Source of the DNA: Branchiostoma floridae | Taxonomy: Eukaryota > Chordata > Leptocardii > Amphioxiformes > Branchiostomatidae | DNA: 64,000 nucleotides | NCBI RefSeq assembly: GCF_000003815.2 | Contig: NC_049996.1 | Span: 11,020,806 to 11,084,805, forward strand | Direction of reading: 5' to 3' | Part shown: in pieces, positions 1-64,000 of the stretch | How positions within the stretch are numbered: position 1 is the first letter of the stretch | How the letters are laid out: the number at the start of each line of letters is the position of its first letter | Notes under the pieces: model-generated | What the model saw: the letters and a program-made list of their open reading frames with translations, nothing else | Databases searched by the model: none | Told to the model about the DNA's origin: nothing | Program-made: the position numbers and the translations under genes

Positions 1-954
1 ATCAGTCCAGCACCTAATTACACTTACAAAGAGTTTACACTTACGTCTACCGGTCTGTTAGACTATTAGACTCACTGGTAATTATACTAAGCTGTGATAA
101 CATGTACAGGAAGAAATTGTAGACTATTGAACTGTTTTGGAATGACTTTGTTGTACTTGTACATACAGCGTTATACACATACATACATGTACACGTGTCA
201 TATATAAACAAGTAAAATGGCTATATTTCGTCTTAAGGCTTCAAGCAATCATATACATATTATGATTTCTTTTCATTACTTTTATACCTAATTTTGCCAT
301 TTAAAAAGCTATATTTTGTTACGGTGCTTTGAAATCGTTGAAGACGGGAATTCTTAGTGAATTACTTTGAAACGTTCGCCTTCTAGAAAAATGTTCGATC
401 CCCCATTCTCAACTCCTCAGGATTAAGTCTACAAAAGCTGTCGTTCTTCAAAACCGTTCTATGTTGTAATGTCCATCACGACTTTCAGATCGCACGATTC
501 GCCGCATTCTGCAACCGTCGGTGGACCCATTCACGTTTTCAACGCAGAACGTCCAAAATACTTTACCTACACCAGCGCTTTGTTTTTCACAACAGTTCAA
601 TAAATCATGTCAAAAAAGCACTGAAAGACCCAAAATCTAGAATCGTCAGTAGATTTAAAGTATTATAGGAACTCGCTGACAACAGCAATCACACCAAAAA
701 AATAGTCCAAATTATCCAGTCACTAATCCTCGACTTGAAGCTACAAAACAGCTGCAACGATCTCATTGAGTGATGAATTTCGATTTGTACTGTTTGGTAA
801 ACTTTTCTATTACACTGCAGAATGGAGGTAACGTCGACATAAACTGCATTCGAGAACTTAATCTTTACCTATGTGTAAGGAATATATTGGGAGATGTTCT
901 TGGCATATTTTGGAGTACCTTATTTTGACCTCAGCTCCAAATAAAAAAGACGTT

Positions 955-1030
955 CAGTGCGCATGCGTCATTAGGACAACGTGTGCGTGTCCAGCCCATG
1001 ATGCCCCGGGGCGGCGGCCATTTTGCTCAC
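955..1030 (-). promoter_or_regulatory. Promoter-like patch with NRF1- and YY1-type motifs
   Basis: A TGCGCATGCG palindrome (958-967) matches the NRF1 binding consensus. About 45 bp away, GC-rich sequence reads on the minus strand as AAAATGGCCGCC, a YY1-like site around an ATG. NRF1 and YY1 sites close together are typical of TATA-less animal promoters. The ATG frame on the minus strand runs only about 16 codons before a stop, so a gene would need a splice that I cannot place. The call rests on motifs only. Confidence 0.3.
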
Positions 1031-2500
1031 CTTAATGAGTCTTAATTATCCGGTGTCCCCCAAAAATGTACGTCACTTGTCATACCCTCTTTCGTCACAC
1101 TTAAATGTGTTTTACCTGTATCCGTACCTACGCACAAGCACTTCTGATGAAACGTATACAAGGACCATAGCTGCCTGCTTTTCAATATTATCTGTTCTTT
1201 TACCAATATCGACAAACCGTGATGATAGGCTATCTTGCTGAATCTTTGTGAGCTCAATATAATGACCCCGAACACGCAAGTGGGTTAGCACATGTTTGAG
1301 CAGATAGGCGGACAACCCGCCCACCTGACGGAGCCTACTCTGTAATTTTCTAAACGCCGGTTTCTAAACCCTTCCACTAAGTTTGTCACAAGATTGATCA
1401 CAACTCACCCGATCTTCATCGTTCCTTTTTGCCTACAAGGTCTATTTTATACTATCAACATGCGTTTTAACAAATATTGAAATAGTAACGATAGTAGCAT
1501 TTTCCTGCATTTCTTAAGATATGTTAGTTCTTTTATGATGTCACAAGACAAAACATTCCATTTGCGAACCGCTGATCACAATTTTCCTTTATCTTTGCTT
1601 TGAAGTGGTCTACACATTGTGAAATATACGACCCGACGAGCAATGTTTTCTTCTTGTAGTCACTATATGTATAGTTCACTTCACTTGTTCGTTTGAAGTA
1701 AGCCAAACGTATTGCGTTGGAACTAATGGGAAAATTAGAAAAATTGTAGGTTTTGATGTTTAGGATCTTTTCTTAATCGACGTTTGCTTGCAACGTTATC
1801 TCACCGATAAAAGGGCCACCATCGTTAACTTGTGCATAGGATAGATCCAAAATACTTTTCAAAGCAGCCTATCTGCTTTGTGCTTTGGCATGTATTCAGC
1901 TCTAGCGATTCTTTTTAAGACGTGTGATTGTCCGGTCGTGAACCATACATGTACTACGTGATATTTTTCACATACATCCGGTACAAATATGATTGTTGTT
2001 ATGCTATTTACTCATGGGTGGCGAAAGAAACATAAAATAGGCTTGTCACGCGCGTAGCTTTAGCTTGGTAGCTACACTAGGAATGCCCCTAACATGTTGA
2101 AACCATCACCCCAGTCTTATCTGTACTGACTAGCGGGATCAGACTGTTTTCCTGGGGAGGGGAATTTGGTAGTTCCATTACGTGTAATTACGATAATTAA
2201 GAGATAGGTACAGAGGGAATGCGGATTTGGGCACCAGGAAAACTTCTGTCAACATGCGCGATCGTTAGTAAATTCCTGCCACATAACTCGCCATTCCCGA
2301 CTATTATAAATCGTCCAGATTATCAAAGGTAGGGATCGGGAGGGTTTTACTCGAGGGTACGTCGCGAGGGTACGTCGTGTGCGATACTCGTGGTCACTTT
2401 TGTCTTGCTACGTTCTTTCGTACATGTGTGTACGTAGTTTAGCTCGTTTTTACCTTGTGAAATAACTTAGTTAATCAACTAGCAATTTACATACCCCAAC

Positions 2501-2516
2501 AGAGAGAGAGGGGGAT

Positions 2517-2575
<59 letters not shown>

Positions 2576-2590
2576 AAGAAAGAGAAAGAT
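2501..2590. repeat. (GA)n microsatellite
   Basis: Nearly pure AG dinucleotides with a few AAAG interruptions; imperfect A/G-rich sequence continues to about 2630. Serine/leucine-rich frames across it are artefacts of the repeat. Confidence 0.9.
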
Positions 2591-3426
2591 TGTGTGCAAG
2601 AGGGAAAGAAAGAACGAGAAAGAGAGGCAATAAATGAATAAGAAGAATCTAATCATCAATACTGTCACCACATTTCTCGGATTGCTTATTAAAGTTTCAA
2701 CCATTAATTAATTTTTCATGTAGCTGACGTCGTTGTCAAATAAATGATTGTGATAAGTATCCAAATCTGCCTTTTCCTGTACACATACCCCAGAAAGTTG
2801 ACAGTTGTAGTATGTACTATTAGTGCCCCTTTCCTATGAGAAAAAGATAACATCAAAGAACTTTTACCCTGTTGACTTAGACCAACCAGCCGGCAAATCG
2901 ACCAACTTAGCCCTGAAGATCTGGCCACGATAGTTTCAGACGGTTCAGTACTTTAATTGGTACTTTCGTGTGGAAATGTCTTGTTAGTTTCGGCTAGTCT
3001 GTCATTTATAAGGCTAAACTACGAAGTATGGATTATGTAGACTTGATCTCCATGCCTTATAAACAGGGTTATAATGAGAATACATATCTATAACGTTATA
3101 ATATCTTTCTTCATAGCTCTATTGGAGAAAAAAGCCAGACTGAAGTCTTGCTAACATTCCGACAAATTAGCAACATGTACGGCACATGAAAGTACTCAGG
3201 TTTAATCCCAACTTGTGTCACGTCTGTTCAATCTTTGAGTCAAATTCTTTGCCCTCGTTTGCTTTGTCCACGATCCACTAAATGAGCATCACACGTCCTT
3301 CCCGTTTACACAAGGCAATGATGTGTGCCGTACTCTCATCATGATGTGTAATTTGGTCTTATCCAGGAGAAAGAAGACAATGCAAAATAAGACGATTGCC
3401 AAGCAAATAGATTAAACAACATTCTA

Positions 3427-3469
3427 ATTGCATGTAGTAATTGCATGTAGTAATTGCATGTAGTAAAAT
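3427..3469. repeat. 14-bp tandem repeat, three copies
   Basis: Three consecutive copies of a unit reading TAATTGCATGTAGT. Confidence 0.85.
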
Positions 3470-3988
3470 AATGAGGAGGATAGAATAAAAACAGCAACAT
3501 GATTTGAATCTTCAGTCCTTTTAAAGATATTTCTGAAACTCACGGTGCCATTTTTCCAGTAAGTAGTAGTTTGCGTTTATACTTGTAACAGGTGTTTCAG
3601 GACCGAGTCGGCTGACACCCCTTCCCTTTTCATCACATTCTCCTGTTTCGTCAAAAACTCAAAACTGCTGACTTCTTCTTAGGCTAAAGAAGCCATATTG
3701 TTCTTGCTGACTCAGCTTTCCTTTATAACGACTACTGAAGAGTGGTCTTGTTTTTTTGTTTGTTTGTTTATTTATTTTCGGTGCGACCTGTACACCTTTG
3801 CGTTGAAGACGCGGTCACATTCGCCGTACGTTTTCTATTGTCGTCGTCGTACGATCTTAGAGGCTATCATAGACCAATCTTCGAGAACCTATTCTGTCAC
3901 AAGATTGTGTACGACAAGTACAAGACTGTCCCCAACAATTTTCTGTCGTAAGCCTCTCGTACTTCGGATGTGAGCGTGCCGGACAGTT

Positions 3989-4119
3989 TATTCTCCAAGC
4001 AGAGGTTGGGTCGAGGAGATATATAGTAGTGGTCGGGATTTTTACTGGCTCGAGGGAAGCGAGCCAGTAAAAAGGCCGACCACTACTATCTACGAGACCT
4101 AACCTCTGCTTGGAGAATA
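3989..4119. mobile_element. 131-bp fold-back MITE with 9-bp target duplication
   Basis: The two halves are inverted copies of each other over roughly 60 bp. The terminal repeat begins TATTCTCCAAGCAGAGGTT. The element is flanked by a perfect 9-bp direct repeat CGGACAGTT (3980-3988 and 4120-4128). A 9-bp duplication suggests mobilisation by a MuDR-like or similar transposase rather than mariner (TA) or Harbinger (TWA). No coding capacity. Related termini occur at 15477-15582 and 38156-38250. Confidence 0.85.
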
Positions 4120-4280
4120 CGGACAGTTCACCAGACAGTTCCCTCTCCTTCATTTTGCCGAGAATGTCCGACATGGCGGTTCGTCAGGTGTATATCCGTG
4201 AGAATGTGGCCGAGTTTTAACATTCTTCGCCACGTGATGACAGATGGCACCACCTGTTATACTGTTACGCTGAAGAGGAA

Positions 4281-4497
4281 AGGCCACCACTGTCTAGCCT
4301 GCATAGCAGTCTTTCTGTTTTTTTCTTGTCTTTTTTTGGGGGCTCATAATACACTTTTGCTGGCTATTTCCTTTGTACTGGGTCGCTTGATTGCCGCTTG
4401 ATTGTAATAAGTACAAAAAGAAATGGCTAGCAAAAGTGTATAGTGAGCCCAAAAAGACGCAAAAATGCCCCAGAGAGCCTGCTATGTCTCTGGGCCT
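4281..4497. mobile_element. Fold-back element, arms about 90 bp
   Basis: The left arm contains AGCCTGCATAGCAG, then TTTGGGGGCTCATAATACAC and TTTTGCTGGCTATTTC. The right arm carries their inverted counterparts (GAAATGGCTAGCAAAAG, GTGAGCCCAAAAA, GAGCCTGCTATG). A diverged right-arm copy lies at 49268-49392. No clean target duplication was found, so the ends are approximate. Confidence 0.65.
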
Positions 4498-5283
4498 TAG
4501 TTCATGTACATCTTACTTAGTTATGTTCAACAACTATCATCCTATCGTTTTTTTGTACTGGATTTATCATAGGGAGTGGCTGCACTCTTCAGTTGCTTAC
4601 CCCCTAACTACAAAATCTACATGAGAGGCGTGCATTTTCTATATTTTCTTGTTCCCTTATTTTTAACAATTTTCTCCTTACCTTTGTGCTATACATTTAA
4701 TCGATCACCACAGCGACACATTAGACACAAAAGAGGAGTTTGCTATATTGACAGTTTTTATTGCAAATGATTCCCAACTTTGCTGGCAAAATAATAATTA
4801 CGTTACATCATAGTGTTCTCAACAGCTCGTTGCAAAACGCACACATACAATCACATGTAAGAAATGTCAAGCTTCACGCTTTTCAGGAAATAACAATAGA
4901 CAATATCACACATCACACCCACAAAACAAGTCGATAAGTTATGTAAGTTTGCAATATCATACTACTCTAAGATGAGGAATCGCTTTATATAAACGTAACA
5001 TCAAGCGGTTTGTGTGACGAACCGTCATCAAGGCGTCGCGAACAAAATATTTTCTCTTATCACAGCATTTCCGTTTCTGATATAGAGAGGAATTTGCGAG
5101 ATTAAATTACAGGAAGCGTTACATGTACAGCGTCCCGGCATGCTTTTCTCATCGATCACTGTCAACCATTTTGATTTAACCGTCAGCCATTTTGATTTAA
5201 CCGTCAGCTATTTCTCGCCACATGAATCTCGACTTCTCAACACTTGTCCGCACAGGTGTCGTCATGACCGAGTGGGGAATCGG
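4498..5283. other. Intergenic, nothing recognised
   Basis: AT-rich sequence between the fold-back element and the Harbinger transposon. It includes a short tandem duplication near 5170-5210 of a sequence containing CCATTTTGATTTAACCGTCAG. No gene signal was seen. Confidence 0.6.
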
Positions 5284-5286
5284 TTA

Positions 5287-5336
5287 AGGCCCCCTCTCAC
5301 TTGACGTGCGGCACGCTTGCGGCATTGCTGCGTTCG
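5287..5336 (+). repeat. Left terminal inverted repeat of the Harbinger element
   Basis: 50 bp, starting AGGCCCCCTCTCACTTGACG, identical in reverse complement to the right end. More copies of the GCGGCAC motif follow up to about 5420 (for example GCGGCACTGCTG and GCGGCACTGTTGCG). Confidence 0.95.
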
Positions 5337-5784
5337 TTCACTGCGGCACTGCTGTGTTAATTTCGCCGATTTTGTCTTGCACTCACACTGACGTGCGGCA
5401 CTGTTGCGTTTCAAGCTCAGATGAGCCGGTTATCAAAAATCGCAGCGCTGTCAATTCATCAAAACACCACTGTAAATTGATAAAATCCATCTAAAATATT
5501 ATTCACAACGAAACTACATTCAATTATGACACTGGGTAACATGGATAACATATTATGAAGTATACCTATCACCTTGCTACAGTCTTTTAACAAAGGAACG
5601 GACCTGAACCATTTACCAGATTTTATGTCTTTTGCACCATACATGTGAAATAAAGCATTATTACATCTATATATTTATTGAAGAATTTTGTTCTGCCGTC
5701 ATGCTGACTTGTCGCGCATTTGCGTATGAATCCCGGGTCAAGAGGTCATCTCTCCCCATTCCGACTATTTTGTCATCTGTCAAG

Positions 5785-7317
5785 ATGGACGACGATCAGG
5801 CGGACGTCTTGAAGTCTGTCGTGTGTCTGCTTACTGTTGCCTCTGTTGCGAAGGCCAAGGCCAAAGCCAGGGCAAAGAAGGTCAGGAGAAAGAGGAAAAC
5901 TGTGTGGGTGCGACAATGGCTTCTGGACAGACCTAACTATGGTCTATATGACCAACTTATGGCCCAGCTCGCAGAGGGGGATGTCAAGTCCTTCATTAAC
6001 TTCATGCGGATGGAACCAGAGATGTTCTATAAGTTGGTGGAAGACCTGACACCCAAGATTAAGAAGAAGACAACCCGCTGGAGGGAGCCGCTGCCCCCTG
6101 CGCTCAGGCTGGCCGTCACTCTGAGGTATTTGGCCACTGGGGAGTCCTACCAGTCACTGGGGTACGCGTTCAGGGTGGCTCCCAACACGCTGGTCAGTAT
6201 GGTGCCCGAGGTCTGCCAGGCCATCTACGACCACTATCACGACATGGTCTTCAAGTGCCCCACAACGGAGGAGGAGTGGAAGGAGGTGGCCCAGGCTTTC
6301 TCCAACAAGTGGCACTTCCATCACTGCTGTGGGTGCATCGATGGGAAGCATGTGAGGATACAGGCACCAGCTCACTCCGGTAGCCTTTACCATAACTACA
6401 AAGGCTTTTCGTCTGTCATCATGCTGGCGGTGGTGGACGCCAACTACAGGTTCCTGTACGTGGACATGGGATCGTATGGCGCTGATTCCGACGCGGGGAT
6501 TTTCAGAGAGACTGGGTTGTATCAGGCTCTAGAGGAGGACAAGGCTTCCCTCCCAGGAAGTGAGCCTCTGCCTGATGGTGACGCTGCTGTCCCCTACTTC
6601 CTGGTTGGGGACGACGCCTTCCCACTCAGAAGCTGGCTGATGAAGCCACACTCGAAGAAAGAGCTGTCCCCCGAAGAGAGGATTTTCAACTACAGGTTGT
6701 GCAGGGCCCGTCGGATTGTGGAGAACGCCTTTGGTATCCTGGCCAATAGGTGTGTATCAACCAACCAATTAACTGATGTCATGATTTCTTGAGGACTTGG
6801 CAATTTGTGCAGAAATCTGAAGACACATTGACACTTGTTGAACAAATGATATAATAACGCGATGATGCACAATGTTCCTATGTCTTCTGGCCAATAGGTG
6901 TGTATCAACCAACCAATAAATGTAAGGATTTATTTTCGTCTTTCCAATTTTATGCACAAATGTGAAAGTCATATTGATACTTCTTCAACAAATGGTATAC
7001 TAACGCAATTAATGCACAATGTTCCTAGGTTCAGATGCTTTCACACCTGCATGATGCAGAAGCCCCACACTATCACCAAGATCGTGTTGGCAGCCTGCAC
7101 TCTGCACAACTTGCTGACTCCAACCAGAGCCGGAGAAGACCCAGTGGCACCCGACATGAGAGATGTCGAGAACCCCCTTCCTGGAATCCGAGTGGTGCCA
7201 TTCGGTCACAACACAGGCACGGCACTTGGGAAGAGAGTGAGAGAGTACCTGACTGAGTACTACAGTGGGGTAGGAGCTGTGCCGTGGCAGAATGCTATGG
7301 TGGGACTCCAGGACTAA
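5785..7317 (+). CDS. Harbinger DDE transposase (HARBI1-like), two exons
   Basis: Catalyses cut-and-paste transposition of the surrounding element in the nucleus. Exons are 5785-6749 and 7029-7317 (donor AATAG/GTGTGT, acceptor TTCCTAG/GTTC). The split AGG codon restores the family motif NRFRCF, giving 417 residues. The ATG at 5785 has a good context (CAAGATGG); the frame is open further upstream but with no better start. Residues 23-38 are very basic (nuclear localisation or DNA contact). The DDE_Tnp_4-type catalytic core runs from about residue 180 to 322: D186 in CIDGKH, D276 in VGDDAF and E313 in VENAFG are all present, so the active site looks intact. The length is slightly above that of vertebrate HARBI1. 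AATAAA signals at 7634 and 7729 follow the stop. The downstream partner gene converges on it with about 430 bp between stops. Confidence 0.93.
6741..7028 (+). repeat. Tandemly duplicated intron inside the transposase gene
   Basis: Two diverged copies of about 148 bp (6741-6888 and 6889-7036) each start with GGCCAATAG followed by GTGTGTATCAACCAACCAAT and end with AATGCACAATGTTCCTA or similar. The duplicated piece includes the last exon bases, so a second potential donor lies at 6898. The first copy's acceptor reads CTATG instead of CTAGG and is therefore dead. Confidence 0.8.
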
Positions 7318-7748
7318 GTTATGCCTGGTTTTAGGAAGCCGTATTCTTTTCTTGTTCTACTTATGACAATGTAACTATACAAATCCATCAGGAGTACAAA
7401 TATTGCTTCAGTTTGTTACCAGTGAATTTGCTTTCGCACGGCACAAGTTAAGCCACATGCATACGCTGCTTGGTGTAATAAGATAGATTTGATTCAGAAT
7501 GTGAAATATAATGAAGGAACACAACGACTTCGTTTTCACTGAACTGGACGCCTTTAATGTTATATCGACATCGGGCCATAAGCGATGGTTACACAAAATC
7601 AAACGAGAACGTTATAACTATCACCCAACATGAAATAAAGTGATATCTTTGTCAACGTTGCACAGTAAAGCAACATTTTTCATTCCAACGTTTTACTGAT
7701 CAGTTTCTGCACTCATGTATGTTGATGAAATAAAAAGATGCTTCGAAG

Positions 7749-10272
7749 TTACTCTGACTCTGAATGCTCCTGCTGAACTTTGGCCTCTACCCGTTCACCA
7801 CCTTGGGTTATTAGAGCTGAGGCTTGAGTCGCTCCTATCTCTGTTGCAATGGGCTTCACAACACCCAAACTGGTGTTCAACCCAAGATCCAAGGCTGAGC
7901 TGGTGACCGTTGTGAGCTGCGTGTAAACCCCACCATCCTCTCCACTCTGCTGCTGGAAGGCAGCAGGTGGCTTGAAGGTACCAAGTGGCTTGAAGGTACC
8001 AAGTGGCTGGAAGGTACCAGGTGGTTGGAAGGTACTAAGTGGTTGGAAGGTACTAGGTGGCTGGAAGGTACTAGGTGGCTGGAAGGTACTAGGTGGCTGG
8101 AAGGCTCCAGGTGACTGGAAGGCAGCAGGTGACTGGAAGGCAGCAGGTGACTGGAAGGCAGCAGGTGGCTGGATGGTACCAGGTGGCTGGATGGTACCAG
8201 GTGGCTGGAAGGTACCAGGTGGCTGGAAGGTACCAGGATGTAGTGTGAAGAATGCTGGCTGCTGCTTGTACTGACCACCATGCCCCTGTGAAGGATGTAA
8301 TGAAGTATTCATCAAAGTTAGAGTTAAAGAATATTTCAATCCTGTGGCCCATCTATTTATGTGTAAAGGTTTTATCCTACTATAGAAGAACATTGTACGT
8401 GGAATTTACCTTCTGATATGCTTGTCCTGAATTAGCCACGTCCTGACTGCTTGTGAACCTTCTGACCCCCTCCAACATGGAGAAGCTAAAGTCATGCCAG
8501 CTATGCTCGGGCACGCGGAGCATCTCTGTCTCCAGGTACCTGCTGAAGTCCCTGACCCTCTTCTCGTGATCACTCTTTGGTGGAGCCCTGATAGTGGACA
8601 TCAACTTCTTAGCCTCCTGCAGAATCTGAAGCACATAAAGAATCATGCAGGTGAAAAGAAAACGGAGGAGAATAAAGAAGAATAATGTTATGATGAATAT
8701 TTTCTTCCCACATACTTATTTTCAACATGAAATGTTTCTTTCATAATGCGTCTATTACCGTGTCTGTCACCTCCATATCGTCCTTGCCTTTTTTGTCTGT
8801 GGAAGGGGGTTGCTTTTTTTTTCTTTTTCACTGCATCTGCTTGGTGGTTGACTGCTCCTGACTGATAATGCCCTGCTCATTGTCTGCTGGGTCATGCTGA
8901 CTTTCCTGCAGGCTCTGCTCGTCATCATCATCATCATCATCACCAGCATCGTCGTCGTCGTCGTCGTTGTCATCATCGTATTCCTCATCCGTAGCATCAC
9001 CTGTAGTCTGTACTCCAGGAAACTTAGAAGAAAAGAAAAGTTGGAGGTCTTAGTAGCTAGCCTCTTTCAGAGACTTCGAGCAGTAGTTTTACCCGAAATA
9101 AAGCGAGCTTCGAGGCGGGGTAAAACTCCCTTTCCCGGCAAACTCACTTTCTCGGCAAACTCACTTTCTCGGCATAACAGAACCTAGCCAATGTTGAAAA
9201 TCGCGACCCAGTTCGCCCCCTCCCCCATAAAATAAAAGCCAGCCCCACTCGAAATCTGCGAACGAGGCTAGCTATTACGAGAAAGAAGAGCATTATTCAT
9301 TTTCGAAGAAAAATTGATGCATGTCGATATATCTTTCAAACATCAACCATTAACTATTTGTAGGTTCTCTACTTACTATGTGTGTTGCAGTTGTCCTTTT
9401 ACGTTGAATGTGTGGGCGAAGAAACCTGTACCGATCCATGATGAAGTGATCCTTATGGGACAGGATGGGGGCAGCTGCGCCTGACTTTCGCCTTAACAAC
9501 TTTCCAAACCTGGTCCTTGCGTTTCGAAAATGGGCAGTCACTTGGTCAACTGCAACATTTGATAGAATACGAAGAAAAACATGACATGATTTTCTGCAAT
9601 GATCAATGGGAAACACATAGATTATATGGAAACAGAGGAAATGTTCAGGGTTCCAAAACATAGTGTACCTTGCTAAAAAAAAGAATGATTATAATAGATA
9701 TGACAATAAAATGCTCGCGGAATAAATCAGATTGTAACGGAGAAAATCGCTAACGCTATGAGAACTGATATCATTCCTTGTCACCTTTATTTATAGTAAC
9801 TATCCTCTACAGTACTTTCGTACTCCTCACCTGTTGGCAGGGCGCTGTGGACCTTCTCCCACTCCTCACGATGTTGCTCAATCAGCTCCTGTATGAGCTG
9901 TACCTTCATGGCTTTGTTTTTGTAATTTTCCTGGGTCTTGTCGTAGAAGATGGGATTTTGTAGCCAAAACTCAGCCAGTTCATCTTCTTGGGTAGGATTC
10001 CAAGGGTACTGAGCTCTCCTAACAACTGTCTCCTTGGGTCGGGAGCCACTGGAAACCTCTGTCGCAGCATTTGGTCGCTCTTTCTCTGTAGGGGGAGGGG
10101 GGGCAGAAACAGCAGCCCGACGGCCTCTCCCCCTGCCCCTTTTCTGACCGTTGGGTGGGACGGTAGAACTAGCCACGTCACCAGAAGTACCTTCGACTAT
10201 CTCTGCAGAATTAGGGACGGGGTTAGCGAGCCCCCCACCCCTACCCTTTCCTTTTTTGCCCTTGGGTGGCAT
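7749..10272 (-). CDS. Harbinger partner: MADF/Myb-like DNA-binding protein, five exons, one in-frame stop
   Basis: In Harbinger elements the second protein binds the ends and helps import the transposase. Exons on the minus strand are 10272-9831, 9549-9377, 9022-8759, 8625-8410 and 8285-7749. All junctions are GT/AG with matching phases, giving 543 codons plus stop. The start ATG at 10272 has A at -3. Residues 1-55 are rich in K, R and G (KKGKGRGGG, KRGRGRGRR). Residues 95-170 form a MADF-like helix domain (W-rich start, FYDKTQENYKNK, then FRNARTRFGKLLRRK). Residues 214-234 are almost all acidic (DDD runs). Residues 295-350 resemble a BESS-type helical region. Residues 375-480 are about seventeen six-residue P/Q repeats (GTFQPP type). 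Odd: codon 270 is TGA (8828-8830), just before a basic KRKKK stretch, while both flanks stay in frame. It is either a nonsense mutation or an exon I have mis-modelled. Confidence 0.82.
7967..8238 (-). repeat. 18-bp coding tandem repeat in the partner gene
   Basis: About seventeen copies of an 18-bp unit encode six-residue repeats such as GTFQPP, STFQPP, GTIQPP and AAFQSP. The repeat is open in several frames on both strands, so the other long frames over it are shadows. Confidence 0.9.
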
Positions 10273-10527
10273 GGTACTACAGTACGTGACAAGGTCAAGA
10301 AAGGAGCGCACCCTGAATGTCACATGTCGTATCCAATCAGATGCAAGATAAGATTTGTGAAAATCCCAATATTTTCAACAAATGAAAAAAAGCTACAAAA
10401 TGATTGAAAATGCATCCAAAATAGATTTTTAGTGATAAGATGATGTTTACTCTCAATACTTGCCAAAAAATCAGTAATATATCATGAAATTTACCTATAA
10501 CCTTGAAACTGTTGCTAGCATATGGTG

Positions 10528-10648
10528 GCGGCACTGTTGCGGCACTGTTGCGGCACTGTTGCGGCACTGTTGCGGCACTGTTGCGGCACTGTTGCGGCAC
10601 TGTTGCGGCACTGTTGCGGCACTGTTGCGGCACTGTTGCGGCATCTTG
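10528..10648 (+). repeat. 11-bp subterminal array, ten exact copies
   Basis: GCGGCACTGTT is repeated exactly ten times from 10528 to 10637, then one degenerate copy (GCGGCATCTTG). The same GCGGCAC core sits inside the terminal repeats and near the left end. An 11-bp period is close to one helical turn. Confidence 0.95.
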
Positions 10649-10683
10649 CCACTTGCGTTATTTTTAAACTTTTTAAAAAACGT

Positions 10684-10770
10684 CGCGCTTGCTTGCGGCA
10701 CTTCTGCGCTTGCTTGCGGCACTTCTGCGCTTGCTTGCGGCACCTCTAGGTCTGCTTGCGGCACCTCTGC
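10684..10770 (+). repeat. 21-bp subterminal array, four copies
   Basis: Four tandem copies of a 21-bp unit containing TGCTTGCGGCACTTCTGCG. The last two are diverged (CCTCTAGG, CCTCTGCG). The period equals two helical turns. The array adjoins the right terminal repeat. Confidence 0.9.
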
Positions 10771-10775
10771 GTTTT

Positions 10776-10825
10776 CGAACGCAGCAATGCCGCAAGCGTG
10801 CCGCACGTCAAGTGAGAGGGGGCCT
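10776..10825 (-). repeat. Right terminal inverted repeat of the Harbinger element
   Basis: 50 bp with no mismatch to the left terminal repeat when reverse-complemented. It is followed directly by the TTA duplication. Confidence 0.95.
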
Positions 10826-10860
10826 TTACGCACCCGTCAGTGAAAAACCTAAAGAGGGTT

Positions 10861-10940
10861 GCGCACACTTCCCATAATGCATCTCGGTGTCGAACATATT
10901 CTGTGACGTCATTATCTCTGGTAAAAAAGCCACAAAGAAA
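10861..10940 (+). promoter_or_regulatory. Promoter-like block beside the transposon
   Basis: TTCCCATAATGCATC (10869-10883) resembles the ZNF143/SBS promoter motif. A perfect CRE palindrome TGACGTCA follows at 10904-10911. An ATG with strong context (AAGAAAATGG) lies 30 bp further on. The combination and spacing are typical of a TATA-less promoter. Motif-based only. Confidence 0.4.
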
Positions 10941-11045
10941 ATGGCCAAGGAGTTTGTCTCTGTACGATTGGATGAAGAATCCTTCTTCGAAAGCATGTTT
11001 GATACTTTGTCTCATGTATCCCTATGGGAAGATAACGTTACTTGA
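10941..11045 (+). CDS. Short unrecognised frame, 34 residues, possible first exon
   Basis: ATG with A at -3 and G at +4, directly downstream of the promoter-like block. The peptide starts MAKEFVSVRLDEESFF and ends at TGA. Amino-acid use looks protein-like (acidic and aromatic residues), but no family is recognised and no convincing splice donor is visible inside it. It may be a complete micro-ORF, the first exon of a gene whose other exons I cannot see, or chance. It is antisense to and about 1.6 kb from the Wnt10 stop. Confidence 0.25.
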   Translation: MAKEFVSVRLDEESFFESMFDTLSHVSLWEDNVT

Positions 11046-12617
11046 CTATTTCAAATTCTCGGGTTTTACAGTATTTACGAGTGCGTTGAGCTTCCTTTGT
11101 TGTGGACATAGCCAGATTAAAATGAATGATGTAATGTATTTACTGATGGCTATTCCTTGATGCTTATTCCATGCTTTATCCACTACTATATGGTTCATAA
11201 CAACGACATAATTCAGATGGAGAATTTTCAATGGTAGAGATAGATTTGAAATAGTGTTAATAGCTGGCACATACTTTCCATTATTTACACAAGCAACACA
11301 ATACATTACTAAACTATGTAAGAACGACCATCTGGGAGGAGAGCAATTTCAAACGCTTTCATATTTCATTAAATTATAGCGTCATTAACCAGTTTCTATC
11401 TTTTCTTCCTTATAGAAAAGTGTAAACTTTAAAGTAATCAATCATATGGACATAAGGAAGTTTGTCACTTTATCGCTAGGTGAATTTGTTGTGTAAGACA
11501 TTTTTTGTAGTAGCAGTTATTATTTTTCTGATCACATAGTGTCAGAGCCACGGGTTGTACAGCATTGGTAGAATATTTACGTATCAACTTTACTGAGCTG
11601 TGGTGATGACGCTTTATCTGCTTCTTGTCGATAAGCTGACATACGCATGCACGATGTAGAGTATGGTAGTAAGGTCAAGGGTGACTTGCTAGAGGTCAAG
11701 GGTGACCAATACTTCCTGATGACCTAGTGGTGGTATAGAAAGAACTTGGTGAGGAATACATAAATTTAGATGCGACCAATTATTGCTACAAATTATCGAG
11801 GTATCATTGCATTGATACAACTGTGCCGAAAGTGTCCATAGTCCAGAAGATGTTTGAAATTTCACCAAGCTTTCCAACACTGAAATGCTCGCTGACTGAA
11901 TAGTTCCATTGAAGAATACAATGTCCATTGAAATACCACCACACGCAAGCGCCATTTAGTTAAAAGGCTTGTCGTCTTTCCCTCACCAGAAAATCGTTCA
12001 ATTAGTGCGACCTTTATAGCTTCTTACCGTAAACTTCCCTATATATACAACGTTAATATGAAATGGTTCTGTTCCATCATTCCTCCTCGGCAAAATGTAC
12101 AGCCCCTCGGTCGTCCTCTTCATCACCCGAGTGGTAAGATTAGCAACCTTACGATTTACAAACTGCATGGACTTCCTCATGTAGTAATGTCTTGGGTTTA
12201 ATGCTAGCGTAAGAAACACACTTTACAACAGGTGTACCACACGCTCACAGACGTCAACCACATCTGAGGGTTTCTTCTTCTTTTTTGGCCGTGCTCGTCG
12301 CCTGTGTTTTTCTTGGTGACACGCTACAGGATCTGTCATTTTCCTATGAGTCTAGCATCAAGCGTTCTATCTTGGGCGAGCTACATGTAAAGGCATTTCA
12401 GTTGGCTTGGATTTGTTGCTACGATGAGAAGAAAATATCTCATTTTCTAGTTGGTGTCTCCATGGCAGATAACATTTTGCTCAGTTTTGCACATTTGCTT
12501 TTGCCATGCGGAGTTTTGCAATGCAGTGAACTTGTCTGGTACCGTTGCCACTAGCACAGAAGTATCCATCCGCGGATGTAGTCCGTCGCCCGTGCCAAGT
12601 ACCTGTACTCTGAGGGA
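11046..12617. other. Region downstream of Wnt10, probably including its 3' UTR
   Basis: No gene is recognised. On the Wnt10 strand an ATTAAA variant poly(A) signal occurs at 12202-12197, about 420 bp past the stop codon; no canonical AATAAA was found before the transposon. The exact 3' end is unknown. Confidence 0.4.
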
Positions 12618-13079
12618 CTATTTACAAGAGTTGACCCATTCTGTGATTCTGCACTCCTCGCAGATGACGTAGCAACACCAGTGGAATTTGCAGTTGCACC
12701 TCTCCACTCTAGTCTGTCTGAATATGTTAAACCCCCGTCCGCAGCACAGGGCCGCACAGCTGTCTGGCCCCGTGCTCGTTTTGTTGCAGATGCGTCCTCT
12801 CGTCCCCGGAGTCTCCAGCTCCCTGTTCCTATCACAGAAGTCCGGCGACCTGTCGAAGTAGACCAGGTCTGTGGCGAAGGGAGGGCGGTTGGCGTAGATC
12901 GTCTCTAGCCTCCCGTAGTTGTCGTTGCTGACTTTGATCTGCGTGGCGTAGTCGAATCTCTCCTTCAGGATGACGCCGACCTCGCGGAAGTCCGGCGTGG
13001 CCTTCCAGCAGGTCTTCAGGTTGCAGCTGCCGGACATCCCGTGGCACTTGCACCGCCTCTGCATGTTGGTGGACACGGC
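12618..13079 (-). CDS. Wnt10: Wnt10 coding exon 4 (C-terminal half)
   Basis: 462 nt including the stop, acceptor CCCCCTCAG/GCC. Encodes residues 238-390 with [37 protein letters not shown] and the terminal cysteine finger. Confidence 0.97.
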
Positions 13080-16000
13080 CTGAGGGGGAACACAACAGTG
13101 TGATTCAATCAGCCAGCTCTCAAAAAACTGTTAGCAGTCAAATAGCAATTACACAAACAACTAGCCTCGGTACCATCCTGGTAGCAGTTCGCTCCTATGT
13201 TCGCTTCTGCTGTCAGAGCGAGAAGCGACCACTGTTTATATAGTGTATAATGAAGGAATGAGCGAACTACTTTCCGGATGGTACCCAGGCTATCAAGCAA
13301 CTGGGTGATTTTGGAAACGGTCAGACGTTAATTTGGAAACGGTCAGACGTTTCAGGTAGAATCCACTACCTTCAGTCATCAGTGACACTGCGCAGTTAGC
13401 AGCATTATCACATCTATAATTCTATCCCAACCCCAATCATTCAGTCATACACTCTGTTTACAGGTAGTATCTATCTATGGGCTACTTGAAGTTGTTACCA
13501 GGATAAGAAGACCCCAAGTGCGCTGTGTTATAGATGTAAAATCAGTACCCACAGCTTGATCCTAGGTCAAAAGCACAAAGTATATCTTCCTCTGAATTAT
13601 ACTTAGCGAGCTCTTATCCCAGACTTCTCCGAATTAAGGCTTATTTTTCCATCTGTATTTTGTGATCTATGACCCTTAAAGGAAGTAGGAAGTGCCAAAT
13701 AGTTTTAAGCCCAAAAAACAGAAGTACCGGAGAGCCCTGATGAGGGAACCGGGTCTACGCTCATGGACCATGCCACTCTGCGATGGACCCGTAAGGATCT
13801 GACTCAAGATAATCAAGATATGCTGTGCACATTAATGCAACATTCCTTTTGTTACACCAATGGTAGCACCATTTCTTGGTGGTTCTGCCAAGCCACACCT
13901 TATTTTGTCCTGCCTCCGTCACTTTTCCAGTAGCTCAACGGAAAACCCATTCTTTCATAGACGTTTTCCCCGATTTACCAGTGTAGGCAGCTAGAGTACA
14001 AGGTCCCACCTGGCCCGCCGTTACATGTGTAACCTCCTGACACTTGACGGAAGCTGTGTGAAATGGATAGACAAATGTTGCTCTACTGAGTACCCCCGTG
14101 ACCGGGTGATGTAAGAGAGAGGGAGAGGGAGAGAGCTGATGACATAACCACCCTCCTCCGCACCCATCATTGCCAAGCCCACCCAGATTTCCGACCATGA
14201 ATTATCCGGATTAAACACATGGCAGCAACCAACTTTCGTCACTTGTAACCCCATAAATCGGCTTGTAGTTGCACTTGACATACAAAACTATTGTAAGGTC
14301 TGAAATCAAAGGTATACAGTAGTTGATATGTTTTGACTGTTGAAAGCAACTGAGAGTACTTGTTGTAGGCAGACGTAGGTACCAAAACTATAAACATACT
14401 TTAAAAGTTTAATCAAATAAAAAAGCTACCGATAAGTATTATGATTTCAGTGACCTATTCGCTTAGAACAGGGACTGTCTCTAGCTAGGTTGTTATTCTG
14501 AGCTAAAGACTTCATTCTCAGAATCAAACGATATTGCTTAAAAGTTAAACATATCTGCTTGTGATTTGGAAAGATTAAAGAGGTGGGGGATCTACTGCTC
14601 ATATTATTGAATCCGTGTGGTCTAAATCCAGGTCGGGGTCTGGATGTCAGCTGCCCCCCACCGGTTCACCTGGTCCCGCAGGCTCTGTCCTTGAGCCAGA
14701 ATTAACACGCAGCCGTCAAATCCTGTCATCCGAGACAGGTGGGCTGTTATATTGCAAGAAACGACTTGAGAGTCGTCTTGCTCTGGGGGTGGACCGGCAA
14801 GATTCGCAGTGGGGATGTTGGCATGGATGTCATCCTGGTTAGGCTATCAATTAACCTGTGCTGCGATTATCGTCGCTTTGAAAGACATTCGCGAAACGAC
14901 TTTATCTCATTTCAACTGAATCGCAGCAATGACTTCCAAGAATACAAAGAAGAGAGGCATGTCTGCCTCGCCCCTCTTCATTGTTGTTAGTTGGACTAAA
15001 ACTGTAGATGCCCCGCCCCACCGTAGCGTGTCACAATAAAGGGAAAAGTTCATTTGGAGCCTTTTGTAGACATCGATGTTTTCAGATTCTCAGCAACACA
15101 AGCCCGTCGTGTTTTGTCTTCTAGAAATAGCGTGCCCATTTACTTATTACAGTCGCGCTGCCCGCTGTCACAGGAGCACCTCTCGGCTGATCTGTAGGGG
15201 AAGTCTGCGAGAATCAAACCCTGCACCGACGGCCAAATACGCTGCGGAATGCGCGATGGTCCCGAGCACTTGCCGTGATACGTCTTGCGGTAATTCTTCT
15301 AGTCAGTCGGGCTCCACCAGGGGTTCGTCGTTTTCGGGAGGGTACATTTATCAATGGGAAAACAGAGACCAGTCAGTAGACAAAGCATTTTCTGAGTATA
15401 AAAGAAACAACTATGTAAATGAGATGGTGACAAACCGATCCACTTGATGTTGAAAATGGCGAAAGGTGTGGCAGTATACTGTCCAAGCAGAGCTTCGGCT
15501 TCGGCTGTTTTGGACCTGTTGGAAGTGTTTTTTGTCGTTTTTATTTCGTACAATTTTCTTTATGCCCACTGCTTGGAGAGTACTGGCAGTAAGGGAGAAC
15601 GAACTCTGTTGTGAACTGCTGTTGTTATATCCACAAATAGAACTCTCTTGTACTTGTGAGCTACTGTTGCCATATCCACAAATAGTCATGATCCCACAGA
15701 AGTATACATTTTGCCAAACACTGGAACATGTTTTCTATAATCCTCAATTCCAACCAAGCTACATTTTCAAAAGAGCTTCACCTGAAATGCTTGCTTCTGT
15801 AACACCAGCAGTACTGGAAACTTCAGAGTGTTTGGTCTAGATGATGCAATCGTGGCATTAAAGAGAGGGGCACTCGTTTTCTGAAAGAAGGCTTCAGTAT
15901 GTGATGTCCTTAGTACAAATCGTATGGTCGCCCAGTATCAGGACATGTTGTATGACGCAACTGTTGTAAATCTTTGGATATGACGTTAAAATTAGTTCTT

Positions 16001-16948
16001 GACGTAAACCTCCTAACCCTTCCTGTTCCCCTTGGCCTTTCTCTGACAGGTGCCTCATATCAAGTTGTGTAGTGCCTGTCGACTTAAAGATGGCGGGAGT
16101 GGAAATTCTACAGATCCTTTCCCCTCGCCAATTCCCGGTTTTGAAATATATATACAGATGTGGTGCAGGAAACCGCATATGGAGAGAGAGCGTCCCACCC
16201 AATGCCAAACACAACAAACCGTACCGTTCCCACAACGCGGCAGTGCAAAAACTTCCGAGTAGTTCTTTTTTGTTTCCAAAAGAATTACCAACAACGCTTT
16301 GATTGTTTCCCCCTCGCATTTAGCGCTGGTTTGTACGGATTAAGGACGGGGCCAGTTTGCTTTCCTTAAACACAGCTATTTCCCATTTGGGAATGAGCTA
16401 CATACCTCGCGTTGTACTTAGCACTAGGACAACACGCAACACAAACTGGACCGCGTGTCCTGGAGGCCAGTTCCAAGCTGCCAATTGGCACACCAGAGCC
16501 CCCAAATCTTTAAGCTATCTGACTTAAAGCTTGGAGGCCACTTCTACACATGAGGTACGGCTTGTACCAATGTGTTTTTTTTTTGCCAGTTGAAAAGGTC
16601 TTTCAAACACAAAACAAAGCTGTATTTGTAGCTGTATATGCAACAAGAACTCTCATAATTCCACCGGTTACCATAATACCGCCACATGAGCAAAATACAT
16701 GAATTTCTTTTTAAAGTAATTCAAAGAGATGTACCAACGCACCATAGTAATTCTGAGGTATATACACTTCATATTTAGGCGCTTAAAACAATCTTGAGAA
16801 GGCCTCTATTGCAATGTTTTATGTGCTATTATGTGCACCTGGTGGAATTTATTACGAGAGTTGATGTTAGCTGTTTCAAGTCTGTCTTCCAGCCAAGTCT
16901 CTCAAATTATTTCAAAAGAGAGTGTCGGGCATTCTCCTATTACCACTT

Positions 16949-16982
<34 letters not shown>

Positions 16983-19900
16983 TTCTTCTACTAGAAGCTC
17001 TTATTCCACACTCTTGTTCTGATGAATGCAGCGGCAATGCCAGCAGATGGTCCTGTCATTCTGATTTCCTCGCGGAGTGCAGACATTGTCCGCTCCACCC
17101 TCCCCCTCCCTCCACCCGCCTCTCAAAGCGATTAACACTCAACACTCGGGTCTGCACACCTCATTTCGCGCTTGTCATCAAAATGTGCTGGTACAAATAT
17201 CTAACTTTAATCCACTTCTTTGGTAAGGAGCACAGATTTGGTATATTATGCGTGTTATACTATCATGGACGTCTTGTGTTAACGTAATGTTAATCTATGA
17301 TCTATTGCAAACATACCTACTTAAACATTCGAGCTAGCGTTGACGGAAAATCCTTGTCCAAGTTATCTTCATCGCTTAAACGTTAAACTGAACCAGGTGG
17401 AAGTGAAAGGATGACCTAACAATTTTCACAGTTATATATTTTAATTGTCAGGGCGGCCTTAATAGTTCCTACTTCCCAAATCCAGACTGTAGTGACTGTG
17501 AACAAGTAGGTTAGCTACAAGGGCCCACGAGACCTGCCTAACATCCTCTCTAGACCTTCATGTGTTGGTGATTCCAGCACTGTGTTCCCATCAGCCTTTT
17601 ACATGGCCATCTGCTTGTTACATACCGATCGACTGTGCCCATATTGCAGCCAGCATGGTGGCCAGATAGCCGAGTGGTTCCCATTTTGTTGCACGTGTAG
17701 GCAGGACCGTAGGCTCAGGCTTACTGTGTAATCCTGACAGACATATACGACTGGTAGTATGTCATGAATAAACATGGAACACCAAGGCCATTACAGAGAG
17801 AGAGATGGAGGGAGGGACAGTATAAAAGAAAGAGACAATGACAGAGAGAGAGAGAGAAATAGAGCCAGGTGGAGAATGTCAGAAAAGGGTGGGTCAAGGG
17901 TAGTGGGGAAGGAAAATAGTTCTCCCTTCAAGTAGAGCAAAAATGGTAGATCTGAAGTAGGTGTCAGATTGTAGGTGTCTGACATAGATATCCAGTATTC
18001 TGGCCCATAACCTGCAACAAGCTAACAAATCATTATTTCCCTTTGTCATTGCAACAACTAGACAATAACAGTACTGTTCTCTACAAGTTCACCAGCCATC
18101 GGTTCCAGAATTGCTGGTTGCAGTTTCGACATTGTTATGACTTCGTCCACTTGGGTGAGAAAATGATTCCTTGGTCTCGCACGTGGTTCCAATTCCCCCA
18201 CGACAGGCCTTAGTTACAGAAGAGTGGAAGGTTAGTCCGTGTCTTCGGGCTGTCAGGTTTAAGTCACAAGTACCTTGTCACGGTGACATCCTCAGGCAAG
18301 GTACAGAAATCAACGGAAGAGCGCAAACGTCCGCCAAACCATCATAGGTTTCTCTAACCATTACGTACTTTTTGTACAATATGACAGGCATCTGCACTTT
18401 GAAACAAAGTACCAAGGGGAACCACAATCGAAGATTTCTTGGTCCAAGACCTATCCATAGGATCATAACAATATGCTAATAGACATACATACAAACAAAC
18501 CGAAATGTAAAAGTAAGCTTCCTTTATCTCTGGTAACACTACCACATTACTGACTTTTATAGTTTAAGACACAGTAAATCCGTTTTCCACATTTCAATTT
18601 ACGGAATTTTGTATAAAACTTTGAATTACTGCAAAACGAAATTTGCATAAACCTTGCCCAGCATTTTCCTTTTGCCCTTTTTACCTTTATAAAAGATAAG
18701 CAGGAAAGTGTAAATGCGTTAGGAAACGCAACATTGCCATTGAAATCGAGATATTTGAGGACATAATCCTCGGAACTCACGCGACAACCTTCAGTTTTCT
18801 GTTGATAACGTACTTTCAAAAACAGAACATTGACCTTCAAGATGAAGTCAGGGGTGACATCTGCAGACTGACCTCTTCTACGTTCCACCTACTGAGATAT
18901 TAATGGCAACTGGTGTCATTTTCACATTTTACCCTTTCCTATGTTTTCTTTCGATTTTCTCCTCTCAAAACCTGCCTGAGATGACAAATTGATAACCCAT
19001 CCCATTTCCTCACCCCTGACTTTTAAGGGAGTTATTGAGTTATAACCTGCACGGCGAGGCGTAATTTCGTATTATCGCCTCGCCCACGTCAGGTTCAAAG
19101 TCGTGCCCTTGTAACCTTGTCACAACACGTCACCAGTAAGTACGTTTGATTCGCCCAACTGTGACATTTAAGCCTCACTGTTGTTATAATTCTACCACAC
19201 TGTCTAGTTTCTTCCAGACTCTTTGCGGTGTTGAAGAATAGTAGAAACGCGCAAAGTAGGCTGAATTATTTCCCAGAGGAGTAAACCGGCCATAGTGTTA
19301 CCCAGGATTGCACATGTGTAACCCTGTGATCGGATAAATCCTCTTGCAAATTGCCTATTGACCAGTTTGTACCATTTTCAGCACCGCAATGAGTCACGCA
19401 AAGACTAGTACTGATATTTGCGGTCTGAAAAAAAACACGACAGTTAATTTGTCTGATTTAAGGACACCACTAGATTCCAGTGAAGAAAACAATTATAAGC
19501 AACGAAAACTGCATCCTACACATCCAGTACAGCCACAACAGAAGAATGAACATATCACACTGTTAAAATACGTAGTTCTTCTCATAAATGACTTGTTTCA
19601 TAATCGTTTCCTCCATGCATGCAAATGTCTACCAACGTAGCCTTCCCCGTCACTCATTTTGAAAGCGTTTTAAACACAACTATGATATAGGTACGACAAA
19701 ATGAAAACAAGACAAGAACAACCTTTCTCCTCGCCATGTTATTGCACATACGTGGTGTTATACAATACCGTGTTGCTATGGAAGTGTTTGTCTGTTAGTC
19801 TCCACAACCTCTCTGGTAGGTGCAACTATGGTCGTAAACTCCGCCTCGCCACAGCCATATTGTCTTGCCCCAATGTAAATGATACAGATACAGTTTCAAT

Positions 19901-22900
19901 GCTTTGACATGACTTGACTTGACTTGACTTGCCGTCCTTTTTTTAAATAAGGAAGCTAAACCCGAGTCTCAAGGTGAGAATCAATGTTCTTTCACTGGCC
20001 AACGCTTTCCTGTAAATATTATTGCGAAAGATGCTAGCAGATATCGAAAACATTATATTACTTATGACATCCCAGCATTACCACCACCCGCCATAGTGTG
20101 TTGAGATATTGAAAGTATTAACAAGTCTTAAGTGTTTCTAAGTTTTAGAAATCCTTACACCACTTGTAGTGATAACCCAAGCCATGTATGAACTGTCAGT
20201 GCATCTCAGCACGTCTGTCCTATCGACTACACCAGCATCTGCAGCCATCGCGTGACTCCCTCAACAAGGTGGTGACAATGAGGTCCGAACATACCATCCC
20301 CCATGGCCTGCCGGGCGGGATATCAGTGATTCGATCGCGTGTAGCTTTAGTTCTCATTTGTGCTACAGCTTGTACGCTCGCGAACCCGTAACTCTTCAAA
20401 TTTCCGCTCCTGGGATGGATGTGTGTCTGGGCTTGACCGCTGTAATCTCTTCCAGGGACGGGAGTTCCTCAACATGGGCCTCGCGACGAGGGTCAACTGT
20501 TAACAGCGAAAACTGCCTATGTTGGACTTCCCTATACAACCATGACATTGGACAAATGTTCAACATGTGTTAACCCAACACGACCACGATTTCTGGACAA
20601 GATAACGATAGAAATCTTTAGCTGATACAAACTTGCTTGTAACACGCTTCAACAGATGATGTGCTTCAGAATGGAGGGATTGAAAACTGTTCCTTTTCAT
20701 TCGAGCATAGAATGCAAAATATCGGTCATATTTACAACAGTCTGCCATGTCTTTTTGCTGAGCTATTTGATGGGTCACCCTTTTNNNNNNNNNNNNNNNN
20801 NNNNNNNNNNNNNNNNNNNNNNNNNNNNNNNNNNNNNNNNNNNNNNNNNNNNNNNNNNNNNNNNNNNNNNNNNNNNNNNNNNNNNNNNNNNNNNNNNNNN
20901 NACATTTGGAAAAACAAACTCGCCACAACCGTTATGGTGTAATGTTGTCCAGGCCTATGGACAAGGTCGCTTACCACAAGGCCAGGCACTCGTGCCAGGT
21001 GTTGGAAGAACCTGCTAGTATCCTCTTACTGTTGTACACCACAGTAAGAATTGTCAATCTGATTTGTCGGTAGAAATTCGTGCCAAGTAGCCGTAAACAT
21101 CACCTGGTGTCGGCCTTGTATCTGTGATACCATCGCCGTGTACCTGGACATGTGTCTGTGCCGAGCAACACATGTCCGTAACCTGGTAACCGCACGTCTG
21201 GGGTCTGATTAAGGATGGACACGTTCGGACAAATTAGTGTCCTCTAAGTTGGTCACTTCTAGAGGATCATTCGATGCAGGGCTATGGGTTTGGTGCGTAT
21301 GATAGGGCTTCCTCTCAATGAAATGGGGCATCCCTTCTCCACACGCCATTGCAGCAACTAATACGCGTAAAACATCTGAATCATGTTCATCAATACAGGT
21401 TTTAAGAATGTCCAGGTGGTAGTACCGAAGTGTAAACTAGAACGATTTGTTGTGAAAATTTTGCAAAACCTTGCATTGATGCTCTGGATCTAACCCTTCA
21501 AACATTGGCTTTAAGGCTACCCCAAACGTTGCTTAGGCTTTGGTGTACTGAATTGTATCTATCCTCTGTCTCGCTGTTGGGTGTCCGGCTACCCCCGGTC
21601 AACTTAAGAGAGGAAATAGATAAGAGATGACACGAAGCTGTAGGGGATTACCAAGTCATTAATGCCGGGAACGTCTTCAATAGTTATATTTTGTCTAGAA
21701 GGAATGGAGGTATGTCTGGTTCTAGTTGTAGACTATCTAGGCTATTAGTGAAGACTATGTAAGATGACGTAAAGTGCCTTCGATTATGAACACATATACC
21801 ATGGTGACCTTTAATATTCTATACTTGTCCATAATAACAGTGTATGTTATGCATATGGTATCAGGTCTTGTCTGAAATACGGAATACAGAATGTGATGGG
21901 AGATGACACGAAACCATTGGAGAAAATTAAAACACATATTCTTACAGTGTCGTCTTCAATAAACAACATACATTTGAACCTTATAGAAGATGACAGAAAG
22001 CTCTTCAAGATGGGCGACTCATTAACGTATATCAAAGACACTTGAAGTGATCATATCGAACGCCTGGTATTCGCTCTGTTCCATCCACAGTTGATGCATC
22101 ATGACATAAAAATGTCTTGACGATGATGAGGTCACAACTTAGTGCCAACAACGCCCAGAATCTATTCCAATGGCTTCAGACCTGCTGACATTTCAGTGCA
22201 GCTGGGCAACTGATGTTGTAGATGTCTAATGGCAAAGGTATTGGAAAATACATCGTAATTATCCAATTAAAGGCATATTCTGTTCCAATAACATAAAGGT
22301 ACACAACAGCACCTTCTAAGGTACGAAACAGTTGGATAGGTAATGGAATTATAAAGGTTGATTCTATATCTAACACGGATCTCTTTGTAAATAAATTGAA
22401 GATGACACACTTCCTATTAAATGACGATGAAATCTTGATTATCTATAAACACAAAAGGCCGTCGTCCTGACGACTGATTCTGATGGATTCCGAGGTTACA
22501 CTCGGCATTTTTCAATGGAAGTTAGATTCGTGACAGCCAAAACATTGAGTAAGGTGAAGGTCCTCGGAGAGACAACTGTCCTGTTCCCTTAGGTTATTGT
22601 ATTAAAACTGTTGGGCGTCATCCCTAAGTGAGCTTTGGTTTTAATGAGAAACAGGTAAAACAAGATCATTGTTTTCCTTTGGTCGTAAATCTGTTTATAT
22701 GAGGAACATCCTTCAAAGACAGATTTGGTTAAATGACTGTTAGACTTGAGATTCTTGTTCAGTTACTGATGAAGGACAACGATGTGGTCTGCAAGGTCTG
22801 TCGGTCTGACCGTAAACAAAATTATCTCATTAACTGGATATTTAACCTTAATCAGCGTATCCTTGGAGCTGAGCATATTCGCTTTTGTATGTGGGGCATT

Positions 22901-25900
22901 TTACAGCTGGTGGACCTCCCTGTCGTGAGACGTAGAACCTCCTCAGACAGCTCCTATTGCATTGGCTGGTAGACCATACATAATCATAGTTTTCGACAAT
23001 TACAATCAAGCTAATGGATACTGTGCCGTAATCTTGTTGATAAAGTATACTTTGACATAGACTTGATCATCAATAACGTGCATCCCTGTTGTCTTTTGAC
23101 CTGAGCAAAATCATTGCCTTCAGACATCCAACACCAAAAAGTTCAGCCATCAATGTTCTGGGGAATGTCTCCCAAAAGTGCTGCAAAACCTCAAGATGTT
23201 ATGTTAAGATGTCTTCTTCTTATATGGAGAGTACAAAGTACTACAATTGGCTCCTCAAATGTGTCAGTAAAATACACAAAAGCAACGAACTACGTTTAGG
23301 ATCTAGAAGCAAAAGATACAGATTCAGTTCGAGTTAAACTCATTTGCTGTAATAGATATATATATAACACTGAAACGTGTAAAACAGCGATAAGCAGGTG
23401 TTCTTCGTTCATATCAAATAGCCATGCCGTGCTAAAATTAAGCCTGTTTACCACATACGATGTCAGACACTAATCTACCTTATTAAGATAAAGATCGGCT
23501 AGCAGTTGAACGAGATTCGGAGGACGGGACAGAAAACACCGAGATCACAAGAGGACAAGGAAAATGTACTAGAAACAGCTGAAACTGATTTGCACAAACG
23601 TTGGAAGAATTCTGGAGTCACATATTTCTTCGCATTGACTGATTACATGTCACTTTCAGGGATAAACATGTAAGTGTTAATAAATCACATTTAGCACCGT
23701 TGGTCTTTGATGATCGGCCAAAGACACACTGACACAACCAAGAGCTGACAACTTGAGCTGGGTTTATTCCGATAAAGCCCTCATTCTCTCCTCTTGGAAC
23801 GTCAACAACTTGGAGAGAATTTACAACCCCCATTATGTAGTTACCAATAGTAGTGACCGATTAGTGTACTTGGCACGGGAGCCTATCTGTCTTAGGCAAC
23901 GGCAGACAGAGGGAGGGCGGCGCTGTAAACTACCTATAGTAACAAAGTTACAAAGTTAACGAAAATGAAAGTTTTGCTGCAGTACATTAGGAAGCCGCAA
24001 GGGGTGCCATTATCGAACTTGACCTTCGTTTTCCTGACCCCTACCCACCTACCAAATATCATCAGCATCCATCCAGGGCTTATCGAGTTATGCTGTTAAG
24101 TGTTAACGCACAGACAGACAGACAGACAAATACGCTCAAAACATAACCTTTTGGCGAAGGTGATTAATGACGATGAAGCAAGTGTGATAGCAAACATGCG
24201 TAAATGTATTATTTTTTCATAAAAGTACATCTTTGCGTAGGCTTTACGCGAGCTTAGAGATTCGTGTACTGATGATGAGCTTTATGTAAGTGCATGTATG
24301 ATGGTCGTTTAGAAGATACTTTACAACGCATTCCATGAAGGTGATATCCTGTATCAGGCTACCCCTCCCTTGCCCTGATGTCAACTGGTATCCACCAACC
24401 GATTAGTGATCCTTCAGGCCCGCATTCCTCTCTTAAACTAAAGTGTTATCAAATTATCCTGGATCGTGATGTTACTTGATGCCTGATATGCCAGAAATGT
24501 AAAATCGTCTGAGTTTTATATGAGATTAATGTGAACCACATGGTTTCGGTGATGGGTATTGAGGTTGGGGGAGGACAATGACACGCATATCAGCTCATGA
24601 GAGGCTCGGAAGAGCCCCTAAAAGACCTGTGTTGACTGTACCGGAAATTTGTCAAGGGGAAACACCTGTATAAGTGCTACATAATTGTGCTCCACATGGA
24701 ATAATGAGGCATACCAGCAAAACAGTACGAAAATAATACTTTGTTTGGGCGTGGCACGCCCGTCCCACTTGCTTTCGTCTCTTTTGGGGTTTGTATGAGA
24801 ATTGATAATCAGGCTATTACAAAGAGAAGGGCAGCAGGCAAAAAAAAGTTACTTTCATTCTCCCAGATTATGTTGACAATGCACATTGGTAACCGGTTTA
24901 GCATAGCTATATACACCATCGGCGACAGTAGATGGTTAGAAATCTTAAGATTAACTAGTATTTATGACACGCGTAAAAAAGTCCCGATATCTATCTGACT
25001 AATAGGTTAGCACAGCGTAGACCAATTAAATAAACACATCCATCGGAAAATGTGGTAAAAACGAGTTCTGGTCATTTCCAATATGGCGGCTATAATGTCT
25101 GATTTGATTCTAAAAGCATTCTCAACACAAAAGAAGCTACGAAACGTATTGTGATGCTAGTACTACATAATCACTCTTCCTTTATCCACACCCTTCCTCT
25201 CCCACCCCTTTTACAATTGTATTCAGACGTAGTGAAGTGTTTCAATCAACAGCGACCAAATGTTTACAAATGTTACATATCTGTCGGCGGCGTTATTACA
25301 GACCAGTATCATATATGAACCCCTCCTTTATGAGATACACGTGTCATACATAGAGATATGCCTTGTGGACGGTCGGTAGCCACAACACCATTTCATCAGG
25401 AAAGCCACTGTTGCAAAGAGTGCCAAAAGGTGTCGCTACATATTAGTGTCCAAGTCTTATAGAATCGGACAAATGTTTCTGTCCGTTTCGAATTCTGTCA
25501 GCTATAGAACTCAAAATGAGAACAAAATGAAATAGTAATTTAGGAATGTGTTTCTAATTGGTGATCATATTTTATTCCATTGATAATGTTGACATTTGAA
25601 GTAATAACTAAAGTTTCTTCTCTTGCTAACAATATAAAAAGTTCCACTGATACAGAGCCAGCCTACACTATTTGTTAACACAGCAAGGCGGTCGCTATGG
25701 TTCTTTACGAAACGAACGTGCGTTAACTTAGAAAAAAGTGACAAAGAATCAACAAAGTCACAAATATTCTATTTAAGTGTACTTTTATGAATGACTACTT
25801 TCAATCAGTGGACATGTCAGAAACACAATGTTTGATGGAGTTTTGTTCAATGTGACTGAAGAAAGTTTTCGGTGTTCTCGAAAAGAATTCAAAAGTAGGT

Positions 25901-28900
25901 CACCATACAGATTTGCTTTCAATGCCTGAAGCTTTCAAAGACCGTTTGTCGATCTAAATTTAGATTCTTCAGACGTTTTCTTCTTCGCTATTGACTTGCT
26001 AGCAGCGCCAGATTGTTGCGAGCCAGCCAACAAAGCTAATATGTGTGGACAGGTTTTTGTGGCGTTCCTTTGCCGGAGCGCCCGACAGGTTTTCTACCAC
26101 GTTAACCCGCCCTTGCACGCGGCGGGGGGCGCGCCTTTTCTCGGTATTGTTCCAGTCCTACCCCGTGCCTTCCTCACACGCTACAAAGAACACCGCACGG
26201 ACACAGACCCTTTGATGACAGCATTTTCAGCTCTTTTGCTTTGTCCGAAGTTTGAGTTCGAAGCTGGCACCGCCACTGTTCCAAGATGCTGTGAAATCGA
26301 TCCTACAGCCCCCCTCCCCATGGGGCTTTTCACGTCTGCTAGCCTCGCCTCGCTTCTTCCCAAAGCACGATTACATGGTCCTCCTGTTCCGTCCAAATTC
26401 CCGCGGCTCGCGCGTACCTTTCGCTTCCTCTCCCTGACAACGCGGCGTTGCCGTGCTCGGGGCACCGCTGGGCGGCAAAATCAGACCGCTTCCTCTAGTC
26501 TCCCCAACCCCGCCACAATCCGTCATCTTACCCAGACAATTAAATCTTCCAACTTCCACTAAAAAAACAACCCGTTATGTAAGACCCTCCGGCTAGAACA
26601 TCATCAACAGAGTTGCCAGAAGTATCGCCCATCGTGACCCAGTCTTCCCAAGAGGGAGACCCACTCGCCCTTGTGGCTGACATCCTACCCCAGAAACCGT
26701 TATCTCATCTAAACCCACTCCGTAAACAGACTAGGAAACATTGTCAGTAAATCAAGTTACACGCGCAGAGAGATGTCCAAATGAAGGCCTGGACATCCCC
26801 GTTTGTTGTTATGATTAATGCAGAACCTTCCGTTCATCTGACTGTTCCAAACAGGTGACAGGCAAAAATAAGAGCTCCGTCAGGCGTCATTTCACTTCTT
26901 GGCCGGAAATAAACAGATGCCTTTGAAATATTTCAGTGCGATATGTTCGCAGATAAAGAGACTGGTGAGAGAAGATCTTTCATGTCGACGTCATTTGACT
27001 GAAGCGCCATGACAGCTGGAGTGATGAAAGCTATAATTACCAAGAATTTTAACTATATTAACGTCGGGACATTTCAACACATATGATTTTGGTAATAGTG
27101 TGTCCTTACTTAGTGGTGTAGCTAACTGAAGGTAAGGACACTATGATTCTAAGACTTGAACGGACTTGAAAAGATGACGTTTGTGTATTCGTCACTCACT
27201 TACGTCAACATTCCTATAGTCTTAGTGAGGAATCCTTGTCGTCAAGTTTGTTCATAACTTAGAAACTTGACATCACGAAACATGGCCAAAAAGACTTCAA
27301 CAGATCCTCCTCAAGAGACCGACCATATTTTTAGCTTCTAAGAGATATGCGCCAAGTTTGTGCGGTGTATGTCACAAAGCTGGACCTCCGGCGAACAAGC
27401 ACTCCCGCTATGCACCGCATGTAGCCTTCTCTGTTCTAATTTGGAAAATTGTGTAATTAGCATTTTATAGACACTACAAGATAAGAGAATTATCCACCAG
27501 TTTAGCGCCAAACTATTATAAACCATAGCCTTACTGACCCGTGTCTCCACTCATTACTTAATTGCTCATTACCAGACTGAAGTCGCTCCAAAATAAGAAA
27601 GTCGTCTCAAACATCAAAGTCGGGCTTTTCTAAATATACTATCGATAACTACCCTACTTGGCATCGTGGCTATATTTTGCAAAGCTGTACAGTTTTGTAC
27701 TTCCCACCATTTCCCGTGCCTCGTACATTCGGTAATCATCTGCTTATTTTTAAACTTTCTTGAGTCAAAAACAGGAAAAGGATAAAATGATCTATTCATA
27801 GCTAAGAGGACGGGATCGAAAGGCTTGCCTTACGTCATGTACATGTATATACATACATATATACAGTACATCCTTGCGTCTTGTCTTTCGAATTCTTCCT
27901 ACATCACATTGCCCCTTCATAAGTTCACATTGTGCTTTTGAGCAAAATATTAAAAGACGATTAAACCAACCCTATCATATCGAAGCCGCGTCGCTAACCT
28001 CTTAGACCATGTATTTTATGTAACGGAGCGGTTACAATCGTCGTAAGTCGCTGCACGATTTTGATAGCGTGGAATTTTCAAACATACTGTGATGAAACAG
28101 CATTTTCCGCAACAAGACAACTGAACTTTGCAGGACACTTACACGACAATCCCAAATAATACCCTTAATTTGCAGATGGTACGACGAATTTGACCAAGCC
28201 CCTACCCATGATAGTAATACTTCATGCAACCATATTGCACAGGGTCCCATTATTACCCATCATAACCATTCATCAACTCCCAACCCTGTAGACCCCACCT
28301 CCAGCCCTAATGTTAGACTAATGTGGTTACAAAACAATCAATTAGCAGTCTGAGCCCGGGGAGTTTACTGGACTTTACCCAACCCCAGGTCTTAACTCTC
28401 CCACTAGTGTGGTCCTCATATAAACTCTTTCCCAACCAAGCCACATCCTTAAACCCAGGATTGGATGAAGCCGTACGGTGCGGTCACATTTGATTTTGAT
28501 GTGCCGAACTTTCGGGCAGGTTGTGCCAGAAGTCCTGAACCAACCATTGGCATAGTCTATGCTGCAAGACTTCTCCGTTGACAACTTGTGGTTATGATTG
28601 ACTGCCCGGCTATTCCCGATAAACGAAGTTATAGACATTACCCAACATGTCAGGAAATGGACAGTGTGGCGTCATAATTATAAACAGGGGGATGTAGAAA
28701 AGCTGCTTAATCAAAATGAAGCTGGAAATTGAAGTTTTCTTGTAAAACATTTATGGCCATGGATTCTTCTTTGATCACATTTATTTGGCATTGAGCGCAG
28801 CTTGTAAAGCTTTGTTTTATAGTTTCCCCCTTAAATCGTTAAACTGTTATGGCTGTGAATTTCTCTTTCCGTTGAAATCTGGCAAATTAATCTGACCTTC

Positions 28901-31900
28901 AATTTCCCTAGTAAAAGATTTATGTACGTGTCGTGTGTCGTCATTGATACGTTTATCTCTCCACTATAAACCGTTGGAATACCAGACCAGTCTGTGTCCT
29001 CAACAGACAACACAACACGGTTTAGGTCTATCCTGGACCCCGGACGTTTCGTTACCAAGCTGAATAGCTGATACAGCAATGTTTTAAAGGCACCCTGGGT
29101 AGTAGATAGTTTCGCCAAGGAGGTTGCGTTTTTGGTAGTGTCTGTATGTCATGTCCTGTATGCCATGCTCTATCAAAGAAATGATATTTTAGAGCCCCCT
29201 GGAGGCTTTCCTTATTGTTACAGCAGAACTTTTGGTTTTGATATCTCGTATTCTATGCAACCTATGCTCAGGATTTTTAAGTAATAGATAGCTCCTGTGC
29301 TAGGAATTAAAGAAGTAACGTAACTGGGCCCTTGAGTTTAGTCATCTTTTGAATGATAACTTAAATCAAAAAGGTTGAAAAGAGGAATCTCTTAAATGTA
29401 CCTTTCAGGACAACACATTAAGAACAACAATCAACGGCTGAAACACACAACAACCTTGGGTGGTCCCTTAAAACGACGTCTAATGCCTCTCTAAGCAATA
29501 TGTATCGACTACTACTTACACCATTTTCACAGTGGCTAACTCTAAAACCTTCTTCCATAGCATTTAATACCTGAACACTTTTTAAGCAACCACCATAGCA
29601 AGTTCAAAGTCATCTTAATTCTTCTTTTTTCCATGGAGAATTTCTTCCCTTCGTTTTAAGTACGTCCATCTAGTATGAGGTGCAGAGCGGGATTTTCCCG
29701 ACCTGGTAATGAACGTGTCTCTATTTACCTTCCATTAGCGAGCAGCCGACTTGAAAGCCTGCTTTGCCTCTTTAATGAGGCAGAAAGACGAAGGTTTTGA
29801 CCTGCACTTTCCCAGAGTCGTGCCCAGACTAGTCTGCCTTACCCTGCCAGTCGTCTTAGCAGTCATTAAGGCCCACTTATTTCCAATGACCACCACTCCT
29901 TTAACCACCCTTGTAAACCGGGCTTGATAGCCCAATCGCTGCATGTTTGGGAGTGCTTGTTCACAGGGCGGAAGCGTGTTATGTAACGAGGCTTTCAGTT
30001 CTTGTGGAAGTTTTTCACTGTTACAACGATGGCGAAGAGCGAAAAATATCACCCTTGATTCATTTTCGCTGACATTGACATCATTTGCCTTTTTTCTGTT
30101 AATTATATATAAACTTCGATCCTTCCCAAAATGTGGAAATTAGTATGATGCCGTCATAGTCTACTCACCCAGGTGTATTATAGGAATGGTGGAAAATCTA
30201 GTAGATAGATGGTCTAAGACTATAAAGCGTAAGAGGATGGATACTAGAGTAATACATCAACTTCATCAAGTAATAGATAAGACTCTCCTCATCCTCAAAC
30301 ATCGAACCCACTTTACCACTGAACCTCACACTCAAAGTTTAATATCGGATACATAAATCTTATTTCCACTTACCAGCCGGCCTGCTCTGTTGTTATGAAG
30401 TCTCATTCTCGAGAAGATGTCCACCGAAGTCTCGCGAGAGTCCAGGAAATCCTTGGAAAACTTGATGCCGTATTCAATGTTGTGGCTACAACCTCCCCAC
30501 GACCAATCGTTGTACGACTTGCCGCCGCCACTGTTCGTGTGCAGGACCGCCGTCTGTCCCTGCGTGTACCCCGGAGGGTAGCCTGGGATCGGGCCGCCGG
30601 GGATGGCCCCCGGGAATGAACTGGGGGAGTAGGTAGGAATCTGAGGCTTGGTGGGGTAGTCATTGTCACAGCCGCACGTGTGCAGCTTACCCAGGCTACA
30701 GGCGTTGGCCACGGCGTGAGCCACTCCCGCGGATACCGACGCAAAGGTGAAGGCAGTCTCCCGGATACCTGCGGCAGGAAAAAAGAAAAACAAACTGTTT
30801 CAGTACAAAGTTGACGTTTAAATGCTCTAACTTAGTCTAAAACTTGAAAGGTATTTGCAGCTTATACATAGCCATCGCTTCCACCATGTTGGTGGACAGA
30901 GTAGATCCAAGATGGCTGCCCGTCATTCGGCAGGTACAGACAATGACCGAAAGAAAGGAATTGGTGCTGTCTGAATACACAAAAGTAAAAGTCAACATTT
31001 TGTTTCAATGTTTCGTGCAAAATGACATGGCGGACATTAGCATACGAGTATAAGTTATATTTTGACCGTAAACTCTCTTTGTATATGTTTTAGTTTCATA
31101 TACATTTTCTTATACCTAATGTCACATTCTACATATTCTGGCAGGAAAAATAACCATAGTTTAATAATTTACGACAAGTTTTAGATGGAAGACTTGAAAC
31201 ATTAATGTTGACAAGAGGTGCACTGCGCACGCCCTAAGGCATGCCGGGAGTTCGAAGCTGCATTCTTTCCAAGATGGCGGACTTCAGTGATTGTGACAGA
31301 GCGGTGGACTGATCAAAGCTGGGCCGTTATCGCGCGAACCATCTGGTCCGACCTTGTCCCTCTGCTGTTTTTGGTCCGAGATAAAATTGTCGTTTCGGAC
31401 AAGGGGATAGATTTATCATGGCGATGTTGAAAGGGATTCTGTGTGAGTGTGAGTGACGGGTCAGACTGGTCAGAGTCGGGGAAATTAAGCTCCCATCTGG
31501 CAATGCCTGTCTTGTGAAGTACCCAGTCCAAACAGGAAGTCCAAAGAAGGCATTTACGATAAGTTTTGTAACTTAATTATTGGAACATATGCGCTTACAA
31601 CAAACATGCTCAAACTCAATGTGAATACTCACGGTCAAAAGTTTCATTTCACAAGGTGAATGGGATTGTTGTGAAAACAGCAAACTTGTTTCAAAGGTCA
31701 TACAACTCAAGGACATATTGAGTTTCTTCAGCTGAAAATAAAACCGCCCTTGTCACAAGTTTTTTTTCAAGGAATTTTCTTTTCAACTCTATGGTCCTTC
31801 GATTTTCACGCTCAGCCTGCACATGAAAATCCGTCCTTTCAATGCAGCATTCGAACTGAATTTGCCCAGTCAGACCGTGAGCGGTGTAACAGGTGTATCC

Positions 31901-34900
31901 CGCGGACACGACATGGCGAGACATTTGGGGACCTTGTTAGTGGAAACAACTTCATCCTAGCTCTTGAGTCTTGTGCTCAAGACATGCTGAAAAGCCTGAT
32001 GCCCACAAGCGATTACTACAGCAATGCCAGTTTGGTGCGATGTTTTACTTTGGACGACCTACCTGTCATCCTTCGCATCATTGCTTGACAATTGTGTCAG
32101 TTTAATTCAGGTCCAACTTGGCAAACTGAGACTTGAAGGGCAATGGATTAAAAAAACCATGACCTGCAAATTTTTTTAGTAGTTTCTACCATCTATCATG
32201 TGTTAAAATGCTTCATTTGTCTTGCAATGTTTACTTGAAAAGCCTTGGCCCCTTGTTGACAAACGTCTTTCTCATTATCTTCTTGATAAACACCAAAAAA
32301 GAGATCCTCTAATCAACAAAATCCACACAATTTTGTTTTTTTGTACTGCCTTTTTTTGTATTGCATACCCGGTAAACCGCCTTGTCAGAATATAACCATC
32401 CCAATCTAACAATCATGTTCTACAAAGACAGAACGATATATTTCATATTAATCATTTAGTGTCATGGCTACCGGACTAAAAAGGGCTATCGCACCGAGTT
32501 GATCTTATCGTCTGAACCAGCTGTCAATCATACAAAGGGAGGCGTTGTCTGTTTGATGACAGTGGACTTGGAGAGGCTTACGGTTGTCATCGGCTCTTGA
32601 ACCGCTCAACTTGACAAGCACTTATCTCCCCGGGGTCTGCGCTGTATCTAGAAGGACGCGCATGTCAGTAGCGCCTTGGCGTACATGGTACAGATTCCGA
32701 CACTCTTTACACTCTTGTTTTTCTCTAGCCTGCAATTTTCCCAGTGCTTTACATCAGATGGAACCTATAGCCAGCTGTTTTTCTATCATACAGGGTTCAA
32801 GGATAGATGGTATCGTATTTTTCCCTAGGCGCCTTTATCCAAATCTCTATCCCCAATTTATGTTGGAAGCCTATCTGTGTTGGTTGGTAGTAATCATAAT
32901 ACATTGCTAAACTTTCCTCCAACACAAATAAAGGTATACACGGATCAAATTTTCAACGACCACAAACACGCATGCACAAACACACGAGTACATTTCGTGT
33001 AAAAGAAAACTCGTTGTTACTACAAACAACATAACGTTGCCCTTGCTCGGTAATCACTTCTCTTCTATATTTATCGCAGTTGTCATCGCCTGATCCTTTC
33101 TACTTTAGGAAGGAGGGGCCTGGAAACCATCTTCATTATCTGCAGATGATTGGAAGGGGGGGGGGATATAATGAGTTTGCTGATACATAGGACATTTCTA
33201 GATATCATGAAGCTCTGTGATATATATGCTAGATCTGGTCCATAACGGATAATTGAATGCCTTGTAGACACAACATGATTTGATGGGGGCAAACACTCGC
33301 CTAGACGGGCTTAGCGGAAGGTAGGTGGCATGCAGTAGGTGGCAAATTGGTGATTCACTTTCTTTGAGACACTGGGTACTTGCGATCTCGCTACTCTTGG
33401 AACAAGACTATGTCGCAGAGGAAACTCAGATTTTAAGAGTAGAGAAGTATCAAAGCTCGTTGTTGATAACATTACCGTATCATTTCTAGAATGTGTTGGA
33501 ACCTGAGAGGCAAGGTCATTTCGTATGCTGTAGCCACTACCATTAAGCTCCAAGCAGATGTACAACTTTGGCCCGTTTGTGAACGCCGTATTGTAGCCTT
33601 TTGTCTGTTTTGTCAAATGGGGTGCTTTTTCTTTGTTCGCCTTACAATAATAATACATCCAATTTGGCTCGCCTCTGACGTGTTGCCAAAAAGAAAATAT
33701 CCCAAACCCTTACGTCTTCCTTCAGATTACGCCCCCAGTGGCTAGCGACCACCCTGGTCCCCAGCCCCCTCCCTTCGACCCTCCCGAACACACTGCTATT
33801 ACCGCGCAGTAGGTGGTCGTGGTCAATCCGAGACAGGCCCCGGCTTCTGCTGACAGACATGTACAATAGACGCCCGCACTTGACCATGTTTGCAAACTTC
33901 ACACCGACACGGACTGAGAGATAGGTCTGCTGATATTTCCTTCAAACAAGTGGGCGGGACCGACTTCCTGCTCGTATTTCTCGACGTAAACGACATAATT
34001 ATACATTGTTGCACGCCGCTACCGCGTCTCTAACGCGTCAGAGACGCACAGAAGATTCAAGTGGGATGCAGTCAGTGCAGTGAGTGGCTCGCGTTTGTCG
34101 TCGGTGCGTTTCAAGGTCGCGACCCCGTACAGGAGATTCCACTCAGGGTTTACCGGACTTGGCCGCGTACACAGCCGCCCAACATGCGGGTCAAGTGGCG
34201 CTGTGATTTCACGTCATTCAACGGCCTACACTCACATGGAAACGGGGCATACAAAACTTCTGTCCCAACGGAAACGCGCATACATACATACACAGCTTTG
34301 GTACATAATAGACCAAAGCGACTCTACCCCCCAAATGTATAGCCTAAGGTCGCAAACTGTACTCATCTGCCATCTAACTCTTCTGGCGTCTTTTCTGTCA
34401 GACAGTCTTATTTGACGAATTTCTACTATTTTTCCAGCAACCTATGGAGCCAGGTAGAGGATACAAAATCTAGGAGAAGCTGAAGCGCATGCGAGAGTGG
34501 TGGATAAAAATGAACTGTCATCACTATCAGCTACCTGAGAACCTCCTGTATTGTCATGTTACAATTTGGACAGATGTGTAAATGATCCAGTGTGTATACG
34601 AAAATGATAAGTCCGTCTACTGTATTCTCTGTAACCACACCAACCCTTAATGCGGTACACACCTATCAACGACGTGCTAAAGTTCTGTGTACTATCCACA
34701 AGCGCGCGGCCGGGCCTCCCTGAGTGATTGACGAAGCCCAAACAACGCGGCAAGCTAGCGGTCACGAACTTGGCAACTCCTCGCCACCCCGACATCTTGT
34801 TTTCTGTCTCTTTAGTGTCGGACGGATGTTGAAATGTTGGGCCAATTTGGCTATAATGATTACTGCGACGACAGACGCGACGTTTGTGTTCACATGAATC

Positions 34901-37900
34901 ACACACAATGTCCTGCGAGGGAAAAAAATGCCAAAGGAGGAAATGCCGGGCATTTCTGATAACTGCAAAGCGTTCAGTCGCACCACGTTCTTCTATAAAA
35001 AGAAGGCCAGGTCTTCCCCACACCTGGCCCCGTGACGCTTAAGGAATCTTAGAAGGAATACTTGAAGGAGGAGGACACGACCTCTTTGTAGTGGTACAAA
35101 TTTGTCGCCTGCTCTCTGAGCACCTGCCTGCCTACACACGGGAGGCCTGGTGGAGAGAATGGGATAGGCTGTTCAAAGTCACGTGTCGGTGACGTCATTT
35201 TCTCTCCCGCCATGTTGGTTGATTAACTACTTTCAAACCTCCAAATAAAGTCATTTTGTGTAGGATTAGTGTCAAAATCAACGATGAAGATCTGTTTATC
35301 AAAGGCAACTGTGTTGTGAAGACTGTAACCGACGATACAAAAGTAAAGAGACTTTTCTATCATCCAGAACTTGACTTGACTCGACGTTATTAAGATCCAC
35401 AATTAGCTTAACAATACGCAATTACAATGTAGTTACTCGTCCTGTGGTCCTTATCAACAAACATAACAGGACAAAAACTGTCTAAAAAGCTCCCGTCTGA
35501 CAGCATAGTTGCCCCCCTCCCTACCAAATATTCACAACCTCCCGACGCCAATGTAAATGTCTGTCCTGGCAGATTTAGTGAGGACGAGTTGTTGGGGTTT
35601 TGGCAACGCGTCAGGACGTGAGGTGATTGCAGGCGACGGTGCTGATGTCCTGTGACAGTATCTGGATATCATCAGCGCCGTGCCTTCAGGTGGTACTTAA
35701 CTACATGTCAGCTAACACCTTTGTTCGCTGGCTTCTCACCTTTTGGTACGATCAATGGGAGGGAGGGGCTCTTTTGTTGTTCCCAAACATGTTTCATATT
35801 TTCATCATATCCCACCCGTTGTGATTATATACATGTATCATACACCTAACCTGTTTCCTAGACTGGTTGGTTAGGTTGTGTGAATTTGTGAAAGGAAAAG
35901 CATTAATTTTATTTAGTCGTACATTTTTTTGTAGAGCTTTGAAAGATCCAACCGTGTTGAAAGTTCCTAAGTCTTGTAAAACGCATCCACAATTTTCCCA
36001 TAAATCCACGGGTTTGCTGTCGTGAGCCTATCTTGCGACGAACGTACAAAAGGCCATAGTCGCTAAGTTTTTTTAGGCTTCTCCATTAAAGGATTTCTTC
36101 GTGTCACATTGAATACCAAGCCATCGCTCATACCTATCCATGGACAATGTCAGGAAGACAGCGATGTGCAATACAATACCGAGTCGACACTTTAAAAGTC
36201 GACAATAAAGATAGCAAGCCAAACTTTTAAATCGTGGCACGACAATAAAGATAAGACAATTCCAGACTCTGAATGTGCGTGAGACAGTAGGAGTCATCTA
36301 GGGATAAGCTAATCTAATCTCACTGGCTGGTTTGGCGGAGTGATCAGTCTTCCGTGGCTGCTACCCGGGGCAAAAGGTCCCTGACATGAGCTTATTACCT
36401 TTCAGAATCCAATCCCCTGTCCTAATTATCTCTACTGATGAACAGCCGTATCAATGGGTCATTGTGGAGGAATGCAGGATAGCCATAAATGTGGAGATGG
36501 AGTGTCGGACTGAAGATTTATGATCACCTTGCGGGATAATTGTGCAGCTCTCCGCTCTCTTAGGACCATCTCCAGTAGTGGGAAAACACACAAGACAAGT
36601 CTTCTGCTGTATTTACTCCAAATGCCCGGCGGCGTGTTTCTAAATATTTCTGCGCGGCGTTGTTCTGGGACTAGTGCTTTATTAGAACGGGTCAAAAGTT
36701 CGTGCTGCGAAGTGCCCGCTGGTAAACTACGCTCCAGTCGTGTAGCGGCGAAGGGCGTCTCGTGATTTAAGACTTAGAACTTCGCACGCGAAAGGGTTGC
36801 GCCTGTTTGTAGTCTGGAGCGGTTTAAATGAAGGAACAACAAGTACTTAATTGTGGGTTTGGAAGCGGCGGGTCGGTTTTGTACCTCCCCTACACATCTG
36901 TGCGCCCTGAAATTAAACCATTTGATGAAGTGCTCGCTGCTGGGGGAGAAAATTGCTCGCTCCTGTCCCACCTAGAAGTTTGTGTCCGCCCCCTCGGCTC
37001 GCCCCCGCGTACACTGCGGTGTGACGGATGGAAACAGCGGTGGAACACGTTCATATCTACTGTACCAATAGATCACCGCACCGGGCAGGTACTTTGGATT
37101 GCCCTCAAGAGCTGGTAGGGACGGGCCAAGTTAGTTCCCTGTCTTATGGCAATGGAAACAGAAGTGAAACACGTTCATATCTGCTGTAGGAGTATATATC
37201 AACGGTGAAACACGTTCATATCTGCTGTAGGAGTATATATCAGCGGTGAAACACGTTCATATCTGCTGTAGTGTAGAAGTATTAGTATATAACATAGGTG
37301 AAACACGTTCATATCTACTGTACCAATAGATCAACTCACAGGGCAGGTACTTTGGATGGCCCTCAAGAGCGGGAAGGGACGGGAAAAGTTAGTTACCTGT
37401 CTTACGGTAGTGGAAACAGCGCGGTGAAACACGTTCATATCTACTGTACCAATAGATCAACGCACCGGGCAGGTACTTTGGAAACTTAGCACGACAGGAT
37501 GGCCCTTAACAGCGGATTGGGACGGGCCAAATTAGTTCCCTGTCTTATGGCAATGGAAACAGCAGTGAAACACGTTCATATCTACTGTACCAATAGATCA
37601 ATACACCGGACAGGTACTTTGGATGGCCCTCAAGAGCTGGTAGGGACGGGAAAAGTTAGTTCCCTGTCTTACGGCAATGGAAACAGGCAGTGAAACACGA
37701 TCATATCTACTGTAGGAGCACATATCATGAGATCAACATAGCACGGTGGGATGGCCCTCAACAGAGGATAGGGACACCTGCATCTTTATTGGCACAACTT
37801 TTTTTTCAATTGCTGCCTTCTATTTATCTCCAAACAGGAGTACTGCAAGAGAGTTTACAGGAATGTGACGTTATGCGGACAATTGTCCGAAAATCTCCTT

Positions 37901-40900
37901 GGAAGACTTGCGTATGATAGGCTTTTTTACGCTTCATAGTGCAACACTGGTACTTTCAGGGCTGAGGCTTCACCATAAAAGTTATAACCTAAACACGCGC
38001 CTGCCTATAGACAGTGAGTAAGCCACCTTTTTGTCTAGGTTCATTTTTCGACCACAATATGTACGACGAAAAGGTCAGATACTGTTCTTTCAATTGTTCT
38101 CTTTTCTGCGAAAGACAGAGTTTCTGGAGTTGATAGTAATTCTGGCCGGTCCAGTTATTCTCCAAGCAGATCCTACAATGCACACTCCTAGGTCGGCTAC
38201 ACTTCTTTGCCAGAATGTGTTGTGCTACCGTAGGATCTGCTTGGAGAGTAGGCCCGGTAGCATGCCTGCGAACCCTCCATTACAGCAGTGTGTCCCACCT
38301 CCGGGAGGGGTCCTTCTCCGGGTTAATAACACACATCGTAATTCTTTTTCCACCCGCCGTCAGAACCTCCTGCCCTTTCTCGTCAGTCCCAAACGATCCT
38401 GACCACGCCAAACTTTTCTCACAGTAACCTCACACAGATTAATTGTAAACGCTACTTTGCCAGCATGGAAACAACTCCAATCCGAGAAAGAAAACAAAGC
38501 AATTTCCTTTGCCTAACATACAATCACAGCTGTCAACCATCCATACTACGGCTTTAATGAAGATCCATGAAGATAAATCGGGTCATGTTTTGGTCTTAAG
38601 TCACCCCCGCAGCCAGTCTGACCTCTCCCTGCTTCTACAGATCGTGTCTGACAGGACCACGAGGCCGAAATCCTCCTTCTTGCTTTAAACCAACTTTTAT
38701 CTGCAAAACGAGAGACTCCCGTAGGGTTTACACGGTACAGATCAGAGGAGATAAACGGGTTGTCCCTCCTCCCCTACACAGAACAGACCCTGCCCCGGCC
38801 CGTAACACGTCTCTCTGCGGTTCCTTATTTCTGATAAAATCCTCATCTAGAGTTTCTTCTCCCGGGTTAGCCCATAAGGGCTCGGCTTGATCCTCGCGAC
38901 AGGGGGCTAACCCCTCTCCAACCACCGCCGGTCCTTACCGAGCACACCGCTCTGACACAGAACGATCACGTAACATCGATGTACTGTTCTCTATTCGTTT
39001 CGACACGCACTGAAATTGCATTGCAAGTGTGGTGCGCCCACTGCGGGATAATGAGTTTTAGATTGGGACTGCCTACCACCCTCCCTCCGCTACCAAAGTC
39101 CTATTACAGCAATGAACTAGATACACCCCATCTGTGGTGGCGCGTATCCATTCTCAAGGTCTTGATAAGATTATGGGAACTCCTATATCCCTGAAACCGC
39201 ACGACAACAGTGGAGAAATGTCTAGAATGTTACTGTTGTGTTGAAGGACGAACGGGACTTCAACTCGCGACTTTTGGTACCACATAGATGGAGAGAGGAT
39301 ACTGTGAATGTGAAAATGCTTGCGGTTCAATGCGAATTCGAAACATTTCCCTTTTTTAGTTTTAGAGTAAAACCATGCAGTTTCAACTGCAAAACTTAAA
39401 CGGAGAACATTCTCTCTACAGCGAAATTCAACCCCGGTGAACATCTCCCTCTTTACAGTATTGCTATAACTGTATATTAATCGTTAAAACTGTATAACTG
39501 TTATAACTTGTGTACCAGTTTGCACTAACCTTTGCTAGCGATCTGAGTGAGGTGCGGGTTCTTGTTCTTGGTCTCCAGGTTGGAACAGTTCCATCGGTGG
39601 TTCTTGAACTGCCACTGGCACTCGTGAATGGCGATCTGCACGCCCTGTATGGCCGCCGCCGTCACGTCGGGGTACTCGTAACACAGTTGGAGCTGCTTCT
39701 TACTGAGTCCGGGGAAGGTTCGGCACACGGTGTTGGCGTTCAGCACAGGGTCTTCCGGAATCTTCAGGCCCAGGATGTCGTTCCCTGTGGCCCTGCGTTA
39801 CACCACCACCGAGAAAAAACATAGAAATAATCACTCTACAAACCGAACTTAAGATTGCTTAAATCGTTAAGACTAAAATCTAAAATGTATGGCTAAAATG
39901 TAGGTAGAAGCCGCTTAATTGCACGGCCTATTTGCCAGTGAATTTCGTGCAATTAACCGGCTGGTGCAACCGCACTGTGTTTGTGATTTTGAGATTCCGT
40001 GCAGTTAACTCAAGTATGCGTTAATCCGTTGTGCAGTTAACTGGCTTCTACTATACTATACTTGTGTGAACAATAACACAAAATGTTTTACTAGGTCACG
40101 AATTACACGAGAACAGTGAACAAAACGCCTTTTGAAATCGTCTCTCCCTATAAACTACACTGCATGTGAGCTTGGAGCAGACAGAAGCGGTTAAAGGGGT
40201 CGAAACGTGTCTGAGGTTTTCCTGTTGTATTTGTTGTCGTGTTTATTTGTTTTCCCAACAAACCACCACGACGTAACCCGCCTTTTCCCGGACACGCGGT
40301 GATATGCTAATAAACAAACCATAGAAAAAGCCACGTGCCGCAAAACCATTAAGTACACCCGTGTTGAGATAATGGTAATTCGAAGTTTTAGGCTACGCTA
40401 GAGTTTTTCTAATTTCACGGCTGAGAGAGAGACAGATAGACAACGAGTCAGTCATAGCACGGTTAATCGGTTCTGACTGGAATGTGGAAGGTCGCCCTCA
40501 AGTCGTCTGAACTTCTCTGATACTAAACTTGAAACTGTGAAAAATTGGGGGCATCGCCCGAAAGACAGCAAAGTGTCTTCGCCGGTGGGCTGGATACTGG
40601 CCCCAGATAAGGCGCAATACGATCAATCACACGGCTTGGCTGGAGGCTTGCTTCTTCCCAGCACCCTTCCCCTGTCCTGCAAACTCGCACTGTTCTTACA
40701 AAATACTAAAAGTGTCCGGCACAATCAGGAAAACCTTTGAAGCATCCCTCCGACGGACGCACAAACAGGTCAACTGGACCAGACCTAATCGATTTAAAAC
40801 GTTGTTCTACCAGCCCCGTTTATTTGCCCATTTTCGCTTCCGCAGTGGAACAGGGTGAAAATTGAATGTTGAGGCGTGAGGCATGCATACTACCCGGGGA

Positions 40901-41440
40901 GCCCCGGTCAGGGAGAACCGGGAAAATAAGGGGAAAACAGTCGCTTCAAGCGGAGACAATTGATTCTCCCGACGTCTCTATGTCCACTGCACCTATTGTC
41001 TCTGTGTGTGTAGCAAGCAGCACGTACGTACACGTACAGAATGTCTCGGGCCTACAAACCGCGCTAGACTACCAAGTAGTACTAAGTCTTCCGAGTTGGT
41101 GCTGTACGGACATACCACCCGAAATCAAATTTTGCCCTCTCCGCCCTGCTTTCTAAAGTATGCTAATAAAATGAAGCGATTGGGTGGTCAAGCAAGAAAG
41201 TGGAATGTTTGCGTGGACACCGAAGCCGGACACAAGCAGGGTCTAGCGTTACGTCCGTGCCTGTCCGCCCCTGCCGACCTAGACCCTACCTTCTCGGGAG
41301 ACACGCGTTAACTACAGCTTACGGACCTGTAAAAAACACAGTGTATCATTACAGTAGGTTTTCGGACCAGACACCGTCCTATCTTACCTCAGTTCGGGCA
41401 CCAGGCTAAGCAGGACCCAGAAAAGTATCGTTCTCCACAT
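12618..41440 (-). CDS. Wnt10: Wnt10, secreted lipid-modified signalling ligand, four coding exons
   Basis: Wnt ligand of the Wnt10 subfamily, acting through Frizzled/LRP receptors. Coding exons are 41440-41388, 39792-39530, 30768-30374 and 13079-12618. Junction phases are 2, 1 and 0 and all agree, giving 390 residues. Seen: a short hydrophobic signal peptide (1-17); N22DILGLKIP and ANTVC, typical of the Wnt10 N terminus; an N-glycosylation site at N86 in RWNCS; a Gly/Pro-rich insert at about 141-195; then WSWGGC, FLDSRE and [17 protein letters not shown] places the palmitoleoylated serine at S253. The C-terminal cysteine-rich finger ends [11 protein letters not shown], almost the vertebrate Wnt10 ending. 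In many bilaterians Wnt10 neighbours Wnt6 and Wnt1; neither is inside this window. All hallmark residues are present, so the gene looks functional. Confidence 0.95.
13306..13353. repeat. 24-bp tandem duplication
   Basis: Two adjacent copies containing TTTGGAAACGGTCAGACGTT. Confidence 0.75.
15477..15582. mobile_element. 106-bp MITE with 9-bp target duplication
   Basis: Ends TACTGTCCAAGCAG and CTGCTTGGAGAGTA are inverted repeats like those of the 3989-4119 element. Flanks GTGGCAGTA (15468-15476) and CTGGCAGTA (15583-15591) form a 9-bp target duplication with one mismatch. Interior sequence is not conserved with the other copies. Confidence 0.7.
16945..16993. repeat. (TAC)n microsatellite
   Basis: About ten ACT/TAC triplets with TTC interruptions. 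Confidence 0.85.
17795..17864. repeat. (AG)n-rich microsatellite
   Basis: Interrupted AG dinucleotide repeats. Confidence 0.8.
19907..19932. repeat. TTGAC pentanucleotide repeat
   Basis: About five copies of GACTT in a row. Confidence 0.8.
20785..20901. other. Assembly gap (117 N)
   Basis: A run of N within Wnt10 intron 3. Frames that cross it are meaningless. Confidence 1.
23985..24170. repeat. Dispersed repeat with CTTCGCC motif
   Basis: Contains CAGACAGACAGACAGACA followed by ATAACCTTTTGGCGAAGGT. A reverse-oriented relative starts at about 50819 (ACCTTCGCCAGAAGGTTATG). Non-coding; a family likely present in many copies in the genome, but only these were seen here. Confidence 0.5.
25985..26562 (+). 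other. GC-rich open stretch in Wnt10 intron 3, doubtful
   Basis: A stop-free run of 188 codons in a GC-rich patch that contrasts with the AT-rich intron around it. The frame opens at TTG, not ATG (first ATG is at 26041). No domain or hydrophobic pattern is recognised, and other frames are also open for long stretches. More likely a CpG-rich regulatory patch or old repeat than a gene. Confidence 0.2.
30374..30768 (-). CDS. Wnt10: Wnt10 coding exon 3 with Gly/Pro-rich insert
   Basis: 395 nt, acceptor GCCGCAG/GTATC after a pyrimidine tract, donor CGGCTG/GTAAGT. Encodes residues 106-237 ([22 protein letters not shown], the Gly/Pro insert, [13 protein letters not shown]). Confidence 0.95.
31225..31290 (+). 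promoter_or_regulatory. YY1-like motif and possible cryptic promoter in Wnt10 intron 2
   Basis: CCAAGATGGCGGAC (31270-31283) is a near-perfect YY1 site of the kind found just after TATA-less start sites. GGCATGCCGGGAGTT lies about 30 bp upstream. The ATG inside the YY1 site opens a frame of only about 12 codons. It lies antisense to Wnt10, about 0.5 kb upstream of exon 3. Motif-based. Confidence 0.25.
34419..34465. mobile_element. Half of a fold-back element (core family)
   Basis: TTTCTACTATTTTTCCAGCA followed by CCTATGGAGCCAGGTAGAG matches the right arm of the elements at 46993, 55551 and 59000. No left arm was found nearby. Confidence 0.5.
37020..37760. repeat. Complex tandem array in Wnt10 intron 2
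   Basis: Eight copies of a core GTGAAACACGTTCATATCT, each followed by variable spacers. One spacer type contains ACTGTACCAATAGATCA and GGGCAGGTACTTTGGA; a shorter one (about 42 bp) contains GCTGTAGGAGTATATATCA. Unit lengths vary from about 42 to 140 bp, so this is a higher-order rather than a simple repeat. Confidence 0.85.
38156..38250. mobile_element. 95-bp MITE of the CTCCAAGCAG family
   Basis: Terminal inverted repeats of 21 bp (starting TATTCTCCAAGCAGATCC; right end TAGGATCTGCTTGGAGAGTA) with one mismatch. No flanking duplication could be identified. Confidence 0.7.
39530..39792 (-). CDS. Wnt10: Wnt10 coding exon 2
   Basis: 263 nt, acceptor CGCAG/GGCC and donor AAAG/GTTAGT. Encodes residues 18-106 including [17 protein letters not shown], the six-residue HECQWQ and RWNCS. 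Confidence 0.95.
39793..41387 (-). other. Wnt10: Wnt10 intron 1, 1.6 kb
   Basis: Contains a small mariner/Tigger-like MITE (39905-40050). No other feature was recognised. Confidence 0.6.
39905..40050. mobile_element. Small mariner/Tigger-like MITE
   Basis: Inverted ends TAGAAGCCGCTTAATTGCAC and GTGCAGTTAACTGGCTTCTA bracket 146 bp. The TA dinucleotides at both ends fit a TA target site. Internal GTGCAATTAACCGGCT repeats the terminal motif. Confidence 0.55.
41388..41440 (-). CDS. Wnt10: Wnt10 coding exon 1 (signal peptide)
   Basis: 53 nt: ATG and a hydrophobic run (residues [17 protein letters not shown]), ending CTGAG/GTAAGA in phase 2. Found by phase match to exon 2; too short to show as a long frame. 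The upstream sequence is GC-rich, as expected of a 5' UTR or promoter. Confidence 0.85.
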
Positions 41441-41760
41441 TGTTATAGTAAGGCATCGCAGCGGCGAAGGCAGAAGGTGGTGTAAGGCATATCCCGTCGT
41501 GGTGGCGGCCTAGCGCCGTCCTTAATTGGAGGGTCCGTCCCGGCCCCGCTGCACTTCTCTCCCGAGCCAAATTCCCAGGTCCCGCGCGGCGGCACACCTC
41601 GCCAACAAATGTAGTAATCCAGAAGGGTTCTCTCCAACTTGAACGCACGCCAAGGAAACACTGTCTCCTCCTCTGCCGGTATCGGGCAGGGCCGCTAGTC
41701 TAACAAAGACCCCTGTGCCCTCACCAACTCTCGCACCGCGAGTTCCTCAACTCGTCTGAC
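41441..41760 (-). promoter_or_regulatory. Wnt10: Probable Wnt10 5' UTR and promoter region
   Basis: GC-rich sequence directly upstream of the Wnt10 ATG, contrasting with the AT-rich surroundings. It has a CCAAT box on the Wnt10 strand (near 41525) and no TATA box. Position is the main support. Confidence 0.35.
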
Positions 41761-42039
41761 GGGGAAGAACCCAACACCGACCGGTCAGTCTGTACGTGTC
41801 GTGTGCACCACCACAATCGCCCCAAGGAAAACCCTCATCACACCAACAGGGTGGGACTCGAGACCGTAACCACACGTTCTCTTGTGTTGTTAGTCATCGA
41901 GGAAAGTTGCTCCGGTTAGCACGCGTTCCTGGTGGCACTATTAGGGAATACCCAACAGCCTGCTAGGAGAGGACTGATCTAAATGGATAGGCACTGACTG
42001 TTGTTTCGTCTCAGCGTGACCAACACTTAAAGAGAGACC

Positions 42040-42190
42040 TCCCGGGCCTTCTGAAAACAGCTGTCTGGTTCGGGTCCACTGGATCTTCTCAGGGAACGAA
42101 AGGTCGCGAGTTCGAGTCCCGTCTGTCGTCACGCGGCTGACTTGCGTGGAACAAAAACGGGTTTTAGTCCTGAGAATGGGACATTAAACA
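42040..42190 (+). repeat. Possible tRNA-like SINE fragment
   Basis: GGTCGCGAGTTCGAGTCCCG (42101-42120) fits the B-box of RNA polymerase III promoters, but no clear A-box or cloverleaf could be formed. Confidence 0.3.
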
Positions 42191-42637
42191 GATGCTATAC
42201 AATTATCTAAAGCAATATCATTTTCAAACGACACCTAGCATTTCCATCTTGCTATTGCAGCATTTCAGTGCATTTTCTAGAGACATAACTTTGTCACAGT
42301 CTGTGAGTTCTGCCAAGTAGACTTTAGGATTAGGTACCCAAGTTTCTGGTGACAAGAAGGGACATGTTCCTTAGTGATGTAAACCGGGAGATGATCTCAG
42401 TTGGCCCACAGTCGACCCATCCTCGCACTCTGATTGGCTGGCGTAGCGCAGAGCGATGTAACTCAAGAAATTTCTCAGGGCTGGGTCCGACTTAATTTGC
42501 GTTTCACGGGGATAAGGAAAACAGGCTCAGCTTTGATGGCTTCTTAATTGGCAATATCAATGGTGTGCGGCCGGGGCTATCCAGGGCTGAGGCCGAAACG
42601 ATCAGGTGGCCTCGTCTGATCACGGCCGCGGCCATCG

Positions 42638-42853
42638 TAACTGGGTACCGCCTGGACCCGTCCTACCGCCTACCCTTAATTACAAAACCTGCCACAAAGT
42701 CACGATTCCTAGTATTCAAGCAGATGTTGGAAGGGGGGACCTTTTCTGACAAGTGAACGGTTACCGTAACCGGGTACCGCCTGGACCCGTCATACCGCCC
42801 CCTTAATTACAAAACCTGCCACAAAGTCACGATTCCTAATATTCAAGCAGATA
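42638..42853. repeat. Direct duplication of about 88 bp
   Basis: 42638-42727 and 42766-42853 both carry GGGTACCGCCTGGACCCGTC followed by CTTAATTACAAAACCTGCCA and ATTCAAGCAGAT, with a few differences. Confidence 0.8.
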
Positions 42854-43604
42854 TGTCAATGAATGAACTTAATTACTCCACAATGTTACAGGATACAACG
42901 TACGCAACAGCTACTAAACTACATACAGATACAGTATAACAAAATATCATCAGTAACATTATGGGAAGGGGGGACTTTTTCTTTACAGGTAAACGAGGAG
43001 GCCAGGGTTACGATTTCCCCTGTGAAGTAAGACCGTAAAGAGCTGAAGTTCCAAAGGAAACCGCCGAATCTATACTTGCTTGTCGTTGGGCTACAATCAT
43101 AATATTTTTTGAAAAGATGTATCAACATCACAAAAACCTACATGTTTAAATCAAAAAGCAACAAACAAAACAAATAATTGTACTGTAAACATAACCATGG
43201 TCAAGGACATCATAATTGCTTACATAAAAGGCGGGAACCGTTGAGAAGAATAGTCATCAGTAGGACTATGCCTTGTTCTTGGTCTGACACTACCTTCACC
43301 TGTCCCCAAGTAACCTCAGAAAAGACATATAGTCTCAGAAGATATACCTGACACTTGAGAATTGAATTACAGCTAGAAACAGACAGGAGCTCCGCTCTGT
43401 CGCTCTATCACCGAGACAAAGGAACGTGTGGTGCTTTTCCAATCGTTCTACCACTTTAAATCGTATTTCATCCCATGTGTTATCATAATTACAACGTATG
43501 TAACTTATTAAGTCATGTCAAGTTTAATTATTATGTTTGCCTAAACACATAGTTTTTTGCTCCGTTTCTTCCTCTACTTCTTCTTCTCCAAACAGATACC
43601 GGGA

Positions 43605-43810
43605 TACCGCTAAATACATTTAAGTTCGCTGGGATTTAATTTCGCGGTAGCGGGAAAAATGACTTTTCGCGGTGGTTTTAAGTTCGCGGTAGCACCATGC
43701 ACTGTAGCCTCTTATTGCCATGGAAAAATGTTCGCGGTGGTTTTAAGTTCGCCGTGAAGCGGTTTGACCGCGAATATTAGACCAACGCGAAAGTTTCTGC
43801 ATTTACAGTA
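43605..43810. mobile_element. Fold-back MITE, CTGTAAATGCA family, copy 1
   Basis: The inner arms repeat TTCGCGGTGGTTTTAAGTTCG in both orientations. The right end reads TGCATTTACAGTA. Homologous to 45093-45304 in the opposite orientation; the left end is diverged. Confidence 0.75.
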
Positions 43811-43814
43811 AGGT

Positions 43815-44020
43815 CAATGGTCTGGGCCAGACGGCTGTCACCATGGTAACTGGTATGGTAGCAGTCGTCCTATGTTGTACGCTTTCATTATTCCGTTTAG
43901 CGAGTGGCAGGGCAGAGCTGGAGGGGCTGGTCACCATGTATATGAATATGTTTGAGTACGAATACACGTAGCAGTAGTTTGTAAGGCTAGACCATGTGAA
44001 GACATACAGTATTTGCAATT
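43815..44020. repeat. Dispersed repeat shared with the reductase intron
   Basis: Contains GCTGTCACCATGGTAACTGG, GAGTGGCAGGGCAGAGCTGG and GGCTAGACCATGTGAAG. These match in order the sequence at 55117-55290. Confidence 0.65.
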
Positions 44021-45092
44021 GTCGTCTTGTTTTTTAATCAGATTTGCTTTTCTCATCCTTAACCCATAGGAATAAGAAAAATGCCTTGAAACTAAAAAGC
44101 AAGAGTACTTTTGATGGATTAAAATTGTCATATCTTCCTATTTGCAGCCTTGTTGACCGTTCTTGGTCTGACACTGCCCTCACGTGTCCCCAAGTAACCC
44201 AAGAAAAGATATATACTTTCACTAAATACACCTGACACTTGAGAATTGAATTACAGAAACAGACAGGAACTCTGCTCTGTCGCGCTATTACAGGCACAAA
44301 GGAGCATGCGGCAGTTTTCCAATCGTTCCACCACTTTAAGCCGTATTTCATCCCATATGTTATCATAATTACAACGTATGTAACTTCTAAACTCTCATCA
44401 ATTTTAATTACTATTTGTTACGTTTGTGGCATTATGTGTGGCGGAATAAGATGGTTTTGAAACTAGACAGCAAAGGAACTTTGAAACGATGTTGATGGAT
44501 GAAGACTGACATATCTTCCTGTTTGCAGCCTTGTTGGCCGTTCTTTCTGACTTTTTCCAAATCGAACCGAACGTTGTCTTAAAAGAATGCACAAGGGTCT
44601 AATGGTTCGCACTTGGAGTGGTAACGTAACGACAGGTGCGTATAATTGCAGACATCTTGTACTGATGAGTCCTCATGTTGAAAAATTGGCAATGGCTGGG
44701 ACCGTGGAGTACACCTGGCCATGCCATGCCGCGATGTCTGAGTCTACGCCGTATGTTCTCGTTGTACAAATTAGGTACAAAGCCACAGGGTGATCTCACA
44801 ATGACGCGCCACCCTTGGAGAGCTGCAGGCTGCGTTCATTACCTACAGCACGAACTTCAACTTTTCCCAACTTCTGCCGCCATGACTCACCTCATGATGC
44901 TGACTCAGTAGCCAATCAGCGCCGCGGGTTGTCTCTCCAAGACTCTATGAATGGGAGAAGTGGTAAAGGAAAGACGAAAAAATACATCAGACTTTGCGCA
45001 GCTGAAAATATGTCCTAAAACGTAAGCCCCGATCTTTATACAGGGCTGAGTTTGCTCCATAGGAAATATTTCTCTTGTCTTGGCTTGGGGAA

Positions 45093-45304
45093 TACTGTAA
45101 ATGCAGAAGCTTTCGCTTTGGTTTAATGTTCGTGGTTTTCGCGGTTGACCCTTCACCGCGAACTTAAAACCACCGCGAACATTTTTTCATAACAGTAAGA
45201 GACTACAGTGCATGATGCTACCGCGAACTTAAAACCACCGCGAAAAGTCCCTTTTCCCGCTACCGCGAAATTAAATATCTGCGAACTTAGATGCATTTAC
45301 AGTA
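45093..45304. mobile_element. Fold-back MITE, CTGTAAATGCA family, copy 2
   Basis: 212 bp bounded by TACTGTAAATGCA and TGCATTTACAGTA. The ends fit a TA target duplication with a CTGTAAATGCA terminal repeat. Inner arms carry CCGCGAACTTAAAACCACCG. Confidence 0.85.
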
Positions 45305-45448
45305 GTTTGGCCATCCTAGGGCCTGTCCAGCCGCCATAGGCACGGTGCACCTGCCGCGGCTGTCCGGCAGCCTAACGGGACAGAGACAGGTGCATGACCC
45401 CTAACTCCGCCCACCGGACTCTTCTCATATGCCCTGCCTAGCAACTAC

Positions 45449-45568
45449 CAGGCTACCAGGCTCCGCAGGTCGCTGTAAAATAGTAGAGATAGGCCAGATA
45501 AGACAGAAAACACGCCAGAGGAGTTAGATGGGAGATGAGTAGTTTGCGACTATTTTTCCGACTACCTA
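45449..45568. mobile_element. Diverged fold-back element (core family)
   Basis: The left arm TACCAGGCTCCGCAGGTCGC with AAAATAGTAGAGAT and a degraded right arm (GCGACTATTTTTCC) match the core of the elements at 46993, 55551 and 59000. Confidence 0.5.
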
Positions 45569-46992
45569 AGTGCTTAGGCCAGGCCAGCTCCTCTCCGTAA
45601 AGTATCTCCATGTCACACAGTCCTGTGTTCTACTTTCCGCAGTCTTAAATCTGGTCCTTCCAACTCTTAGGAGGTTTAACACGTAGTCTTTGGGTTTTGG
45701 AACTCCTGTTGTTCTCACATATATCACACCAAGTATTTATTTACATCTACTCGGGAAGAAAGATACGGCATGTGCCCTCTAGCAGCTTTCTTTAGAACTG
45801 CAGGGTTCTTTTAATTGCAGAAACAGGACAAGTCAAGATGGTATAGATGAAATTTGTTCTGTAAAGATTGCCATGGCATTAAGCTTGTTTTTTAGCGTTG
45901 TAGACAGGTTTTTAGGTCATCGTCTATTCTAACGGGTCCAGTATGCGCTGTTGGAAGAGCCGGACAGGTGGGGCAGGGTGGGTGAGTTGTGATGTGCGTG
46001 CTCGGCGGTAACGAGCTGCTTTGGTCAGTTCCGATCCACTGACCTCCGCTGGACACTGCTGTCCAACACTGGCCCACACATGGTCGGTGTGAAAACGTCT
46101 GGATTTGACATTTCGCCTCGTTACTGACTACATTGATGTAGCTACGTTTTATATATACACTTAAAATTATCCAGCATATTTCATTGTATAAGATGAGATC
46201 TGCCATTAGGTAAAGTATGTATTAGCTAACATGAAAATTGAAGGGTATATTGTGATGTCTTTTAATAATGTGTATTTAAAGGGGCTACTATCCATTGTCA
46301 TGATATCTTTTCATCAAAAATACCATAACCGTTACTCACGGCGGAAGTATAGTTATTGAGAATTTTTCGCATCCAAGAAGTCATACAATATGGCACAAGT
46401 TAGCGCCGCACACAGCGTCATGAGAGAACAAAAATTCAAACTAAAGACCGTTAGATCGGCGACACTGATCCCCAATCATTCCAAGCTTAGGACCGGCCCG
46501 CAAATTGGCCAACAATCCTCCGGACTTTGTCGGATCTTGTCGGAATGCGGTAATAATATGGTACAAATTAGACCAATAGATGGCCTTGCACAGGAGATTA
46601 CATTATTGTAGAGAATGTCGTGTGGGTCCCGTGACTTCCTAGAAACGGAAAGTGGCACATGGAGGTTGAAATCTGATACCCTCATTATGGAGTTGGCTTT
46701 AAAACTGAATCGTATTTCCTGCCGTAAAGACATGTCAAAGACGTTTGAAGGTCATTACGATAGATTCGGGCTTCCTGGCATGGACCACATACGCGGAAAG
46801 AAGATAGACTGAATGGGAGAAGTGGTAAAGGGAAGGCGCAAAAGCACATCAGACTTTGCGTTGCTAAAAACTTCTTAAAGGGTTGACTTTGCGCCATATG
46901 AAACCAGCAAAGATCGTGCAGTCTGACAATGAACAAGAGATTACGGTCACCGGCCTTATTGTTGCCAAAAATGTCCATTAGAGCTCGTCTGC

Positions 46993-47174
46993 TAGCCTCT
47001 ACCAGGCTCCGCGGATCGTAGATAGTAGAAAATGGACGCCAGGGGAGTCAGTACGCGGCCTCCGTGGGTCGTGTACTGACTCCTCTGGCCGGCCGACTCG
47101 CCTATCGCACTATTGACTCTATTTGTCCAATTTCTACTATTTGACTAGCGATCCACGGAGCCTGGTCGAGGCTA
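46993..47174. mobile_element. 182-bp fold-back MITE with perfect 9-bp target duplication
   Basis: Terminal repeats begin TAGCCTCTACCAGGCTCCG. The element is flanked by CTCGTCTGC at 46984-46992 and 47175-47183. The inner palindrome contains AGTCAGTACGCGGCC and GTGTACTGACTCC. Its ends are homologous to the inner cores of the TAA-type elements at 55551 and 59000. Confidence 0.85.
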
Positions 47175-48344
47175 CTCGTCTGCCGATGGATTTTCCTGTT
47201 GTATTTTAAAGAAAGTTCTGGAAGTGAATCATGCCAGTTAAAGCTCACTCCTACGGGGATATCTATCTAATAAGCGTCCGGTAGCCACAATAATAACTCT
47301 GACTCACGACATATCCCCGGGACCACCATGCATGCAACATTTTTTTTACAAAAGCACGAATTACAGATCGTCCAGACTGACAAGCAACTTCCTGACTTTG
47401 TATAAGTATCAGGAAGTGGACAGGACGCTGTTCTTCTTTGGCTCCAATTCAACAGTCTTCACTCCACAAAAACACTGTGATTTGCTGTATGTCTGTCCGC
47501 ATTATGACGTCATCTTCGCATCCCATAGGGGGGCCTTATTCTCCGAGCATATAGGACCCCTCTAGGGAGCAATGCCCTCGCTCTGTACAACGCGCATGTG
47601 TGAGACAAATGAGTTCACAGGTGGTGGTTGGAGACGACAAAGCCCAGTCTCTCTAGGGGTGACCTGGTCCAGAACGTCGCAGATGTGGAGGCAGCTTTGC
47701 TTGATATGCGGGTATATTGGCCGAGCTGCCAACTTCCATTACACAACTACAGTAGCAGTTGTTTTCCTGAAGGCTTTTTGGCAGAGCGCAGCTTGAGCTT
47801 GGGGATCCAATTTCACGCGATTTATTTTTCTCTTCAAGTCAAATGTCGTGCAGCGCGTACTTTTTTGTTGTGAGACAATGTCGGTCTAAAGTCGGTACAA
47901 GCACCGCGTTGTTTCATTGCACAAAGGCAATGGTCCATTTGTAAGCTTTCAAACATGTACTTCACACAGACTTTGTTTCAGAACGTTAACCCGGACAATG
48001 CACATTCAGAAGAAGTAATAAAAGCGTGATTAGAAGATGAAATATCTAACAGCAGAGTGGGTCTCTAACGTAAAAGGACTATGTCTGTATGACAACTTAT
48101 TTTCCCCTCAGTCTTTTCCACTATTCCATAGTCAATACATAAGAAAAAGTATGTGAATGATACGCTGAACAAGACGACACATTTGACAACATTTGTGATG
48201 TAGATATCCTACCACAAGCCCCATATATCTGATGAACATTATATCAAGTCATCACTTTTGATATAAAACATATCAGAATACAGAGTGAGAATGATCATAA
48301 ATAACGGGTGGAGTTAAACAATTATACAATAGTGTAGGGCAATG

Positions 48345-48612
48345 AGGGATGTCTCTGTAGCTCAACTGCATGGTAGCAGCCTCACAGTTGACCTCCTGGT
48401 TCTAGTTAGTTGGTAACTGGGCGACCCTGGTTCAATCCTGTTTAGGGCATCTCGGTTGGGGCTAGTTGGGGCTGCAGGCGTCTTTCGGAAGTGACGTAAA
48501 ATGAGGGTCCCGCGTGCGGAGAGGTACCTCCTTGTAAAAATATACCCTGATACAGGAACAGCATGGAAACTCGCTACCCCATGTGCGACTAAGAAACTGT
48601 ACAAATAAATTG
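48345..48612 (+). repeat. tRNA-derived SINE
   Basis: The head shows an A-box-like TAGCTCAACTG and a B-box GGTTCAATCC at tRNA-like spacing (with an insertion between them). A unique body follows and an AAATAAAT-type tail at about 48604. No intact tRNA cloverleaf was formed, so it is not a functional tRNA gene. Confidence 0.6.
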
Positions 48613-49267
48613 ACCTACTAAGCTACATACTGTATAAGTGGATATAGGAGTTGAACATGATAGCAGTAGATGCATATGGAAAATATCGTTCTGTGCACCA
48701 TAGAATCCGAACGAACGAAACAACAGAATGGTGTAACATAAAACATTAGGAACATGAAATTCGTTAACAGGAAATTAGCCTGCAGGTTTTACAAATGTCC
48801 CAATAGACTAGTGCCAGGTGCTGGCAGCCATTCGACTTGCCCAGGCGGTCTGCCTGACGTAATAGCCTGGAACAGGCGCCAGACCGGGCCCTTTTGTCCC
48901 TGCAGATGTTACCGTCTTGGTTCTTTGTGCGACAAACATATAACCTACAGAGAGGACGAGAATGGAGATCGTAACGACACAAAGACTGGCACGTGATTCT
49001 CGTTGGAAACTGTTTCAGTGCAACAGATTTTCTCTCTGTAACCGTGACGGCCAAGGTTTACTCCCTGCAGAGCTATTCTACTCGGACGATTTTACGGGAT
49101 GGTTTCCCTTTTTATTTGGATGTAAACGAGCGTGTAGCCATGACACTAGTCACGTAACGCAAGCATGCGATTGGCTATTCAAAAAGTCCAATGCGACAGG
49201 CGTATATATTAAATGTGTTCAAGTATAGTAGAGAATAGACGGGTACGTTAATGACTTGTAGCCTCCA

Positions 49268-49392
49268 GTACAAAAAGAAATGGCTAGCAGAGGTGTATCA
49301 TGAGCACAAAGGAATGGCCATCAAAAATGTATTATGAGCAACAACAAAAAGAAAAAAAAAGGACGAAAAAAGGTCACGGAGAGCCTGCTATG
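49268..49392. mobile_element. Right half of the 4281-type fold-back element
   Basis: GTACAAAAAGAAATGGCTAGCA and GAGAGCCTGCTATG match the right arm of the 4281-4497 element in order. No left arm is present. Confidence 0.55.
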
Positions 49393-49650
49393 GAGGCTAA
49401 AGGACTTGAGTGTTTAAAGCTACTTAATGCAGGATCTTGACTGACAAATTGCTCTAGATGACATCTTTATGTCCAGCTTCTGAGAAGTTCCAGATGAATT
49501 CGTGGTTATCTTATTTCATAGCCTCAAAGAGAAAATTGCCCAAAACTCTGCTTTTTTGTTTATTTTTTGAATATGTACCACCCAAACACCACAACAGGCC
49601 CAATCCTCACCACCGTCCCTAATGCATCAGTTTCCTCCCAAATACCTACT

Positions 49651-49741
49651 TTGTTTGTTTGTTTGTTTGTTTCTTTGTGCGTTGCGAATTTCCTCCAAAA
49701 TCACGACTCTTTTTTGGTTTAGTTGTTTGTTTGTTTGTTTG
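49651..49741. repeat. (TTTG)n microsatellites
   Basis: Two runs of TTTG, at 49651-49673 and 49722-49741. Confidence 0.85.
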
Positions 49742-49924
49742 GTATTGTGAATATTACTTCCGAATGGACCTGGTCCGGGCAAGTAGCCCGCGACGATGAT
49801 GATGATGATTCTACTTCGTTTCTTTTATCTGTTTGGTGAATATATCCCTTCCTTTATTCCCACGATCACGACAGCCTCCCCTCTCCCTCTAAACTGCCCA
49901 ATCCCCTCCTGACCTACAAGTAGA

Positions 49925-50490
49925 TCCCTGGTGCCCGTACTTATCTCCCGGGCGGAGGAAGGCGTTCCTCCCCCAGCTCCGCCGCAGTCCTCCCGCCGGT
50001 CCCGGAGGCTGGTCCGGGGATCGGGTTGGGATCTGGTATCCAGGCTACTCCTGACCAACATGCAGGTCCCTCATGTTCCGTACTTATCTCCCGGGCGGAG
50101 GGAGGCGTTCCTCCCCCGGCTCCGCCGCAGCCCTCCCGCCGGTCCCGGAGGCCGGTCCGGGGATCGGGTTGGGATCTGGTACCCAGGCTACTCCTGACCT
50201 ACACGCAGATCCCTCACGTCCGTACGTATCTACCGGGCGGAGGAAAGTGTTTCTCCCCCGGCTCCACCGCAGCCACCTCGGCGGGCCCGGAGGCTGGTGC
50301 GGAGATCGGGTTGTGATCTGGTATCCAGGCTACTCCTGACCTACACGCAGATCCCTGGTTCCGTACTTATTTCCCGGGCGGAGGAAGGCGTTCCTCCCCC
50401 GGCTCCCTGGCAGCCCTCCCGGCGGTCTCGTAGGCTGGTCCGGGGATCGAGTGACCTGTCGGATCAGGCGGGGATGAGGGAGACATGTTA
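49925..50490. repeat. GC-rich 142-bp tandem repeat, four copies
   Basis: Copies start with CGTACTTATCTCCCGGGCGG at 49936, 50079, 50221 and 50362 (periods 143, 142, 141). Each contains GGAGGCTGGTCCGGGGATCG and TCTGGTATCCAGGCTACTCC. The DNA is GC-rich and open in several frames, which explains the overlapping 60-96 codon frames. No protein family recognised. Confidence 0.9.
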
Positions 50491-50814
50491 AACTGTCTGT
50501 AAATGAAGGCATCATGTTCTCACCGATCCTGCAACAGATAGCTATAGAACAGGCTTCTTCCGGAGGAGTAGGGACATCTCCAAGCAGATGCAGGACGTTA
50601 GATTGGGTTGTACATTATCTGCTTCCAAAAAAAGAAGTCAAACCCAACCTGTTTAGAAAAAGCCAACACTAGTATTCGAATAGAATTATAGCCTCACAAT
50701 AATGTTAATCACTGTTCATTGTGTTACTTGTGTATCTCCTATGTTTATACATGTACTTGCAATTAGCCTCCGGGCATGAACTTGCGAATTAACTTATTGT
50801 GCTAATCTTTTCGT

Positions 50815-51030
50815 CTGTTACCTTCGCCAGAAGGTTATGTTTTTGGAAGCGATCGCGTGTTTGTGTCTCAAAACACTAAAACTCGAGAACGCCTGGATGG
50901 ATTGTCTTGATATTTAGCAGGTGGATAAGTCTTGATTAGACATCCAAATTGTTGGATTTAACCCCTAGCGGCTAGTTCTTGCACTACAGCAGAACTTCAG
51001 GTTTTGATATCTTGTACTGTAAACAAGCTA
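50815..51030. repeat. Dispersed repeat with CTTCGCC motif, second copy
   Basis: Begins TTACCTTCGCCAGAAGGTTA, followed by AGCGATCGCGTGTTTGTGTC and CTCGAGAACGCCTGGATGG. It ends near CAGCAGAACTTCAGGTTTTG, which resembles 29221-29241. Confidence 0.5.
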
Positions 51031-51691
51031 CGATCACGATTTCTGGGTGTACGATTGCGCTTGTTTTGTACAAGTTTGGTGTATGTTCACTGCTTATGGG
51101 TGGCGCTTCAGTGAAAAAGACTAAACTTAAAGCAAGCACACAAACAAGTCAACTTTGAGTAAGTGAAATATGTGAGAAATAGGAAACAGACCCGTTCAAA
51201 ACACGGTCTGCTTCTGTTTTTTGACCATTAAGTTTTACCTATAAAGTAGGTGAAATGTAGGAACGAAAACATGGTAATCCTTGGTTTCACCAGAGTGATA
51301 CAACATGGTCTTGTTGTCGTGTAGAGGATCAGCTTTAGTTGTGACAACTGTCGGTGTTTGTGGACAGGGGACCGGCTTGTCACTTCTGGGTCATCGTGTC
51401 ACCACAGCTACGATGATAGGCATAGAACAACAACCCTATGCAGAACCTTGTCCAATATATGCTAAGAAGGGCGTTCATTTGTCCTCTATCTTTACTGTAT
51501 TGATCACAGAAGGAATGTAGCGAGCTTGAACGATTTAACGATTCGCTTATGTGCTCTTTTGACTCACGATTTGTGAGAATCGTCCTGGTGTTGAAGTAGC
51601 GCCATCTAGCGGCTATCAACAGAATATTTTGAACAGTTGACTCCACTGCACCTGTGCAGGTGGGCGTAAACAGCGCGAATGCCGCGGACTC

Positions 51692-51925
51692 GCTGCAGCA
51701 GAGAAACAATTACTGGCAGGGTAGGGACAACAGGTCGCAAACAGACAATTTTGTGTGCCCAGATAGAAGCACACCTACAGCGTGAAAGGTTGCGGGGCGG
51801 ACATTACGGGGCGGACAGTAATATTTTATCACCGCATACTGCAGCAGAGAAACAATTACTGGAAGGGGAACGACAACAGGTCGCAAACAGACAATTTTGT
51901 GTGCCCACGTAGAAGTATACATATG
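51692..51925. repeat. Tandem duplication, about 145-bp period
   Basis: CTGCAGCAGAGAAACAATTA occurs at 51692 and 51839. Both copies continue with AGGTCGCAAACAGACAATTT and GTGTGCCCA. Confidence 0.85.
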
Positions 51926-52489
51926 TTACATCGTGAATGGTTTAACATGATTGATTAGACTTTGTGCCTTTTGGATATTCAAGTTCAACTAGAAACATTA
52001 CGGGTGACCAGTAACATTTTATCACCACATTACTATGTTCCATCCTAATTATGTATTCCCTGTACGTGTTATCTTAAGTTCCAAGCTTTTCAACAGTTAA
52101 CGTTACAGCCTTTCGTGTGGACTTGGATTCAGTTCAAAGGCTAAGTACATGTATTGATATAACTGATCTAACGGACACAACTTTTCATACTAGTTTATTA
52201 CAACAAGTTATAGAAATAGAGCATTCGTCGTCACGATTGTTTTTTCAATATCATCACACTGAAATTGTAGCCTTTTGTTAGACATTATGAAGTGATGTCT
52301 ACATGTCTACACTTTGCTTTGTATTTCTGTTTGTTTGTTTTACCAAATGTGCACTCAGGTGAGTGACCTGTCATGTTTCTGGGAAAACCTCCCGTTGCTC
52401 ATGATACAATATATATGAAAGCCTTGTGGAATATGGATGTAATATGCAACGTAGCTGTGGCACAGGATTGAATATCACTTTAAGCCCCA

Positions 52490-53960
52490 AGAAGTAAATT
52501 CTATGGATGACATCCTCTGCAGACTTCAAATCTAATGCAAGACACTCTATAACACGACAAAACACATTATATTATTGCCAATAGGTCGTTCGTAAAAGTG
52601 CACAAAGTGACACAGGTGTGGGAGCCTAGTATAACTTTCCATGTTGGCAACACCAGAGGAAGGCTACCAGAGGAAGGCTATCCGAGTTTTGCTTCTACAT
52701 CTAAAGTAACTTTCCCTTCTGTAGCTCAATTCAACTCATGGCTAACTCACTAATGTCAAGACCCAAGTCTAACCAACGGCATTTTCCCCTTTTCGCTATT
52801 TCCTTGTGATGTCGACCACCTCTGGTGAGGAATAAAATTTCTTTTCTTATATTTTCAAATCAGGGGTACGTATATGGCAATGCGCGCGCTGATGTCATCC
52901 ATAGAAAGTAGCTACTTGTAGAATTCGGCATGAAGTATATAGCATCCTCTTACTCTCTGTGGCGCGTGCGCTCTGCATGAGTGTTGACTTTTACCTGCTA
53001 AACTTCACCAGATATTGACAAGTGAAGCGACTTAATCGCTTCTAATCCGGTCAAACGGTTCGATTATGGGCCGGAATGTGGCTCAGCCACGACCCCATAG
53101 GTACCCGGGTAAAGCCTTCACCCCGTGTACCTGTTACAGTTTATCCCATCTTCTCACAAAACGTCAGCCCATATTTACACCCCGTGAGATTTGCACAACA
53201 TCTCCCCTAATACGGATCACCGGTCTACAGGTAATGTCCGGAATTTGTGGAGGAACAAAAGGTTTTGTTGACATGTCAACAAGGTGTCATCCCTCGCGTG
53301 TGGAGAAACAAACAAGGCGTCAATGGCATGCCGCGAGTTTTCCGAATTTCGCCTGTATTTTGGGTATTATACCCCGCCGCACCCGCACAATTTGCCCGTT
53401 GGTGGTCTCGGGTTATTTACGAACCATTTCAGCCTGTTTTCCAACCGCAGGATCGATGTATGAAGTTGTGGCAACAAAGGACCAATAACTGCAGTTCAAT
53501 CCATTTACACAAGGTGGTGCTCCAGTAACGCCAATAAAGTCGATTCAAAGTTGAAGAATTCACGAAATTTCGGCGAAACCGGTCTGTGTGACAAGCTGAA
53601 TAAAAGTTCTAAAAGGTATGGCCACAGCAAATAAGTCTTACGGATGCCATCCTCTGCAGACTACAAAATCAGCTGTGTAACGGCTACCACATTGAGGCCA
53701 CTTGTACTATTGAACTAGTCTAACTTCTACAAGTAAGGTCATGGCTACATGTACATCACTAGTGCCACTTCTACAATCAAGGCTGCCATGCGATATGTCT
53801 ACCCAATTTGGTACTGCCTCTTCATGTTTTCGTGAGGGAAAAAATTCTCTTTTTTTCAAAATCAGGTGAAAAGTAATGATCGCGCTGATGCTATCCATAA
53901 AATCTACTTGCCTTGGCCTTACTGTTGCTAGCTGGATGAGAAGTTCGCTCCACATATCTT
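52490..53960. repeat. Diverged direct duplication upstream of the reductase
   Basis: CATCCTCTGCAGACT recurs at 52510 and 53648, and CGCGCTGATG followed by ATCCATA at 52888 and 53881, in the same order. This suggests an old duplication of several hundred bases. Confidence 0.45.
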
Positions 53961-54368
53961 ATTTCTTCAATTTGCAAGTTGCACATTCCCATAGATACTA
54001 AAATAGACCAGCGCATGGGTGTGTGAACGTCAAGTCATTGCCAACTATCGTGAACCTTGTACCTTATATTCCCCAGTCGTGTAGGCACTGCATGGCAACT
54101 AAATGTAAATAAACGTTTATTTCCCTTAAATACAGCCTTGCACGGATACCGTTTCATAAATTTCCAATCACATGTATCTGAATAATCAAATATTACAATT
54201 TATCAAATGCAATGTTTAAAAGATCATTTAACTCTCGTATCATAATGGTTTTACGTTAGTCCGCCACCATGGATGTCTAAAGTTCAAGTTTAACAAGGAG
54301 AGAACAAGTTGATACTTTATTTCACCGTCGAAAAGGGACTTGTCAGCGGCGGTGTCTACCCCCACAAA

Positions 54369-58999
<4,631 letters not shown>

Positions 59000-59292
59000 G
59001 GGGAGACTCACACGTGCGTATATATTCACGTCCATAAGAGATCCTTATGGAGTTCTTACCCTCTACCTTGCTCCACAGGTCACTGTAAAAATAGTGGAAA
59101 TTGGACATGTGCAACACACCAAATGAGTTAGCTGGCGGAGGAGTATGGTTTGCGACCGAGCTAACTCGTCTGGAATATTATCTTGTCTATATTTGTCCAA
59201 TTCTATTATTTTTTCAGCAACCTGTGGAGCATGGTAGAAGCTAAGACTTCCACACGATCCTCATTCGGACTTGAATATGTGTGAAACCACCT
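59000..59292. mobile_element. 293-bp fold-back MITE inserted at the reductase stop codon
   Basis: Same family as 55551-55856: CACACGTGCGTATATATTCA near the left end, core CTACCTTGCTCCACAGGTC, and right end TGTGTGAAACCACCT. Flanking TAA is present at 58997-58999 (the stop codon itself) and 59293-59295. Confidence 0.85.
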
Positions 59293-59295
59293 TAA

Positions 59296-61435
59296 CGTAC
59301 GTCCGTTATGAATAAGACGAGATACTTCAATCAACCATGATTGTTAAGGAAATACTCAAGGTATGCATGCAGTATGTGTTCTGGATCCTGCGCCTGCAAG
59401 CATATTGTTTTGATCTCACTTGAAAGGAAGCGGAATAACAAATATTTGGGGGCATAACTATAAACTGCAAGGTGATGTATAAGTGTTCACCAAATTTCAG
59501 TCATTGTCGCCATTTTCTTTCGCATGAAGTCGAGGAAAATGTCTAAACTTCTGTCTTGCTACCCACCCACCCAATAAACATTACGACCTTCCGATCCACC
59601 ATCTGTTTGGCTTTTAGGGACGATCAGTGTAAACAAAAGTAAAGCTGATTTTCGGCATTAAGTTTCCCATGGAGTCAGACTATACGGTGTTAATCAAAAG
59701 TTCCATTTGTGCACAGTTGGATTGCTTAATTGTGGAGGACTAACCAAAGACTACGTACCGCTGGCATTTGTGAATCGTACATCCTTTTTAATTGATAACC
59801 ATTGACATACATACAGAATACAGTAACTGTTGTGATTTTCCCTCTCCAGAAGACATTGATAAAATCATATAATTTTATTCTACATATAATTTCAGTTATA
59901 TCATGTTAGTATTGCAATTTCGATGTACTTGTATCGTAAAAGGATATTATGTATTGGCTATCCCTAAGTTGCTATGATTTGTATTGACGGTTAATTATAC
60001 GCGTCAATGTCAATTCTCTCATGTTATGAAACTTCTTATTTTATTTGATATATATGTAGATGTATGTCTGGGGTTACCCCCCAGGGCACATTGAAAAGCG
60101 CCTAGAAAAGGCGATATGTTACCCCTGGTAAAATAAACAAAACAAACAAACAAACAAACTAGTATACAGTAATCAGAAAATGATTCAAGCTATGATATTT
60201 TGTCTAGATTTTTTTTTTCTAAAAATGGTGTTCAAGCAATTTCGTGTAGACTAATCATACTGTCATGTGGCCCACATGTCCTATCGACAGTTCATCATTT
60301 TCCTAAAACTTTCTAAATCTATTAAGCCATTATGTACAGTTTTCAAGTTTGGTTCGAGTGGGTAAAAGTAAAGTAAGTAATATCATTTAGTCGCTACAAC
60401 AAGGTGGAATTAAACCTTCTTACCTTTAATTTTGTTTTCCATTCAACATACAGTATTACTTTTTTTATTCAGGAACTCCAGTTTCAAACAGAATCCCACA
60501 TCCAAACGATATACTTTCATTTGGATCTTTCAACAAACACACGTGAAACCGTAACGTTAATGTATTCTACCGGTACATACAAAACTAAATACCACATCAC
60601 TGTTTCTATCGTTAACCTCACCTTCCTTTCCAGGCGCGTCTTAAGTAAAAGTATTGAGTATTCATAAAGGAAATAGTCACGTTTGGCAAAGAGACACACC
60701 ATTGTTCACAGTCAACGAAAGATAGGCTATGTCAAGAAGGAAGCAGACAAGACAGCTAGGTCAAAGTTTTTAAAAAAAAACAATAGTTTCATTGAACAGA
60801 AGAAAGGAAACGTCACGCACTGAAGAACAGTCTATGTCATTTATGCTGTAATTGGGTCCGCTTTACCTTGTAAAGGCAACGTTGCAAAGGAATGCCATGT
60901 TCTATGTCACGTTGGGTCTGCCCGTGGTGCTGAATGTCCCCGATGAATGTTGAGCAGCTCAAATCGTGACCGTCCGTATGTTGTTTCCTGTACTCGGCTC
61001 CTGCCTGTACAAATACCTAAATTAGCGCTATACACATGTAGCTGTCTGTCATTGTGATTTACGCCAGGCGAGTTACCTTCGCTCCTTCCCTCTGGACGTT
61101 TCGGTCTTCCAAAGTGTTTTTGTGCTGAACCTTTAGATACCCAATGTGCGATAGCCTAATATGTGCATTGGCTCACAAATCCCTCTCTGTCTCTGTAGAA
61201 GTTCTAGTCCTTTTGGTGGTTACTATATGATGTCTAAATGTAATGCTTCTTTCATACATTGCAAATATAGGGCAGCCTTTGTGGTGCACTGGTACCTTTC
61301 CTCCGAAATCCTATGTCAGATCTGGTAGTCCTGCATTGTCGCTTTATGAGTATATTCACTGTAATGCACGATATGTGCCTGCAGATATGACAGTTAGTGA
61401 CATTTACATGCTGGTGTGATTGTTGTTTGCGAATC
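59296..61435. other. Intergenic region between two convergent genes
   Basis: Holds the probable reductase poly(A) signal (AATAAA at 59573) and a retroelement-like tail at 60060-60160. No gene is recognised. Confidence 0.6.
60060..60160 (+). repeat. Retroelement 3' tail with (CAAA)n
   Basis: TGGGGTTACCCCCCAGGGCA and GCGCCTAGAAAAGGCGATA (short hairpins) precede AAATAAACAAAACAAACAAAC. The structure resembles the 3' end of a non-LTR element or SINE. No coding part remains. Confidence 0.45.
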
Positions 61436-63205
61436 CTACAGTTCAACATACTCCGATACAGCTGGAACATCCATACCTTCTTCAATAGAGTAGATTTGGC
61501 TTGCTGTTGTTGCTGTAGCAGTTTCTGTTCCCCTTGTGAATGGAGAATGTCCGTCATCCAAAACGTCTTCAATAGAATAGATGTCGCTTGTTGCTGTAGG
61601 TGTCGTTTCCGTTTCATTGTCCAAATCTTCTTCAATGGAGTATATGTCGTTTGTTGCTGTAGGTATAGTTTGTGTTTCGTTGTCCGAATCTTCTTCAATT
61701 GAGTAGATATCGTTTGTTGTTGTAGGTATAGTTTGTGTTCCATTGTTCAAATCTTCATCAATGGAATAAATGTTGTTTGTTGTTGTAGGTGCTGTTTCTT
61801 CTCCGTTGTCCAAATCTTCTTCAATTGAGTAGATGTTGTTTGATGTTGTAGGTGAGGGTTCTGTTCCATTGTTCAGATTTTCTTCAATGACGTAGACGTG
61901 ATTTCTTAGTGATGGAGTTGTTTCTGTTCCACCTATAACTGTAGAATATCCGCCATCCAAGTCCTGTTCAATAGAATAGAAGTGGTTTGCTGTAGTGTCT
62001 GTTCCATTCACGACTGCCTCATCCAAACATTCAGGGTTGTCGTAAATGTGGTTTACTGTTGGTGGTGTAGTTTGATTGACAGGCTGGTGTCCGTGAGTGA
62101 CAGCTCCTGCATGGGTGTAAGCTTTGTTACTGTAGAACCGTCTGAGCTGACGCACAAGAGCTGAGTGGCGATCTGCACCCATGTTCACATCTTTGCGACA
62201 ATTGCAGCACAGCTTGTGCTTAATGGTAAATCCGATGACGCAGAGTACGACAGTCAAAGCCAGAAGTGTTCCCATCACGGTGATGGGGATGTAAAGAACT
62301 GAAAGTTTGTCGTCGTTTTCGTGTTTCGTTGTTGGCGTGGAGTTAAGATCAGACATTTGCATGGTCTGTGCAGAGCCTGTCGGTATGATGGAAATAGTCT
62401 CAGTCTGATTCTCATGATGAGTTTTAGTCTCAGTCTTCTCTGTAAGAAACATGGTAGAAGTCACGGCCATTGCTGTAGGTTTTGTGTCTGTGGTCGGCCG
62501 CTGTGCTCCACAGCCCGTTAGTTTGGTAGACACGAGCGGGTTGGACAAGTGCAACTTATTCAGCTCACGCGGACTGGAGCAGACATGAGCGCCCAACTTT
62601 AGGCTTCTGTTGAGAAAACAAGCTGAAAAGCGCGAACAACAGTCCTGTCGATCTTTTCCTTCACAGGCCTGCAAATACGCCATCTTGACAATCAGCCAGG
62701 AAAGCTCACAGTCACAGTGAAATGGGTTATCGTTGATGAGCGCACGGGTCACTTGTGGCTGCCCCAGGTCGTACTCAGAGAACGACGCCAGTTTGTTGAA
62801 ACGGAGGTCAACTGTTCTCAGCTTCGGGAGATGCTCAATGACGGTATTTAGCTTCACGTACCGAAGTCGGTTTGCCATGAGATACAGAGATTTCAAATTT
62901 GGCAGAGTACGCAAAGACATCCAGGAAAAAGATTCTATGCAGTTGTTATTTAGGTCCAATGTACGTAGCCTCGGTAGTGGTGGAAGGTACACAATGTTTG
63001 TGATGTTACATGAATAGGACAAGGTAAAGCTTTCAGCATTGGCAGGGATGTCGTCAGGAATGGCCGTAAGGTTTGTCCTGTAACACTGAACCATTGATGT
63101 TCTGACGTATGACCAATAGTCTATGCTACACGTAGCCGGCAGACAAGCACACTCTGACCACAGACGTGTCAAAGTAAGCAGCAAAAGCAGTCCACTTACT
63201 TTCAT
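61436..63205 (-). CDS. Leucine-rich-repeat transmembrane receptor with tandem tyrosine motifs
   Basis: A single-exon type I membrane protein of 589 residues; ligand unknown. I chose the ATG at 63205 because a signal peptide follows directly (MKVSGLLLLLTLTRLW); another in-frame ATG lies at 63232, and the frame further upstream opens only at TTG. Order: signal peptide 1-17, LRRNT-like cysteines (C19, C21, C26), three clear LRRs (LRTLDLNNNCI, LKSLYLMANRL, LRTVDLRFNKL), a cysteine-rich LRRCT (160-232), a Thr-rich stalk, and a membrane segment at about 303-326 followed by KHKLCCNCRK. The cytoplasmic tail has Y388 in IYDNPE, then IYSIEEDL-type motifs at Y410, Y438, Y459, Y480, Y501, Y522, Y543 and Y572, five of the intervals being exactly 21 residues. 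It ends SEYVEL, an ITIM-like site. Probably a signalling receptor; function is inferred from architecture. Confidence 0.88.
   Translation of the reverse strand: MKVSGLLLLLTLTRLWSECACLPATCSIDYWSYVRTSMVQCYRTNLTAIPDDIPANAESFTLSYSCNITNIVYLPPLPRLRTLDLNNNCIESFSWMSLRTLPNLKSLYLMANRLRYVKLNTVIEHLPKLRTVDLRFNKLASFSEYDLGQPQVTRALINDNPFHCDCELSWLIVKMAYLQACEGKDRQDCCSRFSACFLNRSLKLGAHVCSSPRELNKLHLSNPLVSTKLTGCGAQRPTTDTKPTAMAVTSTMFLTEKTETKTHHENQTETISIIPTGSAQTMQMSDLNSTPTTKHENDDKLSVLYIPITVMGTLLALTVVLCVIGFTIKHKLCCNCRKDVNMGADRHSALVRQLRRFYSNKAYTHAGAVTHGHQPVNQTTPPTVNHIYDNPECLDEAVVNGTDTTANHFYSIEQDLDGGYSTVIGGTETTPSLRNHVYVIEENLNNGTEPSPTTSNNIYSIEEDLDNGEETAPTTTNNIYSIDEDLNNGTQTIPTTTNDIYSIEEDSDNETQTIPTATNDIYSIEEDLDNETETTPTATSDIYSIEDVLDDGHSPFTRGTETATATTASQIYSIEEGMDVPAVSEYVEL
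61480..61900 (-). repeat. 63-bp coding tandem repeat
   Basis: Encodes the 21-residue tyrosine repeats of the LRR receptor tail (core IYSIEEDLDN plus a Thr-rich linker). The DNA copies are similar but diverged, and the Tyr-Ser-Ile-Glu core is the best kept part. Confidence 0.85.
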
Positions 63206-63861
63206 GTCTGTACCAGTTGTCCACAATACCATCTTTAAGAGAGGGACAAACGCCAATAATTGGTCCAATGCTCAGATATATATTCGTAAATTTCCAGTTA
63301 GCGCGCGCCGCCTTGAAAAGCAGGTTGTTGTGCGATATTTAGGGGAACTGGTCGTTTTCTCTTTTGTCTTCAGTATATATCTTAGCGTCATGTATATGTA
63401 TCATACATGTTGTACGCATGTCTGTCGTGCTCACGACGGTGCCTCATGCATGACTAATCATATATCCCTCGCTGTTGACTAGAGACTGACTTCCCTCACG
63501 TATTGCAATCACAGAATCAATCTGGAAATCTCCTGTTTTGAAACATCTACTTAGACAAAAAAGTAAGAGAAGGACATTGCATGTGTCTGCTTCTCTACCC
63601 ATGCACAGTTTGGGAGACGCATTAGACTCGTCGGGCGTTGGTTTAGAGCCATATTCAATACATTTTTATTATTCCGAGTCTGGTAATGTTTTGATCATCA
63701 AACGCTCTTTATTAACGCACATGTATAGATACTCCTGTTAGATATTGTTTTATTTTTTGTATACACCTTTGCAAGGCAACGACCCGTCAGTCGACCTCTT
63801 TTACTCAAGCATTTACTACCTTTGTAGAGAGGGTTACAAAGCAGACATCAACGAATACTGT
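63206..63861. other. Upstream region of the LRR receptor
   Basis: Probably contains the 5' UTR and promoter of the minus-strand receptor gene. No TATA box or other decisive motif was found, and no further gene is seen. Confidence 0.4.
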
Positions 63862-64000
63862 TAGTCTCTACCAGACTCCGGATCGCTGGAAAAATCGTAG
63901 AAATGGAACAAATAAAGGAGTAAGCCGGCCAGAGGAATATAACCGGCCAGGGAACAGCACGCGATCCTAGCATCACGAGCTGTTCACTGGCAGCTTCTAT
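63862..64000. mobile_element. Left part of a core-family fold-back element, cut by the window end
   Basis: TAGTCTCTACCAGACTCCGG, then AAAAATCGTAGAAATGGAACA, matches the left arm of the 46993/55551/59000 cores. The right arm would lie beyond the window. Confidence 0.55.

Follow-up and report, generated by a model that had tools for sequence, protein, structure and literature searches.

The question raised by this locus is whether the tail of a leucine-rich repeat (LRR) receptor, in which one short tyrosine motif recurs at regular intervals, serves as a docking surface for signalling proteins or is a by-product of tandem duplication. The window, i.e. the whole 64-kb stretch of DNA that was analysed, contains an intact animal gene encoding a small LRR cell-surface receptor whose predicted inner tail repeats a single tyrosine motif eight times (Table 1). 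The open reading frame (ORF) has only the terminal stop in its own frame, against 25 and 36 in the two remaining frames of that strand, and encodes the complete receptor without any intron. An earlier note had begun the protein at 63205, where an in-frame methionine (Met10) does open a leucine-rich, signal-like sequence, but the frame is already open from Met1 at 63232. No paralogue of the receptor gene lies within the window, and an overlapping ORF in another frame (61252-61743, minus strand) matches no Pfam family at E 0.01. A pattern search of prokaryote genome contigs for relatives returned 13 matches, none of them a relative, as expected for an animal gene.

Table 1. Features of the receptor gene and of the protein it encodes, in protein order after the gene-level features; positions are those of the window.
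Feature	Position	Strand	Basis or remark
Complete CDS, 598 aa	61436..63232	(-)	Met1 at 63232, alternative Met10 at 63205
TATA-like AT run, candidate core promoter	63276..63284	(-)	5' of start codon; by eye
CATAAA, candidate variant poly(A) signal, weak	61343..61348	(-)	~90 nt past stop
Signal peptide-like stretch, residues 10-27 (MKVSGLLLLLTLTRLWSE)	63152..63205	(-)	By eye from sequence
LRRNT-like Cys cluster, residues 28-50	63083..63151	(-)	Cys 28, 30, 35, 50
Leucine-rich repeats, about residues 70-154	62771..63025	(-)	Pfam LRR_4, LRR_8; PDB LRR proteins
LRRCT-like cap, residues 170-241, NPFHCDC...	62510..62725	(-)	Cys 173, 175, 190, 198, 199, 205, 218, 241
Hydrophobic (predicted transmembrane) helix, residues 312-337	62222..62299	(-)	Peak KD 2.51, then KHKLCCNCRK
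Tyrosine array, residues 389-598, IYDNPE included as one of nine units	61439..62068	(-)	Sequence
IYDNPE, Y397, single YxN site, first unit	62030..62047	(-)	Sequence
FYSIE, Y419, 28-aa unit	61967..61981	(-)	Sequence
VYVIE, Y447	61883..61897	(-)	Sequence
IYSIE, Y468	61820..61834	(-)	Sequence
IYSID, Y489	61757..61771	(-)	Sequence
IYSIE, Y510	61694..61708	(-)	Sequence
IYSIE, Y531	61631..61645	(-)	Sequence
IYSIE, Y552, 29-aa unit	61568..61582	(-)	Sequence
IYSIE, Y581	61481..61495	(-)	Sequence
C-terminal SEYVEL, Y595, ITIM-like / YxxL	61439..61456	(-)	Sequence

Elsewhere in the window, two minus-strand ORFs match the Wnt family, one at 12621-13130 (Pfam 1.4e-60, profile 151-305) and the other at 30335-30799 (7.7e-28, profile 60-153), and their profile order and strand are those expected if both were exons of a single Wnt gene extending over ~18 kb. 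A DDE_Tnp_4 transposase, which we take to be HARBI1-like, is represented at 5608-7314 (plus strand) by two adjacent, co-oriented ORFs, the first matching at 8.2e-26 and the second at 0.0012, which is under its cut-off. An ORF of short Pro/Phe-rich repeats (FQPPGTFQPP...) at 7752-8405 on the minus strand is open in more than one frame, a tandem repeat around CRNSAATVPQQ at 10340-10840 has open frames on both strands, and 20785-20901 is an assembly gap of 117 N.

The small LRR domain claimed for the protein was recovered, since Pfam LRR_4 (1.3e-10, 41.6 bits) and LRR_8 (2.4e-9, 37.2 bits) both exceed the curated cut-off of 27, as expected of an LRR transmembrane (LRR-TM) receptor; the remaining eight of ten Pfam families found at E up to 1 with the whole protein fall under their own cut-offs. 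The two caps are assigned from cysteine pattern and alignments, with no Pfam LRRNT or LRRCT match in the 598-aa protein: an alignment with PDB 7wrq begins at residue 30, within the LRRNT-like cluster, and the NP-x-x-CDC of the LRRCT-like cap lines up with the point where the cap begins in known LRR proteins among the PDB sequences. When the whole protein was searched against PDB sequences, 219 distinct sequences were found at E up to 1, with LRRC4B leading the 60 listed (6.7e-17), and with residues 24-262 as query the top matches were a TIR-domain protein (2.5e-18) and IGF-ALS (3.5e-18). The ectodomain is therefore read as a generic small LRR fold, its closest family not being fixed by the PDB matches. 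A single-sequence AlphaFold2 model of residues 24-262 was unusable (mean pLDDT 32.9).

In the layout of the ORF a stalk follows the LRR domain and leads to the hydrophobic helix, the sole region of the protein with a 19-residue KD of at least 1.6; the signal peptide-like region has no 19-residue window at KD 1.6 and the tail from residue 346 reaches a maximum of 0.28. The 20 residues past the helix include five K/R and two D/E. A tail outside the cell had been named as a finding that would overturn the earlier proposal, but the single helix with its K/R-rich inner flank predicts a cytoplasmic tail, provided that the N-terminal signal peptide is real. N-glycosylation sequons in the tail number six against a shuffle mean of 4.72 and thus give no pointer to an outside location. 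By domain content and hydropathy, the protein looks like a type I LRR-TM receptor.

The tail comprises 261 aa with 13 tyrosines, of which three (Y367, Y372 and Y429) belong to none of the motifs, and the array itself is acidic, with 45 D/E and two K/R in 210 residues. The earlier description of eight [IVF]Y[SV]IE motifs stands as to number, but only seven of the eight end in Glu, Y489 lying in IYSID. The intervals between motif tyrosines from Y419 to Y581 are 28, 21, 21, 21, 21, 21 and 29, so that the five intervals of exactly 21 residues described before are confirmed between Y447 and Y552, and both IYDNPE and the terminal SEYVEL are present in the tail as had been noted. The latter may also be a class II PDZ ligand. 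A search of the window in all six frames gave nine matches to [IVF]Y[SV]I[ED], eight of them in the array.

The array bears clear marks of tandem duplication. Tandem Repeats Finder (TRF) detected a 63-bp period (6.0 copies, score 393, 61557-61931), and the central units 468, 489, 510 and 531 are the most alike, with 50-54 of 63 bases identical. A 126-bp period (2.7 copies, 61550-61889) was also detected and its score of 435 is higher than that of the 63-bp period, hinting at duplication of unit pairs. The two long units, 419 and 552, have a common segment in the same place, identical at 25 of 33 bases, which was equalled in none of 2000 shuffles. Because the short units contain equivalents of part of this segment (GGAACAGAAAC), the 21-nt insert was compared alone and was identical at 14 of 21 positions, a value that one of 20000 shuffles reached and that ranked first against 579 in-frame placements elsewhere in the CDS, ahead of 11/21 for the runner-up. 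As the two long outer units carry a common insert, a deletion is the probable origin of the 21-aa unit; in the simplest history the longer unit is ancestral, with a shorter form that lost about seven codons being subsequently amplified mid-array, possibly as by unequal crossing over. The exact 21-residue spacing is therefore inherited through tandem duplication and is by itself no evidence of selected spacing or function.

The duplication history invites the explanation that the whole array is a passive, minisatellite-like expansion in a disordered acidic tail, with tyrosines that have no signalling role; a 63-bp tandem array in which the central units are most alike and the outer units unequal in length is what such a process could leave behind. 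It is nevertheless unlikely, given that the motif columns look constrained and the flanks much less so, despite a synonymous divergence (pS) of 0.46. Over the 17 columns shared by the eight motif units (counted without the IYDNPE unit), pN/pS is 0.20 in columns -1 to +4 against 0.73 in the other 11, a comparison between copies inside one gene that are non-independent through shared history, that gene conversion could keep alike and whose motif columns were picked after their conservation had been noticed. Among 12376 six-column sets, pN is as low as in the motif block in 53 and the pN/pS contrast as strong in 215. In the six 21-codon units, pN is 0.116 and pS 0.544 in columns -1 to +4, compared with 0.284 and 0.381 elsewhere.

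At the level of residues, Tyr, Ile at +2 and an acid at +3 are present in all eight units (Glu in seven), position -1 is always I, V or F, Ser at +1 is found in 7/8, and Asn at -3, Glu at +4 and Leu at +6 in 6/8 each; beyond the motif block, Thr at -6 (7/8) and Pro at -7 (6/8) are also well kept. Both Tyr codons are in use among the eight units, and the Ile+2 codon is ATT in every one, with no synonymous change in that column. In neutral simulations on a star tree, which assumes independent copies and was applied to the same picked columns, Tyr was retained 8/8 in 0.34% of 5000 runs at d=0.3 (pS 0.44, close to the observed 0.46), and Tyr, Ile+2, acid+3 and [IVF]-1 were jointly kept in none of 5000; at the lowest divergence simulated, d=0.05 (pS 0.11, far under that observed), the four-position motif was kept in 3.9%. 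These data suggest that the motif has been maintained by selection and that the spacers have been free to drift. That the motif is held while synonymous sites diverge, and that the long outer units have an insert in common, is new beyond the earlier note.

What the motif could bind was addressed by scanning the tail, and 2000 shuffled versions of it, with a set of motif patterns; the preferences of Src, SHP2-C and Grb2 are also given in PMC10065799. The repeats proved to be neither classical ITIM nor ITAM sites, in line with the earlier note, with no match in the tail to the ITAM pattern YxxI/L-x6-12-YxxI/L and a single match to the ITIM-like [ILVS]xYxx[ILV], at SEYVEL and in none of the eight repeats. 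SEYVEL does fit the pattern of the ITIM-like end that had been proposed, but 831 of 2000 shuffles reach one match; ITIM membership for this receptor thus has one chance-level site behind it, and the ITAM class does not apply. Similarly, the suggested Grb2-type site at IYDNP does contain YxN, but the two YxN in the tail (Y367 and Y397) are at chance level, with 620/2000 shuffles reaching two, and the Asn+2 of Grb2-type sites is absent from the eight repeats. NPxY, PI3K, STAT3, Src-SH2, TRAF6 and di-Leu patterns have no match in the tail, and at or under chance are SHP2-type Y[AST].[ILV] (one, Y429), Crk-type Y..P (one, Y397), AP2 Y..Phi (two), LIR-like (three) and CK2 (eight) motifs. Above chance are [IVLF]Y..[ED] (eight against a mean of 0.40, reached in 0/2000 shuffled tails), N..Y (eight), [ND].Y[ST] (five) and [PSAT].[QE]E (four), for all of which the shuffles overstate significance because the enriched matches are largely copies of one unit. 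No SH2 or PTB pattern in the set matches the repeat over its full length.

Published specificities meet the repeats in part. At -1, bulky hydrophobic residues are reported to be strongly preferred by Lck (PMC5089863), and Ile, Leu or Val to be preferred by c-Src, which further favours Asp, Glu or Ser besides Gly at +1 and Phe at +3 (PMC10065799). With I/V/F at -1 in 8/8 and Ser at +1 in 7/8, the repeats would suit Src and Lck at these two positions, but not at +3. In the same study, Glu+3 is not among the preferences of the SH2 domains of Src or SHP2-C and the Grb2 SH2 prefers Asn+2 (PMC10065799), and a kinome-wide study of human tyrosine kinases from 2024 describes Glu at +3 as generally disfavoured (PMC11136658). 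The earlier suggestion of a multivalent docking platform gains from the apparent purifying constraint between copies, but published specificities speak against Glu+3.

On balance, and with somewhat better than even confidence, the protein is taken to be a type I LRR receptor in which the cytoplasmic tail acts as a multivalent docking array for phosphotyrosine readers; judged from sequence, docking at the eight-copy tail is probably controlled by phosphorylation. The small LRR domain would bind a ligand or partner, receptor clustering would recruit a Src-family kinase to phosphorylate the repeated N-x-(I/V/F)-Y-S-I-E-E-x-L-(D/N) units, and each phosphorylated unit would dock one and the same SH2 or PTB reader, so that signal output would scale with unit number. 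Of this scheme, the sequence shows the array, the LRR domain and a divergence between copies that agrees with selection for the motif; we infer topology (from hydropathy), phosphorylation, kinase class, reader and signalling direction, and the output of an array filled by a Src-family kinase may be inhibitory, phagocytic or adhesive.

The acidic residues after the tyrosine could be explained otherwise. The major TRAF2/3 consensus is [PSAT]-x-[QE]-E, and the S-I-E-E sites might cluster trimeric TRAFs, with the tyrosine as switch or bystander, which would account for Glu at both +3 and +4. The exact consensus is found in four of the eight units (Y468, Y510, Y531 and Y581), and 27/2000 shuffles contain as many (mean 0.96), but these matches are non-independent copies of one unit, the other four units deviate (VIEE at Y447, SIEQ at Y419, SIDE at Y489, SIED at Y552), and the consensus needs neither the invariant Tyr nor the invariant Ile+2, making a TRAF-type array improbable.

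The residues before the tyrosine raise an equally improbable reading, an NxxY-type array for the PTB or FERM-like domain of an endocytic or sorting adaptor, in which Asn-Asn, Asn-Asp or Asn-His would replace the Asn-Pro turn of NPxY. Asn at -3 is present in six of the eight motif units and in the IYDNPE unit too, and the eight N..Y in the tail, including a juxtamembrane one at Y372, compare with a shuffle mean of 1.16 (0/2000 as high). Yet NPxY itself is absent from the tail, a hydrophobic -5 residue is found at just two of the eight N..Y sites (Y372 and Y447), Ser takes the -3 position in the last two units, and conservation at +2 to +4 would be left unexplained.

In a further reading, attenuation through Cbl, the Cbl TKB domain would read the phosphorylated units and lead to ubiquitination and down-regulation, the TKB ligand motif being [ND]-x-pY-[ST]-x-x-P. 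The first part of this motif recurs in five of the eight units (shuffle mean 0.52, 0/2000 with five), but Pro+4 is missing from all eight, with Glu there in six, leaving no full match and making this reading very unlikely. More speculative than the phosphotyrosine docking array favoured here, and rather doubtful, is the reading in which N-x-(I/V/F)-Y-S-I-E-E-x-L-(D/N) would be a new tyrosine docking code, acidic at +3/+4, recognised by a lineage-specific SH2/PTB protein or by a phosphotyrosine reader together with TRAF, with copy number tuning the output of an innate LRR receptor.

The plan of the receptor is a familiar one, and the unusual, apparently maintained tandem motif is the new part. 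If phosphorylated and read, the array would provide a natural series of near-identical docking units and hence a tool for relating valency to receptor output. Furthermore, the conserved Glu+3 allows a direct check on whether phosphotyrosine (or TRAF) readers have a specificity that has so far gone unrecognised, and, if the favoured reading is true and the animal a lancelet, the receptor would give a view of ITIM/ITAM-like logic outside vertebrates.

Among the closest known systems are tandem phosphotyrosine scaffolds such as the YxxP array of p130Cas and the ITAMs of CD3-zeta, in which many copies of one tyrosine motif occupy a flexible segment; their motifs differ, the tail described here having one YxxP (Y397) and no ITAM, and being borne by an LRR receptor. 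Residues 365-598 alone matched PDB sequences at a best E of 0.07, to tropomyosin, which was read as a match of acidic composition, and Pfam TX13_rpt at residues 464-553 (E 0.043; 14.5 bits, cut-off 40.3) was dismissed. The peptide YSIEE was found in no paper of the open-licence literature searched, and no such array appeared in the titles or abstract starts among the listed matches to searches on amphioxus or Branchiostoma LRR, ITIM, ITAM, VLR, immune repertoire and TRAF2 motif. LRRC4/LRRC4B, LINGO1, LRIG1 and TPBG resemble the protein in their LRR, and LRRC4B also in the start of the C-terminal cap, but among the matches listed the likeness is restricted to the ectodomain.

Bf66946, a VLR-like protein of B. 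floridae (PDB 4xsq), has a small LRR domain with Cys caps, comparable to the layout predicted here, and aligns with residues 55-201 (E 3.1e-8), but it is one of many LRR matches, not the best, and is described as LRR-only (PMC4731796). VLR-like proteins are defined there as having LRR domains and no other domain, and 948 LRR-only gene models are counted in B. floridae (PMC4731796); the hydrophobic helix and the 261-aa tail with its tyrosine array rule out the VLR or VLR-like class for the present protein.

The nearest described system found is BbLcLRR, an LRR-TM receptor of Branchiostoma belcheri that is reported to associate with Lck and to be phosphorylated by it at several tail tyrosines, Y539, Y655 and Y690 being the major sites; it inhibits signalling driven by the TCR in Jurkat cells and associates with SHIP1 and, to a lesser degree, SHP1/2 (PMC8211107). 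Homologues of SLP76, GADS and Itk are also described from B. belcheri (PMC5431462), and Grb2 has been found with an LRR protein for which a GPI site is predicted (PMC10199209), so that, if the gene is a lancelet's, as the earlier note supposed, the machinery to phosphorylate such a tail exists. By its description, BbLcLRR (MW390887) matches the layout predicted here, with an LRR ectodomain and its caps, a single TM helix and a multi-tyrosine tail, but it has 699 aa and a WSC domain, for which the 598-aa protein has no Pfam match, and its three sites have Asp at -1 (DDYATV, HDYSEV and HDYDDP) where the array presented here has I, V or F (PMC8211107).
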